Assembly: GCA_006226595.1 (NCBI GenBank)
Contig: SBGP01000115.1
Coordinates: 1 to 48,593, forward strand
Reading direction: 5' to 3'
Length of the DNA: 48,593 nt
Source of the DNA: Deltaproteobacteria bacterium
Lineage (GTDB): Bacteria; Myxococcota_A; UBA796; GCA-2862545
Part shown: positions 1 through 48,593 of the stretch, one piece after another
How the letters are laid out: each line of letters begins with the position of its first letter
How positions within the stretch are numbered: the stretch's first letter is position 1
Program-made: the position numbers and the translations under genes
Notes under the pieces: model-generated
The model's database searches: none
The model's input: only the letters and a program-made list of their open reading frames with translations
Told to the model about the DNA's origin: nothing

Positions 1-235
1 CCTGCCCGGGCAGGTCGGCTCGTCGCATCAGGCCGATGGGGGCGTCCTCGCGTCGTGCCCCGGCCAGGGCCGCCCTCGCGGCCACGACGCCCGGATGCAT
101 CGTACCGAGCGCATCGAGCAGGGCTTCGAGTGCGGGCAGCTGGACGTCGACGCGGTCGGCCATCGCCTTGGTGCGGGCGTAGGCGCTGTCGAGCTTCAGC
201 TGCTCGATCTCCTCGGGATCGGGCGGGCAGGGCAC
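1..235 (-). CDS. Hypothetical protein, N-terminal part (runs off left edge)
   Basis: The reverse strand stays open from a GTG at 233-235 to the window edge, giving 78 residues beginning MPCPPDPEEIEQLKLDSAYA, with strong third-position GC bias typical of a real frame here. The GTG lies 4 bases after the stop of the upstream lipoprotein gene, and a GGAG sits 10 bases before it, so it looks like the last visible gene of a five-gene operon. The visible part is soluble, Ala- and Leu-rich and probably helical, with no signal peptide. I do not recognise a family, and the C-terminus is missing. Confidence 0.55.
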   Translation of the reverse strand, partial: MPCPPDPEEIEQLKLDSAYARTKAMADRVDVQLPALEALLDALGTMHPGVVAARAALAGARREDAPIGLMRRADLPGQ

Positions 236-239
236 CGCG

Positions 240-893
240 CTACAGCTCCACGCACTGGGCACCGCTGCCGTACAGGCCCTCGCACTCGGTGTTGCCCACG
301 CAGCCCGTGTACACGCACGCTCCGGACTCGCAGGCGTAGTTGTCCGCGTCGTACGCGGTGCTCCCGAGGTCGCAATCGGCAGGGGTCGTGCAGCCCTTGA
401 CGCACGTGGGCACGCTGCCTCCGCCGCACACGTAGTCGTTGCCATAGGTGGTCTGGCACTCGGTGGTGCTCGTGCAGCCGGTCCATCGGCACACGCCGCC
501 CGTGCAGGTGTAGTTGTCGGCGTCGAAGGCCGCTCCGCCGCCGATGTCGCAGTCCGCCGCCACGCTGCACGACAGCTGGCACAGGTCGTAGCTCAGTCCC
601 GGAACCGAGGCGCACACGTAGTCGCTCGACAGGTCCTGGCACTCGGCGTTGCTGTTGCAGCCGGTGTAGATGCACGCGCCGGCGTCGCACTGGTAGTTGT
701 CGGCGTCGTAGGCGAGCACGCCACCATCGCAGTCACTGGGCGCGGTGCAGCCCTCGACGCAGCTTGGCGGGGTGTCGGTGACGACGCCGCTGTCCGTGGT
801 GCCGCTATCCGTGGTGCCGCTGTCGGTGCTCGGGTTGTCGTCCCCGGCCGTGCCACAGCCGGCGATCAGGGTGAGCAGGAGCAGAGCACGCAT
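240..893 (-). CDS. Cys-rich repeat lipoprotein
   Basis: This 217-residue protein has a lipoprotein signal peptide (LLLLTLIAGC, acylated Cys at 13). A Ser/Thr/Asp-rich linker holding TTDSG repeats follows. Three tandem units of about 60 residues come next, each with eight cysteines around a core like AYDADNYxCxxGACxYTGC and ending near YVC; the second unit has the variant CRWTGC. Eight conserved cysteines per unit suggest four disulfides in an exported domain. The upstream gene is a paralog with the same three units in the same order, so this is a tandem gene duplication. The start ATG follows GAGG by 7 bases and lies 9 bases after the paralog's stop. It is probably anchored in the outer membrane; its function is unknown. 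Confidence 0.85.
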   Translation of the reverse strand: MRALLLLTLIAGCGTAGDDNPSTDSGTTDSGTTDSGVVTDTPPSCVEGCTAPSDCDGGVLAYDADNYQCDAGACIYTGCNSNAECQDLSSDYVCASVPGLSYDLCQLSCSVAADCDIGGGAAFDADNYTCTGGVCRWTGCTSTTECQTTYGNDYVCGGGSVPTCVKGCTTPADCDLGSTAYDADNYACESGACVYTGCVGNTECEGLYGSGAQCVEL

Positions 894-902
894 GGGAGAG
901 CC

Positions 903-1829
903 TCACGGGTCGATGCAGGCCGCGTCGGCGCCGTACAGCTCGGCGCACTCGGTGTCGGTGTTGCAGCCAGTGTACTCGCAAGCCCCCTGGGTGCATGCGT
1001 AGTTGTCCGCGTCCCACGCCTGCCAGCCGAGGCTGCATTCGTCCGGGGTGCTGCAGCCGAGCACGCAGGCGGGAATCGACGTGTTCGGGCTGCACACGTA
1101 GTCACTGCCGTAGTCGGCCTTGCACTCGGTGTCGGAGTTGCAGCCCTGCCACCGGCACACGCTGTCCACGCACTGGTAGTGGTCGGCGTCGAACACCGAG
1201 TATGTGCCCGCGTCGCAGTCAGCGGGGGTCGAGCAGCCGACCTGGCACACGCGGTAGCTCAGTCCGGGCACCGCCGCGCACACGTAGTCGCTGCCCAGGT
1301 AGGTGCACTCCGAGGTCTGGTTGCAGCCTGTGTACACACAGGCGCCATCGGCGCACGCGTAGTTGTCGGCATCGTAGGCGGTGTAGCCCTGGTCGCAGTC
1401 CGCGGGTGTGAGGCAGCCGTACACGCAGGTCGGCGGGGTGAGAGCCGGATCCGTATCCGTGTCGGCATCCGCGTCGGTGTCGGCATCCGCGTCGGTGTCG
1501 GCATCCGCGTCGGTGTCGGCATCCGCATCCGTGTCGGCATCCGCATCCGCGTCGGTGTCGGCATCCGCATCCGTGTCCGCATCCGCGTCGGTGTCGGCAT
1601 CCGCGTCGGTGTCGGCATCCGCATCCGTGTCGGCATCCGCATCCGTGTCGGCATCCGCATCCGCATCCGCATCCGTGTCGGCATCCGCGTCGGTGTCCGC
1701 ATCCGCGTCGGTGTCGGCATCCGCGTCGGTGTCGGCATCCGTATCGGTCTCGATCGGCGTGTCGTCGGTCGTCGGCGTCGGGTTGGGGTCGCAGCCTGCG
1801 AGAAGCAGGGCGAGGAGCATCCCTCTCAT
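903..1829 (-). CDS. Asp-rich, Cys-repeat lipoprotein (paralog of the 240-893 gene)
   Basis: The start is the ATG at 1827-1829, which overlaps the stop of the upstream DUF2914 gene by 4 bases (ATGA) and follows GAGGA by 7 bases; longer in-frame starts would lie inside that gene. The product is about 308 residues. It has a lipoprotein signal ([10 protein letters not shown]), then about 100 residues in which Asp alternates with Ala or Thr, then three eight-cysteine units with the AYDADNYxC core shared with the neighbouring lipoprotein. The acidic stretch should be extended and highly charged, and could bind divalent cations or act as a stalk; this is inference. The DNA under the stalk is a tandem repeat likely to vary in length. 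Confidence 0.87.
1450..1752 (-). repeat. Hexamer-based tandem repeat encoding (Asp-Ala/Thr)n
   Basis: About 300 bases are built from 6-base words such as tcggca, tccgca, tccgcg and tcggtg, arranged mostly in 12- and 18-base higher units. On the minus strand every word encodes Asp plus Ala or Thr. Synonymous codons vary within the array, so it is old or under selection for the protein pattern rather than a fresh expansion. Unit gain or loss in multiples of 6 bases keeps the reading frame. Confidence 0.95.
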
Positions 1830-2899
1830 GGCTCGGTCCTCACCCGGAAGGGTACCCGCCCCAGCTCCTGTCCGTACGGGGAGAGCACCCGAACGCGCCA
1901 CTCACCCGCTTGCAGATGACGCTTGCGAGACCAGGTCCGCCAGCCACCCTCGCGTCCGCCACGCACCTCGAGGTCGATGAGGTCCGTCTGGGACCAGCCC
2001 TCGCTCGGGTCGTGAAACTCCCACGCGTGCACCAGCCGGAGCGCCATGCCCTTCGGGGCGTGCACGGCCGTGTACACGACGACCTCGTCTCCTTCGGCCC
2101 AGTCGACGGTCGGCCGGCCGAGGAGCACGCGGACCACCGAGTCCGTCCATCGCGGCTCCACGAGCTCAGGGCCGTCCTCCCTCTTCTCGATGCCCTCGGC
2201 CACCGCGGCGCGCTTCATGGCGAGGGGAAGGGGAGGAACCAGCCCCAGCCACGTGCTCGCGAGCAGCAGGACCACTCCGCCAAGAGCCGAGCCCGTCGGC
2301 AGCCACAGCCCCGGGAGGCGCTCGGTCGTCGCCGGCGGCGGCTCGCGACCCGGCACGTACACCCACGACAGGCCGATGCACGCGCCGACGAGGAGCATGG
2401 TCCCGAACAGCGCGGGCAGGGGACCCCACAGGGTGCCGGTGAGCAGCGGGATGAGGATCGCGAGCACCTGGTACGAGAAGAAGCCGACCAGGGCGAAGCG
2501 CGACAGGGTGCCGCGTGTGGCCTCCAGCCGCGCCTCGTTGGCGACGGCCAGCGCCGCGAGCACCGAGAGGAACAGCGCGGTGGGACCCGGGTGAAGGGCC
2601 CGCAGCACACTGATCGCCAGCGCCGAGAGCAGCGCGCCGAGCAGGAACTGCACGGCCATGGGAAGCAGCCACTCCGCCCGTACGAGCAGGTCCGGCAGCC
2701 ACCGCTGGCGCTCGCGTCGCTGTGCGATGGCGACGAGCACGATCAGCCCGATGAGGTACGCAACCAGCAGAGCCTGGTCGATGATGTCCTCGAGCTGCAG
2801 CGTCGCGTAGTCGAGGAGCACGCCGCCCAGGAAGAACGTCGGCCCACGCCAGCGCTCACTGCGGTCCCACAGCTCCCGCGCGCGCTCGATCGGGCTCAA
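1826..2899 (-). CDS. DUF2914 family membrane protein
   Basis: I place the start at TTG 2897-2899, which overlaps the TGA of the hemoglobin gene by 4 bases (TTGA); upstream starts would lie inside that gene. The product is about 357 residues. The N-terminal two thirds has around seven hydrophobic segments, such as [17 protein letters not shown] and [17 protein letters not shown]. The C-terminal 110 residues match the DUF2914 pattern: [20 protein letters not shown], then EGW...DLEV...[10 protein letters not shown] and [20 protein letters not shown], a beta-sandwich-like domain probably facing the periplasm. The function of DUF2914 is unknown. Tight coupling with hemoglobin upstream and a lipoprotein downstream suggests a shared envelope role. 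Confidence 0.85.
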
Positions 2900-3282
2900 G
2901 GCGCCTGGTTCCTCATGTGCGCGGCGATGCGCAGGAACGTGCTCGACAGGGACTGGCGCAGGGCCGTGTCTTCGACGCACTCGGCGAGTGCGTGCTCCAT
3001 GCACAGCAGCCACTGCATGGCTTCCTGGTCGCCGATGGGGAAGGGCAGGTGGCGAGCGCGAAGTCGCGGGTGACCGCGCTTCTCGACGTACAGCGGGGGA
3101 CCGCCCGACCAGCCCGAGAGGAACTCGTACAGCTTGTCGCGAGACTCGCCGAGGTCCTCGGGGTGCATGGCCCGGATCGGACGCGCCTCCTCGAGGCTGT
3201 CCATGTAGTCGTAGAAGCGGTCCACCAGCTTGCGGATGCCGCTGGCGCCGCCCAGGCGCTCGTAGAGGTTGGGCTCGATCAT
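2896..3282 (-). CDS. Truncated hemoglobin, group II (TrHbO-like)
   Basis: The 128-residue length matches the family. The diagnostic stretch RGHPRLRARHLPFPIG carries the proximal heme histidine (His78), followed by Trp91 (G8 position) and a Tyr/Phe pair at the B helix near residues 23-25 (DRFYDYM). Group II truncated hemoglobins bind O2 or NO and often act in NO or peroxide detoxification; which applies here cannot be told. It is the first gene of a minus-strand operon, its stop overlapping the TTG start of the DUF2914 gene. The 88-base gap to divergent pheA must hold both promoters, though I see no clear -35/-10 pair there. Confidence 0.93.
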   Translation of the reverse strand: MIEPNLYERLGGASGIRKLVDRFYDYMDSLEEARPIRAMHPEDLGESRDKLYEFLSGWSGGPPLYVEKRGHPRLRARHLPFPIGDQEAMQWLLCMEHALAECVEDTALRQSLSSTFLRIAAHMRNQAP

Positions 3283-3370
3283 CGCCTAGCGACTAACGTG
3301 CTCGTCGAGGCGCCGAGAGGTAGCGAACCCGCCGAGGTGCGGATTACCCCGCGGACCACAGGGAGTGCCG

Positions 3371-4504
3371 ATGACCGAGCTGACCCCACTTCGCGAGCAG
3401 ATCGAAGCACTGGACCGAGAGCTGATCGACGTGCTGCGCCGTCGCATGGAGGTGGTGCTGCCCATCGCCGAGGCCAAGCTCGACAAGGCCTCGCCGTTTC
3501 GCGATCAGCCGCGTGAGGACGTGGTCTTCGAGCGCGTTCGCGCCATGGCGGTCGACGCGGGACTCGACCCTCATCGCATCGAGGCGCTGTACCGGGTGAT
3601 CCTCGAGTGGTCCGTCGCCCGCCAGCAGGACTACGTGCGCAGCCGTCCCAGCGCACCACTGCGGGTGGCCTACCAGGGCGTGGAGGGGGCCTACACCCAC
3701 CTCGCCGCCCAGCAGCGCTACGCGGGCCGTTCCGCCGGCGCGCTGCTCACCGGTCACCGCACCTTCGCCGAGGCCGTGGCCGCCGTGAAGTCCCGCGAGG
3801 CGGACGTCGCGTTGCTCCCCATCGAGAACACCACCGCCGGCAGCATCACCCAGACCTACGACCTGCTCGCGAACGGGGGCGTCACCATCACCGCCGAGGT
3901 CGTGAGCCACATCGAGCACTGCCTGCTCGTGCTGCCGGGCACCGATCTCGCCGCCATCCGCGAGGTGCACAGCCATCCGCAGGCCCTGCGCCAATGCGCT
4001 GCGTTCTTCGAGCAGCACGGGTGGATGCTGCCCATCGAGGCCTTCGACACCGCGGGCTCCGCGCGCATGGTCCGCGCCGAGGGCAAGCCCGAGCTCGCCG
4101 CGATCGCCAGCGCGGCAGCCGCCGAGCGCTATGGTCTCGCGATTGCCGCCCGCGGCATCCAGACCCAGGCGGGCAACTACACGCGCTTCGTCGAGGTCGC
4201 CCTCGAGGCCGCCACCGTGCAGGAAGACGTGGCCTGTCGCACCTCGCTGCTCCTCGAGCTCGTCCACGAGCCGGGCGCGCTCGGCCGGGTGCTCGCTGCG
4301 TTCGCGAAGCACCGTGTCGACCTGTCCAAGCTCGAGTCCCGGCCCATCGTCGGGGAGCCCTGGCGCTACCGCTTCTACCTGGACATCGAGGGCCACGCGG
4401 CGAGCAGCCCGGTCGCGGCGGCGCTCGACGAGGCGCGCGCGGAGTGCACCGAGCTCCGCGTGCTGGGCAGCTACCCGTGCGCCGGACGCCCGAAGCCCAC
4501 CTAG
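3371..4504 (+). CDS. pheA: Bifunctional chorismate mutase/prephenate dehydratase (P-protein)
   Basis: This 377-residue enzyme converts chorismate to prephenate and then phenylpyruvate in phenylalanine synthesis. An AroQ-type chorismate mutase helix bundle occupies residues 1-85 (LREQIEALDRELIDVLRRRM). The prephenate dehydratase domain spans about 97-280 (RVAYQGVEGAYTHLAA; IENTTAGSITQTYDLL; catalytic Thr-Arg-Phe at 271-273). An ACT regulatory domain covers about 288-370 with the ESRP motif at 322-325, which binds phenylalanine in characterised enzymes, so feedback inhibition is expected. The ATG at 3371 follows GGGAG by 5 bases; a GTG at 3365 overlaps that site and is less likely. It stands alone, divergent from the hemoglobin operon. 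Confidence 0.97.
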   Translation: MTELTPLREQIEALDRELIDVLRRRMEVVLPIAEAKLDKASPFRDQPREDVVFERVRAMAVDAGLDPHRIEALYRVILEWSVARQQDYVRSRPSAPLRVAYQGVEGAYTHLAAQQRYAGRSAGALLTGHRTFAEAVAAVKSREADVALLPIENTTAGSITQTYDLLANGGVTITAEVVSHIEHCLLVLPGTDLAAIREVHSHPQALRQCAAFFEQHGWMLPIEAFDTAGSARMVRAEGKPELAAIASAAAAERYGLAIAARGIQTQAGNYTRFVEVALEAATVQEDVACRTSLLLELVHEPGALGRVLAAFAKHRVDLSKLESRPIVGEPWRYRFYLDIEGHAASSPVAAALDEARAECTELRVLGSYPCAGRPKPT

Positions 4505-4676
4505 CAGGCTGCTGAAAAAGCCGGACCGAGTGGTCTGAGGGCCGTTTTGCGTATTCGGCCGGTCGTGCTGCGATTCCCCGAGGGCCGGCCCACAGCACTT
4601 CGGGCGGTGGGTACAAGGCCGTCGAAGTTTGTCGGAGGGGATGACGCGGCCGCGGGTCGTGCCTAAGGTCCTCAGC
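4505..4676. other. Gap with possible relic insertion-sequence end
   Basis: Immediately after the pheA stop comes CAGGCTGCTGAAAAAGCCGG, which resembles termini seen on some IS elements, followed by unusually AT-containing words (GTTTTGCGTATT, GAAGTTTGTC) for this genome. No inverted partner copy and no transposase frame are present, so an intact element is excluded. TAAGGT at 4664-4669, 17 bases downstream of ATGACG, could be a promoter for the small ORF that follows. A GGCCG/CGGCC stem around 4540-4565 could be a weak pheA terminator. Confidence 0.25.
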
Positions 4677-4805
4677 ATGCAACTCGTCGTTCACAAGTCG
4701 ATCATGCTCGCCAAGACCCTCGTCGTCACCGCGGTCCTGTGGTTCGCCGACGTCGTCACCTGGGCCGCCGAGTGGGCGGGCTGGCTCGCGAACCTGCTCG
4801 GGTGA
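4677..4805 (+). CDS. Small single-pass membrane protein (42 aa), candidate
   Basis: A 42-codon frame begins ATG at 4677 with AAGG 8 bases upstream and ends TGA at 4803-4805. The product has a basic start (VVHKSIMLAK) followed by a Trp-rich hydrophobic segment (TLVVTAVLWFADVVTWAAEW) and ends NLLG, fitting one short transmembrane or amphipathic helix. I recognise no family. A TAnnnT box at 4664-4669 is so close that the transcript might be nearly leaderless. No overlapping gene competes for this stretch. Support is limited to the ribosome-site spacing and the hydrophobic pattern. Confidence 0.4.
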   Translation: MQLVVHKSIMLAKTLVVTAVLWFADVVTWAAEWAGWLANLLG

Positions 4806-4973
4806 GCCGTCTGCGGCCGTGCGGCCCGTGCGCGGTCCCCACCTCGCCGTCGACGAGGTCGACTCGCCCCAGGGCTCGCCCTGCCCCCACCTCGCGTGCG
4901 CCAGGGCGGCCTGAACCTGTAGCGCGTCGCGTTCGAGTGCTTCGTCGCCGAGGGGGCGGGCGGCGAACCTGGC

Positions 4974-5444
4974 CTACGCCACGGTGAGGACTTCCCACTC
5001 CAGCGGGCCGGTCGGGCGCTCGACGCTCGCACCGTCGCCTTCCTCGAGGCCGGCCAGGGCCTTGCCCAGCGGCGAGTTGCCGCTGATCACGTCCACCCGC
5101 GTGCCGTCGACGTCGATGCGGCTGCCGCCCTCGGGCGCAACCAGGACCCAGCGCATCTCGCCTTCCTCGGACTCGAGGTGGACCAGCGCGCCCTGCTCGA
5201 CGACGGAGGAGGCCGTGGCCGTCTGCTGGCGGACCCAGCCGAGCAGCTGATCCAGGGACTCGAGACGCTCACCCTGGCCGGCGGCGAGGTAGCTCGCCTC
5301 GAGGGCGCGGGTGTCGTACTCGTTTTCGGGGCGCGACTCGCCGTGGGTCGCCTCGTCGCGCGCGGCTTCGAGAATGCGGACGAGCGCGTCGCGCTCGGCG
5401 GTCAGGGAGGTCAGGAGTGCGTGCAGCACCGCGGCCTTGTCCAT
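4974..5444 (-). CDS. GreA/GreB-family transcription elongation factor-like protein
   Basis: The ATG at 5442-5444 follows a strong GGAGG by 5 bases, giving 156 residues, the usual GreA length. The N-terminal half is a predicted helical hairpin (MDKAAVLHALLTSLTAERDA; ESRPENEYDTRALEASYLA) that in GreA/GreB enters the RNA polymerase secondary channel. The C-terminal half carries the FKBP-like Gre signature GNSPLGKALAGLEEGD. Gre factors trigger cleavage of backtracked RNA. The acidic tip is not the canonical DxxDE, so it may be a specialised Gre paralog rather than the housekeeping GreA. It is separated from the upstream ligase gene by two hairpins, so it is probably transcribed on its own. Confidence 0.82.
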   Translation of the reverse strand: MDKAAVLHALLTSLTAERDALVRILEAARDEATHGESRPENEYDTRALEASYLAAGQGERLESLDQLLGWVRQQTATASSVVEQGALVHLESEEGEMRWVLVAPEGGSRIDVDGTRVDVISGNSPLGKALAGLEEGDGASVERPTGPLEWEVLTVA

Positions 5445-5581
5445 GCTTCCTCCGGGAAATCCCGCTGAGACCATGCCTCTGGCGCGTCTGGGGTGCGCCG
5501 GTGGCGAGGCGATCGGCGCCAGGAGGGCAGATCGCGAGCCCGCCGGCTTATCCGATGCGGTGACGCCTGTCACGAACGACA

Positions 5582-5641
5582 GAGGCGCGCAGCCGGGCCT
5601 GCCGACGTGCGCGCCTCGCGGTGGAGCGGCTCGGGCCGCTC
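5582..5641 (-). terminator. Double hairpin downstream of the acyl-CoA ligase
   Basis: Two perfect stems follow the ligase stop on the minus strand. GAGCGGC/GCCGCTC has a 4-base loop (5624-5641), starting 5 bases after the stop. GAGGCGCGCA/TGCGCGCCTC, a 10-base stem, has a 16-base loop (5582-5617). There is no T tract, so termination may be hairpin-only or factor-assisted. Confidence 0.55.
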
Positions 5642-5646
5642 GTGGA

Positions 5647-7311
5647 TCAGGCCCAGATGACCTTGCTGCCCGCTTCGTACCAGCCCTCGACCTGGTCCTT
5701 GGTCGCATCCTCGATGGCATTGCGGCGGATCTTCATCGTGGGGGTGAGCATGCCGTTCGCGATGCTCCACTCGTCGTTGGCGACGGCGAGGAACTGCAGG
5801 CGCTCGTGGTGCTCGACCTGGCTGTTCACCTCCTTGAGGAGGTTGCCGAGCGCCTCTTCGACCTCGGCCTTCACGGACGGGTCGCTCATCTTCGGACGCA
5901 GGTCCTCGGCGAGCACGAGCTGCGCGAAGGGCTGGGGCATGCCGGTGCCGCCGACGCAGGACAGCTCGACGTGCGGGTCGTTGTTGATGATGTTCTCGAT
6001 CGGCGCGGGAGCCACGTACTTGCCCTTGGAGGTCTTGAAGATCTCCTTCACGCGACCGGTGATCTTGAGCAGGCCGCTCGGCTCCTTGCGCTCGCCGCGG
6101 TCACCCGTGCGGAAGTAGCCATCCTCGGTGAAGCTCTCGGCGGTGAGCTCGGGCAGCTTGTAGTAGCCCATCATCTTGCCGGGGCTGTCGATGAGGATCT
6201 CGCCTTCGTCCGAGATCTTGACCTTGACCTCGGCATAGGGGACGCCGACGTATCCGGGCTCGTTGTGCTCGTCCGTCGACAGGTGGCTGTACGCGAAGTC
6301 CTCGCTCATCGCGTAGCCCTCGAGCAGCTTGAGGCCGAGGCTGCGGTACCAGGCGATGAGCTCGGCCGGAATCGGCGCGGAGCCGGAGCCGGCGAGGCGT
6401 ACGGCGTCGAGGCCGAGGTTGGTGAGGATCTTCTTCTTCACGATGCCCGAGAGGATCGGGATCTTCATGTACAGATCGAGCTTCTTCTTCGGCATCTTCT
6501 GGAACACGCCGAGCTGGAACTTCAGCCACAGACGCGGCACGGAGATGAACACCGTGGGATGCGCCCGCTTGAGGTCAGCGACAAAGGTGTCGAGGGACTC
6601 GGCGAAGAAGATGTGCGCGCCGGAGATGAGGCTCGTGCACTCGAGGTACGCGCGCTCGAACACGTGGGCGAGCGGCAGGTAGGACAGCGCCCGGTCCTCG
6701 TCGGTGAACCCGAGCTCGCGCACCATGCCCTCGGCAGCGGCGGCCATGCGGCCGTGGGCGTGCATCACGCCCTTCGGCTTGCCGGTGGAGCCGGAGGTGT
6801 AGATCAGGATGCCGAGCGACTCCGGGTCGGGGACCGGGTTGTCGGCGATCGGCTCGGTGCGCGCCATGATGTCGTCCCAGGTCTCGTAGCCGTGACCCTC
6901 GGGGGCGAGCGGGAACGCGATGTGCGGGATGTCCTCGGACACGCCGGGCTTGATGTGGTGCCACTCGTCGAGCTTGCCGACGAACACCAGGCAGGACTCG
7001 GAGTGGTCCATGACGTACTGCGCGGTGTCCGCGTTGATCGTCGGGTAGAGCGCCACGGTCACGTGGCCCGCCATCCAGATCGCGAGCTCGGCGATGACGA
7101 AGTGGGCGCAGTTCTTGGAGATGATCGCGATCCGCGATCCGGGCTCGAAGTTCTGGGCGCGGAGGTGGGCCGCCATGCGGCGCGCCTGGTCGACGACCTC
7201 CTTCCACGTGTAGTCGATCACCGCCCCGCCCTGGGTGGGCTGGGTCAGGTAGATCTTGTCCGCACGCTTCTGCTCGTGCTCGTAGACGTACTCGAGGAGC
7301 TGCTTGCCCAT
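5647..7311 (-). CDS. Long-chain fatty acyl-CoA ligase (AMP-binding, FadD-like)
   Basis: The 554-residue enzyme should activate a fatty acid with ATP and CoA through an acyl-adenylate. The P-loop-like motif IYTSGSTGKPKGVMHAH lies near residues 168-185. The A5 region is LLEGYAMSE, and the A7/A8 region reads GYFRTGDRGER followed by ITGRVKEIFKTSKGKYVAP, with the hinge and catalytic-lysine neighbourhood typical of long-chain acyl-CoA synthetases. The ATG at 7309-7311 follows GGAGG by 5 bases; the TTG four codons earlier overlaps that site. A TAGAAT box at 7399-7404 is a candidate promoter. It could feed beta-oxidation or lipid synthesis; chain length cannot be read from the sequence. Confidence 0.93.
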   Translation of the reverse strand: MGKQLLEYVYEHEQKRADKIYLTQPTQGGAVIDYTWKEVVDQARRMAAHLRAQNFEPGSRIAIISKNCAHFVIAELAIWMAGHVTVALYPTINADTAQYVMDHSESCLVFVGKLDEWHHIKPGVSEDIPHIAFPLAPEGHGYETWDDIMARTEPIADNPVPDPESLGILIYTSGSTGKPKGVMHAHGRMAAAAEGMVRELGFTDEDRALSYLPLAHVFERAYLECTSLISGAHIFFAESLDTFVADLKRAHPTVFISVPRLWLKFQLGVFQKMPKKKLDLYMKIPILSGIVKKKILTNLGLDAVRLAGSGSAPIPAELIAWYRSLGLKLLEGYAMSEDFAYSHLSTDEHNEPGYVGVPYAEVKVKISDEGEILIDSPGKMMGYYKLPELTAESFTEDGYFRTGDRGERKEPSGLLKITGRVKEIFKTSKGKYVAPAPIENIINNDPHVELSCVGGTGMPQPFAQLVLAEDLRPKMSDPSVKAEVEEALGNLLKEVNSQVEHHERLQFLAVANDEWSIANGMLTPTMKIRRNAIEDATKDQVEGWYEAGSKVIWA

Positions 7312-7398
7312 GGGTGCCTCCAAATGGTGAGCCGCTGTCGGGCCACCCCTGGGGGAGGGCGATGCCCGAAGCGCTATTCCTGAATCCGCAGAGCGGGC

Positions 7399-7404
7399 AT
7401 TCTA
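7399..7404 (-). promoter_or_regulatory. Candidate -10 box (TAGAAT) for the acyl-CoA ligase
   Basis: TAGAAT on the minus strand lies 87 bases upstream of the ligase ATG in an otherwise GC-rich gap. No convincing -35 is visible 16-18 bases upstream. Confidence 0.4.
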
Positions 7405-7445
7405 CCGGAGTGGCCCCGGGATGCGAGCCGAAACGGTGCAGTGCC

Positions 7446-8948
7446 TCATGAACGCCGACGTCGCGTGAGTCCGAGCAGCACGAGCCAGGCGCCCGCGAAC
7501 ACGCTGCCCGTGGGGCTCGTGGTCTGGCAGCCGCAGTCCTCGAAGGGGTTGCGGGTCGTGTTGGTCGGTGGCCCCTCGGGCTGGCAGCTCTCGTCGATGC
7601 CGCCGTCGCAGTCGTTGTCCGTCGCGTCGCAGGCCGTGTCCTCGGCGGCCCACGCGGCGTTGTAGTCGCCGTAGTCCGGGTCGACCCAGCCGTTCGCTCC
7701 GTCGCAGACCTGCACCGCACCCGCGCACACGCCGAACTGGAGGGTGGCCGCCGGCGGATCGTCGTCGAGCCCCTCGTCGACGTTGCCGTCGCAGTCGTTG
7801 TCGAGGCCGTCGCAGGTCACCTCGGTGGGCTCGTAGGCGACCTGGGAGGCCCAGTCGTTCGGGTCGACCCACCCGGCCTCGCCGGCGCATTCCTGGCGGA
7901 GGTCGGCGCACACGCCCAGCCCCTGGGAGGCCGGGCCGCCGAGCAAGCCCACGTCGGTCTGTCCGTCACAGTCGTTGTCGAGACCGTCGCAGCGGGTCTC
8001 CGTCGCCTCGTAGTCGGCGATCTGCGTGTAGTCGGGCTCGACCCAGCTGCCGTTGTCGCAGACCTGGGCGCTGCCGGCGCACACGCCGTCGGTGAGGCTC
8101 GCCGTGGCGCCGCCAGCGACGTCCTCGTCGGTGGTGTTGTCGCAGTCCTGGTCGACGCCGTCGCAGTCCTCGGTCGCGCCCGGGTACACGGTGTCGTCGG
8201 TGTCGTCGCAGTCCTCGCAGCCGGCGAAGCCATCGGCGTCACCGTCGTCTTCCGAGGCGGGCACGCTGCCATCGCAGTCGTTGTCGATGCCGTCACAGAC
8301 CTCGGGGTTGCCGGGGAAGCGGTCGGGGTCGAGGTCGTCGCAGTCGGCGGTGCCGTTCGAGCCGTCGCAGTCGAGGTCGGAGAGACCACAGCCCGTGGAG
8401 GCCTGGAGTGCGTCGAGATCGACCAGGGCACCGGCGTGATCCGAGTGCCGGATGCGCACGGTCCAGATCGGTGCGCCGATGGTCTCGCCGCCGACCCACT
8501 GCCAGTCGCAGTTGTCGCCGCTGCCATCTGCGTCGACGAAGGGCTCGGTGACGGTGCCGAGAACGTTGTCGTCCCGGTCCAGGAAGGTGAGGGTGACGTC
8601 GCCGTCGTTGGCGTGGGTGCCGAAGCGCCCCCCGAAGCGCGCCAGTGGCACGTCGAAACGGATCTCGACCCAGGAGTCGTTGCTCGCCGCCTGGTAGTTG
8701 CCGACGTACGCGTCCTGCAGGCAGGTGAGGAACCAGTCGCGACGGATGTGCATGCCGCCCACCGCGGCGTTGGGAGCGCACACGGTGGCGTGGCCGTCGA
8801 AGGTGGGGCTGATGCAGTCCACCGCGGCGGTGGTCGCGCCCTGGGTCTCGAAGCCCTCGCGGAACTCCCCGGAGAACGCCTCGATGGACACGATGTCCTG
8901 CGCGTACGCGGTGGGGGCGACGAGGAGCAGGGCGAGCGCGCGAAGCAT
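7446..8948 (-). CDS. Secreted MopE-repeat protein with MYXO-CTERM-like tail
   Basis: The ATG at 8946-8948 follows GGAGG by 4 bases; earlier in-frame starts cross the promoter. The product is 500 residues. Residues 1-17 are a signal peptide ending AYAQ. Residues 18-180 form a beta-rich domain (WVEIRFDVPLARFGGRFGTH; DVTLTFLDRDDNVLGTV). The middle holds about six MopE-type units built on CDGxDNDCDG and VCDGANGWVDPDY, rich in Asp and Cys and probably metal-binding. The C-terminus has a CGC, a hydrophobic helix (VFAGAWLVLLGL) and TRRRRS, the pattern of MYXO-CTERM surface-sorting signals processed by myxosortase. It is likely displayed on the cell surface; its role is unknown. It is divergent from the PHP lipoprotein. 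Confidence 0.9.
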   Translation of the reverse strand: MLRALALLLVAPTAYAQDIVSIEAFSGEFREGFETQGATTAAVDCISPTFDGHATVCAPNAAVGGMHIRRDWFLTCLQDAYVGNYQAASNDSWVEIRFDVPLARFGGRFGTHANDGDVTLTFLDRDDNVLGTVTEPFVDADGSGDNCDWQWVGGETIGAPIWTVRIRHSDHAGALVDLDALQASTGCGLSDLDCDGSNGTADCDDLDPDRFPGNPEVCDGIDNDCDGSVPASEDDGDADGFAGCEDCDDTDDTVYPGATEDCDGVDQDCDNTTDEDVAGGATASLTDGVCAGSAQVCDNGSWVEPDYTQIADYEATETRCDGLDNDCDGQTDVGLLGGPASQGLGVCADLRQECAGEAGWVDPNDWASQVAYEPTEVTCDGLDNDCDGNVDEGLDDDPPAATLQFGVCAGAVQVCDGANGWVDPDYGDYNAAWAAEDTACDATDNDCDGGIDESCQPEGPPTNTTRNPFEDCGCQTTSPTGSVFAGAWLVLLGLTRRRRS

Positions 8949-8966
8949 GGGGCCTCCGAGGGCGCC

Positions 8967-8995
8967 AGCGTACCGCCTCGATCGACGATTGTCAG
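8967..8995 (-). promoter_or_regulatory. Promoter of the MopE/MYXO-CTERM gene
   Basis: On the minus strand CTGACA (8990-8995) and TACGCT (8967-8972) are separated by exactly 17 bases, and the ATG lies 18 bases further on with its ribosome site between. It is the best -35/-10 pair seen in the window for the main sigma factor. Confidence 0.65.
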
Positions 8996-9093
8996 TCGCA
9001 TCGTCGCCATCGACGGCGCGACCTCGGTTCATCGCGGGCGGCCATACAACGCTGCAAAGCAAAAACGCAGGACCGAACGACCAGAGCCCGGCA

Positions 9094-9099
9094 TAGGAT
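9094..9099 (+). promoter_or_regulatory. TAGGAT box/ribosome site before the PHP lipoprotein
   Basis: TAGGAT ends 6 bases before the ATG. It may be a -10 box giving a near-leaderless transcript, or its AGGA may simply be the ribosome site; the sequence does not decide. Confidence 0.35.
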
Positions 9100-9105
9100 G
9101 CCCGG

Positions 9106-11619
9106 ATGCGACGCCTGCTCCTCCTCGCCCTGCTCGTCGGTTGCCCCGACCCCGAGCCTGCCGCCACCCTCGACCTGACCGAGCGCCTGCCCGCGGGACA
9201 AGCGCGCGCCGGTCAGATCCGCGACGCCGCCGCACTCTTCGGAGGCCCCGCCGCCGAGGGGCGGGTCGGCGACTACAAGCTGTACAACGATCGCGTGCAG
9301 TTCGTGCTCCAGGGCCTGCGCGACAGCGGGAGCATGGTCCGCTACGGCGGCATGATCATCGACGCCGACCTCGTGCGTGACGAGGGTGCTGTCGGTCGCG
9401 ACATCCTCGAGGATGCGGGTACCGCGCTCGGCGTGACCCGGCTGTTCGAGCCCCTCCGCATCGACGTGCTCGCCGACGGCAGCGACGGGGGCGCCGCCGA
9501 GATCCAGGTGCTCGCGGCCGAGGCGCCGCTCGAGTTCCTCACCGGCACGTTCGAGGCCCCGGACTTTGTCGACGACGAGGGCGTGCTCGCCTACACGACC
9601 TATCGCCTCGAGCCCGACAGCTACCTGCTCGACATCGAGACGCGGTTCGTCGCCAGCGACGGCCAGGCGGTGGTCCTTCCCGGCGACCTCATGCTCGCGG
9701 CCCAGGAACTGTCGGCGATCTGGGATGCGGGCACCGGGCTCGATCGCGCCGACGGCCCCCGCGACTTCACGGCCTTTGTCGGCCATCGCGGTGACGTGAG
9801 CGTGGCCCTGCTCACTGCCGAGCAGCCCCTGGACCCGCCGCCGGGCGTGGGCCTGCTCGACGGCTTGCTCGTCGTCGCTGGCAACTTCGCAGCCGAGGTC
9901 GTGCTCGAGGACCACGAAGAGATCACCCACCGCCGCTTCCTCGGCGTCGGGCCCGACCTCGCCACCCTCGCCGGCGAGCGGCTCGAGCGCCTCGACCTGC
10001 CGCGGCAGGAGGTGAGTGGTCAGGTCACCGCACCCGATGGCCCGGTGGCCGGTGCCCGCGTGAACCTGCTTGTGGACGGCGCACCCTATGCCCTGGCGAT
10101 GAGCGACGCCGAGGGCCGCTTCACCGCCCAGGTGCCTCCCGGCGAGGTGCGCTTCGTCACCGACGGCCGCCACCGCGGGCGCTTCTTCGACATGCCCCTC
10201 GGGGCGGCCGAGTACGGCCCGTTCGCGGATCCGTCCTTGCGCGACGCGCCGCTCGCGGCCCTCGACGAGGGGGTGCCGGTCGCGGCGGGGCGCGGCATCG
10301 TCGACGGCCTCGAGCTCGGCGAACCCGGAACCCTGATCCTCACCTCGGACGGGCCCTTCGAGGTCCGCCTGTGGCCCGTCGATGCCCTGGAGCCTGGAGA
10401 CGAGCGCGTGCGACTCTCTTCGGGCAGCGCTCGCGGCTGGTCCCGCGACGGGGAGCTCGAGGTCCCGCTCGAGCCGGGGGCGTGGCGCATGCTCGTGCAC
10501 CGCGGACCCCGCTTCGAGCTGTACGAGACCACGTTCACCGTCGTCGCCGGCGAGAGCGTCGAGGTCGCCGCGCCGCTCGGTGGGGCCATCGACCACGCGG
10601 GCTACCTCACCGGCGACACGCACATCCACGCGCAGCCCTCCTCGGATGGCGACATCGCGATCAGCCATCGCCTCGTCAACGCTGCCGGTGTGGGCCTGCA
10701 GGTGCACTTCGGAACCGACCACGACGCGGTGGCCGACTACCGGCCCATGCTCGCGCCGCTGGGCATCGACGACGTGCTCGCCTCCGTGGTCGCCGACGAG
10801 GTGAGCCCCTCGCGCCGCGGTCACACCAACATCTTCCCGCTCACCCAGCGCCTCGGACCCAACGGTGGGGCGTGGCTGTGGTGGGAGACGATCGTCGACA
10901 GCACCGAGGAGCACGTCGCGAACCTGCGCGCGAACCACCCCGAGCGCTTCGTGCTCCAGTTCAACCACGCACTCATCGGCGGGGTGGCGGGGGCCGCGGG
11001 CTGGGTGCCCGGCGAGATCCGGCAGCCGGACAAGTGGACGGACGACTTCCAGGCCGTCGAGCTGCTCTCGGGCAGCGAGTACGAGGACTACGTGCCCCTG
11101 TACTTCGACCTCGTGGGGCGGGGCTTCGCGTTCACGCCGACGGGTGCGAGCGATGCCCACGACGTGGGCGGCGTGTTCGGCCTGTCGACGACGTACATGC
11201 ACACCGGCTTCGACGAGCCGAGCCTGCTCACCGACGCGGACGTGCTCGACGTGTTCGACCGGCGCGCGACCGTCGTCTCCCGCGGCGTGTTCCTCGCGAT
11301 GGACGTGGTGCCGGGGAGCACGGTGGCCGCGGGCACGACGCTCGCCGTCGAGGCGCGCTCCCCGAGCTGGATCGTCGTCGATCGACTTCGCCTGTACAAG
11401 GACGGCGAGATGGTCGAAGAGGTCGATGGGACCACCGCGAGCTTCTCGCTCGACGTGACCGAGGACGCTTTCTTCGTGGTCGAGGCGGTGGGCGACACCC
11501 CGATGGAGCCCGTGTGGGGCTACACGCCGTGGGCAATGAGCGCGGCCGTGTTCGTCGATGTGGACGCGGACGGGTGGGAGCCCTCGCTCGGACCGATGGC
11601 CTACGGCTCTTCCCGCTGA
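9106..11619 (+). CDS. PHP-domain (CehA/McbA-like) metallohydrolase lipoprotein
   Basis: The 837-residue protein has a lipoprotein signal (LLLLALLVGC, Cys13). A large N-terminal beta-rich region follows, including a carboxypeptidase-regulatory-like fold (SGQVTAPDGPVAGARVNLLV near residue 305). The C-terminal PHP domain of the CehA/McbA type starts about residue 500: metal-ligand motifs are HIH (506-508), TDHDA with His539, FNHAL with His621, and SDAHD with Asp683 and His685. CehA-type enzymes hydrolyse phosphoesters or carbamates using two or three metal ions. The substrate here is unknown; a periplasmic or surface location follows from the lipid anchor. It is divergent from the MYXO-CTERM protein and upstream of the RIO kinase gene. 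Confidence 0.88.
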   Translation: MRRLLLLALLVGCPDPEPAATLDLTERLPAGQARAGQIRDAAALFGGPAAEGRVGDYKLYNDRVQFVLQGLRDSGSMVRYGGMIIDADLVRDEGAVGRDILEDAGTALGVTRLFEPLRIDVLADGSDGGAAEIQVLAAEAPLEFLTGTFEAPDFVDDEGVLAYTTYRLEPDSYLLDIETRFVASDGQAVVLPGDLMLAAQELSAIWDAGTGLDRADGPRDFTAFVGHRGDVSVALLTAEQPLDPPPGVGLLDGLLVVAGNFAAEVVLEDHEEITHRRFLGVGPDLATLAGERLERLDLPRQEVSGQVTAPDGPVAGARVNLLVDGAPYALAMSDAEGRFTAQVPPGEVRFVTDGRHRGRFFDMPLGAAEYGPFADPSLRDAPLAALDEGVPVAAGRGIVDGLELGEPGTLILTSDGPFEVRLWPVDALEPGDERVRLSSGSARGWSRDGELEVPLEPGAWRMLVHRGPRFELYETTFTVVAGESVEVAAPLGGAIDHAGYLTGDTHIHAQPSSDGDIAISHRLVNAAGVGLQVHFGTDHDAVADYRPMLAPLGIDDVLASVVADEVSPSRRGHTNIFPLTQRLGPNGGAWLWWETIVDSTEEHVANLRANHPERFVLQFNHALIGGVAGAAGWVPGEIRQPDKWTDDFQAVELLSGSEYEDYVPLYFDLVGRGFAFTPTGASDAHDVGGVFGLSTTYMHTGFDEPSLLTDADVLDVFDRRATVVSRGVFLAMDVVPGSTVAAGTTLAVEARSPSWIVVDRLRLYKDGEMVEEVDGTTASFSLDVTEDAFFVVEAVGDTPMEPVWGYTPWAMSAAVFVDVDADGWEPSLGPMAYGSSR

Positions 11620-11625
11620 TAGCAT
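11620..11625 (+). promoter_or_regulatory. Candidate -10 box (TAGCAT) for the RIO kinase
   Basis: TAGCAT begins inside the stop region of the PHP gene and ends 21 bases before the RIO kinase ATG. It matches the TAnnnT pattern seen at other starts; no clear -35 is visible within the upstream coding sequence. Confidence 0.35.
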
Positions 11626-11646
11626 GCCCCGGTCGACCGGAGCTGC

Positions 11647-12978
11647 ATGATCCCGGAGAGTCTGGAGACCCTGCTCGAGCAGGGCGTCATCCATCGCGTG
11701 GTCCGCCCCCTGATGTCTGGCAAGGAGGCCCAGGTCTTCCTCGTCGAGGTCGAGGGCGAGCCTCGGGTGGCCAAGATCTACAAGGACGCGGCGAACCGCT
11801 CGTTCAAGCACCGCGCCGAGTACATGGAAGGCCGGCGCATGCGCAACACGCGCTCGCAGCGCGCGATCGCCCGCCGCTCCCGCTACGGCCGCGAGCAGGA
11901 AGAAGAGGCGTGGAAGAACGCCGAGGTCGACGCCATCTACCGGCTTCGCGCCGCGGGTGTGCGCGTGCCCGAGCCCTTCGCCTACGTGGACGGCGTGCTC
12001 GTCATGGAGCTGGTCTCCGATGACCGCGGCGAGCCGGCTCCGCGTCTGATCGACGTGCGCCTCGAGCGCGAAGAAGCCGAGGACCTGTTCAAGATCCTGC
12101 TCCGCGAGGTCGTGAAGATGCTGTGCGCGGGCCTCGTGCACGGCGATCTCTCCGACTTCAACGTGCTGCTGTCCTCGGACGGGCCGGTGATCATCGACTT
12201 CCCGCAGGCGGTGGACGCGGCGGCGAACCGCAATGCCCGCAAGCTGCTCGTGCGCGACGTGCGCAACCTCCAGTCCTTCCTCGCGCGCTTCGTGCCCGAT
12301 CTGAAGCGCAAGCAGTACGGCGACGAGATGTGGGAGCTGTACGAGGAGGGCGTGCTCCTCCCCGACACCAAGCTCACCGGGCGCGCGAAGAAGCGTGGCA
12401 ACGCGGACACCGAGTCCGTCCTGCGCGAGATCCAGGCGGCCGTGCGCGAGGAGCGCGCGCGTCGCGCTGCACTCGGACTCGATCCACTTCCCGACGACGT
12501 CGGCGTGGTCGAGGACCCGCTCATCGCCGAGATGCGTGCGCGGGCCGATCGCGCCAAGCAGCAGGGTGACGGCGGACGCAAGCGCAAGCGCAAGCGCGGT
12601 GGGCGCGACGACGAGGGCGCCGGTGGGCGAGGCGATGGCGAGCGCGGGCGGCGGGACGACCGCGAGGGCAACCGTCGCGACGGCGAGTCCCGTGGACGGG
12701 GTGAGGGCCGCCGGGACGCACGCGGCGACGAGGCTCGCCCCCGTGACGATGAGCGCCGAGATGGGCGTGGAGGCCGCGGCGACGAACGGTCGCGAGGCGG
12801 GGAGCGTCGCGCCCGAGGCCAGGGACGCGACCACGAGCGCCGCGACGGGGAGCGGCGGACCAGCGGTCGCGGACGGCAGGACCGGGGAGGCGGACGCGGC
12901 GAGCGCTCGGCCCCCGCGCCCAGTCGCCCGAAGAGCCCGGTCAACGACCTCGACCAGTTCCTCGACATCGAGGACTGA
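11647..12978 (+). CDS. RIO1-like serine kinase with Arg/Gly-rich tail
   Basis: Residues 1-290 form a RIO-family kinase. The ATP-binding region includes MSGKEAQVFLVEVEG with Lys at RVAKIYKD, the catalytic loop is VHGDLSDFNVLL (Asp167, Asn172), and the metal-binding Asp184 lies in IIDFPQ. RIO kinases act in ribosome maturation in archaea and eukaryotes; bacterial roles are poorly known. Residues 305-430 are a disordered tail dense in RGG, RDD, RGD and KRKRKR motifs, like RNA-binding or ribosome-associated tails, ending in an acidic segment (NDLDQFLDIED). The start ATG follows GGAG by 4 bases. The tail makes an RNA-linked role more likely than small-molecule phosphorylation, but this is inference. 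It ends 9 bases from the convergent propeller gene. Confidence 0.9.
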   Translation: MIPESLETLLEQGVIHRVVRPLMSGKEAQVFLVEVEGEPRVAKIYKDAANRSFKHRAEYMEGRRMRNTRSQRAIARRSRYGREQEEEAWKNAEVDAIYRLRAAGVRVPEPFAYVDGVLVMELVSDDRGEPAPRLIDVRLEREEAEDLFKILLREVVKMLCAGLVHGDLSDFNVLLSSDGPVIIDFPQAVDAAANRNARKLLVRDVRNLQSFLARFVPDLKRKQYGDEMWELYEEGVLLPDTKLTGRAKKRGNADTESVLREIQAAVREERARRAALGLDPLPDDVGVVEDPLIAEMRARADRAKQQGDGGRKRKRKRGGRDDEGAGGRGDGERGRRDDREGNRRDGESRGRGEGRRDARGDEARPRDDERRDGRGGRGDERSRGGERRARGQGRDHERRDGERRTSGRGRQDRGGGRGERSAPAPSRPKSPVNDLDQFLDIED

Positions 12979-12987
12979 GGCGCCGGA

Positions 12988-14055
12988 CTAGCCGGGGATG
13001 CGCGCCACCGGCACGAAGCGGGGCAGCCAGCCCTCGGCGACGATCGCGGGTCCACGGCCCGAGACGTGGCTGATCGCGACCTGAGGCACCCCTTCGGCGT
13101 CGCTGGTCTCGAAGGCGAGAAAGCGTCCATCGCCAGACCACACCGCACGCTGCGCGCCGCCGGGCATCGCGATGCGCGCCTTCTCGGTGCCCGCGGGATC
13201 CACGATGCGAAGGCTTCGCACACCGGCCTCGAGCACGGTCACCGCGAGGAGATCGCCGCTGGGCGACCACGCGAAGCCCTCCTGTTCGCCGACGTCGGGA
13301 AGCAGCGGTCCGGCGAGTCCGTCGCGGCGCACCCACACTCGCTGCACTCCGTCCTCCGAGTGGAGCCACGCGAGGCGGCTGCCGTCGGGAGACAGGGCGG
13401 GGGACACGTCGTCACCGGGATGGTCGGTGATGCGCTCGACGCCGCCGGGCCCGAGCGCGTACACCTCGGCGTTGCCGTCCCGGCTGGTGCCGAACACGAG
13501 GCGTCCGTCGGGTCCGGGGTTCGGCTCGAAGTTCCCTCGGGGGTGGTGGTCGAGCAGCCGGGGCTCGCCGCCCTCGCGGTCCACCTGCCACAGGGCGCTC
13601 ACGCCTTCGTGGGGCGAGGCGAAGCTCAGGGTTGCGCCATCCGGAGACCAGCGAGGCTCGCGGATCGCGCCCGCCCAGGCGGTCAGCGGCTGGGGCTCGC
13701 CGCCGCTCCACGTGGCCAGCCGCTGACGCGGACCGTCGACCTGAACGACGACGAGCAGCTCCCCGCGAGGATCCGCGGGGGCGGGGTAGGCCTGGGCGAG
13801 GGGACAGTCGACGCGACCCTTCTTGGGCTCGGCGACGCACAGGCGTGGGGTCTCGCCCTCGTCGCGCACGAACACGAGCGCCTCGGCGGGCAGCGGTCCG
13901 GCGAGCGGCTTCGGAGCGGGCGCGGGCGCTGACGGCTCCGCTTCGGAAATGGCTTCCTCGGGTGCGGCGTGCTGCGGGGAAGACGTGCCGCCACAGCCGA
14001 GGAAAACCAGAACCGAAACGAGAGCGCCGAAGCGCGCGGGCGCGCAGGAACTCAG
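12988..14055 (-). CDS. TolB-like beta-propeller lipoprotein
   Basis: The start appears to be CTG at 14053-14055, which overlaps the TGA of the amidase gene by 4 bases and has GGAAG 4 bases upstream; no ATG/GTG/TTG in this frame gives a complete signal peptide. The product is about 355 residues with a lipoprotein signal (ARFGALVSVLVFLGC) and a Ser/Pro/Ala-rich linker. Repeated PD40/WD40-like blades follow: REPRWSPDGATLSFAS, FEPNPGPDGRLVFGTSRDGN, VSPALSPDGSRLAWL, FAWSPSGDLLAV, AVWSGDGRFLAFE. These resemble the TolB propeller, but the TolB N-terminal domain is missing. It is co-transcribed with the amidase, so a role in peptidoglycan or envelope interaction is plausible. Confidence 0.8.
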   Translation of the reverse strand: MSSCAPARFGALVSVLVFLGCGGTSSPQHAAPEEAISEAEPSAPAPAPKPLAGPLPAEALVFVRDEGETPRLCVAEPKKGRVDCPLAQAYPAPADPRGELLVVVQVDGPRQRLATWSGGEPQPLTAWAGAIREPRWSPDGATLSFASPHEGVSALWQVDREGGEPRLLDHHPRGNFEPNPGPDGRLVFGTSRDGNAEVYALGPGGVERITDHPGDDVSPALSPDGSRLAWLHSEDGVQRVWVRRDGLAGPLLPDVGEQEGFAWSPSGDLLAVTVLEAGVRSLRIVDPAGTEKARIAMPGGAQRAVWSGDGRFLAFETSDAEGVPQVAISHVSGRGPAIVAEGWLPRFVPVARIPG

Positions 14056-16166
14056 CGAACTTCCGAGACGCGCACGGCGTCGGCGACGACCACGCTGCCC
14101 TCGGTCGTCCACCGGGACAGGGCGACCCGGTTCCAGCCCTCGGTCACGTCGAAGGTGCCGAGGTTGACCCAGGTCGCGTGGTTGCGGGTCTGGTCGACGC
14201 GCACCGTGCCGAGGAGCTGCTCCTCGGCGTTGTACACGAGGAACGGGGCCGCGCTCGCGCGGTTGCTGCCCGCGGTCCACCGGCCGTCGATGGTCACGGT
14301 CGCCGCGTGGTCCGCGTAGAACCAGAACGAGGCGAGGTCGGAGCTGGGGCCGGTCTCGCGCCACGCGTAGTCGCTGCCGTAGAAGCCGGCGGTCGCGCTG
14401 GCTACGGTCCACGTCGAGCCCGCCTCGAACTCGGCCGCCTGCACATCGTTGTTCGCGTTGTTGCTGTCGATGGTCACCGAGAGCGCCGGCACGGTCTGCG
14501 AGGGCGTGCCGGTGCTACCGGAGCCGGTGCACGCGGTGGAGGGCGTGACCTTCACGGCATCGGCGATGACCACACCCGAGCTCGTCCACCGGGAGAGCTG
14601 CACCGCGTTCCACCCGGAGGTGAAGTCGTAGGCGCCGAGCGAGTTCCAGCGACCGCCCTTGGTGCGCTGGTCGACGTCGACGCGGCCGATCTGCGCGCCC
14701 TGGCTGTTGGTCATCAGGAAGGGCGCCGCCGGGCTGCGGTCGCTGGCCGCGGACCACCAGGCGCTGACCTCGTAGCAGCCGGCGGACTGGAGGTTGAAGC
14801 GGAACGCCGCGGCATCGGAGGTCGAGCCCGCCTTCCGCCAGAAGTAGCCGGTGTTGTAGTAGCCGCTCACGTTCGCGCTCGACGTCCAGTTCGAGGAGGC
14901 CTCGATGTACGCGGTGTTGGGCACGTTCGCGTTGTTGTTGCTGTCGATGATCAGCTCGCCACCGCTCGAGCCACCCGTGGACCCTCCGGTCGAGCCACCC
15001 GTGGACCCTCCGGTGGAGCCGCCCGTGGACCCGCCGGTCGAGCCACCCGAGCTCGAGGAGCCGCCGCCGCAGCGCGCCTGGACGTCGGCGATGTAGCTGG
15101 TCCAGGGCCAGTTGCGGCCCGGATCCGTGCGGTTGTACGGCTGCAGCTGGCCGTGGCCGACGATGTGGTAGCGGTCCCGCGGGATGTCGTGGTCATCGGT
15201 GATGTCGCACACGAGCTGGGCGGACTTCGCGAGCAGCCCGCTGTTCCACGAGGACTGGCTGCCGTAGCCGGCGTGCTCGATGCCGATGGTGAAGTTGTTC
15301 GAGCTCGCGCCGTTGCGCCAGCAGTCGGTGCTGCTGTTGAGGCTGCAGTCGTAGCGCGCGGCGATGTGCCAGGCCTTCTCGGCCTCGCGCACCAGCTGGG
15401 TCACCTCGGAGCCGGTGCTGTTCACGACGTAGTGGGCGCTCGCGCCGGCCTGGGGGTTGCTGAGCCAGCCCCAGCAGCCGGAGTAGCCGCCCTCGCAGGT
15501 GTGGATGATCACCATCGACGGGTCGCCGCCGGCACCGCTCGGACGCGAGGACTTGTTCGGGGACGGGCGCCACACGGCGTAGCTGCGGTCGCCACCGGAA
15601 GCGCGCGTGTCGGGCTCGCGGAAGTGAGGGCGGGCGCTGACCTGGATCACCGCGTTGCCCTCGAGGTCGATGCCGCGCTCGAGCGCGCCGTAGATCTCGT
15701 CCCACACGAAGGTCGCCGCGGCTTCCTCGGTGGTGATGCCGGCGTAGGCGATGACCACCGGCGCCCACGCGCCGAGGTCGTCGCGGTCGATGTCCTGGAG
15801 GTCGGCCTCGCGCGACAGCCACGCGGCGGCGGCATCGATGTTCTCGAGGAACTGGGTGCGGGCGGCGAGGGGCTCGTGCCCCGCGAGCTCGGCGGCCTCG
15901 TCGGCGATGTCCTCGCGCAGGCCCATCATGCCGTTGAGCGCCGGCTTGCCGTCGAACTCGATCTCGCCGCGAATCGACTGCATGCCGGTCTGTGCGTACG
16001 CCACCGCCTGGAGGATCTCCATCGGCACGCCCCAGGTCTCGGCGGCCATCTCGTAGGCCTCGGCCGGAGTCAGGTCGACCTCGCCGCGCTCGAAGTCGGT
16101 GAGCGGAGCTTCGGGGGTGCAGGCGGTCGCGAGGGCGAGGAGGAGGGCGCACGAGAGGAGGCGCAT
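14052..16166 (-). CDS. N-acetylmuramoyl-L-alanine amidase lipoprotein with two golvesin-like domains
   Basis: The 704-residue protein has a lipoprotein signal (LLLALATAC, Cys16). A helical region (25-170) reminiscent of lytic-transglycosylase folds follows, with [19 protein letters not shown]. An Amidase_2/PGRP domain spans about 215-370: likely zinc ligands are His222 (MVIIHTCE), His338 (IVGHGQ) and Asp348 (RTDPG), with IEHAGYG between. A Gly-Gly-Ser-Thr repeat linker comes next, then two golvesin C-terminal-like domains of about 125 residues ([40 protein letters not shown]), probably carbohydrate or wall binding. It should cleave the stem peptide from MurNAc. The ATG follows GGTGAAG, and a sigma-54-type promoter lies about 35 bases upstream. 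Confidence 0.88.
14965..15052 (-). repeat. 24-base tandem repeat encoding a GGST-rich linker
   Basis: Near-identical 24-base units (each containing gagccacccgtggaccctcc) encode repeated Gly-Gly-Ser-Thr on the minus strand between the amidase and golvesin-like domains of the same gene. It is a flexible linker whose length could change in frame. Confidence 0.9.
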
Positions 16167-16199
16167 GCTTCACCGGGGGGCGGGGGTTCGCCTCCCTTA

Positions 16200-16215
16200 C
16201 GCAAGCGCCGTGCCA
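16200..16215 (-). promoter_or_regulatory. Sigma-54 (RpoN) promoter match upstream of the amidase gene
   Basis: The minus strand reads TGGCACGGCGCTTGC, matching the TGGCAC-N5-TTGC consensus with the invariant -24 GG and -12 GC at the correct spacing; only the base after TTGC departs (G rather than A or T). The predicted start near 16190 leaves a leader of about 24 bases containing the ribosome site before the ATG at 16166. An activator-binding enhancer would be expected further upstream, but I cannot identify one. Confidence 0.65.
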
Positions 16216-16295
16216 GCTTCGCGACCCGCTAGAACCGGGGCTTCGTGCTGTGGTGCGACATTTATTCCGCGACTGAGTCGGGATTCACCCCAGGC

Positions 16296-16652
16296 TCAGC
16301 TGCCGGTTCCCCGGAACTTGTCGTCCTCTTCCGCGAACAGGAAGTTGAACGTGGTCAGGGAGCCGTAGCAGCGGGTGATGTAGCCCTGCAGCTCGGCCTT
16401 CTCGGCGGCGTCGAGCTTGTCGTGGTTGTTGAGCTTCTGCTCGAGCACGCGCAGCTTCTCGCGCACCGAGGTCACCTTCTTGAACAGCGCCTCGGCGCCC
16501 ACTGCGCGCGCCTCGCGCCCCTGGTCGTCCTCGAACAGCACGCGTCCGCCGATCATGCGCCGGGAGAGCGCCACATCCTCGCCCCCGAGCTCGTCGCGAA
16601 TGGCCTGGCGGGCCGCCTCGTAGGCGGCTTCATACACACTGTTCACGTCCAT
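16296..16652 (-). CDS. Hypothetical small helical protein
   Basis: The ATG at 16650-16652 follows a strong GGAGG by 4 bases; a longer in-frame start lies inside the upstream gene region and lacks such a site. The 118-residue product is charged, has no signal peptide or membrane segment, and is largely helical with a probable coiled coil in the middle (VTSVREKLRVLEQKLNNHDK). It ends FAEEDDKFRGTGS. I do not recognise a family. It lies 22 bases downstream of the alpha/beta hydrolase gene on the same strand and probably shares its transcript, while the next gene has its own sigma-54 promoter. Confidence 0.75.
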   Translation of the reverse strand: MDVNSVYEAAYEAARQAIRDELGGEDVALSRRMIGGRVLFEDDQGREARAVGAEALFKKVTSVREKLRVLEQKLNNHDKLDAAEKAELQGYITRCYGSLTTFNFLFAEEDDKFRGTGS

Positions 16653-16674
16653 GGGACCTCCGGGAACGCCCCCT

Positions 16675-18048
16675 CTATCCAGGGGAGAGGGCAAAGGCCG
16701 CGATGTCGGCCATCACCTGCTCCGAGAACGTGGTCTCGATCTGGCCGTACTCCTGCGGGGAGCCGGTGGTCGCCGGCTGGAACAGGTGGTTGAGGTCCTC
16801 GTAGATCCGCGCGGTGAGCCATTCTTCGCCGACCAGCGCCGTCATCGCCTCGTGGTTGGGCTCGGCTGCGACCTGGGTGTCGAGCGACCCCCACACGGCG
16901 AGGGTCGGCACGTGGATCGCCCCGAGGTTCTCGGCGGGGTCGTAGCCCGCGAACACGCGCCACCATGGGGTGAGCATCGACTGCATGGCCTGCTCGAGCT
17001 GGGCCTCGGGCACCCCCTTGCTCTCGGGCATCGACGCCATGACCGTGCGCAGCTCCTCGACCGCCGCCGGGTCGTTGCTGTTCGCGACGAGCTCGAGCAT
17101 GCGGCGTCGGGCGTCGCGGTTGGCGGTGGCCTGGCCCTCGGGGACGCCCATGGAGCGGGCGACGTCTTCCTGTTGGCGCAGCATGAGGTCGACGCTCGGC
17201 ACCGCGGGGGCGGCGAGCAGCACGAGGAAGTCGGCCTCGGTGACCATGGGCGCGATCATGCCGCCCTCCGAGTGCCCGACCACCCCGACGCGGGCGGTGT
17301 CCTCACGGGCATCGAGCCACGCGAGCGCGGTGCGCGCGTCGTCCGCGAAGTCGAGCGTCGTGGCGGCGTCGAACTTGCCGGTGCTCGCGCCCACTCCGCG
17401 GTCGTCGTAGCGGAGCACGGCCACGCCCGCCCGCGTCAACCGGTCGGCGAGCACGTAGAACGGCCGATGCCCGAGGAGCGCCTCGTCGCGGTCCTGGGGG
17501 CCAGAGCCGCTGACGAGGACGACGGCCGGAAACGGGCCCTCGCCCTCTGGCACGGTCAGGGTTCCGGCGAGTGTATGGCCGGCGGCGACGGCGATGGACA
17601 CCGCCTCCTCGCCGTACGGCAGCGGCTCCGCGGGCTCCTGGGGGCGGGACACGGCGGCGAAGATGCCGCGCTCGAGGGTGAGCGGAAGCTTGGCGCCACG
17701 CTGGGCAAAGGTGCCGACGAGCTGGTCCTGCTCGACCTTGGCCTCGTACACCGCGCCGAGACTGTCCATGTCGACGCGGAGCTCCCCGTCGGACCACGTC
17801 ACCCCACTGGCCGGGATGCCGTTGGCGCCCTGGTCCGGGCTGTCCATCGTCGCGGTGAGGGCGTCGCCCTCGCCCTGCACGTGCAGGGCCAGGCGCAGCT
17901 TCAGCCCGGGCAGCTCGAGGTGACCCTTCCAGTCGCCGAGCACGGCATCGGCGCTCGCGGCTTCGGGGGCGGCCGCGGGCGCGGCCTCGGGAACGGGGGC
18001 GGGCTTCGGGCAGCCGGCGAGAGCGAGGAACAGGACGAGTCGAGACAC
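16675..18048 (-). CDS. Alpha/beta hydrolase lipoprotein (serine hydrolase)
   Basis: The GTG at 18046-18048 follows GGAGG by 4 bases. The 457-residue product has a lipoprotein signal (VLFLALAGC) and a Pro/Ala linker. A beta-rich N-terminal domain (about 37-140) starts GDWKGHLELPGLKLRLALHV, a domain often found ahead of such hydrolases. The catalytic alpha/beta hydrolase carries Ser260 in GHSEGG, with Asp390 in WGSLDTQV and His421 in DLNHLF completing the triad; the oxyanion region is SGSGPQDRD. It resembles serine aminopeptidase or acyl-peptide hydrolase relatives. The substrate is unknown; it acts outside the cytoplasm. It is divergent from hrpB. Confidence 0.9.
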   Translation of the reverse strand: MSRLVLFLALAGCPKPAPVPEAAPAAAPEAASADAVLGDWKGHLELPGLKLRLALHVQGEGDALTATMDSPDQGANGIPASGVTWSDGELRVDMDSLGAVYEAKVEQDQLVGTFAQRGAKLPLTLERGIFAAVSRPQEPAEPLPYGEEAVSIAVAAGHTLAGTLTVPEGEGPFPAVVLVSGSGPQDRDEALLGHRPFYVLADRLTRAGVAVLRYDDRGVGASTGKFDAATTLDFADDARTALAWLDAREDTARVGVVGHSEGGMIAPMVTEADFLVLLAAPAVPSVDLMLRQQEDVARSMGVPEGQATANRDARRRMLELVANSNDPAAVEELRTVMASMPESKGVPEAQLEQAMQSMLTPWWRVFAGYDPAENLGAIHVPTLAVWGSLDTQVAAEPNHEAMTALVGEEWLTARIYEDLNHLFQPATTGSPQEYGQIETTFSEQVMADIAAFALSPG

Positions 18049-18133
18049 GGGACCTCCGCGAGTGGACTACCTCCTACGGGTGAGGCGCGCCGGCATTCCC
18101 ATGCGAAGCGCGAGTGCGGTGATAAGCGGCGGC

Positions 18134-20536
18134 ATGCCCGCGCCGCTGCCCATCGATGCCGTGCTCCCGGACGTGCTCTCCGCGACGCGCTCCGGAGCCG
18201 TCGTCGTCTCGGCGCCGACGGGTGCGGGCAAGACCACGCGGCTTCCCCCCGCCCTCGACGTCGAGGGGGCGGTGTGGGTGGTGCAGCCCCGTCGGGTCGC
18301 GGCGCGCGCGGCGGCGCGGCGCATGGCCGAGGAGAACGGCTGGCGCGTGGGTGAGGAAGTGGGCTGGCACGTGCGCTTCGATCGGCGCTTCGGTCCGAAC
18401 ACCCGCGTGCTGTGCATGACCAGCGGCATGCTGCTCCAGGCCCTGCGCGCGGATCCGTTCCTCGACGGGGTCGGCGCGGTGGTGTTCGACGAGGTCCACG
18501 AGCGGGCGCTCGATCTCGACCTGGGTCTCGCGCTGGTCGAGGAGCTCCGGCGCGATGCCCGCGACGACCTGCTGCTCGTCGCGATGTCCGCCACCGTGGA
18601 CGCCTCGCACTTCGGGGGCTGGCTTGGCGCACCGGTCGTCGCCTCGCAGGGGCGCAGCTTTCCCGTCGACATCGCCTACCTGCCGTACCCCGACGACCGC
18701 CCGGTCGAGGAACAGGTCGCCGAGGCGGTGCGGCGCGCGCTCGACGAGAGCGAGGGCAACGTGCTCGCGTTCCTGCCCGGGGTGGGGGAGATCCGCCGTA
18801 CCCACGCGCTGCTCGACGGCCTGCCGGTGGTCGAGCTGTATGGGGACCTTCCGCCAGAGAAGCAGGACGCCGTGCTCCGCCCGGGGCCGGGACGGCGGGT
18901 GGTGCTCGCAACCAACGTCGCCGAGTCCTCGGTGACCGTGCCGGACGTGCGCACCGTCATCGACTCCGGGCTTGCGCGCCGTCCGGAGCTCGACCCGTCC
19001 AGCGGCCTCGATGCGCTGCGCACCGTGCGGATCAGCGCCGCCAGTGCGGATCAGCGCGCCGGGCGTGCCGGGCGAACCGGCCCGGGCCGCTGCCTGCGCT
19101 TGTGGACCGCGCGGGAACAGGCGGGTCTCGAGGCGTTCGACCCGCCGGAAATCCGCCGGGTCTCGGTGGCGGGGGCGCTGCTCGCGCTGCTCGAGGCCGG
19201 CATCGACCCCCGGGGCTTCCGGTGGCTGGAGCCGCCCTCGGAGGCGGCCTTCGACGAGGCCGAGCGGCTGCTCGCGCAGCTCGGTGCCACCGAAGGGGGC
19301 GGCATCACCGCACTCGGACGTCGCATGGCGGCGTTGCCGCTGCATCCACGCCTCGCCCGCCTCGTGGCCGAGGGGGCGCGACTCGGGCAGACGCGCGTGG
19401 TGGCGACCGCGGCAGCCCTGCTCTCGGAGCGCGACCCGCTCCGCGGCGAGACGGTGCCCCGGCGCACGGGCTCGGATCTGCTCGACCGCGTGCAGGCGTT
19501 GGAGGCGGGCCGCGGGCATGCCGCCGGGCGCTCGCAGCTGTTCCTGGTGCGGGACCAGCTCGAGCGCGCTGCACGCTCCCTACCTGTAGAGGAAGCCACG
19601 CTTGCCGAGGAAGCCCTCGCGCGAGCTGCGCTCGCCGCGTGGCCCGATCGGGTGGCGCGACGTCGCGGGGAGAGCCGGCGCGCGCGCATGGTTGGCGGCA
19701 AGGGCGTGGAGCTGCGGCGGGAGTCCGGCGTGCACGCCGAGCTGTTCGTCGCCATCGACGTCGAGCCCCGGTCGGGCGACGCCCCTGTGCGCTTGGCCTC
19801 GCCGGTCGAGGTGGGCTGGCTCACCCCCGAGGAGCGCGAGGTCGTGTGGTTCGACGCGGACAGCCAGCGGGTCCGTGCCGAGGTGCATACAGTCGTCGGC
19901 GACCTGGTCCTCGGCCGTCAGACGACCTCCGGAGACCCGCAGGCGCTGGCCGAGGCACTCGAGCGGGCCGCGGCTGCGGATCCAGCGCGCGTGATGCCGG
20001 CTGACGGGCCCTGGCCCGTGCTCCGCCATCGCCTGGCCGTCGCCCATCGCCACCTCGGCGAGCCCTGGCCGAATCCGGACGAGGTGTGGGTCGCGGGGCT
20101 GCTGCCCGAGCTTTGCGCCGGCTGTCGCAGCTTCGAGGAGCTGCGTCGCGGGGACTGGGTGAGCGCGGTGCGAAATCGCCTCGGTTACCACGCCCTGGTC
20201 GAACTCGACCGGCTGGCGCCCGAGCGCGTGCAGGTGCCGAGCGGCAGCCATGTTCGCGTCGACTACAGCGATCCCGAGCACCCGGTCCTCGCTGTGCGCA
20301 TGCAGGAGCTGTTCGGGCTGCGGACCACGCCGACGATTCTCGCTGGCAAGCCGCTGCGGCTACACCTGCTCGCGCCGAACCTGCGGCCGCAGCAGGTCAC
20401 CGAGGATCTCGCCGGCTTCTGGGAGCGCACCTGGCCCGAGGTCCGAAAGGAACTGCGGGCTCGCTACCCCAAACACGCCTGGCCGGAGGATCCGCTATCG
20501 GCCGAGCCGCTGCGCGGAGCCAAGCGCCGGACGTGA
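18134..20536 (+). CDS. hrpB: ATP-dependent helicase HrpB
   Basis: The 800-residue length matches HrpB. Walker A APTGAGKTT has Lys33, the DEVH box is at 119-122, motif III is SATVD, and motif VI is DQRAGRAGRTGPGRCLRLW. The HA2 and HrpB-specific C-terminal regions follow, ending with the HrpB hallmark VRKELRARYPKHAWPEDP. It is a DExH-box RNA/DNA helicase of uncertain cellular role. I chose ATG 18134 because the conserved core begins soon after (PIDAVLPDVLSATRSGAVVV); in-frame starts at 18101 and 18062 are possible and no ribosome site is strong. The start region is only 85 bases from the divergent hydrolase gene. Confidence 0.95.
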   Translation: MPAPLPIDAVLPDVLSATRSGAVVVSAPTGAGKTTRLPPALDVEGAVWVVQPRRVAARAAARRMAEENGWRVGEEVGWHVRFDRRFGPNTRVLCMTSGMLLQALRADPFLDGVGAVVFDEVHERALDLDLGLALVEELRRDARDDLLLVAMSATVDASHFGGWLGAPVVASQGRSFPVDIAYLPYPDDRPVEEQVAEAVRRALDESEGNVLAFLPGVGEIRRTHALLDGLPVVELYGDLPPEKQDAVLRPGPGRRVVLATNVAESSVTVPDVRTVIDSGLARRPELDPSSGLDALRTVRISAASADQRAGRAGRTGPGRCLRLWTAREQAGLEAFDPPEIRRVSVAGALLALLEAGIDPRGFRWLEPPSEAAFDEAERLLAQLGATEGGGITALGRRMAALPLHPRLARLVAEGARLGQTRVVATAAALLSERDPLRGETVPRRTGSDLLDRVQALEAGRGHAAGRSQLFLVRDQLERAARSLPVEEATLAEEALARAALAAWPDRVARRRGESRRARMVGGKGVELRRESGVHAELFVAIDVEPRSGDAPVRLASPVEVGWLTPEEREVVWFDADSQRVRAEVHTVVGDLVLGRQTTSGDPQALAEALERAAAADPARVMPADGPWPVLRHRLAVAHRHLGEPWPNPDEVWVAGLLPELCAGCRSFEELRRGDWVSAVRNRLGYHALVELDRLAPERVQVPSGSHVRVDYSDPEHPVLAVRMQELFGLRTTPTILAGKPLRLHLLAPNLRPQQVTEDLAGFWERTWPEVRKELRARYPKHAWPEDPLSAEPLRGAKRRT

Positions 20537-20608
20537 ACACCTGTCACAGTTTCGACGGCGAGCCGGCATGGGTTGTGGCTAGATAGGGGGCCGCAACCGG
20601 AGACCCCC

Positions 20609-23600
20609 GTGCTCTCGAGCCTCCTGCTCCTCCTGACCTTCGCGCACGCCGACGAGCCGCTGACCCAGCGCGGCGCTTGGGACGGCCGCGTCGACTACTT
20701 CATGACCGGCGATGCGCTCGCCGAGAACACCAACCCCGCCGGTAGCCAGCCGCCGACCGACAACAACGTCGACACGCTGGTCCCCGCCGAGTTCACGGTG
20801 CGGTCCCAGGACGTGCCGGCCGGGGCGACGGTGGTGGCAGCCAAGCTGTGGTGGGCAGGCAGCCAGGACCAGGTGGATGCCGGCTGTAGCGCGCTTCCCG
20901 ACACGCAGGTGACGCTCTCGGTGCCCTCGGGGAGCTCGTCGACGGTGAACGCGGACAACTGCTTCTGCAGTGACGGCGGATCGGTGGCGTACGACGTGAT
21001 CGCGTGCAGCGCCGATGTCACCAGCCTCGTCGGCAACGACATGGTTGGAGACTACGTCGTGGACGACTACTTCGGCCTGGTCACCAACGGCGGAACCCAC
21101 TCCGCGGGCGCGTCGTTGCTGCTCGTCTTCGAAGAGGCCTCGCTCCCGACGCGTCGCGTGGTGCTCTACGACGGCAACGTCGTGCTCGACAGCGATACCG
21201 TGACCATGAACCTCACCGGGTTCACCGTGGACTCGACGCCCTCGGCGGACCTCACTGCCTTCGTGCTCGAGGGCGAGGTGAGCACCGCCGGCGACTCGAT
21301 CGAGGTCAACGGCCTGCCGGGCAGCGCCCCGTCCGTGTTCGTGTCCGACGCGACCAACCCCGTCGACGACATCTTCAACCGGACGATCAACACCCAGGGC
21401 CTCACCGACATCGCCGGCGTGGACATCGACCAGTTCGATATCTCGGCGGGGGTCGAGTTCCTCGACGACCAGATCGACGTCACGTACACCGCCGCCGCCG
21501 ACAAGGTGTGGGTCATCGCCAACGTCGTCGGCGTGGACGAGTTCTACTCGCAGCTCTCCGACCTCTCGTCGAAGACGTGGACGCACACGGTGGACCAGGA
21601 CGCGGATGGCGCCGTCGAGCCCGGCGACACGGTGACCTACACGCTGCACCTCGAGAACTCGGGTACCGAGAGCGCCACGATCACGGTCACCGACGTGATT
21701 CCCGCGGAGTTCGCGTCGTGGACGCTGCGCACGCCGCTCGCCTCGGGAACCGACACGTCGACGGCGACGACGCTGCGCGTCGAGGGCGTGGTCGTGCCGC
21801 CGGGTGGCTCCGTGGATCTGGTGGTCGACGCCGTGGTTGGGGACGCCGCGTGCTCGACCTCGGCGCTGAATACTTTTGCGTGGACCGCGCCGGCCGAGGG
21901 AGGCGTGGCCGGGAGCAAGGTCGCGCCGTCGGTCGCGATCCTGGTCGACGGCGATGGCGACGGGGTGGGGGACTGCGTCGACAACTGTCCGGACGTCGCG
22001 AACGCGGGTCAGGAGGACGGCAACGGTAACGGCCTCGGCGATGCCTGCGACTCGCCCCCGGAGACCTGCGACGGCACCGACGACGACGGTGACGGCACCA
22101 TCGACGAGGGCTTCGACCGCGACGGCGACCAGCTCGGTGACTGCCTCGACGGCTGTCCCGACGATCCGTACAAGATCGACGCGGGCGTGTGTGGCTGCGG
22201 GGTCGCGGATCTCGACAGCGACGCCGACGGCACCTTCGACTGCGACGATGCCTGTCCCAACGATCCTGACAAGATCGAGGCGGGCTTCTGTGGCTGCGGT
22301 GTGCCCGACACCGATACCGATGGCGACGGCACGCCGGACTGCGGCGACCGCGAGGTCTGCGACGGCCTCGACAACGACGGCGACGGCCTGATCGACGACG
22401 AGGACCCGAGCCTCGACGTCAGCGGTCAGACCCAGGCGTGGCCCGACGTCGACGGAGACGGCTACGGCGATGCGTCGGGCGCGGACGCATTCTGCGACCT
22501 GCCCGAGGGCTGGGTGGAGGACGCGACCGACTGCGACGATGCGAACGCGACGCGGCACCCCGGGCTCACGGACGCCTGCGACGGCATCGACAACGACTGC
22601 GACGGGCTTGTCGACGAGCACACCGAGTGCAGCGACGACGACGGGGACGGGTTCACCGAGCTCGGCGGGGACTGCGACGACGCGGACGAGGACGTGCGTC
22701 CGACCCGCCGGGAGAGCTGCAACGGCGTGGACGACGACTGCGATGGGGCCACGGACGAGGGCACCGAGTGCGTCGACGACGATGGCGACGGCTACTGTGA
22801 GGGCGCCGACCTCGACGGTGTTCCCTCGACCCTCGAGTGCTCTGACGAGACGCTCCCCGGCGACTGCCACGACGGCGACATCGACGTCGCCCCCAACGTC
22901 AACGAGATCGGGTTCAACGGCATCGACGACGACTGCGACGGGCAGGTCGACGCCGAGATCACGGATGCCGACAACGACGGGTTCACGGTCGACGGTGGGG
23001 ACTGCGCCGCGCAGGACGCGACCGCGTACCCGGGCGCTCCGGAGCAGGCCGACGGCGTAGATGACGACTGCGACGGAGCGATCGACGAGGGCACCGCCGC
23101 GGACGACATCGACGGGGACGGCTACTGCGAGGGGGCCGACACCAACGGCGATGGCGCGGACGACTGTCTCGACGGCGCGATTCCCGGCGACTGCGCCGAA
23201 GGCTTGACCACGGTGTCTCCGGGGACGACCGAGGTCGTCGACAACGGCATCGACGACGACTGCGACGGCATCGTCGACGAGGGCAGCGACCGCGTGGACG
23301 ACGACGGCGACGGCTTCTCCGAGGCTGAGGGCGACTGCGACGACAGCGACGAGCTGCGCTTTCCCGGCGCCGAGGAGCGGCTGAACGGGGCGGATGACGA
23401 CTGCGATGGGCTCGTGGACGAGCTGATCGTGGACGAGGACGGCGACGGCTGGGCCGAGTCGGACGGCGACTGCGACGACGGCGAAGGCTGGGCCAACCCA
23501 GGCCAGTCGGAGATCTGCGACGGCATCGACAACGACTGCGACAGCGTCATCGACGAGGACACGTGCACCGCCGACGAGCCGCCCGTCGTGGAGTCCACGG

Positions 23601-23680
23601 GCTGCGGCTGTTCCGACGGCAGCGCGTCCTTCCTGGTCGGGTGGCTCCTGCCGCTCGCCCTCGTCAGGCGGCGCCGGTAG
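20609..23680 (+). CDS. Large MYXO-CTERM surface protein with DUF11-like and MopE repeats
   Basis: GTG at 20609 follows GGAG by 6 bases; the upstream in-frame TTG has no such site. The 1023-residue product has a signal peptide (LSSLLLLLTFAHA). A beta-rich N-terminal region of about 300 residues is followed by a DUF11-like domain near 330-430 (GDTVTYTLHLENSGTESATI; VIPAEFASW). Thrombospondin type 3-like calcium repeats (DGDGVGDCVDNCPDVANAG) and many MopE units (CDGIDNDCDG, GDCDDxD) come next. The tail has CGCS, a hydrophobic helix (FLVGWLLPLAL) and VRRRR, a MYXO-CTERM signal. It is strongly acidic and likely calcium-loaded on the surface; adhesion or matrix roles are possible. It overlaps the convergent membrane gene by 17 bases. 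Confidence 0.9.
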   Translation: MLSSLLLLLTFAHADEPLTQRGAWDGRVDYFMTGDALAENTNPAGSQPPTDNNVDTLVPAEFTVRSQDVPAGATVVAAKLWWAGSQDQVDAGCSALPDTQVTLSVPSGSSSTVNADNCFCSDGGSVAYDVIACSADVTSLVGNDMVGDYVVDDYFGLVTNGGTHSAGASLLLVFEEASLPTRRVVLYDGNVVLDSDTVTMNLTGFTVDSTPSADLTAFVLEGEVSTAGDSIEVNGLPGSAPSVFVSDATNPVDDIFNRTINTQGLTDIAGVDIDQFDISAGVEFLDDQIDVTYTAAADKVWVIANVVGVDEFYSQLSDLSSKTWTHTVDQDADGAVEPGDTVTYTLHLENSGTESATITVTDVIPAEFASWTLRTPLASGTDTSTATTLRVEGVVVPPGGSVDLVVDAVVGDAACSTSALNTFAWTAPAEGGVAGSKVAPSVAILVDGDGDGVGDCVDNCPDVANAGQEDGNGNGLGDACDSPPETCDGTDDDGDGTIDEGFDRDGDQLGDCLDGCPDDPYKIDAGVCGCGVADLDSDADGTFDCDDACPNDPDKIEAGFCGCGVPDTDTDGDGTPDCGDREVCDGLDNDGDGLIDDEDPSLDVSGQTQAWPDVDGDGYGDASGADAFCDLPEGWVEDATDCDDANATRHPGLTDACDGIDNDCDGLVDEHTECSDDDGDGFTELGGDCDDADEDVRPTRRESCNGVDDDCDGATDEGTECVDDDGDGYCEGADLDGVPSTLECSDETLPGDCHDGDIDVAPNVNEIGFNGIDDDCDGQVDAEITDADNDGFTVDGGDCAAQDATAYPGAPEQADGVDDDCDGAIDEGTAADDIDGDGYCEGADTNGDGADDCLDGAIPGDCAEGLTTVSPGTTEVVDNGIDDDCDGIVDEGSDRVDDDGDGFSEAEGDCDDSDELRFPGAEERLNGADDDCDGLVDELIVDEDGDGWAESDGDCDDGEGWANPGQSEICDGIDNDCDSVIDEDTCTADEPPVVESTGCGCSDGSASFLVGWLLPLALVRRRR

Positions 23681-24191
23681 GGATGCCCGTCAGGGCCTCG
23701 ACCCACCCGAGCCAGAACGCCATGGACAGCGCGCCGCTCGTGTTCAGCGGCAGCGCGGCGAGGGCGACCACCAGGCCGGCGGTGCTCGTCGCGCGATGAC
23801 CGCGCCGTGCGAGCCAGGGGCCGGCGGTCAGCGCGATGGTGGTGAGGATGCCGATGCTCGCGGCGGTCTTCCACACCTCGGTAGAGAGTGGGTCGGTCGC
23901 AGCGAACAGCACCACCGGCAGGACCGAGGACCAGCCGAGCAGACGGATGACCGCGATCAGGCCCGCGGTCACCTCGTCCTCTTCGATCTCGCCCTCGCGC
24001 CGCCGGCGGTACATGTCCCGCGACCACCACAACGTGAGGCCGATGTTGTACACGGACAGCAGGTACAACAGCGACAGCGCCACCGGCGTCAACGACACCG
24101 CCCACAGCACCATCATCGCCAGGGCAAAGCCGCTGATCGGCATCAGGTATGCACGGTGCGTGCGGTCGGGCAGCGAACGAATCGAGGTCAT
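23664..24191 (-). CDS. Hypothetical multi-pass membrane protein
   Basis: I start at ATG 24189-24191 (MTSIRSLPDRTHRAYL); the preceding ribosome site is weak. The product has 175 residues with about four hydrophobic segments (FALAMMVLWAVSLTPVALSLL; IGILTTIALTAGPWLA; AGLVVALAALPL) and one charged cytoplasmic loop (RDMYRRRREGEIEEDE). No family was recognised. Its 3' end overlaps the end of the convergent MYXO-CTERM gene by 17 bases, and it is divergent from a lipoprotein gene across a 61-base gap. Confidence 0.75.
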   Translation of the reverse strand: MTSIRSLPDRTHRAYLMPISGFALAMMVLWAVSLTPVALSLLYLLSVYNIGLTLWWSRDMYRRRREGEIEEDEVTAGLIAVIRLLGWSSVLPVVLFAATDPLSTEVWKTAASIGILTTIALTAGPWLARRGHRATSTAGLVVALAALPLNTSGALSMAFWLGWVEALTGIPTGAA

Positions 24192-24216
24192 GCCCGCGCA
24201 TCGTACCTCGCGGGGC

Positions 24217-24250
24217 GGTAGGCAGCCGCAACCGGACACGGTAGGCTGCC
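24217..24250. repeat. Paired 11-base repeat in a divergent promoter gap
   Basis: GGTAGGCAGCC (24217-24227) and GGTAGGCTGCC (24240-24250) are near-identical direct repeats 23 bases apart, about two helical turns. Their 7-base ends GGCAGCC and GGCTGCC also form an inverted repeat. The second copy contains the TAGGCT box just before the ATG at 24253. It could be an operator or a leader hairpin. Confidence 0.4.
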
Positions 24251-24252
24251 GC

Positions 24253-25326
24253 ATGCGAACGACGACCTGCATGATCGGGCTCGCCGTCCTCCTGGGCGGC
24301 TGTGGCACCGACGAGACCGTGAGCTGGCTCGAAGGAGCCAGCTACCGCTGGGATCTGTTCAACCACCGGGTGAGCCACCTGCGCTTCGAGGCGACCGAGA
24401 GCGGCGCCACCGTGGCCGTGGTCGGCGGCACCTCGACGACGGGGCTGTCGACGGTGCTCGACCCGTCGTGCGACGACGCGACCTGCGACGAGTTCCCGTT
24501 CTTCGACGAGGCGGACGTGGCGGTCGACGTGGTGCGACTGACCACTTCCAAGGAGAGCGTCGGCACCGGCGAGCTCCAGCTCGTCGTCGGACCGCAGGGA
24601 GCCAGCGGGACCCTCGAGGTCACCTTCGGCAAGAAGGCCCGCGGCGAGGGCGTGGCTCTGCTCCGCGGGTACACCCTCGACACGAACGTCGCGCTCACCG
24701 GCGGGGATGCCTGCTACCAGCCGAAGAACGGGTGGCTGCCGCGCCGCCTCGCGATCTCGTTGGGCGAGGTGACCGTCGCGGACGATGGCATGTCGGCGAC
24801 CGTGGCCGTCGACGCGGCGTTCACCGCGGGCAAGACCTTCGAGGACGAGCGCCAGTGTCTCGATGCCGTCGTCGACCAGGCCCAGGTCGCGCTCGCCGTC
24901 CAGGCGGTGGTGGTGGTCGGCGCCGAGTCCGAGACGCACACCGTGAACCAGGGGGCCGAGTACGCCTACGGCGATGGCAACGAGCCACTCGAGCAGCCTG
25001 ACCCGGACCCGGTGGAGCGCACGGTGGACCTCGGAGAGCCCGACGCTCTCGGGTGGTCGGCCATCGACTTCCGGTTCCACCAGGGGCCGGGGGACGAGCG
25101 GGGCGCGTACGTCCGCACACTCAGCTACCTCGCGACGCCCGACGGCTTCGTCAGCGGCCACTCGAACAACTACTCGCCGCCGACGCAGCTCTCGGGCTTC
25201 GACTACACCTTCGAGGGCACCGTTCAGGCCCTGCACTTCAAGGGTGAGGTCGCCCGCGAGCAGCTCGCGGATCTGATCGACATCGACATCGACGACGACG
25301 GGGCGGTCCTGCCCCACGAACTCTAA
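24253..25326 (+). CDS. Hypothetical lipoprotein
   Basis: ATG at 24253 gives 357 residues with a lipoprotein signal (MIGLAVLLGGC, Cys17). The mature part is beta-rich and acidic, with paired cysteines (DPSCDDATCDEF; CYQPKNG; RQCLDAVV), and ends in an Asp-rich segment (LIDIDIDDDGAVLPHEL) resembling a calcium-binding loop. No family was recognised. A TAGGCT box lies 5 bases before the ATG, so the transcript may be leaderless; the AGG in the same place would be a weak ribosome site. The next lipoprotein gene has its own promoter-like element, so the two are probably separate units. Confidence 0.8.
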   Translation: MRTTTCMIGLAVLLGGCGTDETVSWLEGASYRWDLFNHRVSHLRFEATESGATVAVVGGTSTTGLSTVLDPSCDDATCDEFPFFDEADVAVDVVRLTTSKESVGTGELQLVVGPQGASGTLEVTFGKKARGEGVALLRGYTLDTNVALTGGDACYQPKNGWLPRRLAISLGEVTVADDGMSATVAVDAAFTAGKTFEDERQCLDAVVDQAQVALAVQAVVVVGAESETHTVNQGAEYAYGDGNEPLEQPDPDPVERTVDLGEPDALGWSAIDFRFHQGPGDERGAYVRTLSYLATPDGFVSGHSNNYSPPTQLSGFDYTFEGTVQALHFKGEVAREQLADLIDIDIDDDGAVLPHEL

Positions 25327-25358
25327 GACCCGCAACAGCGCGGCTCGGCGGCGAAGTG

Positions 25359-25387
25359 TCGTCAACGAGCCAAGCACGCGGTATGGT
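25359..25387 (+). promoter_or_regulatory. Candidate promoter TCGTCA-N17-TATGGT
   Basis: TCGTCA (25359-25364) lies 17 bases before TATGGT (25382-25387), followed 26 bases later by the TTG start of the next lipoprotein gene with its GGAGG site. Four of six -35 positions match TTGACA. Confidence 0.5.
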
Positions 25388-25413
25388 TCCCGCCCCGCCC
25401 CCCGGAGGACACC

Positions 25414-26241
25414 TTGGTCTGGCTCCTGTTCCTGCTCGGTTGTGGAGCAACCATCAATCTCGACGCGAAGCTCAACGAGGGCCAGACCCTCGAGGTGTCG
25501 GATCGCGTCCAGAACACGGTGAAGTCCATCGAGAAGGGCATCATCCTCGAAGAGGTCCGTCTCAAGACGCGCCGTGAGGTCACGACGCCCGGCATCCTCG
25601 GTGAGGACGCGGTCGGCTGGGTCGAGCGCGTGAAGGCGCTGCGCGTGGACCGTGCCATGTCCGGCAAGGAGTCGGTGTGGGACAGCAGTCTCGGCGGTAA
25701 GCCCCCCAAGGAGCTCGAGGGCGCCGAGCTCATGCTCAGCCGCGTGCGTGACGTGCAGGTCAGCGCCGACGGCAAGGTCGTCATCAAGGAGGCCCAAGCC
25801 GAGGATCTCGCCGAGGGCGGCGATCCTTCCCGCATCCTCAGCTGGGACGACATGGCCTACCTCGACGTCGTCGACCTCGGGCTGCTCCAGGCGCCCAGGG
25901 GCGAGCTTCGCGTGAACCAGCAGTGGACGACCGAACTCGCCGGCACGACGCACTTCGACCACGAGGACCACGACACCCGCATCACGGTCGATTGGCGCGT
26001 GGACCGCATCGACGGCAGCATCGTCCAGCTCACCCAGACGATGAGCAGCGTCGGCAACACGACTCCGAAGGAGTTCGGCTTCGTGGTCGGCCACGCCCGC
26101 GGGCGCGGCACCCTCGTCTTCGACACCGAGGCTGGCGTGCCCAAGGAGTACAACGAGGAGATCACGTACACGATGGCCTCCGCGGACTCCGAGGTCGATC
26201 AGATGCTGACCCGCAGCCGCCTGTACAGCCTCGAAGAGTAG
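25414..26241 (+). CDS. Hypothetical lipoprotein
   Basis: The start is TTG at 25414, 5 bases after GGAGG; no ATG or GTG fits. The 275-residue product has a very short lipoprotein signal (MVWLLFLLGC, Cys10), lacking the usual basic residues, so inner-membrane targeting may be inefficient. The mature part is charged and beta-rich (KVVIKEAQAEDLAEGG; TRITVDWRVDRIDGSIVQL), resembling periplasmic lipoproteins with repeated beta sheets. No family was recognised with confidence. A strong nested hairpin follows 19 bases after its stop. Confidence 0.82.
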   Translation: MVWLLFLLGCGATINLDAKLNEGQTLEVSDRVQNTVKSIEKGIILEEVRLKTRREVTTPGILGEDAVGWVERVKALRVDRAMSGKESVWDSSLGGKPPKELEGAELMLSRVRDVQVSADGKVVIKEAQAEDLAEGGDPSRILSWDDMAYLDVVDLGLLQAPRGELRVNQQWTTELAGTTHFDHEDHDTRITVDWRVDRIDGSIVQLTQTMSSVGNTTPKEFGFVVGHARGRGTLVFDTEAGVPKEYNEEITYTMASADSEVDQMLTRSRLYSLEE

Positions 26242-26260
26242 GCCCACGGCGTGTCTGACG

Positions 26261-26298
26261 GAGCCCGCGCCCGCGCTTTTCGCGGGAATCGCGGGCTC
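26261..26298 (+). terminator. Strong nested hairpin after the lipoprotein gene
   Basis: An inner stem CCCGCG-CTTTT-CGCGGG (26270-26286) sits inside an outer stem GAGCCCGCG/CGCGGGCTC (26261-26269 with 26290-26298), with a 3-base AAT bulge. No T tract follows, but stability should be very high. It lies between a stop codon and the next promoter box. Confidence 0.6.
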
Positions 26299-26314
26299 TC
26301 CTGCTCAGACCCGA

Positions 26315-26320
26315 TAGAGT
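26315..26320 (+). promoter_or_regulatory. Candidate -10 box (TAGAGT) for the pfaD-like gene
   Basis: TAGAGT lies 17 bases after the terminator-like hairpin and 33 bases before the ATG at 26354. No clear -35 is visible because the upstream bases belong to the hairpin. Confidence 0.45.
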
Positions 26321-26353
26321 GGCCCCCCCCATCCGCACCTACGGAGCCCTTCC

Positions 26354-28231
26354 ATGTCCCTCGAGCAGCACCTGCGCGCCCTGGAAGACTACGGCGCCGC
26401 CGAATGCACTGTCGCTGGCGCCTCGCAGACGGAGGTCGCCTCGACCACTGGCGGTGATCTCGCCGGACGCTTCGAGGCCCTCGGTCAGCGTCCTCTGCTC
26501 ACCGTGCTCGCCGACCCCCGGGTCGAGCGTGTCGAGCTCAAGGACGGCACCCTGTGCATCGCCGCCGAGCGCAAGAGTGGCGGTGGTCGCCTCACGGTGT
26601 CCTGGGGCGATGACGTCGTCGTCGACGAAGACGTGGCCCTGCCCGCCGTCGAGGCGCCGCATCAGGGGCCTGTGTTCCGGCCCGACCCCGACAGCCGCGT
26701 CGACGATCTGCGCGCTGCCCTCCACGAAGCGCGTCGCCCGCTGTTCGCGGTGCGCGAAGGCGAGGCGGTGGCCTGGTACAGCCATGGCCTGCACGGCGCG
26801 GGCATGGGTGCTCGTCCGCTCGTTGGCACCGTTCCCCCCGTCGGCGCCGAGACCCTCGGGTCGGTCGAGTTCCGCCGTGCCCATGGGGTCCGCTGGGCCT
26901 ACGTGGCGGGCGCGATGGCCGGCGGCATCGCCTCGGCCGACCTCGTGATCGCCATGGCGCGCGCGGGCCTGCTCGGCTTCTTCGGTAGCGGCGGCCTGCC
27001 GGTGCCCGCGGTGCGCGAGGCCCTCGAGCGCGTGAGCCGTGAGGCTGGCGCGGGTGCCTGGGGCTTCAACCTCCTGCACAACCCGGTCGAGCCCGCGGTC
27101 GAGGAGTCCACCGTCGACCTGTACCTCGAGTACGGCGTGCGTCGTGTCTCCGCCTCGGCGTACATGGGGCTCACCCCCGCGGTCGTGCGTTACCGCCTGC
27201 ACGGCATCCACGCGGATGCATCCGGCGAGGTGGTGTGCCCGAACCACGTGTTCGCGAAGGTGTCGCGGGCCGAGGTCGCGCAGCACTTCCTCAAGCCCGC
27301 GCCCGAGGCGATGGTCGCCGAGCTCGTCGCCGGCGGGCAGCTCACCGCGGAGCAGGCCGAGCTCGCCAAGCGCGTGCCCATGGCTTCTGACGTCACCGCC
27401 GAGGCCGACAGCGGCGGACACACCGATCGCCGGCCCCTGTTCGTGCTGCTTCCGCTGCTCCAGCAGCTTCGCGATCAGCTCGCCGAGGAGCATGGCTTCA
27501 CCGGCCGGCACCGGCCTCGGATCGGCGCGGCGGGCGGACTGGGCACCCCGGCGGCCGTGCATGGCGCGTTCGCGATGGGTGCGGAGTACGTGCTCACCGG
27601 CTCCGTGAACCAGGCCTCCCGTGAGGCGGGCACCAGCGACATGGCCAAGGAGATGCTCGCCGCGGCGGGAATGGCGGACGTCGCCACCGGGCCCGCGCCC
27701 GACATGTTCGAGATCGGCGCCCACGTCCAGGTCCTGTCCCGCGGCAGCATGTACGCGCAGCGCGCGGGTAAGCTCTACGACCTGTACAAGAGCGTCGGTG
27801 ACCTCGACAAGCTCGACGCCAAGGAGCGCGCCAAGCTCGAGAAGCAGGTGTTCCAGCGTCCGCTCGCCGACGTGTGGGAGGGCACCCGCGAGTACTGGCA
27901 GGGCCGCGACCCCAAGCAGGTCGAGAAGGCCGAGGCGGACCCGCGTCACAAGATGGCGCTGACCTTCCGCTGGTACCTGGGCATGACCTCGCGCTGGGCG
28001 CGCATGGGCGACAGCGACCGCAAGCGGGACTTCCAGATCTGGTGCGGACCCTCGATGGGTGGCTTCAACGCCTGGGTCGCGGGCAGCGAGCTCGAGGCGA
28101 TCGAAGAGCGCGGTGTGGTCGAGATCGCCGAGGCCCTGATGCAGGGCGCGGCGGCGCACGCGCGCCTCGCGTTCGCGCGCACCCAGGGCCTGCGCCTGCC
28201 GGCGGGCGCGCTTTCCGCGGGCCCGAGCTAG
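26354..28231 (+). CDS. pfaD: PfaD family enoyl-reductase-like protein
   Basis: The 625-residue protein matches the PfaD family, FMN TIM-barrel proteins related to nitronate monooxygenase that act as trans enoyl reductases for polyunsaturated fatty acid and polyketide synthases. Hallmarks are VRWAYVAGAMAGGIASADLV, GLLGFFGSGGLPV, AGAWGFNLLHNP, RVSASAYMGLTPAVVRYR, IGAAGGLGTPAAVHGAFAMG and YVLTGSVNQASREAGTS. The C-terminal third has the PfaD-specific GKLYDLYKS and FQIWCGPSMGGFNAWV. About 150 N-terminal residues precede the core. No PUFA synthase (pfaA-C) genes are within the window, so its partner is elsewhere or it works differently. The ATG follows GGAG by 8 bases, and the upstream hairpin makes it a separate transcript. 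Confidence 0.93.
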   Translation: MSLEQHLRALEDYGAAECTVAGASQTEVASTTGGDLAGRFEALGQRPLLTVLADPRVERVELKDGTLCIAAERKSGGGRLTVSWGDDVVVDEDVALPAVEAPHQGPVFRPDPDSRVDDLRAALHEARRPLFAVREGEAVAWYSHGLHGAGMGARPLVGTVPPVGAETLGSVEFRRAHGVRWAYVAGAMAGGIASADLVIAMARAGLLGFFGSGGLPVPAVREALERVSREAGAGAWGFNLLHNPVEPAVEESTVDLYLEYGVRRVSASAYMGLTPAVVRYRLHGIHADASGEVVCPNHVFAKVSRAEVAQHFLKPAPEAMVAELVAGGQLTAEQAELAKRVPMASDVTAEADSGGHTDRRPLFVLLPLLQQLRDQLAEEHGFTGRHRPRIGAAGGLGTPAAVHGAFAMGAEYVLTGSVNQASREAGTSDMAKEMLAAAGMADVATGPAPDMFEIGAHVQVLSRGSMYAQRAGKLYDLYKSVGDLDKLDAKERAKLEKQVFQRPLADVWEGTREYWQGRDPKQVEKAEADPRHKMALTFRWYLGMTSRWARMGDSDRKRDFQIWCGPSMGGFNAWVAGSELEAIEERGVVEIAEALMQGAAAHARLAFARTQGLRLPAGALSAGPS

Positions 28232-28237
28232 TCCGCG

Positions 28238-28255
28238 GCCGTCGCGGCCGACGGC
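28238..28255 (+). terminator. Compact hairpin after the pfaD-like gene
   Basis: GCCGTCG-CGGC-CGACGGC, a perfect 7-base stem with a 4-base loop, begins 6 bases after the stop codon. There is no T tract. Confidence 0.5.
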
Positions 28256-28316
28256 TGACGGTTCGCGAGGCTGGCGGCTGGGATCTCGCGCGATAGGGGG
28301 CATGCCCGGAGTGGTG

Positions 28317-31223
28317 ATGCCCCGACTCAAGCCCCTGATGGGCGCGGTTCTCGCGCTGTCCCTCGCGCTGCCGGCCTTCGGCCAGAACGTGACCCACCGC
28401 CCCGAGGGCAAGTGGCGGACGGTCACGACCGACCACTTCCGGCTGCACTACCCGCTCGAGGCCGAGGAGTGGGCGCTGGAGGTCGCCTCTCAGCTCGACG
28501 GCATCCGCGCCGTGGTCAGCGAGGAAGTCGGCTACGACCCGCCGAAGCGCATCGAGCTCGTGGTCATGGACCCGTTCCGCGACGCGAACGGCTTCGCGCT
28601 GCCCTTCCTCGGTCGTCCGCGTATGGGCGTGTTCGCGACGCCGCCCGGTGCCTCCTCGGCACTCGGCAACTACCGGACCTGGGCCGAAGACCTCGTCGTC
28701 CACGAGGACGCGCACCTGGTGCACCTGCTCCGTCCGTCGCGCTCGCCGTTCCGGGGGTTCCTGAGCCGCACCCTGGGCATGGGGCCGGTGAGCACGAACT
28801 CCCCGGCGTGGGTCGTCGAGGGCTACGCCACCGTCGTCGAGGGACGACTCACCGGCAAGGGCCGCCCGAACAGCGACTACCGTGCGACCATGCTGCGCTC
28901 GCTCGCCCAGGAAGGGCGCATGCCGCACTACTGGGAGCTCGATGGCGGCTCCCGCTGGGCGTCTGGCCGCTTCCGATACCTCGTCGGCTCGGCCTTCCTC
29001 GAGTGGCTCGAGGCCGGCAGCTACGACGGTGCGCTCAACGACCTGTGGCTGCGCATGTCCGCCCGCAAGAAGCGCGAGTTCAACGACGCGTTCGAGGGCA
29101 TCTTCGGAGACGACCCCGAGGTGATGTACGGGCGCTACGTGGCCGAGCTCACCCGCGATGCGATGGCCATCGAGGCGGCTCGTCCGGTCGAGGAGGGGAC
29201 CGAGTTCGCCGACCTGTTCCAGAACACCAGCGCGCCCGCGGTGTCCGCGGACGGCAAGCGCCTCGCCGCGGTCATCGCCAGCGAGGATGGCCCCTCCCGG
29301 TTGGTCGTGTGGTCGACCGAGCCCGACGCCGAGGCCGACGCCGAGTGGAAGGAAGCGGTCGACGCGCTGCTCGAGAAGGACCCGGAGGACGTGCCGGCGC
29401 ACCGTCCCGACGTGTACCCGCCCGAGGAGGTCGCCCGTCGCGTGCGCAACGACAAGGGTGCGGCCAAGCCCGCGTTCATGCCGGACGGTCGCGTGCTCTT
29501 CGTGAGCTGGACGCAGAATGGTCAGGGCTTCGCGCGTCCGGACCTGTACGTGTGGGATCCGGACGAGGGTGGCGAGCGGCGCATCACCCGCGGCGCCGAC
29601 ATCATCGAGGCCGTGGCCTTCCCGGACGGCAAGCGCGCGGCCGCTGTGCGCACCGACTGGGGTGTGCAGACGCTCGTCGAGATCGACCTCGAGACCGGCG
29701 ACTGGACGCCGATCACCGAGCCGAGCACGAAGGTCGTCGACTCGCCGCGCGTCTCGCCCGACGGCACGCGGCTCGCGTACCTCGTCAACGGCGAGGAGGA
29801 CTGGGAGCTTCGCATCCGCGACCTCGCAAGCGGCGAGGAAGAGCGCGTCGAGGTGCCCGCCAACGCGATCGCCGCCGACCCGGCGTGGCTTCCGGACGGC
29901 AGCGGGCTCGTCGTCTCGCTGGGCCACGAGGGCTTCATCGAGCTCGCGGTCGTCGGCCAGGGCAAGCCGCGCATGCTCACCGCCACGCGTGGCGGGGCCT
30001 ACGCGCCCGCCGTGTCCGCCGAGGAGATCTTCTTCCTCACCATGGACAGCGATGGCATGGACCTCCGGCGCATGCCGCTCGACCTGACGCCGGTGCCCGA
30101 GTCGGCTCCTGTGCCCGTCGAAGCGCCGACCGCCGATGTGTGGACGGATGATGCCGCCCCGGCGCCGGAGCCGCGCCGTCCGGACCTCAGCGCCGTGGGA
30201 CCACTGGCGCTACGTCCCGAGCCGCCGCCGCCGCAGCCCCGCCCGGCTCGCGAGGAGGTCGAGGCCGAGGCCTACGGTCTCGGACGTCCGCAGGTTCGCC
30301 CACTCATCGGCCTCACCGCCGGTCCCCACAACGGCTCCGTGCACGGCATGGTCTCGAGCCAGGACATCGCCGGAAAGCTCGATGTGATCGCGCTCGGCGG
30401 GTTCACGCTGCCCAAGACCGGCGGCGTCGACGGCTTCGGTCTCGCCGCCGCATGGCGCGGGCCGGTGCGCCTCGAGGTGCACGGCTATCGCTTCCGGGAG
30501 TCCGTCGACACTCCGCGGCAGGCGCGACAGGGAGTGGCGCTCTCGGCGAACGAGGACGTGCGCTGGCACGGTGGCCAGGCGCGCGTGCGGCTCGGGGGCG
30601 TGGTCGATGCTGGCTTCGGCGACCTCGCCGTGGCCCCGCGTCAGTTCGCCCACCTCGACGGCCGCTTCGCCCACCGGGCGTGGGCGGGCACCGTCGTCTT
30701 CGGCGCCGAAGCCGCTGGACACTTCGCACTCGGCAGCACCGAAGAGCAGGCGTGGAACCGCACCGAGGGCGAGGTCGCACTGGGCTTCGGCAGCAAGGGG
30801 TGGACGCTGTCGGGGCGGGCGGTCCTCGGCGCCTTCAGCGGCAACCATCCACTCGATCTGTTCCGGCTCGGAGGTCTCTCGCACAGCCTGATCCCGGACG
30901 CGACTCAGCTCGGCCAGGTCCAGGTGCCGGCGTTCACGCCGTTCGCGCTCACCGGTGACCAGCGGCGCTCGGTCTCCGCGGAGCTCGACATCCAGGGCGT
31001 GATCGCGAGCTGGGAGCGGCACGAGATCGGCGCGGACTCCGTCGAGTTGCTCACGCTCCGCCAGCGGATGACCCTCGAGCCGACCGCGCTCGTCGGCGTT
31101 CCCGCGGTCGCCATCGATGGCGGCGTGAGCTGCACGCTCGCCGACCTCGCGGGCCGCGTGCAGCGACCGTGCACACACCTCGACGACTACGCCGCGTGGG
31201 CCTCGGTCGTGTGGCGGCCCTGA
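28317..31223 (+). CDS. Secreted peptidase-like/beta-propeller/outer-membrane barrel protein
   Basis: I prefer ATG 28317, which has GGAG 5 bases upstream; ATG 28302 is an in-frame alternative without a site. The 968-residue product has a signal peptide ending PAFGQ. Residues 30-300 look like a peptidase MA-type gluzincin domain: HEDAH at 129-133 fits HExxH, with Glu168 in WVVEGYA as the possible third zinc ligand. Residues 305-600 hold TolB/PD40 propeller blades (VSADGKRLAAVIASEDG; ESPRV-like SPRVSPDGTRLAYL; DPAWLPDGSGLVVSL). A Pro-rich linker leads to about 300 residues of alternating amphipathic strands ending in Trp-Arg-Pro, consistent with an outer-membrane barrel. The overall role is unknown, possibly a surface protease. 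Confidence 0.85.
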   Translation: MPRLKPLMGAVLALSLALPAFGQNVTHRPEGKWRTVTTDHFRLHYPLEAEEWALEVASQLDGIRAVVSEEVGYDPPKRIELVVMDPFRDANGFALPFLGRPRMGVFATPPGASSALGNYRTWAEDLVVHEDAHLVHLLRPSRSPFRGFLSRTLGMGPVSTNSPAWVVEGYATVVEGRLTGKGRPNSDYRATMLRSLAQEGRMPHYWELDGGSRWASGRFRYLVGSAFLEWLEAGSYDGALNDLWLRMSARKKREFNDAFEGIFGDDPEVMYGRYVAELTRDAMAIEAARPVEEGTEFADLFQNTSAPAVSADGKRLAAVIASEDGPSRLVVWSTEPDAEADAEWKEAVDALLEKDPEDVPAHRPDVYPPEEVARRVRNDKGAAKPAFMPDGRVLFVSWTQNGQGFARPDLYVWDPDEGGERRITRGADIIEAVAFPDGKRAAAVRTDWGVQTLVEIDLETGDWTPITEPSTKVVDSPRVSPDGTRLAYLVNGEEDWELRIRDLASGEEERVEVPANAIAADPAWLPDGSGLVVSLGHEGFIELAVVGQGKPRMLTATRGGAYAPAVSAEEIFFLTMDSDGMDLRRMPLDLTPVPESAPVPVEAPTADVWTDDAAPAPEPRRPDLSAVGPLALRPEPPPPQPRPAREEVEAEAYGLGRPQVRPLIGLTAGPHNGSVHGMVSSQDIAGKLDVIALGGFTLPKTGGVDGFGLAAAWRGPVRLEVHGYRFRESVDTPRQARQGVALSANEDVRWHGGQARVRLGGVVDAGFGDLAVAPRQFAHLDGRFAHRAWAGTVVFGAEAAGHFALGSTEEQAWNRTEGEVALGFGSKGWTLSGRAVLGAFSGNHPLDLFRLGGLSHSLIPDATQLGQVQVPAFTPFALTGDQRRSVSAELDIQGVIASWERHEIGADSVELLTLRQRMTLEPTALVGVPAVAIDGGVSCTLADLAGRVQRPCTHLDDYAAWASVVWRP

Positions 31224-31807
31224 TGGCGGACAAGCGCATCGCAGGTGGACTGCTGGTGTTGGTCGGCGTGATCGGCGCCGCCCTTTGGTGGAGCCGCGTC
31301 GAGCTCGCACCCCCGCCGGTGACCGACGCAAGGCCCGCCCCGAAGCCTGGTGCCGAGTCCAGGCCGGCGCCACCGCCGGCTCCGGACGCGCCGGACGTGA
31401 AGCGCCGCATCGCCGACGGCCTGGCAGCGGGCGCGACCCAGGGCAGGGCGGTTGCCGAGCCCGGAGGGGAGGGCGGTGCCGAGGGGGTTCACCCCTCCGA
31501 GGACGAGGTCCTCGCGGTGCTCGACGAGATTGCTGCGAGCACGGGCCTGATCGTGTCCCTGGACTGCCGCGAGTACCCGTGCGTGGGGACGATGGCCTGG
31601 CCGCCGGGAACGCCTGTCGTGCCGCGGGAACAGCTGCTCGAGCACTTCCCGAACCTGTGGGACTGGCCGTCCACCACCCAGACCGGCGCGCCGCTCATGG
31701 CCTACGCCTTCCCCGGCGAGAAGCTCGCTGGAGAGGACCATGACGCCGTGCAGGAGCGGCTCACCGACATGCAGACGCTGTCGCTGGCGAAGCCGCCGAG
31801 CTTCTGA
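31223..31807 (+). CDS. Hypothetical membrane-anchored periplasmic protein
   Basis: ATG 31223 overlaps the stop of the barrel gene by one base (TGATG), so the two are translationally coupled. The 194-residue product has an N-terminal anchor helix (GGLLVLVGVIGAALWW), a Pro/Ala-rich spacer, and a compact C-terminal domain (EVLAVLDEIAASTGLIVSLD) with a single Cys pair (DCREYPCVG) that may form a disulfide. No family was recognised. Coupling suggests it works with the upstream surface protein, perhaps in its assembly or regulation. Confidence 0.8.
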   Translation: MADKRIAGGLLVLVGVIGAALWWSRVELAPPPVTDARPAPKPGAESRPAPPPAPDAPDVKRRIADGLAAGATQGRAVAEPGGEGGAEGVHPSEDEVLAVLDEIAASTGLIVSLDCREYPCVGTMAWPPGTPVVPREQLLEHFPNLWDWPSTTQTGAPLMAYAFPGEKLAGEDHDAVQERLTDMQTLSLAKPPSF

Positions 31808-31816
31808 GTCTTCGGG

Positions 31817-32275
31817 TCAGCGCGGCAGCGCGGCGATCATCCGGTCGCAGTAGGCGCGCATCTCGCGGCTGACGAAGGTGCCCACCACGGGGCCCAGTGC
31901 CTTGCCGATGAAGCGGTTCACGTCCATCGTGATCGTGATCTTGCTCCGCCAGGTCATGCGGCAGCCACCCGCTGTCGGCGCGAACGTCGCCCGCCCCTCC
32001 GACACGAGGTTGCCGCTACCGGGCTTCGTGCTCCACTCGACCGCGTTGTCGCCGACCGCCTTCCAGGTGCCGGTGTAGCGGCCCTGGAAGCTGGTCACGC
32101 CGTGGTTCTGGTTCGGAAGCACCAGCGCCAGGCTGTCGTCTCCGACCTTCTCGTACGACTCGAGCACGCCGTAGTTGGCGGCCACGACGTCGGTGTTCGA
32201 GAAGTGAGCGACTGCAGTCGCTACATCCACGGGCAGGTCGAAGGTCTCGTCGAAGGTTCCGGTGAAGTCGGCCAT
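31817..32275 (-). CDS. SRPBCC-fold protein (polyketide cyclase/START-like)
   Basis: The 152-residue protein fits the SRPBCC hydrophobic-ligand-binding fold. An N-terminal strand (GTFDETFDLPVDVATAVAHF) is followed by antiparallel strands (GTWKAVGDNAVEWSTKPG; RMTWRSKITITMDV) and a long C-terminal helix (GTFVSREMRAYCDRMIAAL). Such proteins bind or move lipids or small hydrophobic molecules. The ATG at 32273-32275 follows AGGAGG by 4 bases. It is divergent from the choline-transporter-like gene, sharing an 86-base promoter gap, so a lipid-related role is possible but unproven. Confidence 0.82.
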   Translation of the reverse strand: MADFTGTFDETFDLPVDVATAVAHFSNTDVVAANYGVLESYEKVGDDSLALVLPNQNHGVTSFQGRYTGTWKAVGDNAVEWSTKPGSGNLVSEGRATFAPTAGGCRMTWRSKITITMDVNRFIGKALGPVVGTFVSREMRAYCDRMIAALPR

Positions 32276-32311
32276 CCATCCTCCTGGCGCCCCGTCATAC
32301 CCGCAACCGGG

Positions 32312-32317
32312 TATGGT
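32312..32317 (+). promoter_or_regulatory. Candidate -10 box (TATGGT) for the choline transporter/pcs pair
   Basis: TATGGT lies 44 bases before the GTG start of the symporter gene. It is identical to the box upstream of the 25414 lipoprotein gene, but no -35 is evident. Confidence 0.4.
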
Positions 32318-32361
32318 GCGCCATCGCGCGGCGAACTGCTGCGGAGGATCCTGGAGGTTCG

Positions 32362-33909
32362 GTGGAGGGCGTGTTCTGGCCCGGCGTCTTCGCGGTGTTC
32401 GCGATGTACGGCCTCGTGTTCGCAGTGGGGCTGGTCGCGGGACGCGGCGAGTCCGGCGACGCCGATCAAGACGAGGTCAGCGAGCTCTTGCTCGCCGGTC
32501 GCTCGCTGCCCCTGTGGGTCGGCCTGCTGACCATGACTGCGACCTGGGTCGGCGGTGGCTACATCAACGGCACCGCCGAGTACACCTACTCGTCGGGCGT
32601 GCTGTGGGGCGCGCAGGCGGGCATCGGCTACGCCCTGTCCCTCGTGTTCGGCGGCCTGTTCTTCGCGCGTCGCATGCGCGCGATGGAGTACACGACCCTC
32701 GTGGATCCCCTCGAGTCCCGCTACGGCAAGCAGGTCGCCGCGGCGCTCATGATTCCGGCGGTGCTCGCCGAGACCTTCTGGTCGGCGGCGATCCTCGTTG
32801 CCCTCGGGACGACCTTCGACGCCGTGATCGGCCTCGACAACCTCACCCTGGCGATCCTCGTCTCCGCGGCGGTCGCGGTCGCGTACACCGTGTTCGGTGG
32901 CCTGCGCGCGGTCGCGTATACCGACGTGGTGCAGCTGTTCTTGATCCTCATCGGTCTCGGGCTCGCGCTGCCTTTCGTCGTCGATGCCGCGGGCGGGTGG
33001 GGCGTGCTGCTCACGGCGCCCGAAGGCGGCACCGACCCGCTCGCCGGGTTCTCGTCGACCGAGGAGACGCTGTACTACGGCGACTGGTTCGTGCTCCTGC
33101 TCCTCGGCGGCATCCCCTGGAACGTGTACTTCCAGCGCGTGCTCTCCGCGCCGAACCCTGGCGCGGCGCGCACCCTGTCGCTGGCCGCCGGTGTGCTCTG
33201 CGCGCTCATGGCGCTGCCGCCGCTCATCCTTGGCCTGGCCGCGCGACACATCGACTGGATGGCGCTCGGCGAGACGGCGAATGGCGTGGCCATGGGCGGC
33301 GGCGAGGTGATCGTCGGCAACCTCACCGACAACCCGGCCTTCGTGCTCCCGTACGCCCTGCGGCTCGCGGTGCCGCTGTGGATTGCGGTGCTCGGCCTCG
33401 GCGCGGTCGCCGCGGCGGTGATGAGCTCGGTGGACAGCTCGATCCTCTCGGCCTCGTCGCTGGTCTCGTGGAACCTGTACCGTCGACTGCTCAACCCCGA
33501 GGCCACCGCCGACCAGGTCGCCCGCATCGTGCGCTACCTCGTCGTCGCGATCGGCTCCCTGGCCACGGTCGTCGCGCTCACCGTCCAGTCCGTCTCGGCG
33601 CTGTGGTACCTGTGCGGGGACGTCGTGTACTGCGTTCTCTTCCCGCAGCTCGCGCTCGCGCTGTTCGACAAGCACGCGAACAAGAGCGGGGCGATCGCGG
33701 GCTTCCTCGTCAGCGTGTTCCTGCGCCTCGGCGGCGGCGACGGCACCCTGGGCCTGCCGTCGTTCCTGCCGTACCCGGACACGGGCATCGAGGGCATCGA
33801 GTTCCCGTTCCGCACGACCGCGATGCTGTGCGGTCTGGTCACCGCGCTGGCCGTCTCCCGGCTGACCGCGAAGTCCGACCCGCCGACCCCGCTCGCCCCG
33901 CTCGAGTAG
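32362..33909 (+). CDS. Sodium:solute symporter closely resembling CHT1 choline transporter
   Basis: The 515-residue SSS-family protein has about 13 membrane segments. It follows animal CHT1 (SLC5A7) nearly position by position: TMTATWVGGGYINGTAE, IGYALSLVFGGLFFA, AYTDVVQLF, LLGGIPWNVYFQRVLS, AAVMSSVDSSILSASS and LWYLCGDVVYCVLFPQL. The aromatic residues that, as I recall, cage choline in CHT1 (Trp62, Tyr91, Trp141, Trp254) correspond here to Trp62, Tyr90, Trp140 and Trp253. It probably imports choline with sodium across the inner membrane. It lacks the long cytoplasmic C-terminal tail of the animal protein. GTG 32362 follows GGAGG by 4 bases. The next gene, 34 bases on, is phosphatidylcholine synthase, which needs choline. 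Confidence 0.9.
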   Translation: MEGVFWPGVFAVFAMYGLVFAVGLVAGRGESGDADQDEVSELLLAGRSLPLWVGLLTMTATWVGGGYINGTAEYTYSSGVLWGAQAGIGYALSLVFGGLFFARRMRAMEYTTLVDPLESRYGKQVAAALMIPAVLAETFWSAAILVALGTTFDAVIGLDNLTLAILVSAAVAVAYTVFGGLRAVAYTDVVQLFLILIGLGLALPFVVDAAGGWGVLLTAPEGGTDPLAGFSSTEETLYYGDWFVLLLLGGIPWNVYFQRVLSAPNPGAARTLSLAAGVLCALMALPPLILGLAARHIDWMALGETANGVAMGGGEVIVGNLTDNPAFVLPYALRLAVPLWIAVLGLGAVAAAVMSSVDSSILSASSLVSWNLYRRLLNPEATADQVARIVRYLVVAIGSLATVVALTVQSVSALWYLCGDVVYCVLFPQLALALFDKHANKSGAIAGFLVSVFLRLGGGDGTLGLPSFLPYPDTGIEGIEFPFRTTAMLCGLVTALAVSRLTAKSDPPTPLAPLE

Positions 33910-33943
33910 CGCGGGTTAAACACACCCGGTCTGCGAGGCAGCC

Positions 33944-34672
33944 CTGAGCGAGACTCCGAACCATCCCCGTCGCAAGAAGGCCGCGGCCTGGGGTGTGCAC
34001 ATGTACACCGCCCTCGGCCTGCCGCTCGCGTTCATGGGCGCAGCAGCGCTGGCCCGCGGTGACGCGCGCACCTTCTTCGTGATCGCCAGTGTCGCGTGCG
34101 TGGTCGACGCTACGGACGGCACCATGGCGCGGCGGGTGCGTGTGCGCGAGGTCCTGCCGCAGTTCGACGGTCGACGTCTCGACGATCTCGTCGACTTCCT
34201 GCACTTCGCGTTCTTGCCATCGCTGGCGCTTCCCGCGCTCGGCATGCTGCCCGAAGGGCAGGGATGGATCGGCGTGATCCCGCTCATGGCCTCGGGCTAC
34301 GGCTTCTCCCAGGAAGCCGCGAAGACCGAGGTGAGCTTCGTGGGCTTCCCCAGCTACTGGAACATCGTCGTCGGCTACCTGTACGTGCTCGGCGCGACCC
34401 CCGAGCTCACGGTCGGGCTCGTGGTCCTGCTCGCGATCCTGGTGTTCGTGCCGATTCACTACGTCTACCCGACGAAGGCACCGTTCCTCCAGAAGATGAC
34501 CGTGGGCCTCGGCGCGGTGTGGGCGCTGATGATGCTCGTCATCTCGCTGTTCATCACCGAGGAGTGGGCGCGCACGCTCGCGTGGGTCTCGCTGTACTAC
34601 CCGGCGTACTACACGGTGATCTCGTTCGTGCACCACCGGCGCATCCACGAGGCGCTCGGCACCGACGAGTGA
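33944..34672 (+). CDS. pcs: Phosphatidylcholine synthase (Pcs)
   Basis: This membrane enzyme of the CDP-alcohol phosphatidyltransferase family should condense CDP-diacylglycerol with choline to form phosphatidylcholine. The motif DG-x2-AR-x12-G-x3-D-x3-D is exact (Asp58 to Asp84); the x12 spacing is specific to Pcs, other family members having about 8. FPSYWNIVVGYLYVL and FVPIHYVYPTKAP also fit Pcs. I start at CTG 33944, with GAGG 5 bases upstream, because the family begins before the AWGVHMYTALG helix; GTG 33995 or ATG 34001 would cut it. That gives 242 residues, normal for Pcs. It is 34 bases after the choline-transporter-like gene, so the two form a functional pair. Confidence 0.92.
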   Translation: MSETPNHPRRKKAAAWGVHMYTALGLPLAFMGAAALARGDARTFFVIASVACVVDATDGTMARRVRVREVLPQFDGRRLDDLVDFLHFAFLPSLALPALGMLPEGQGWIGVIPLMASGYGFSQEAAKTEVSFVGFPSYWNIVVGYLYVLGATPELTVGLVVLLAILVFVPIHYVYPTKAPFLQKMTVGLGAVWALMMLVISLFITEEWARTLAWVSLYYPAYYTVISFVHHRRIHEALGTDE

Positions 34673-34753
34673 GCCGCCGCCGACATCTGGTGACCGCCGC
34701 GTAAGGAACCGCCGCCACCCCCGTTGGTCGAGCAGTCCACCACGGGAGGTCCC

Positions 34754-35617
34754 ATGCACCGCGCGCTCATCGTCTCCGCCTTGCTGTTCACCGCTTGCCA
34801 GGACTCGGGGGAGGGGACGCCGCTCGGGGTGGCCCTCGCCGATGGCCAGATCATCGTCGGCGAGATCCAGACCGAGACGCTGCTCCTCGATGGCGCTTTC
34901 GGGTTGCTCGAGGTTCCGCTCTCGGACGTGGGCGCGGTGTTCCCGGCCGAAGGCGAGCGCGTCGCGGACGGCGGCGGCGCGGTGACTGTGTGGCTGCGAA
35001 ACGGCAGCGAGCTTCGCGGACAGTGGGCCGAGCCCGAGCTGCGCATCGGCCTCGACGTCGGCGGAAAGCGCGTGCCCATCGACATGCCCGTCGCCGACAT
35101 GACCAGCGTGCAGACGCGCGGCACACCGATCTGGCCGGATCGCGAGGTGTTCCGCGTGAAGACCACCTGGGGCGACGACTTCCTCGTCGATGCCGAGTCC
35201 TCCCAGCTCGTGCTTCAGAACGACCTCGGCAGCTTCGCGCCGTTCCTCGCCGAGTGCGTGAAGGCCGAGCCGGTCACCGAGGACCCCACCGGCGACTGGC
35301 GCATCGAGCTCGTCGGCGGCACGACGCTCGTCGGCCCGCTCGCGGACGGCGAGGTGACCTTCCTGCTGCCGATGGGGCCTGGCGAGGTCACCGTGGCCCT
35401 CGCCGACTTCGTGTCGCTGGAGCGCCAGTCCTGGGGTCACGCCACGAAGAGCAAGGACGACAGCTCGCTCGACTTCTACGCCGAACCCGAGGCCGCCGAG
35501 GTCCAGGCCATCGACACCGGCTACCGCCCGCGCCCCGCGGCACGCTCCGGCGCCCTGTCCTCGGGGGAGGGCTGGTTCGACCAGCGCGCCCTGCAGCAGG
35601 AGAAGGCGCGGCACTAG
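34754..35617 (+). CDS. Hypothetical lipoprotein
   Basis: ATG 34754 follows GGGAGG by 4 bases; an earlier in-frame start has no site. The product is 287 residues with a lipoprotein signal (ALIVSALLFTAC, Cys15). The mature part has two or three similar beta-rich segments built around LADGQIIVGEIQTETLLLDG, EVPLSDVGAVFP and VGGTTLVGPLADGEVTFLL, resembling repeated small beta-barrel folds where a residue-level property (such as a threshold string) is expressed as strands. No named family was recognised. It lies 81 bases downstream of pcs and could be part of the same transcript. A hairpin follows its stop immediately. Confidence 0.8.
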   Translation: MHRALIVSALLFTACQDSGEGTPLGVALADGQIIVGEIQTETLLLDGAFGLLEVPLSDVGAVFPAEGERVADGGGAVTVWLRNGSELRGQWAEPELRIGLDVGGKRVPIDMPVADMTSVQTRGTPIWPDREVFRVKTTWGDDFLVDAESSQLVLQNDLGSFAPFLAECVKAEPVTEDPTGDWRIELVGGTTLVGPLADGEVTFLLPMGPGEVTVALADFVSLERQSWGHATKSKDDSSLDFYAEPEAAEVQAIDTGYRPRPAARSGALSSGEGWFDQRALQQEKARH

Positions 35618-35647
35618 GCGGTTCGTCGCGCCGCGGGCGAGAACCGC
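35618..35647 (+). terminator. Hairpin after the lipoprotein gene
   Basis: GCGGTTC (35618-35624) and GAACCGC (35641-35647) form a perfect 7-base stem with a GC-rich 16-base loop, beginning at the base after the stop codon. There is no T tract. Confidence 0.5.
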
Positions 35648-35678
35648 GGTCCCGACGAGCACACCCGACGCTTCCGGT

Positions 35679-35684
35679 TACACT
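35679..35684 (+). promoter_or_regulatory. Candidate -10 box (TACACT) for the OPT transporter
   Basis: TACACT lies 23 bases before the GTG start. The same hexamer lies upstream of the HEAT-repeat gene at 46307. No clear -35 is visible. Confidence 0.45.
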
Positions 35685-35707
35685 CCGCGCCCGAAACGGA
35701 GCGTGCT

Positions 35708-37660
35708 GTGGCGTCTGACGTCGAACTCAAGGGAACCCTGCCGCCGGCGGCCTACGAGCCGACCCCCGAAGGCGGTCGCTACGAACCCATCGTCGGCGAC
35801 GACGTGGTCATGCCCGAGCTTACCGCTCGCGCGCTGATCATCGGCGTGATCGTCGGTGTCGTGTTCGGCGCCGCCAACGCGTACCTCGGCCTCAAGGTCG
35901 GGCTCACGGTCAGCGCGTCCATTCCGGCGGCGGTCATCGGCGTGGCGGTGTTCAAGGCGCTCCGCTCCGGCTCGATCCTCGAGGTCAACCTCGTGCAGAC
36001 GGTCGGCTCGGCCGGCGAGTCGCTCGCTGCGGGCGTGATCTTCACCCTGCCCGTGCTCTACCTGTGGGGCCTCACGCCAGGCTTCTGGCCGATCTTCCCG
36101 CTGGCCATGCTCGGTGGTCTGCTCGGCGTGTTCTTCATGATCCCGCTGCGCCGCTTCCTGATCGTCCAGGAGCACGGCCGCCTGTCGTACCCGGAGGGCA
36201 CGGCGTGCGCCGAGGTCCTCGTCGCGAGCCAGGCCGGTGGCAGCTCCGCCCGCCTGCTGTTCATCGGCATGGTCTACGGCGCGGTGTACTCGGTGCTCGA
36301 GAAGTTCGGGCACATGTGGCCGGAGGAGCCCGACGTGCCCTTCGAGCGCGCTGGCTTCCGCACCAGCCTCGGCGCGACCGTGAGTCCGGAGCTGCTCGGC
36401 GTCGGGTTCATCATCGGCCCGAAGGTCGCGGCGGTGATGCTCGCGGGTGGCGCGGTCGGGTGGATCTTCCTCATCCCGCTGATCTACGCCTTTGGCGGTG
36501 CCGCGGACGTGCCGATCGCGCCCGTCGCCGGGACCCCGCCGTTCGCGCCGGACAGCGAGCTGCTCATCCGCAACATGGACAGCTTCACCGTGTGGTCGAA
36601 GTACCTGCGCTACATCGGTGCGGGTGCGGTGGCCTTCGGTGGTCTGTTCACGCTGCTCAAGTCCACGCCGGTCATCGTGCGCAGCTTCTCGCTCGCGCTC
36701 ACGGCGATGGCCGAGGGCACCGCGGAGCAGGTGAAGCGCACGGAGCACGAGCTGCCGCTGTCCTTCGTCGGCGGCGCGCTCGCGCTCATCGGGCTGCTCG
36801 CCGCCTTCCTGCCATTGCGCGCGGATGGGCAGGGCGGCGTGGGCCTTGTCGCCGGCATGGCCGTGGTCGTGTTCTCGTTCTTCTTCGTCACCGTGAGCTC
36901 GCGCATCGTCGGCCTCATCGGGTCGTCGAGCAACCCGATCAGCGGCATGACCATCGCCACCGTGCTCGTGTGCGCACTGCTCTTCGGCGCAGGTGGCGGC
37001 AAGGTGGCCGTGCTCACCATCGGCGCCCTCGTGTGCATCGCGGCGGCGATTGCGGGAGACACGTCCCAGGACCTGAAGACGGGCTTCCTCGTCGGCGCGA
37101 CGCCTCGCAGCCAGCAGATGGCCGAGATCGTGGGCGTGATCGCGGCGGCCGCGGCCATGAGCACCGTGCTCGCCCTGTTCCAAGAGCAGATCGTCTCGGG
37201 CGAGTTCAAGGCGCCCCAGGCGAACCTCATCCAGCTCGTCATCGACGGCGTGCTCGACGGCAACCTGCCGTGGGTGCTCGTCATCGCGGGGGCCGGCATG
37301 GCCTTCGCCGTCGAGATCATGGGCCTTCCGACCCTGGCCTTCGCCGTCGGCTTGTACCTGCCCGTGCACCTCGCGGTGCCGATCATGGCGGGTGGCCTCA
37401 TCCGCCTCGCGGTGGACGCGAACGCCAAGGAAGTCGTTGAGGAGCTGCGGGAGCGCGGTGTGTTGCTCGCCTCCGGCATGATCGCCGGCGCGGCCCTGGT
37501 CGGTGTGGCCAACGCGACCCTGACCTTCTTCGACCTGCCGACCACGTTGCCCCTCGGACCGCTTGCCGGCTTCGGGGGCGAGGCGTGGGCCGGTGCTCTC
37601 GCGTTCTCGGTACTCGGAGGCCTGTTCGCAGCGACCACCTGGCGTCGCGAAGCGCACTGA
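35708..37660 (+). CDS. OPT-family oligopeptide transporter
   Basis: The 650-residue protein has about 15 hydrophobic segments and the OPT/YSL pattern: LTARALIIGVIVGVVFGAAN-AYLGLKVGLTVSASIPAAVIG, EVNLVQTVGSAGESLAAG, PLRRFLIVQEHGRLSYPEGTACAEVL, SNPISGMTIATVL and AAAIAGDTSQDLKTGFLVGATPRSQQ. OPT proteins import oligopeptides or metal chelates with protons. Bacterial members of this type are mostly uncharacterised, so the substrate is open. The GTG start follows GGAG by about 6 bases. It has its own promoter box and stands apart from the peptide-ABC ATPase further along the window. Confidence 0.94.
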   Translation: MASDVELKGTLPPAAYEPTPEGGRYEPIVGDDVVMPELTARALIIGVIVGVVFGAANAYLGLKVGLTVSASIPAAVIGVAVFKALRSGSILEVNLVQTVGSAGESLAAGVIFTLPVLYLWGLTPGFWPIFPLAMLGGLLGVFFMIPLRRFLIVQEHGRLSYPEGTACAEVLVASQAGGSSARLLFIGMVYGAVYSVLEKFGHMWPEEPDVPFERAGFRTSLGATVSPELLGVGFIIGPKVAAVMLAGGAVGWIFLIPLIYAFGGAADVPIAPVAGTPPFAPDSELLIRNMDSFTVWSKYLRYIGAGAVAFGGLFTLLKSTPVIVRSFSLALTAMAEGTAEQVKRTEHELPLSFVGGALALIGLLAAFLPLRADGQGGVGLVAGMAVVVFSFFFVTVSSRIVGLIGSSSNPISGMTIATVLVCALLFGAGGGKVAVLTIGALVCIAAAIAGDTSQDLKTGFLVGATPRSQQMAEIVGVIAAAAAMSTVLALFQEQIVSGEFKAPQANLIQLVIDGVLDGNLPWVLVIAGAGMAFAVEIMGLPTLAFAVGLYLPVHLAVPIMAGGLIRLAVDANAKEVVEELRERGVLLASGMIAGAALVGVANATLTFFDLPTTLPLGPLAGFGGEAWAGALAFSVLGGLFAATTWRREAH

Positions 37661-37677
37661 TCGCCCCGCGCCCCGAG

Positions 37678-37727
37678 AGCGATCGAATGATCGCTGGCGG
37701 GTGTCACTGACGCGTGTCGCTGACACC
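37678..37727. repeat. Two dyads with an embedded 13-base direct repeat
   Basis: AGCGATC-GAAT-GATCGCT (37678-37695) is a perfect 7-base hairpin. GGTGTCA (37700-37706) and TGACACC (37721-37727) form a second dyad. Within it GTGTCACTGAC and GTGTCGCTGAC repeat directly at a 13-base offset. The pair lies after the OPT stop and before the SRPBCC gene: the first may terminate transcription, while the second looks more like a protein-binding site. Confidence 0.5.
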
Positions 37728-37807
37728 TGTTTGACGGGCTGAAGATCGGCTTTCCAGGCGGGTCTTTGTGACGGGTGCGAAATTTCCTACGCACGGGGCG
37801 AATTCAG

Positions 37808-37837
37808 TTGCGCGGTGCCGTGTCGGGCTGATTAGAT
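37808..37837 (+). promoter_or_regulatory. Candidate promoter TTGCGC-N18-TTAGAT
   Basis: TTGCGC (37808-37813) and TTAGAT (37832-37837) are 18 bases apart and lie 24 bases upstream of the ATG of the secreted SRPBCC gene, with GGAGG between. Confidence 0.5.
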
Positions 37838-37861
37838 GGAGTCACCCCGGCCGGAGGCCTC

Positions 37862-38359
37862 ATGGTCCGCATCGCATTCCTCGGCATGTTCCTCACTTCT
37901 TCCGCATTCGCCGCGGATCCGGTCGTGTCGAGCAGTGCGGATGGCACGGTCAAGGGCTCCGTGGTGCTCAACGTGAGCCCCGCCGAGGCGATGGCGGCCC
38001 TCGAGAACCCCGAGCTCGCGCGGACGATCAATCCCGACGTGGTGGCGCTCCAGCAGCTCGCGACCACCGGCGACTGCACCGACCTCGACATCTCGACGCG
38101 CGGCATGTGGCGCCCCCTCAAGATGAAGGCCCGCCGCTGCAAGACGGCGACCGGCTTCCACGAGACCCTGCTCGAGAGCGACGACTTCACCGTCCAGGAA
38201 GCGACGTGGACCGTCTCCGAGCACCCCGATGGTGCGCTGCTCGAGTACACGCTGAAGAGCGAGCCGAACCTGCCGGTCCCGCGTTCGCTGGTCCAGGACA
38301 ACATGCGCCGCTCCGTGAAGGAGATGCTCGGCCGCTTCGTCCGGAACGTGCTCAAGTAG
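37862..38359 (+). CDS. Secreted SRPBCC/START-like protein
   Basis: ATG 37862 follows GGAGG by 4 bases. The 165-residue product has a signal peptide ending AFA-ADP. The mature domain fits an SRPBCC fold: GSVVLNVSPAEAMAALENPE, a Cys pair (TGDCTDL; ARRCKTA), the strand TVQEATWTVSEHPDGALLEY and a long C-terminal helix (DNMRRSVKEMLGRFVRNVL). It would bind a hydrophobic ligand in the periplasm. No operon partner is evident: it has its own promoter and a terminator-like stem after it. Confidence 0.82.
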   Translation: MVRIAFLGMFLTSSAFAADPVVSSSADGTVKGSVVLNVSPAEAMAALENPELARTINPDVVALQQLATTGDCTDLDISTRGMWRPLKMKARRCKTATGFHETLLESDDFTVQEATWTVSEHPDGALLEYTLKSEPNLPVPRSLVQDNMRRSVKEMLGRFVRNVLK

Positions 38360-38366
38360 CGAGCCC

Positions 38367-38401
38367 GCGCCGCGATCGTCTGCGGCACCGACGGCGCTTT
38401 T
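38367..38401 (+). terminator. Rho-independent-like terminator after the SRPBCC gene
   Basis: GCGCCG (38367-38372) pairs with CGGCGC (38392-38397), followed directly by TTTT. An alternative inner stem GCCGC/GCGGC lies within. It is the only hairpin in the window with a T run. Confidence 0.55.
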
Positions 38402-38441
38402 GGGGTAGGTGAGCGCTTCACCCCCGGCGAGTCGCCGCGCG

Positions 38442-39716
38442 ATGCGCATCCTCCACACCAGTGATTGGCACCTCGGTCACACGCTGCGGTCCATCGACCG
38501 CGACGAGGAACACGCCCGCTTCTTGAGCTGGCTCCTCGACGCCCTCGTCCGCGAGCGGGTCGACGCGCTGCTCGTGGCAGGCGATGTGTTCGATACCGCC
38601 AACCCGCCGGCGTACGCGACCCGTGCCTACTACGGCTTCCTCGCCGAGGCGCGCCGGCGCCTGCCGGGACTCGACGTCGTGGTCGTCGCGGGCAACCACG
38701 ACTCCGCGGCCCGCATGGACGCGCCCCACCCGGTGCTCCGTGAGCTCGGCGTGCACGTGGTCGGCGCGATGCCGCGGACCGACGACGGCTTCGACGCGGA
38801 GCGGCTGGTGCTTCCGCTCACCAATGCGCAGGGGCAGGTCGAGGCCTGGGTCGCGGCGGTGCCGTTCCTCCGCCAGGCGGACCTGCCGCACGTCGCGGGC
38901 ATGGACCCGCTGATCGACGGTGTGCGCGCGGTGTACGACGAGGCGCTGCGGCTCGTTCGGGAGCGCATGGAGCCAGGCCAGGCTCTGCTCGCGACGGGGC
39001 ACTGCTACATGGTCGGCACCACGCTCTCCGAGCAGTCCGAGCGGCGCATCCTCGGCGGCAACCAGCACCCGCTGCCCGACAGCATCTTTCCGCCAGATGT
39101 GGCGTACGCGGCACTCGGGCACCTGCATCGCGCGCAGATCGTCGGCGGTCGCGACAACGTGCGCTACTCGGGCTCGCCGATCCCGCTGTCGATGGCCGAG
39201 GTCGACTACGAGCACCAGGTCGTGCTCCTCGAGCTGTCCGGCGGGGTGCTCCTCAAGTCCACCCCGCTGTTCGTGCCGCGGTGGTGCCCGATGCTGCGCG
39301 TACCGGCGGACGGTCCGGGGCCCGTCGCCGAGGTGCTCGCCGCCCTGCGCGACATGACGCCCTGCGACCCCGAGCGACCGGGCTACCTCGACGTCCGGGT
39401 GCAGCTCGACGGGCCGTACCCCGGCCTGCGCGGCGAGGTCGAGTCCGCCATCGCGTTCAAGAACGTCCGCCTCGTGTCGCTCCAGGCGACCTACGCCGGC
39501 GTCGGCAAGGCGCTGGCCGACGAGGTGGAGATCGAGCAGCTCGAAGAGCTGGACCCGACCGAGGTCTTCGCCCGTCGGTGGGCGCAGAAGCACGAGGGCG
39601 AGCCGCCCGAGGACCTCGTCGAGACCTTTCGCGAGCTGCTCGAGGACGTGCGGGGCGAGCGAGCCACGGGACAGGTCGAGCTGTTTCCGACGTTCGTCCC
39701 GGGGGCGGGCACGTGA
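38442..39716 (+). CDS. sbcD: Exonuclease SbcD (Mre11-type subunit)
   Basis: The 424-residue protein carries the metallophosphoesterase motifs: DWHLGH near residues 8-13, GDVFD at about 47, GNHD at 84-87, GHCYM and GHLHRAQ. With SbcC it forms the SbcCD nuclease that cuts hairpins and processes blocked DNA ends. I chose ATG 38442 because MRILHTSDWHLG is the standard start; GTG 38409 is an in-frame alternative. Its stop overlaps the GTG of sbcC by 4 bases, so the two are translationally coupled. Confidence 0.96.
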   Translation: MRILHTSDWHLGHTLRSIDRDEEHARFLSWLLDALVRERVDALLVAGDVFDTANPPAYATRAYYGFLAEARRRLPGLDVVVVAGNHDSAARMDAPHPVLRELGVHVVGAMPRTDDGFDAERLVLPLTNAQGQVEAWVAAVPFLRQADLPHVAGMDPLIDGVRAVYDEALRLVRERMEPGQALLATGHCYMVGTTLSEQSERRILGGNQHPLPDSIFPPDVAYAALGHLHRAQIVGGRDNVRYSGSPIPLSMAEVDYEHQVVLLELSGGVLLKSTPLFVPRWCPMLRVPADGPGPVAEVLAALRDMTPCDPERPGYLDVRVQLDGPYPGLRGEVESAIAFKNVRLVSLQATYAGVGKALADEVEIEQLEELDPTEVFARRWAQKHEGEPPEDLVETFRELLEDVRGERATGQVELFPTFVPGAGT

Positions 39717-42700
39717 GGATCCTCGCGATTCGCGGCAAGAACCTGGCGAGCCTCGCCGGAGACTTCGCGGTCGAGCTGGAGCACGGTGTGCTCGAGCGGG
39801 CCGGGCTGTTCGCGATCACGGGTCGTACCGGATCGGGCAAGTCGACGCTGCTCGACGCCATGTGTCTCGCCTTGTTCGGCCGCACGCCGCGTCTGTCGAC
39901 CCGCTCGCGGGTCCGCCTGGGCGGGGATGGGCCGGATGCCGACCTCCGCGATGGGGACCCCCGCGTACTGCTCCGGCGCGGAACCGGAGAGGGCTTTGCC
40001 GAGGTCGACTTCGAGGGCAAGCAGCGCCGACGGTGGCGAGCGCGGTGGACCGTGCGTCGCGCGCACGGAGACCCGGATCAGCGCCTTCAGAACGCGGTGA
40101 TGTCGCTGGAGGACCTGCACAGCGGGCGCCACATCGGCGACACCAAGACCGATGTGCTCGAGCACATCCAGAGCGAGCTCGGCCTGAACTTCGAGCAGTT
40201 CACGCGCTCGGTCCTGCTCGCGCAGGGTGACTTCGCCGCGTTCCTGCAGGCCCCCGGCAGGGACCGCGCGGCGCTGCTCGAGAAGATGACGGGCACCGAG
40301 CTTTACGCGCTGATCTCGGTGCGCTGCCACGAGCGCAAGCGGGACGAGGAGGCGAGGCTCGACGCGATGCGCACCACCATGCGCGCGCACGCGCTGCTCA
40401 CCGCGGCCGATCGCGAGGCGCTTAGCGAGTCGCTGGGGCTGCTCGTACGCGTCCGCACGGACCTGGTCGAGGAGCGCAAGCAGGCGCAGGAGCGCGTGAC
40501 CCGGCTGGAGCTCATCGCCGCCGACGCCGAGGAGCTGGCCCGGGTGGAGGCCGACCGCAAGGCGCTCGCGGAGTCCGTGGAGCAGGGGGCCGACCGGCTG
40601 GCGCAGCTTCGCGGTCTGGTCGCCGTGGCCCCACTGCGCGCAGCGCTCGCCGAGGCTGTCCAGGCTCGCGGAGGAGCGGAGAGCGCGCACGTCGAGCAGC
40701 GCACGGCGCTGGCGGCGGCCACCTCGGCCCACGAGGCGGCGGTGGCGCGGTGCGAGGAGAAAGCGCGCGAGCTGGAGACGCAGCGCGCGCGCGCGGAAGC
40801 GCTCGCCCCGAGCATCGACGAGGCGCTGAGGCTCGACACGCGCCTGGTGGCGGTCGCGGAGGAACTGGAGGCGGCGACCGAGGCTGTGGCGCGTCGGGCG
40901 CGCATCCAGCACGAGGCCGAGGCGCAGGTCGCCGTCGTGGCGGACGAGCTCGCCGCACTGCAGCGCGAGGCCCATGCGCACGAGGCCTGGCTGGCGGAAC
41001 ATCCGGTCGCGGCGCGGCTCGCGGAGGAGTGGGGGACGGCGCGGGCCCAGCTGACCCGGGTGGCCGAGACCGGAGCGTCGCTCACCGAGGCGCTTGCCGA
41101 GCTCGGCGAGGCCGAGGCCGAGATGGCCGAGATCACGGTCCAGGTCGAAGCCGGTCGTGCCCTCGTGGTCGATGCCGCTGGCGCGCTGTCCGCGTGTGAG
41201 GCCGAGCTCGCGGCGCTGTCCGACCCCCGCGCCGAGCTCGCTGCGCTCGAGCGGCGCATCAAGGCGCGAGAGCAAGCCGAGGCGCTGCTTCGCCAGCGGA
41301 CCGAGACCCGGGCGCGCGCCGAGGTGGCGCAGAGCGAGGAGCGCGAGGCGCATGCGGCTCGCACGGCCGCGGAACACGAGCTTGTCGAGGTCGGCGCGCT
41401 GCGCGAACCGCTCGCTGCAAGGGTCGAGGAGGCGCGGCTCGCGGCCGAGCGCGCGCAGGCGGCGGCCGACCTCACGGCGCATCGTCACCTGCTCGTGGAG
41501 GGACAGCCCTGCCCCTTGTGCGGGGCGACGGAGCATGCCGTGGAACCACACCCGCTGGACGGACTCGTCGCCGACGCGCGGGACCGCCATCGGGCGCTTG
41601 CCGAGAGCCTTCGAAAGCTCGCGGACCGCGACAGCGCGGCACGGGCGAAGAAGGAGGCGGCGGAGCGAGCGGCGGCCGCGGCCGCGGCGCGGGTCGCGAC
41701 CGAGCATCGGCTCGAGGCCGAGCTCACGGCCGAGATGGCGCCGCTCATCGACACCCTTGGCGCCGAGCCGACCGAGGAGATGCGCGAGGCACAGGCCACA
41801 GAGTCGAGCGTGCTCGTGGCGCGTCGCGAGGCGCGCGAGCGTGCGGAACAGCGACTCTCCGAGGCGCGGCGAGCCCAGGCGGTGGCGAGCGAGCGTCTCA
41901 GCGGGGCCAGCGAGCGTGAGGTGGCTGGCAAGGCACGAGTGGCCCGCGCTTCGGCGATGGAAGCCCGGGCGCGCCAGGAGTGGATGACCGCTCGCACCGT
42001 GATCGGCGTGCTCCACGGCGAGGCCTGGCCGGAACCCGCGGAGGCCGCCGCCTTCGTCGCCCGCTGGCTGCCTCTGGGGGAGCAGGCGGCAGCGCATCGT
42101 GCGGCACGCGCGCAGTGGGAGCTGCAGCGAGAGTCGCTCGGGGCGCGCCGTGACGCGGCCCTGGCCGCGGCGGCCACCGCGGTCGAAGAGCACGGTCTCG
42201 CAACGCGTGCGCTCGAAGCGATTCGCGAGCGCGCCGAAGCGCTGCGCAAGGAGCGCGCCACGGTGCTCGACCACCCCGATGCGCGCGAGCTCGAGCAGTC
42301 GCTCAAGGCCGAGCTCGGCGCGCTCGACGAGGCCCATCGGGCGCTCGCGGCACAAGAGGCGGAGCGTCGCCGGATCGTCCACGAGGCCCAGGTGGCCGCG
42401 ACCGCCACGGCAGCGAGCCTGAAGGCGGCGGTGGCACGGGAAGCGGAGCATGCCCAGCGGGTGCGGGCGGCGGCGGAAGCACACGGGCTGGACGCGGAGG
42501 CTCTCCCGGAGCTCTCCCTCGCCGAGGTCCAGGCACGGCTATCCGAGGCCGAGGCGCAGGTCGCGGCGCTGGACGAGGTCCGACACCGCGCTCGCGTGCT
42601 CGGCGAACAGCTGGCGGAGCGCCGCGCGCGGTGGGAGGGCACGATGCCCGACCTCGCAGACGCGCGTGCCGAGCTCGACTCGCTGTCCGCCAAGCTCGAG

Positions 42701-43321
42701 ACCACCACGCGCACGTGGAGCGAGCAGCAGGCGAAGCTCAATGCCGACGACGAGGCCCGGCGCGCCCAGAGCGAGCTCGAGGACCAGATCGAGGCACAGG
42801 CCGTGGTGACGCGCCGGTGGCTGCGCCTGCACGAGCTGATCGGATCGCACGACGGCAGCAAGCTGCGCAAGTTCGCCCAGTCACTCACCCTCGACGCGTT
42901 GCTCTCTCACGCGAACGCGCACCTCGGCGAGCTCGCGCCTCGCTACCGCCTCGTCCGCGTGCCGGGAGAGGACCTCGAACTGCAGGTGATCGACGGCGAC
43001 ATGGGCGACGACGTCCGGCCCATCACCAGCCTGTCCGGGGGCGAGAGTTTCCTCGTGTCCCTCGCCCTCGCGCTTGGCCTGTCCTCGCTCGCCGCGCGGG
43101 ACGTGCGCATCGACTCGCTGTTCATCGACGAGGGCTTCGGCACGCTCGATCACCAGACGCTGCAGGTGGTGCTCGACACCCTCGACACCCTCCAGGCGAC
43201 CGGCCGCAAGGTCGGGGTGATCAGCCATGTGGCCGGCATCGCCGAGCGCGTGGGCTTCCGGGTCGAGGTCAGCTCCCGCGGCAGTGGCCGGAGCACGGTG
43301 AGCACCCGCGGCGTCCTGTGA
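39713..43321 (+). CDS. sbcC: Exonuclease SbcC (Rad50-type ATPase subunit)
   Basis: GTG 39713 overlaps the sbcD stop (GTGA). The 1202-residue SMC-like ATPase has Walker A ITGRTGSGKSTLLDAM (Lys43), then long Ala/Glu-rich coiled coils. A zinc hook, CPLC, sits at 600-603, exactly mid-protein. The return coil, the ABC signature SLSGGESFLVSLALALGL and Walker B SLFIDEGFGTLD follow. It holds and opens DNA ends for SbcD. The Q-loop TRSVLLAQGDFAAFLQ is present. It is slightly longer than E. coli SbcC, within the coiled-coil arms. No genes follow on this strand closely except a tiny ORF. Confidence 0.96.
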   Translation: MRILAIRGKNLASLAGDFAVELEHGVLERAGLFAITGRTGSGKSTLLDAMCLALFGRTPRLSTRSRVRLGGDGPDADLRDGDPRVLLRRGTGEGFAEVDFEGKQRRRWRARWTVRRAHGDPDQRLQNAVMSLEDLHSGRHIGDTKTDVLEHIQSELGLNFEQFTRSVLLAQGDFAAFLQAPGRDRAALLEKMTGTELYALISVRCHERKRDEEARLDAMRTTMRAHALLTAADREALSESLGLLVRVRTDLVEERKQAQERVTRLELIAADAEELARVEADRKALAESVEQGADRLAQLRGLVAVAPLRAALAEAVQARGGAESAHVEQRTALAAATSAHEAAVARCEEKARELETQRARAEALAPSIDEALRLDTRLVAVAEELEAATEAVARRARIQHEAEAQVAVVADELAALQREAHAHEAWLAEHPVAARLAEEWGTARAQLTRVAETGASLTEALAELGEAEAEMAEITVQVEAGRALVVDAAGALSACEAELAALSDPRAELAALERRIKAREQAEALLRQRTETRARAEVAQSEEREAHAARTAAEHELVEVGALREPLAARVEEARLAAERAQAAADLTAHRHLLVEGQPCPLCGATEHAVEPHPLDGLVADARDRHRALAESLRKLADRDSAARAKKEAAERAAAAAAARVATEHRLEAELTAEMAPLIDTLGAEPTEEMREAQATESSVLVARREARERAEQRLSEARRAQAVASERLSGASEREVAGKARVARASAMEARARQEWMTARTVIGVLHGEAWPEPAEAAAFVARWLPLGEQAAAHRAARAQWELQRESLGARRDAALAAAATAVEEHGLATRALEAIRERAEALRKERATVLDHPDARELEQSLKAELGALDEAHRALAAQEAERRRIVHEAQVAATATAASLKAAVAREAEHAQRVRAAAEAHGLDAEALPELSLAEVQARLSEAEAQVAALDEVRHRARVLGEQLAERRARWEGTMPDLADARAELDSLSAKLETTTRTWSEQQAKLNADDEARRAQSELEDQIEAQAVVTRRWLRLHELIGSHDGSKLRKFAQSLTLDALLSHANAHLGELAPRYRLVRVPGEDLELQVIDGDMGDDVRPITSLSGGESFLVSLALALGLSSLAARDVRIDSLFIDEGFGTLDHQTLQVVLDTLDTLQATGRKVGVISHVAGIAERVGFRVEVSSRGSGRSTVSTRGVL

Positions 43322-43400
43322 GGGGCCCCGCGGTCACGAGTTGTCCCCGGGGGTGTCGACGCGGCGAGTCCTGCGCATGTTGTGTGCATCAGGAGTGCTC

Positions 43401-43502
43401 ATGACCTTCGTCGCCGCCACCTCGACTGTGGCCGTTGTCGCCGTTGCCCTGTTCGTCGCGACCGCCGCGCTCGAGCTCAGCCCGGTACGCGAGCGCAAGT
43501 AG
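43401..43502 (+). CDS. Small single-pass membrane protein (33 aa), candidate
   Basis: ATG at 43401 follows a good AGGAG by 5 bases; the frame ends TAG at 43500-43502. The 33-residue product is almost entirely one hydrophobic helix (STVAVVAVALFVATAALEL) with a basic end (VRERK), the look of a small membrane protein. It lies in the gap between sbcC and the convergent ABC gene, where no other gene competes. I recognise no family. The ribosome site makes it more convincing than the small ORF at 4677. Confidence 0.5.
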   Translation: MTFVAATSTVAVVAVALFVATAALELSPVRERK

Positions 43503-43574
43503 CGTCACCCAGATGCACGAACTCCCGCACTCGGAGGCCGAGGCGGGAGTCACGCACGCAGGCGGCAGCGGTGA

Positions 43575-45368
43575 TCAGGCGCCGAGGCGAGCCTGCTCCG
43601 CGGAGATGCGGGCGGCCTGACGGGCCTTGATGTGGTCGAGGTCGTCGCGAGGAATCGCCGCGATGAGGTTCTTCGTGTACTCCTCTCGCGGGTTCGCGTA
43701 GATGTCCTCGGCCGCGCCGGCCTCGACGATGTGGCCGCCCTTCATCACGCACATGACGTCGCTCATGAACTTCACGACCGAGAGGTCGTGGCTGATGAAG
43801 ATGTAGGTCAGGCCGCGGCGAAGCTGCAGCTCCTTGAGCAGGTTCAGTACCTGGGCCTGGACGGACACGTCGAGGGCGGAGACGCTCTCGTCGCAGATGA
43901 TGAACTTCGGCTCGAGCGACAGGGTGCGCGCGATGCAGATGCGCTGGCGCTGACCGCCACTGAACTCGTGGGGGTAGCGACGCAGGTAGATGCGCGGCAG
44001 GCCGCACTCCTCGAGCAGGTCGCCGGCGCGCTGGCGCCGCTCGTCGTAGGACGAGCCGATGTTGTGGACGATCATCGGCTCGATCAGCGCCTGCTCGACG
44101 GTCAGGCGCGGGTTGAGCGAGGAGTAAGGGTCCTGGAAGATGATCTGCAGGTCGCGTCGGGTGGCGCGCAGGGCTTCGCCCTCGAGCGCGCGCACGTCCT
44201 TGCCCATGAACTTCACGTCGCCGGCGGTGGGCTCGACGAGGCGGAGGATGGCGCGGCCGGTGGTGGTCTTGCCGCAGCCGGACTCACCGACCAGGCCGAG
44301 GGTCTGGCCCTCGAACACGTCGAAGCTGATGCCGTCGACGGCCTTGACCCAGGCCGTGGGCCTGCCCAGGAGCGTGCGCTTGACCGGGAAGTGCACCTTG
44401 AGGTCGCGGACCGAGAGCACGGGCTCGCCTTGTCCCTCGGGCATCTTCGGGCGGCCGCCCTCTTCGAGCTCCTTGCGGCGCTCCGCGGTGAGCTCCTTCT
44501 CCTTCATCACCACCTCGCCGTCGACCGTGTCGGTCTCGAGGAAGTCGGAGACGGTGGGAAGCAGCCGGTAGGGCGTGTCGAGGCGGGGGCGACAGGCGAG
44601 CAGGCCCTTGGTGTACGGATGCTGCGGGTTCGAGAACACCGAGAGCACATCGCCGTACTCGACGAGCTTGCCGCGGAACATCACCGCGACCTTGTCGGCG
44701 ATCTCGGCGATTACGCCGAGGTCGTGCGTGATGAACAGCATCGACATGCCGCGCGTGTCGCGCAGGTTGCGCAGCAGGTCGAGGATCTGGGCCTGGATGG
44801 TGACGTCGAGCGCGGTGGTCGGCTCGTCGGCGATGAGCAGCTCGGGGTTGCACGCGAGCGCCATGGCGATCATCACGCGCTGCTTCTGGCCCCCGCTCAT
44901 CTCGTGCGGGTAGCTGTCGATGCGCGTGGCGGGGTCGGGGATACCGACCTCTTCGAAGAGCTTGATCGTGCGGGCGCGCGCCTCGGACTTGCCCACCTTC
45001 TGGTGGGTGAGGATGGTCTCGGCCACCTGGTCGCCGACCTTGAACACAGGGTTCAGCGAGGTCATCGGCTCCTGGAAGATCATCGCGATCTGGTTGCCGC
45101 GGATGTCGTTCATCTCGGCCATCGACGCCTTCGCCAGGTCCTTGCCCAGGAAGCTCATCGAGCCGGAGACGATCTGCGCCGACTCGGGCGGCAACAGCCG
45201 CATGACCGACAGGGAGGTCACCGACTTTCCGGAGCCGGACTCGCCGACGACGCCCAGGGTCTGACCGGGCTCGATCTCGACGGACACGTCGTCGACCGCC
45301 TTCACGGTGCCGGCGTCGGTGTGGAAGTAGGTCCGCAGACCTTCGATCTTGAGAACGGGTGCGCTCAC
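43575..45368 (-). CDS. Fused dipeptide/oligopeptide ABC transporter ATPase (DppD-DppF/YejF type)
   Basis: GTG 45366-45368 follows GGAG by 4 bases. The 597-residue protein joins two complete peptide-transporter ATPase domains. Domain 1 has GESGSGKS (Lys48), MSGGQKQR and [13 protein letters not shown]; domain 2 has GESGCGKT (Lys367), FSGGQRQR and [13 protein letters not shown]. Each ends with the Opp/Dpp C-terminal motif ([22 protein letters not shown]) that may hold a cluster in relatives. It would power peptide or similar import (or export) with permeases encoded elsewhere, as none is in the window. A linker of about 45 charged residues ([17 protein letters not shown]) joins the halves. Confidence 0.94.
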
Positions 45369-45495
45369 GTCTCTCCTCGTCCACCGCTTGGCCAGGCGGC
45401 AGGGTCCCGGCCGCATAACGCGCTCTGGTCGCCTGATCAGCCTCGATGGGCGGGAAGGGTCGGAAAGCTCGACCAGTAGCCGATGGCGCGGCGGC

Positions 45496-46164
45496 TCAGT
45501 CCCAGCTGAACGTGAGCGGATAGTCGAAGACCTCGCCGTCCGGCAGCGCATGTGCGGGGAACTCGGCGTAGGTCAGCGTGTCCTTCACGCAGGCGACGAC
45601 CTCGGCGGGCAGACCGCCCGTGGCGCCGATCTCGACGGCGGAGACGGTGCCGTTGCAGCCGACGACGATCTTCGTCTCCAGGCGACCGGACGTGCCCTCG
45701 GGCACGCAGCGCAGGGTATGCGGCACGAACGCGTCCATGCTGCTCTTGATCTGCGCGTAGCTCAGTCCGGTCGACGCCACGGCGCCCTCGTCGGCGAGCC
45801 CTTCGCCGGTCGGTCCGGAGAGGCAGGGCTTGGGCTTCGGGCGGACCAGCGTGTCCTGCTTCGGTGCTTCCGGGGGCGACCCGGGGGTCGGGCGTCGGGC
45901 GCGCTTGCGAGGGGAGGGCGCCTCGACCGTGCCCGTGGCGTGGATCAGCAGGACCTGTCCGACCTCGATGAGGTCGCCGTCGATGCCGTTCCAGCGCCGA
46001 AGGTCGTCGACGCTCACGTCGTAGGTCTTTGCGATCTTGCCGAGGGTGTCGCCGCGCACGACCTCGTAGCGAACGGCATCCGAGGTGCTGCGGAGCACGA
46101 AGCCGACGCCCAGGCCCGCGACCGCGATCAGCCCCAGTCCGATCACTCCGACCCAACGCTTCAT
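45496..46164 (-). CDS. LysM protein with TonB-like C-terminal domain
   Basis: ATG 46162-46164 follows AGGA by 6 bases. The 222-residue product has a membrane anchor (WVGVIGLGLIAVAGLGVGFVL) and a LysM domain at about 33-75 (YEVVRGDTLGKIAKTYDVSV ending QVLLIH), which binds peptidoglycan. A basic Pro-rich linker follows, then a C-terminal domain (about 145-222) with the TonB/AgmX-like pattern SGRLETKIVVGCNGTVSAVE...VVACVKDTLTYAEFP...FDYPLTFSWD. It has three Cys. It could link the inner membrane or wall to an outer-membrane partner. It is divergent from the HEAT-repeat lipoprotein and upstream of the ABC gene by 127 bases. Confidence 0.85.
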   Translation of the reverse strand: MKRWVGVIGLGLIAVAGLGVGFVLRSTSDAVRYEVVRGDTLGKIAKTYDVSVDDLRRWNGIDGDLIEVGQVLLIHATGTVEAPSPRKRARRPTPGSPPEAPKQDTLVRPKPKPCLSGPTGEGLADEGAVASTGLSYAQIKSSMDAFVPHTLRCVPEGTSGRLETKIVVGCNGTVSAVEIGATGGLPAEVVACVKDTLTYAEFPAHALPDGEVFDYPLTFSWD

Positions 46165-46306
46165 GCCGCATCCTCCCCGGGCACGAGATTTTGACGAAGG
46201 CGCCGGTGGCGCCGCGTTCCCGTGCTCGCGCTCCTATGCCGCTCGTCGGCTTCGCGCAGGCGCTGTCTCGGCGGCCTCTGCGCGAGAAGCCGAGCGCCGG
46301 GCCGGC

Positions 46307-46312
46307 TACACT
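46307..46312 (+). promoter_or_regulatory. Candidate -10 box (TACACT) for the HEAT-repeat lipoprotein
   Basis: TACACT lies 19 bases before the GTG start, the same hexamer and a similar distance as for the OPT gene. No -35 is evident. Confidence 0.45.
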
Positions 46313-46331
46313 CGCGCGCCGCGAGGTGAAC

Positions 46332-47489
46332 GTGCGATCCTTCCTGTCCCTGCCCATCCTGGGCCTGTCCGCGCTGTGCACGGTGCTGCTCCTGTCCACG
46401 GCCTGCGAGATCCCGCCTCCGCGGATCGACAAGTCCGAAGACGTGGACAAGTTCCTGGTCCGCAGCCAGTTCGCGTCGGCCTGCGTGGGCCTCGAGAACC
46501 AGGACGACGACGACATTCGCCGCTACACCGCGCGCAAGCTGCAGGAGTACCCGGGCGAGCTCGTCGCCAACAACTGCGTGTGCGACGCGCTGTACGACAA
46601 GGACGCGCACACCTGGGACTACGCGGTGGCCGAGGGCTTGCGCGGCACCAAGCGCGACGACTTTGCGAAGTGCCTCGGTCCGGCCCTGCTCGACGAGCAG
46701 GTCGAAGACCGGGTGGGCGTAGCCAAGGCGCTCGGCGGCATCGCCGCGCGTGACGGCTTCAAGGCGATGGTCGAGGCGGCGCGCTCCGATGCTCCCGAGG
46801 AGGTTCGCGCCGAGGCGACCCGCTACCTCCGCGGCAGTGGCTCCTACAGCGACACGCTGCTCGACCTGATCGAGGACGACAGTGCCGTGATCCGTGCCGC
46901 CGCTGCCGAGGCGCTCGAGGGCCGCGACTCGAAGGACGTGGTCAAGGCGCTGATCAAGGCGGCCAAGGAGGACCCCGATGGCGGCGTGCGGGCGGCGGCA
47001 CTGGGCTCGGCGGTGAAGCTCAAGCGCGGCTCCACCGACGAGATGGTGTGCGACCTGATGATGAACGACCCGGACGAGCGCGTGCGCGACCAGGCCGTGC
47101 GTGCCTTCCATGGTTCCAAGCGTCCCAGCTCGATCGCCTGCCTCAAGGAACGACTCGTCACCTTCGAGGAGTCCGAGACCGTGCGAACGTCGACCCTCGC
47201 AGCCCTCGGCGCATCGCCGCGCGACGAGGCAGCGCTGGCGCTGTGCACGAGCATCGGGCCGTTCCTGCGGCACTACGTCACGGACAAGCTCCAGGACGAC
47301 ACCCCGGCGAGCAACATCATCGAGACCCAGAACAACCGCGACTGGGAGCGCTCCTACGACTGCGTCACCAAGGCCAAGTCGCAGGGCGGCTACAGCTGCT
47401 ACGCACGACACCACCTGGGCGTGTGGATCAAGAAGCTGGGCGGCAAGGCCTCGACGCCGTGGTGCCCGGGCATGGTCAAGACCCGATGA
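46332..47489 (+). CDS. HEAT-repeat lipoprotein
   Basis: GTG 46332 follows GAGG by 5 bases; longer in-frame starts run back over the LysM gene's upstream region. The 385-residue product has a lipoprotein signal (LSALCTVLLLSTAC). Residues 120-300 form HEAT/PBS-like helical repeats (VEDRVGVAKALGGIAARDG; EEVRAEATRYLRGSGSYSDT; SAVIRAAAAEALEGRDSKDV; GGVRAAALGSAVKLKRGS; ERVRDQAVRAFHGSKRPSS), a protein-protein interaction scaffold. The ends carry several Cys (CVGLENQ; NNCVCDA; GYSCYARH). It probably sits on the periplasmic side of a membrane as an adaptor; its partner is unknown. Confidence 0.88.
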   Translation: MRSFLSLPILGLSALCTVLLLSTACEIPPPRIDKSEDVDKFLVRSQFASACVGLENQDDDDIRRYTARKLQEYPGELVANNCVCDALYDKDAHTWDYAVAEGLRGTKRDDFAKCLGPALLDEQVEDRVGVAKALGGIAARDGFKAMVEAARSDAPEEVRAEATRYLRGSGSYSDTLLDLIEDDSAVIRAAAAEALEGRDSKDVVKALIKAAKEDPDGGVRAAALGSAVKLKRGSTDEMVCDLMMNDPDERVRDQAVRAFHGSKRPSSIACLKERLVTFEESETVRTSTLAALGASPRDEAALALCTSIGPFLRHYVTDKLQDDTPASNIIETQNNRDWERSYDCVTKAKSQGGYSCYARHHLGVWIKKLGGKASTPWCPGMVKTR

Positions 47490-47600
47490 CCACGTGCCGG
47501 CCTTGCCCCGAGGCCGCGCGCGTGTTCCAACATCCGACGGCCACGGTGCGCGAGCATCGCGGCCGTTCGCGTCTCAGCCAAGCCCCCGCTGCGAGGAAGC

Positions 47601-48044
47601 ATGTCGACCCTGACCGAGACCCTTCAGGACGAGCGCCGCAAGGACGCGGTGATCCGCGATGGCGCCCAGATGATCGACGAGGAGGTCGCGCGGCGTAGCG
47701 GCCTGTCCGGCATGGCGCTGCGCACGGGGTACAAGACCGTGAAGAAGCTCAAGCCCGGCATGATCGAGGCGGCACTGCGCTCTCTGCTCCCCGAGTTCGC
47801 TCCCGCGGTCGACCCGCACTTCCTGAAGGCGCGCGAGTCGGGCAATGTCGACGCCTACTTCCGCTCGAACGCGGGCCCCATCGCCGATGCGCTGCTCGGG
47901 GTGACGGATGCCCGAGCCGAGCGGGCCCAGAACCGCGTGATGAAGAAGGTGTACACCTCGCTCCGCGGCCAGGCGAAGGGCCACGTGATGGAGTCGCTGC
48001 CGCGCCTCGCGGAGCTCATCGAGCGTCACGTCCCCGCGAACTGA
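47601..48044 (+). CDS. DUF6918-like cytoplasmic protein
   Basis: ATG 47601 follows GAGGAAGC. The 147-residue product has no signal peptide and is helical: MSTLTETLQDERRKDAVIRD, then DEEVARRSGLSGMALRTGYK, VKKLKPGMIEAALRSLLPEF and PHFLKARESGNVDAYF. From memory this pattern fits the DUF6918 family, whose function is not known. No operon partner is obvious: 111 bases separate it from the HEAT gene and 94 from the next gene, which has its own box. Confidence 0.75.
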   Translation: MSTLTETLQDERRKDAVIRDGAQMIDEEVARRSGLSGMALRTGYKTVKKLKPGMIEAALRSLLPEFAPAVDPHFLKARESGNVDAYFRSNAGPIADALLGVTDARAERAQNRVMKKVYTSLRGQAKGHVMESLPRLAELIERHVPAN

Positions 48045-48089
48045 GGCCCAGCCACGGCGCCTCGTCGCGAGGATGAGGTCGCCGCGGTG

Positions 48090-48095
48090 TAGCAT
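48090..48095 (+). promoter_or_regulatory. Candidate -10 box (TAGCAT) for the right-edge gene
   Basis: TAGCAT lies 43 bases before the ATG at 48139. It is the same hexamer as before the RIO kinase gene. No -35 is clear. Confidence 0.4.
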
Positions 48096-48138
48096 GCGAC
48101 CTCGGTCGGCGAACTGCGGTCGCGACCACGGAGGCAGG

Positions 48139-48593
48139 ATGGCCAAGAAGCCCGGATTTACGGTCCAGGTTCACCACGACGGCGGCAGCTCTGGCGCAGT
48201 GCGCTTTCAGGTGCACGACGGCGGCAAGGCCACGCTCGCGTTTCCCGGCAAGTCCGAGCTCGCGCCGGCCCAGAGCAACGAGGTCGAGGACCTCGATCTC
48301 GACGTGCTTCGCGCGGGTCGCTTCATCCGCGTGGACGAGGAGGGCAGGCGGCGCAGCTACCAGCTGTCGCGCCTCGACCGGGCCGCGCTGCTCGGGGCCT
48401 CGGCCTCGGAATGGCACTCGCTCGAAGAGACCAACGACGGTGGCTTCCGCTACCTCGTGCTGCCGGCGACCGGCCGCGCTCCTGCGGTGGCCTCGGTTCA
48501 GCTGAAGCCGGCAGCGACCCCGACCCCCGCACCGCGGGTGGCCACGGGCGGAGCGGGTCTTCGTGCCCGCGCGATGGCGGCGGGCAAGGCGGC
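48139..48593 (+). CDS. Hypothetical protein, N-terminal part (runs off right edge)
   Basis: ATG 48139 follows GGAGG by 4 bases, and the frame stays open for 151 codons to the window end. The protein starts MAKKPGFTVQVHHDGGSSGA and has a beta-rich first half (VRFQVHDGGKATLAFPGKSE; FIRVDEEGRRRSYQLSRLDR; GGFRYLVLPA), then a Pro/Ala/Thr linker (KPAATPTPAPRVATGG). There is no signal peptide. No family was recognised; the C-terminal domain beyond the linker is not visible. Confidence 0.8.
   Translation, partial: MAKKPGFTVQVHHDGGSSGAVRFQVHDGGKATLAFPGKSELAPAQSNEVEDLDLDVLRAGRFIRVDEEGRRRSYQLSRLDRAALLGASASEWHSLEETNDGGFRYLVLPATGRAPAVASVQLKPAATPTPAPRVATGGAGLRARAMAAGKA

Follow-up and report, generated by a model that had tools for sequence, protein, structure and literature searches.

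What does a bacterium do with a sodium symporter related to the animal neuronal choline transporter CHT1 (SLC5A7), and why should its gene stand directly in front of one for a phosphatidylcholine synthase (Pcs)? The question is raised by two adjacent forward-strand genes of the window, by which we mean the whole stretch of 48,593 nucleotides analysed here. A bacterial CHT is already known, namely sfCHT of Salimicrobium flavidum, reported in 2026 to carry out Na+-coupled choline transport that is blocked by hemicholinium-3 (HC-3) (PMC13220886). The first-pass annotation, which took a CHT-like carrier to be unusual in bacteria, was correct as to the type of carrier, but the surprise is gone. Pcs is likewise known. 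What seems to be new is the recurrent pairing of CHT and pcs genes, of which our searches of openly licensed PubMed Central papers found no description, and the division of bacterial CHTs according to their neighbours.

The symporter and its neighbour

The symporter gene (32362..33909, + strand) encodes 515 amino acids from a GTG, which no other common start precedes in the open frame, placed 4 nt downstream of a GGAGG (32353..32357, +) that reads as a Shine-Dalgarno-like signal. The start formerly proposed, at 32312, is out of frame and 50 nt upstream of this GTG. The protein, which matches the Pfam SSF model at 121 bits, belongs to the CHT/SLC5A7 clade of the SSS family. Among solved structures it scores 491.7 bits against sfCHT (9rws; 54% identity over 489 aligned residues), 364 bits against human CHT1 and 53 bits against SGLT, and BLASTP finds it 42% identical to CHT1, as against about 25% for PutP and PanF of E. 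coli. When PutP, PanF and a further SSF protein encoded by the genome serve as outgroup, the CHT rows of the tree, human CHT1 included, form one group at 100/100. The AlphaFold2 model (pLDDT 86) is an SSF domain with a LeuT-type fold, nearest to the human CHT1 structures (TM 0.79-0.87) and ahead of SGLT. Identities, trees and predicted fold thus uphold the CHT-type assignment made earlier, and a PutP/PanF-type identity is ruled out by the trees and the identities.

The residues to which work on human CHT1 and sfCHT has attached functional roles (PMC11589582, PMC13220886) are conserved. The four choline-cage aromatics that had been picked out from the sequence, W62, Y90, W140 and W253, are indeed present and align with sfCHT W99, Y126, W176 and W298 and with human W62, Y91, W141 and W254; Y67 and W415 (human Y67 and W406) make the aromatic pocket complete. 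Conserved too are the Na2 residues A60, V63, A352, S355 and S356 (human A60, V63, A343, S346 and S347), the Na3 residues D188, D358 and S359 (human D188, D349 and S350) and the exit residues R47, Q258, R259 and S262, and every residue whose mutation abolishes or strongly reduces transport in sfCHT or CHT1 is found in the symporter. The protein therefore resembles human CHT1 (PDB 8J74, 9BFI-9BIM) in identity, fold (TM about 0.85), cage, Na2 and Na3 residues and the HC-3 contact E73; unlike it, it is bacterial, operon-like with pcs, and carries S412 and G419 in place of Y403 and S410 at the lid. Because of these two lid residues, sensitivity to HC-3 is not to be assumed.

The second gene (33944..34672, +) would encode a phosphatidylcholine synthase-like CDP-alcohol phosphotransferase, a membrane protein of 242 amino acids, from a CTG. 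Its frame has no ATG, GTG or TTG ahead of the first helix, and starting at GTG 33995, the first codon of the common kind, would remove part of that helix. CTG 33944 is the likely start, since a Shine-Dalgarno-like GAGG (33935..33938, +, again as read from the sequence) lies 5 nt in front of it and a GTG is aligned to it in a relative of the same genus (L039); the CTG may, alternatively, be a base error instead of a genuine non-ATG start. The 34-base gap between the genes that was noted at first holds if translation begins at this CTG, but not for any later start.

The catalytic motif (34106..34195, +), DATDGTMARRVRVREVLPQFDGRRLDDLVD, fits D-x2-D-G-x2-A-R-x12-G-x3-D-x3-D, a form compared with PMC3972451, and the diagnostic 12-residue spacing recognised in the first reading is exact. 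A search of all six frames of the window with the pattern DG..AR.{12}G...D...D gives a single match, and none of 200 shuffles of the Pcs protein contains it. The five NCBIfam Pcs models (NF045884-NF045888) are its top matches, at 114-139 bits, but the curated cut-off is missed for all five (best 138.7 vs 440 bits). As the scores fall below these lineage-specific cut-offs, we file the predicted protein as a Pcs homologue of another lineage, outside the five NCBIfam equivalogs. With the bacterial Pcs of Sinorhizobium, Agrobacterium, Legionella and Pseudomonas it shares the x12-spaced motif, the multi-helix membrane character and the five top matches, whereas it differs from them in its separate lineage, its scores (against cut-offs of 300-440 bits) and its non-ATG start. 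A Pfam search gave no match to PF01066. The AlphaFold2 model (pLDDT 93.5) has a CDP-alcohol phosphotransferase-like fold, the best PDB match being the phosphatidylserine synthase 7pow (7pow/7b1k: E about 1e-4, TM 0.58/0.68). A single Pcs was found in the genome.

Several other genes surround the pair. Divergent from the CHT gene is one for a START-like polyketide cyclase/lipid-transport family protein (31817-32275, -), which adjoins the pair only within the same genus, and downstream lies an OPT-family oligopeptide transporter gene (35708-37660), whose same-genus counterpart shows 87% identity. A stand-alone gene of the PfaD family (TIGR02814, 634 bits), which belongs to polyunsaturated fatty acid/polyketide synthesis, lies at 26354-28231, about 4 kb from the pair; none of the ORFs scanned matched a polyunsaturated fatty acid synthase.

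Linkage of CHT and pcs genes in bacteria

Within the class to which the genome belongs, CHT is present in 7 of 71 genomes and Pcs in 24, and all 7 CHT genomes have Pcs (hypergeometric p 2.6e-4), while 17 of the 24 Pcs genomes are without CHT. The two genes lie within about 210 bp of each other on one strand in five of the seven CHT genomes and apart in the other two. Other genera (L040, L042, L043) keep the pair together, and three further flanking genes common to the window and L039 were not found beside it there; the pair thus outlasts the surrounding synteny.

We also sampled a genome collection, taking the best 80 of 239 CHT relatives from many phyla and scoring Pcs within 6 kb; BetA, BetB and CudC were assigned from NCBIfam matches above cut-off. 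Among these best 80 of 239 loci, Pcs lies within 6 kb at 28 and BetA/BetB at 27, both being present at one; 18 have neither, and 8 are on short contigs. Of the 28 pcs-linked loci, 16 are divergent, 7 tandem and 4 convergent, and in 1 Pcs comes first. Cultured bacteria with the pair include Phaeodactylibacter xiamenensis and Flavilitoribacter nigricans, in both of which the two adjacent genes are divergently oriented. By our own estimate, the chance that a randomly placed Pcs gene lands in a given 12-kb stretch of a 5-Mb genome is about 1 in 400. An independent sample, the 197 genomes of the planctomycete order that holds L092, includes 13 with CHT, and all 13 have Pcs, with the exact motif, no more than 1.5 kb away; no bet genes were found in the CHT-pcs stretch of these 13 loci. 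Recurrence across the best 80 loci and in 13/13 planctomycetes rules out chance adjacency. The linkage, whose recurrence in other genomes the first-pass annotation had proposed to survey, thus recurs widely, in several phyla and in four arrangements.

In the Pcs tree the linked proteins are spread, together with unlinked ones, over several deep groups with strong support, so that at least 5 label changes are forced, and the CHT tree shows 5 or more changes of neighbour label on supported branches. These label changes argue that different Pcs lineages are involved and that the linkage has been made or lost repeatedly. Among relatives without CHT, other carriers beside pcs form no common pattern (one MFS and two cation-chloride cotransporter genes). 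In planctomycetes, the tandem pairs (L179-L189) keep the choline-pocket tryptophans; D358 is replaced by S in 11 of the 13 loci, S359 by A in 10 and Y90 by F in 11. Since Na3 residues and Y90 are replaced, ion coupling in the planctomycete CHTs may differ from that of CHT1.

Bacterial CHTs divide by their neighbours into a phosphatidylcholine-linked and a glycine-betaine-linked class that are nearly exclusive. Whole-genome searches detected Pcs in 1 of 26 genomes with a bet-linked CHT, as against 16 of 23 in which the CHT is linked to neither pcs nor bet. The Pcs-versus-bet contrast is strong if kinship is ignored (Fisher p 1e-12), but it is clustered on the tree; an independent-pairs test goes in the same direction (4.0 vs 0.3), with a median p of 0.125 from too few pairs. 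No pocket residues were found that cleanly separate the two classes. sfCHT (PDB 9RWS/9RWT; PMC13220886), which shares with the symporter its clade and its pocket, Na+ and exit residues, differs in this respect, as betA/betB and a CudC-type regulator, and not pcs, adjoin most of its close relatives in Salimicrobium and Halobacillus. Osmoadaptation and carbon/nitrogen supply have been put forward as possible roles of prokaryotic CHTs, their physiological roles being called unclear (PMC13220886). The pcs linkage in many unrelated bacteria suggests what these carriers are often for, and classes defined by neighbours give a direct, testable answer on physiological role for many genomes.

A probable choline-to-phosphatidylcholine module

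We consider it very probable, judging from sequence, that the CHT-pcs pair is a choline-to-phosphatidylcholine module, in which Na+-coupled uptake feeds PC synthesis. Established directly for the pair are the gene identities, the conserved functional residues, the predicted folds, the recurrent linkage and the near-exclusion of pcs and bet, on which this reading builds. The CHT-clade protein, with its LeuT fold, would import choline driven by Na+, the substrate in vivo and the coupling being deduced from the family; choline would be caged by W62, Y90, W140 and W253 under W415 as the lid, with Na+ at the Na2 site and possibly at the equally conserved Na3 site. Pcs, integral to the same membrane, would then convert choline and CDP-diacylglycerol to CMP and, presumably, PC. 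The short gap (34 nt) and common strand suggest that the two genes are co-expressed from one transcript.

The symporter would not be alone in supplying choline. Another contig of the genome (C104; L175:5191-8234) encodes a complete ChoXWV-type choline ABC system above the NCBIfam cut-offs, with ChoX and ChoW fused in one ORF of 614 amino acids and ChoV also present. No BCCT was found in the genome, but ChoXWV rules out the idea, drawn from that lack, that CHT is the only choline importer. The carrier had also been described as dedicated to Pcs; this is not supported, and Pcs may obtain most of its choline by another route, because the genome encodes ChoXWV as well. No PEMT-type methyltransferases were found in the genome. 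The pair is akin to the ChoXWV and Pcs of rhizobia and Brucella, where choline uptake likewise feeds Pcs (PMC3972451, PMC8371380), but there the importer is an ABC system and here a Na+ symporter, which would join ABC ChoXWV and the other choline suppliers already known for Pcs.

Three other readings have to be weighed. Choline might be imported mainly for glycine betaine or catabolism, with pcs adjacent by chance or through old synteny, as betA/betB stand near the CHT gene at about one third of the bacterial loci and several GMC oxidoreductases related to BetA are encoded in the genome. None of its proteins reaches the BetA cut-off, however (best 456 vs 732 bits), just 1 of 26 bet-linked genomes has Pcs, and the pcs linkage, found in several phyla, in different orientations and in all 13 planctomycetes, outlasts synteny; we regard this use as very unlikely. 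It is slightly less likely still that the carrier's solute is something other than choline, for instance ethanolamine or a different quaternary amine. Sequence cannot prove the substrates of SSS proteins, and S412 and G419 do replace human Y403 and S410 near the lid, but the choline-cage residues of CHT1 and the pocket and exit residues tested in sfCHT are all identical, and the neighbours found across the family, Pcs and BetA/BetB, all use choline although their two pathways are unrelated.

The remaining doubt concerns the second gene, whose product might be another CDP-alcohol phosphotransferase, for instance a phosphatidylserine synthase, and would then not make PC. The best solved fold is of that kind and the NCBIfam Pcs cut-offs are missed; against this, the top five matches are Pcs models and the pssA model does not reach E 0.001, the Pcs-typical x12 spacing is exact, and the gene recurs beside a choline carrier, all of which leaves this the most improbable of the three.

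Relation to the neuronal transporter

Human CHT1, the one animal sequence in our CHT trees, comes closest to the pcs-linked CHTs of planctomycetes (51% identity), and in the unrooted tree it groups with planctomycete CHTs and one spirochaete row at 97/84. Adding PutP, PanF and another SSF protein as outgroup shifts it to the base, where a long-branch warning applies, and the mixture tree that includes outgroups is saturated. A root was thus dropped, as the long branch of the human row pulls it towards the outgroup, and because this pull and the saturation make any root unsafe, we claim no direction of descent. One might speculate that bacterial CHTs have long and widely served to feed PC synthesis and that the neuronal transporter of animals arose from one of them, planctomycete-like and linked to pcs. 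We think this combined proposal unlikely; if true, a membrane-lipid choline pump would later have been turned to acetylcholine recycling. Three bacterial CHTs (L092, L099 and L178) are 50-51% identical to human CHT1, the homologues screened in PMC13220886 being 34-38% identical, and bacterial CHTs at this level of identity are possible models for drug-binding work.
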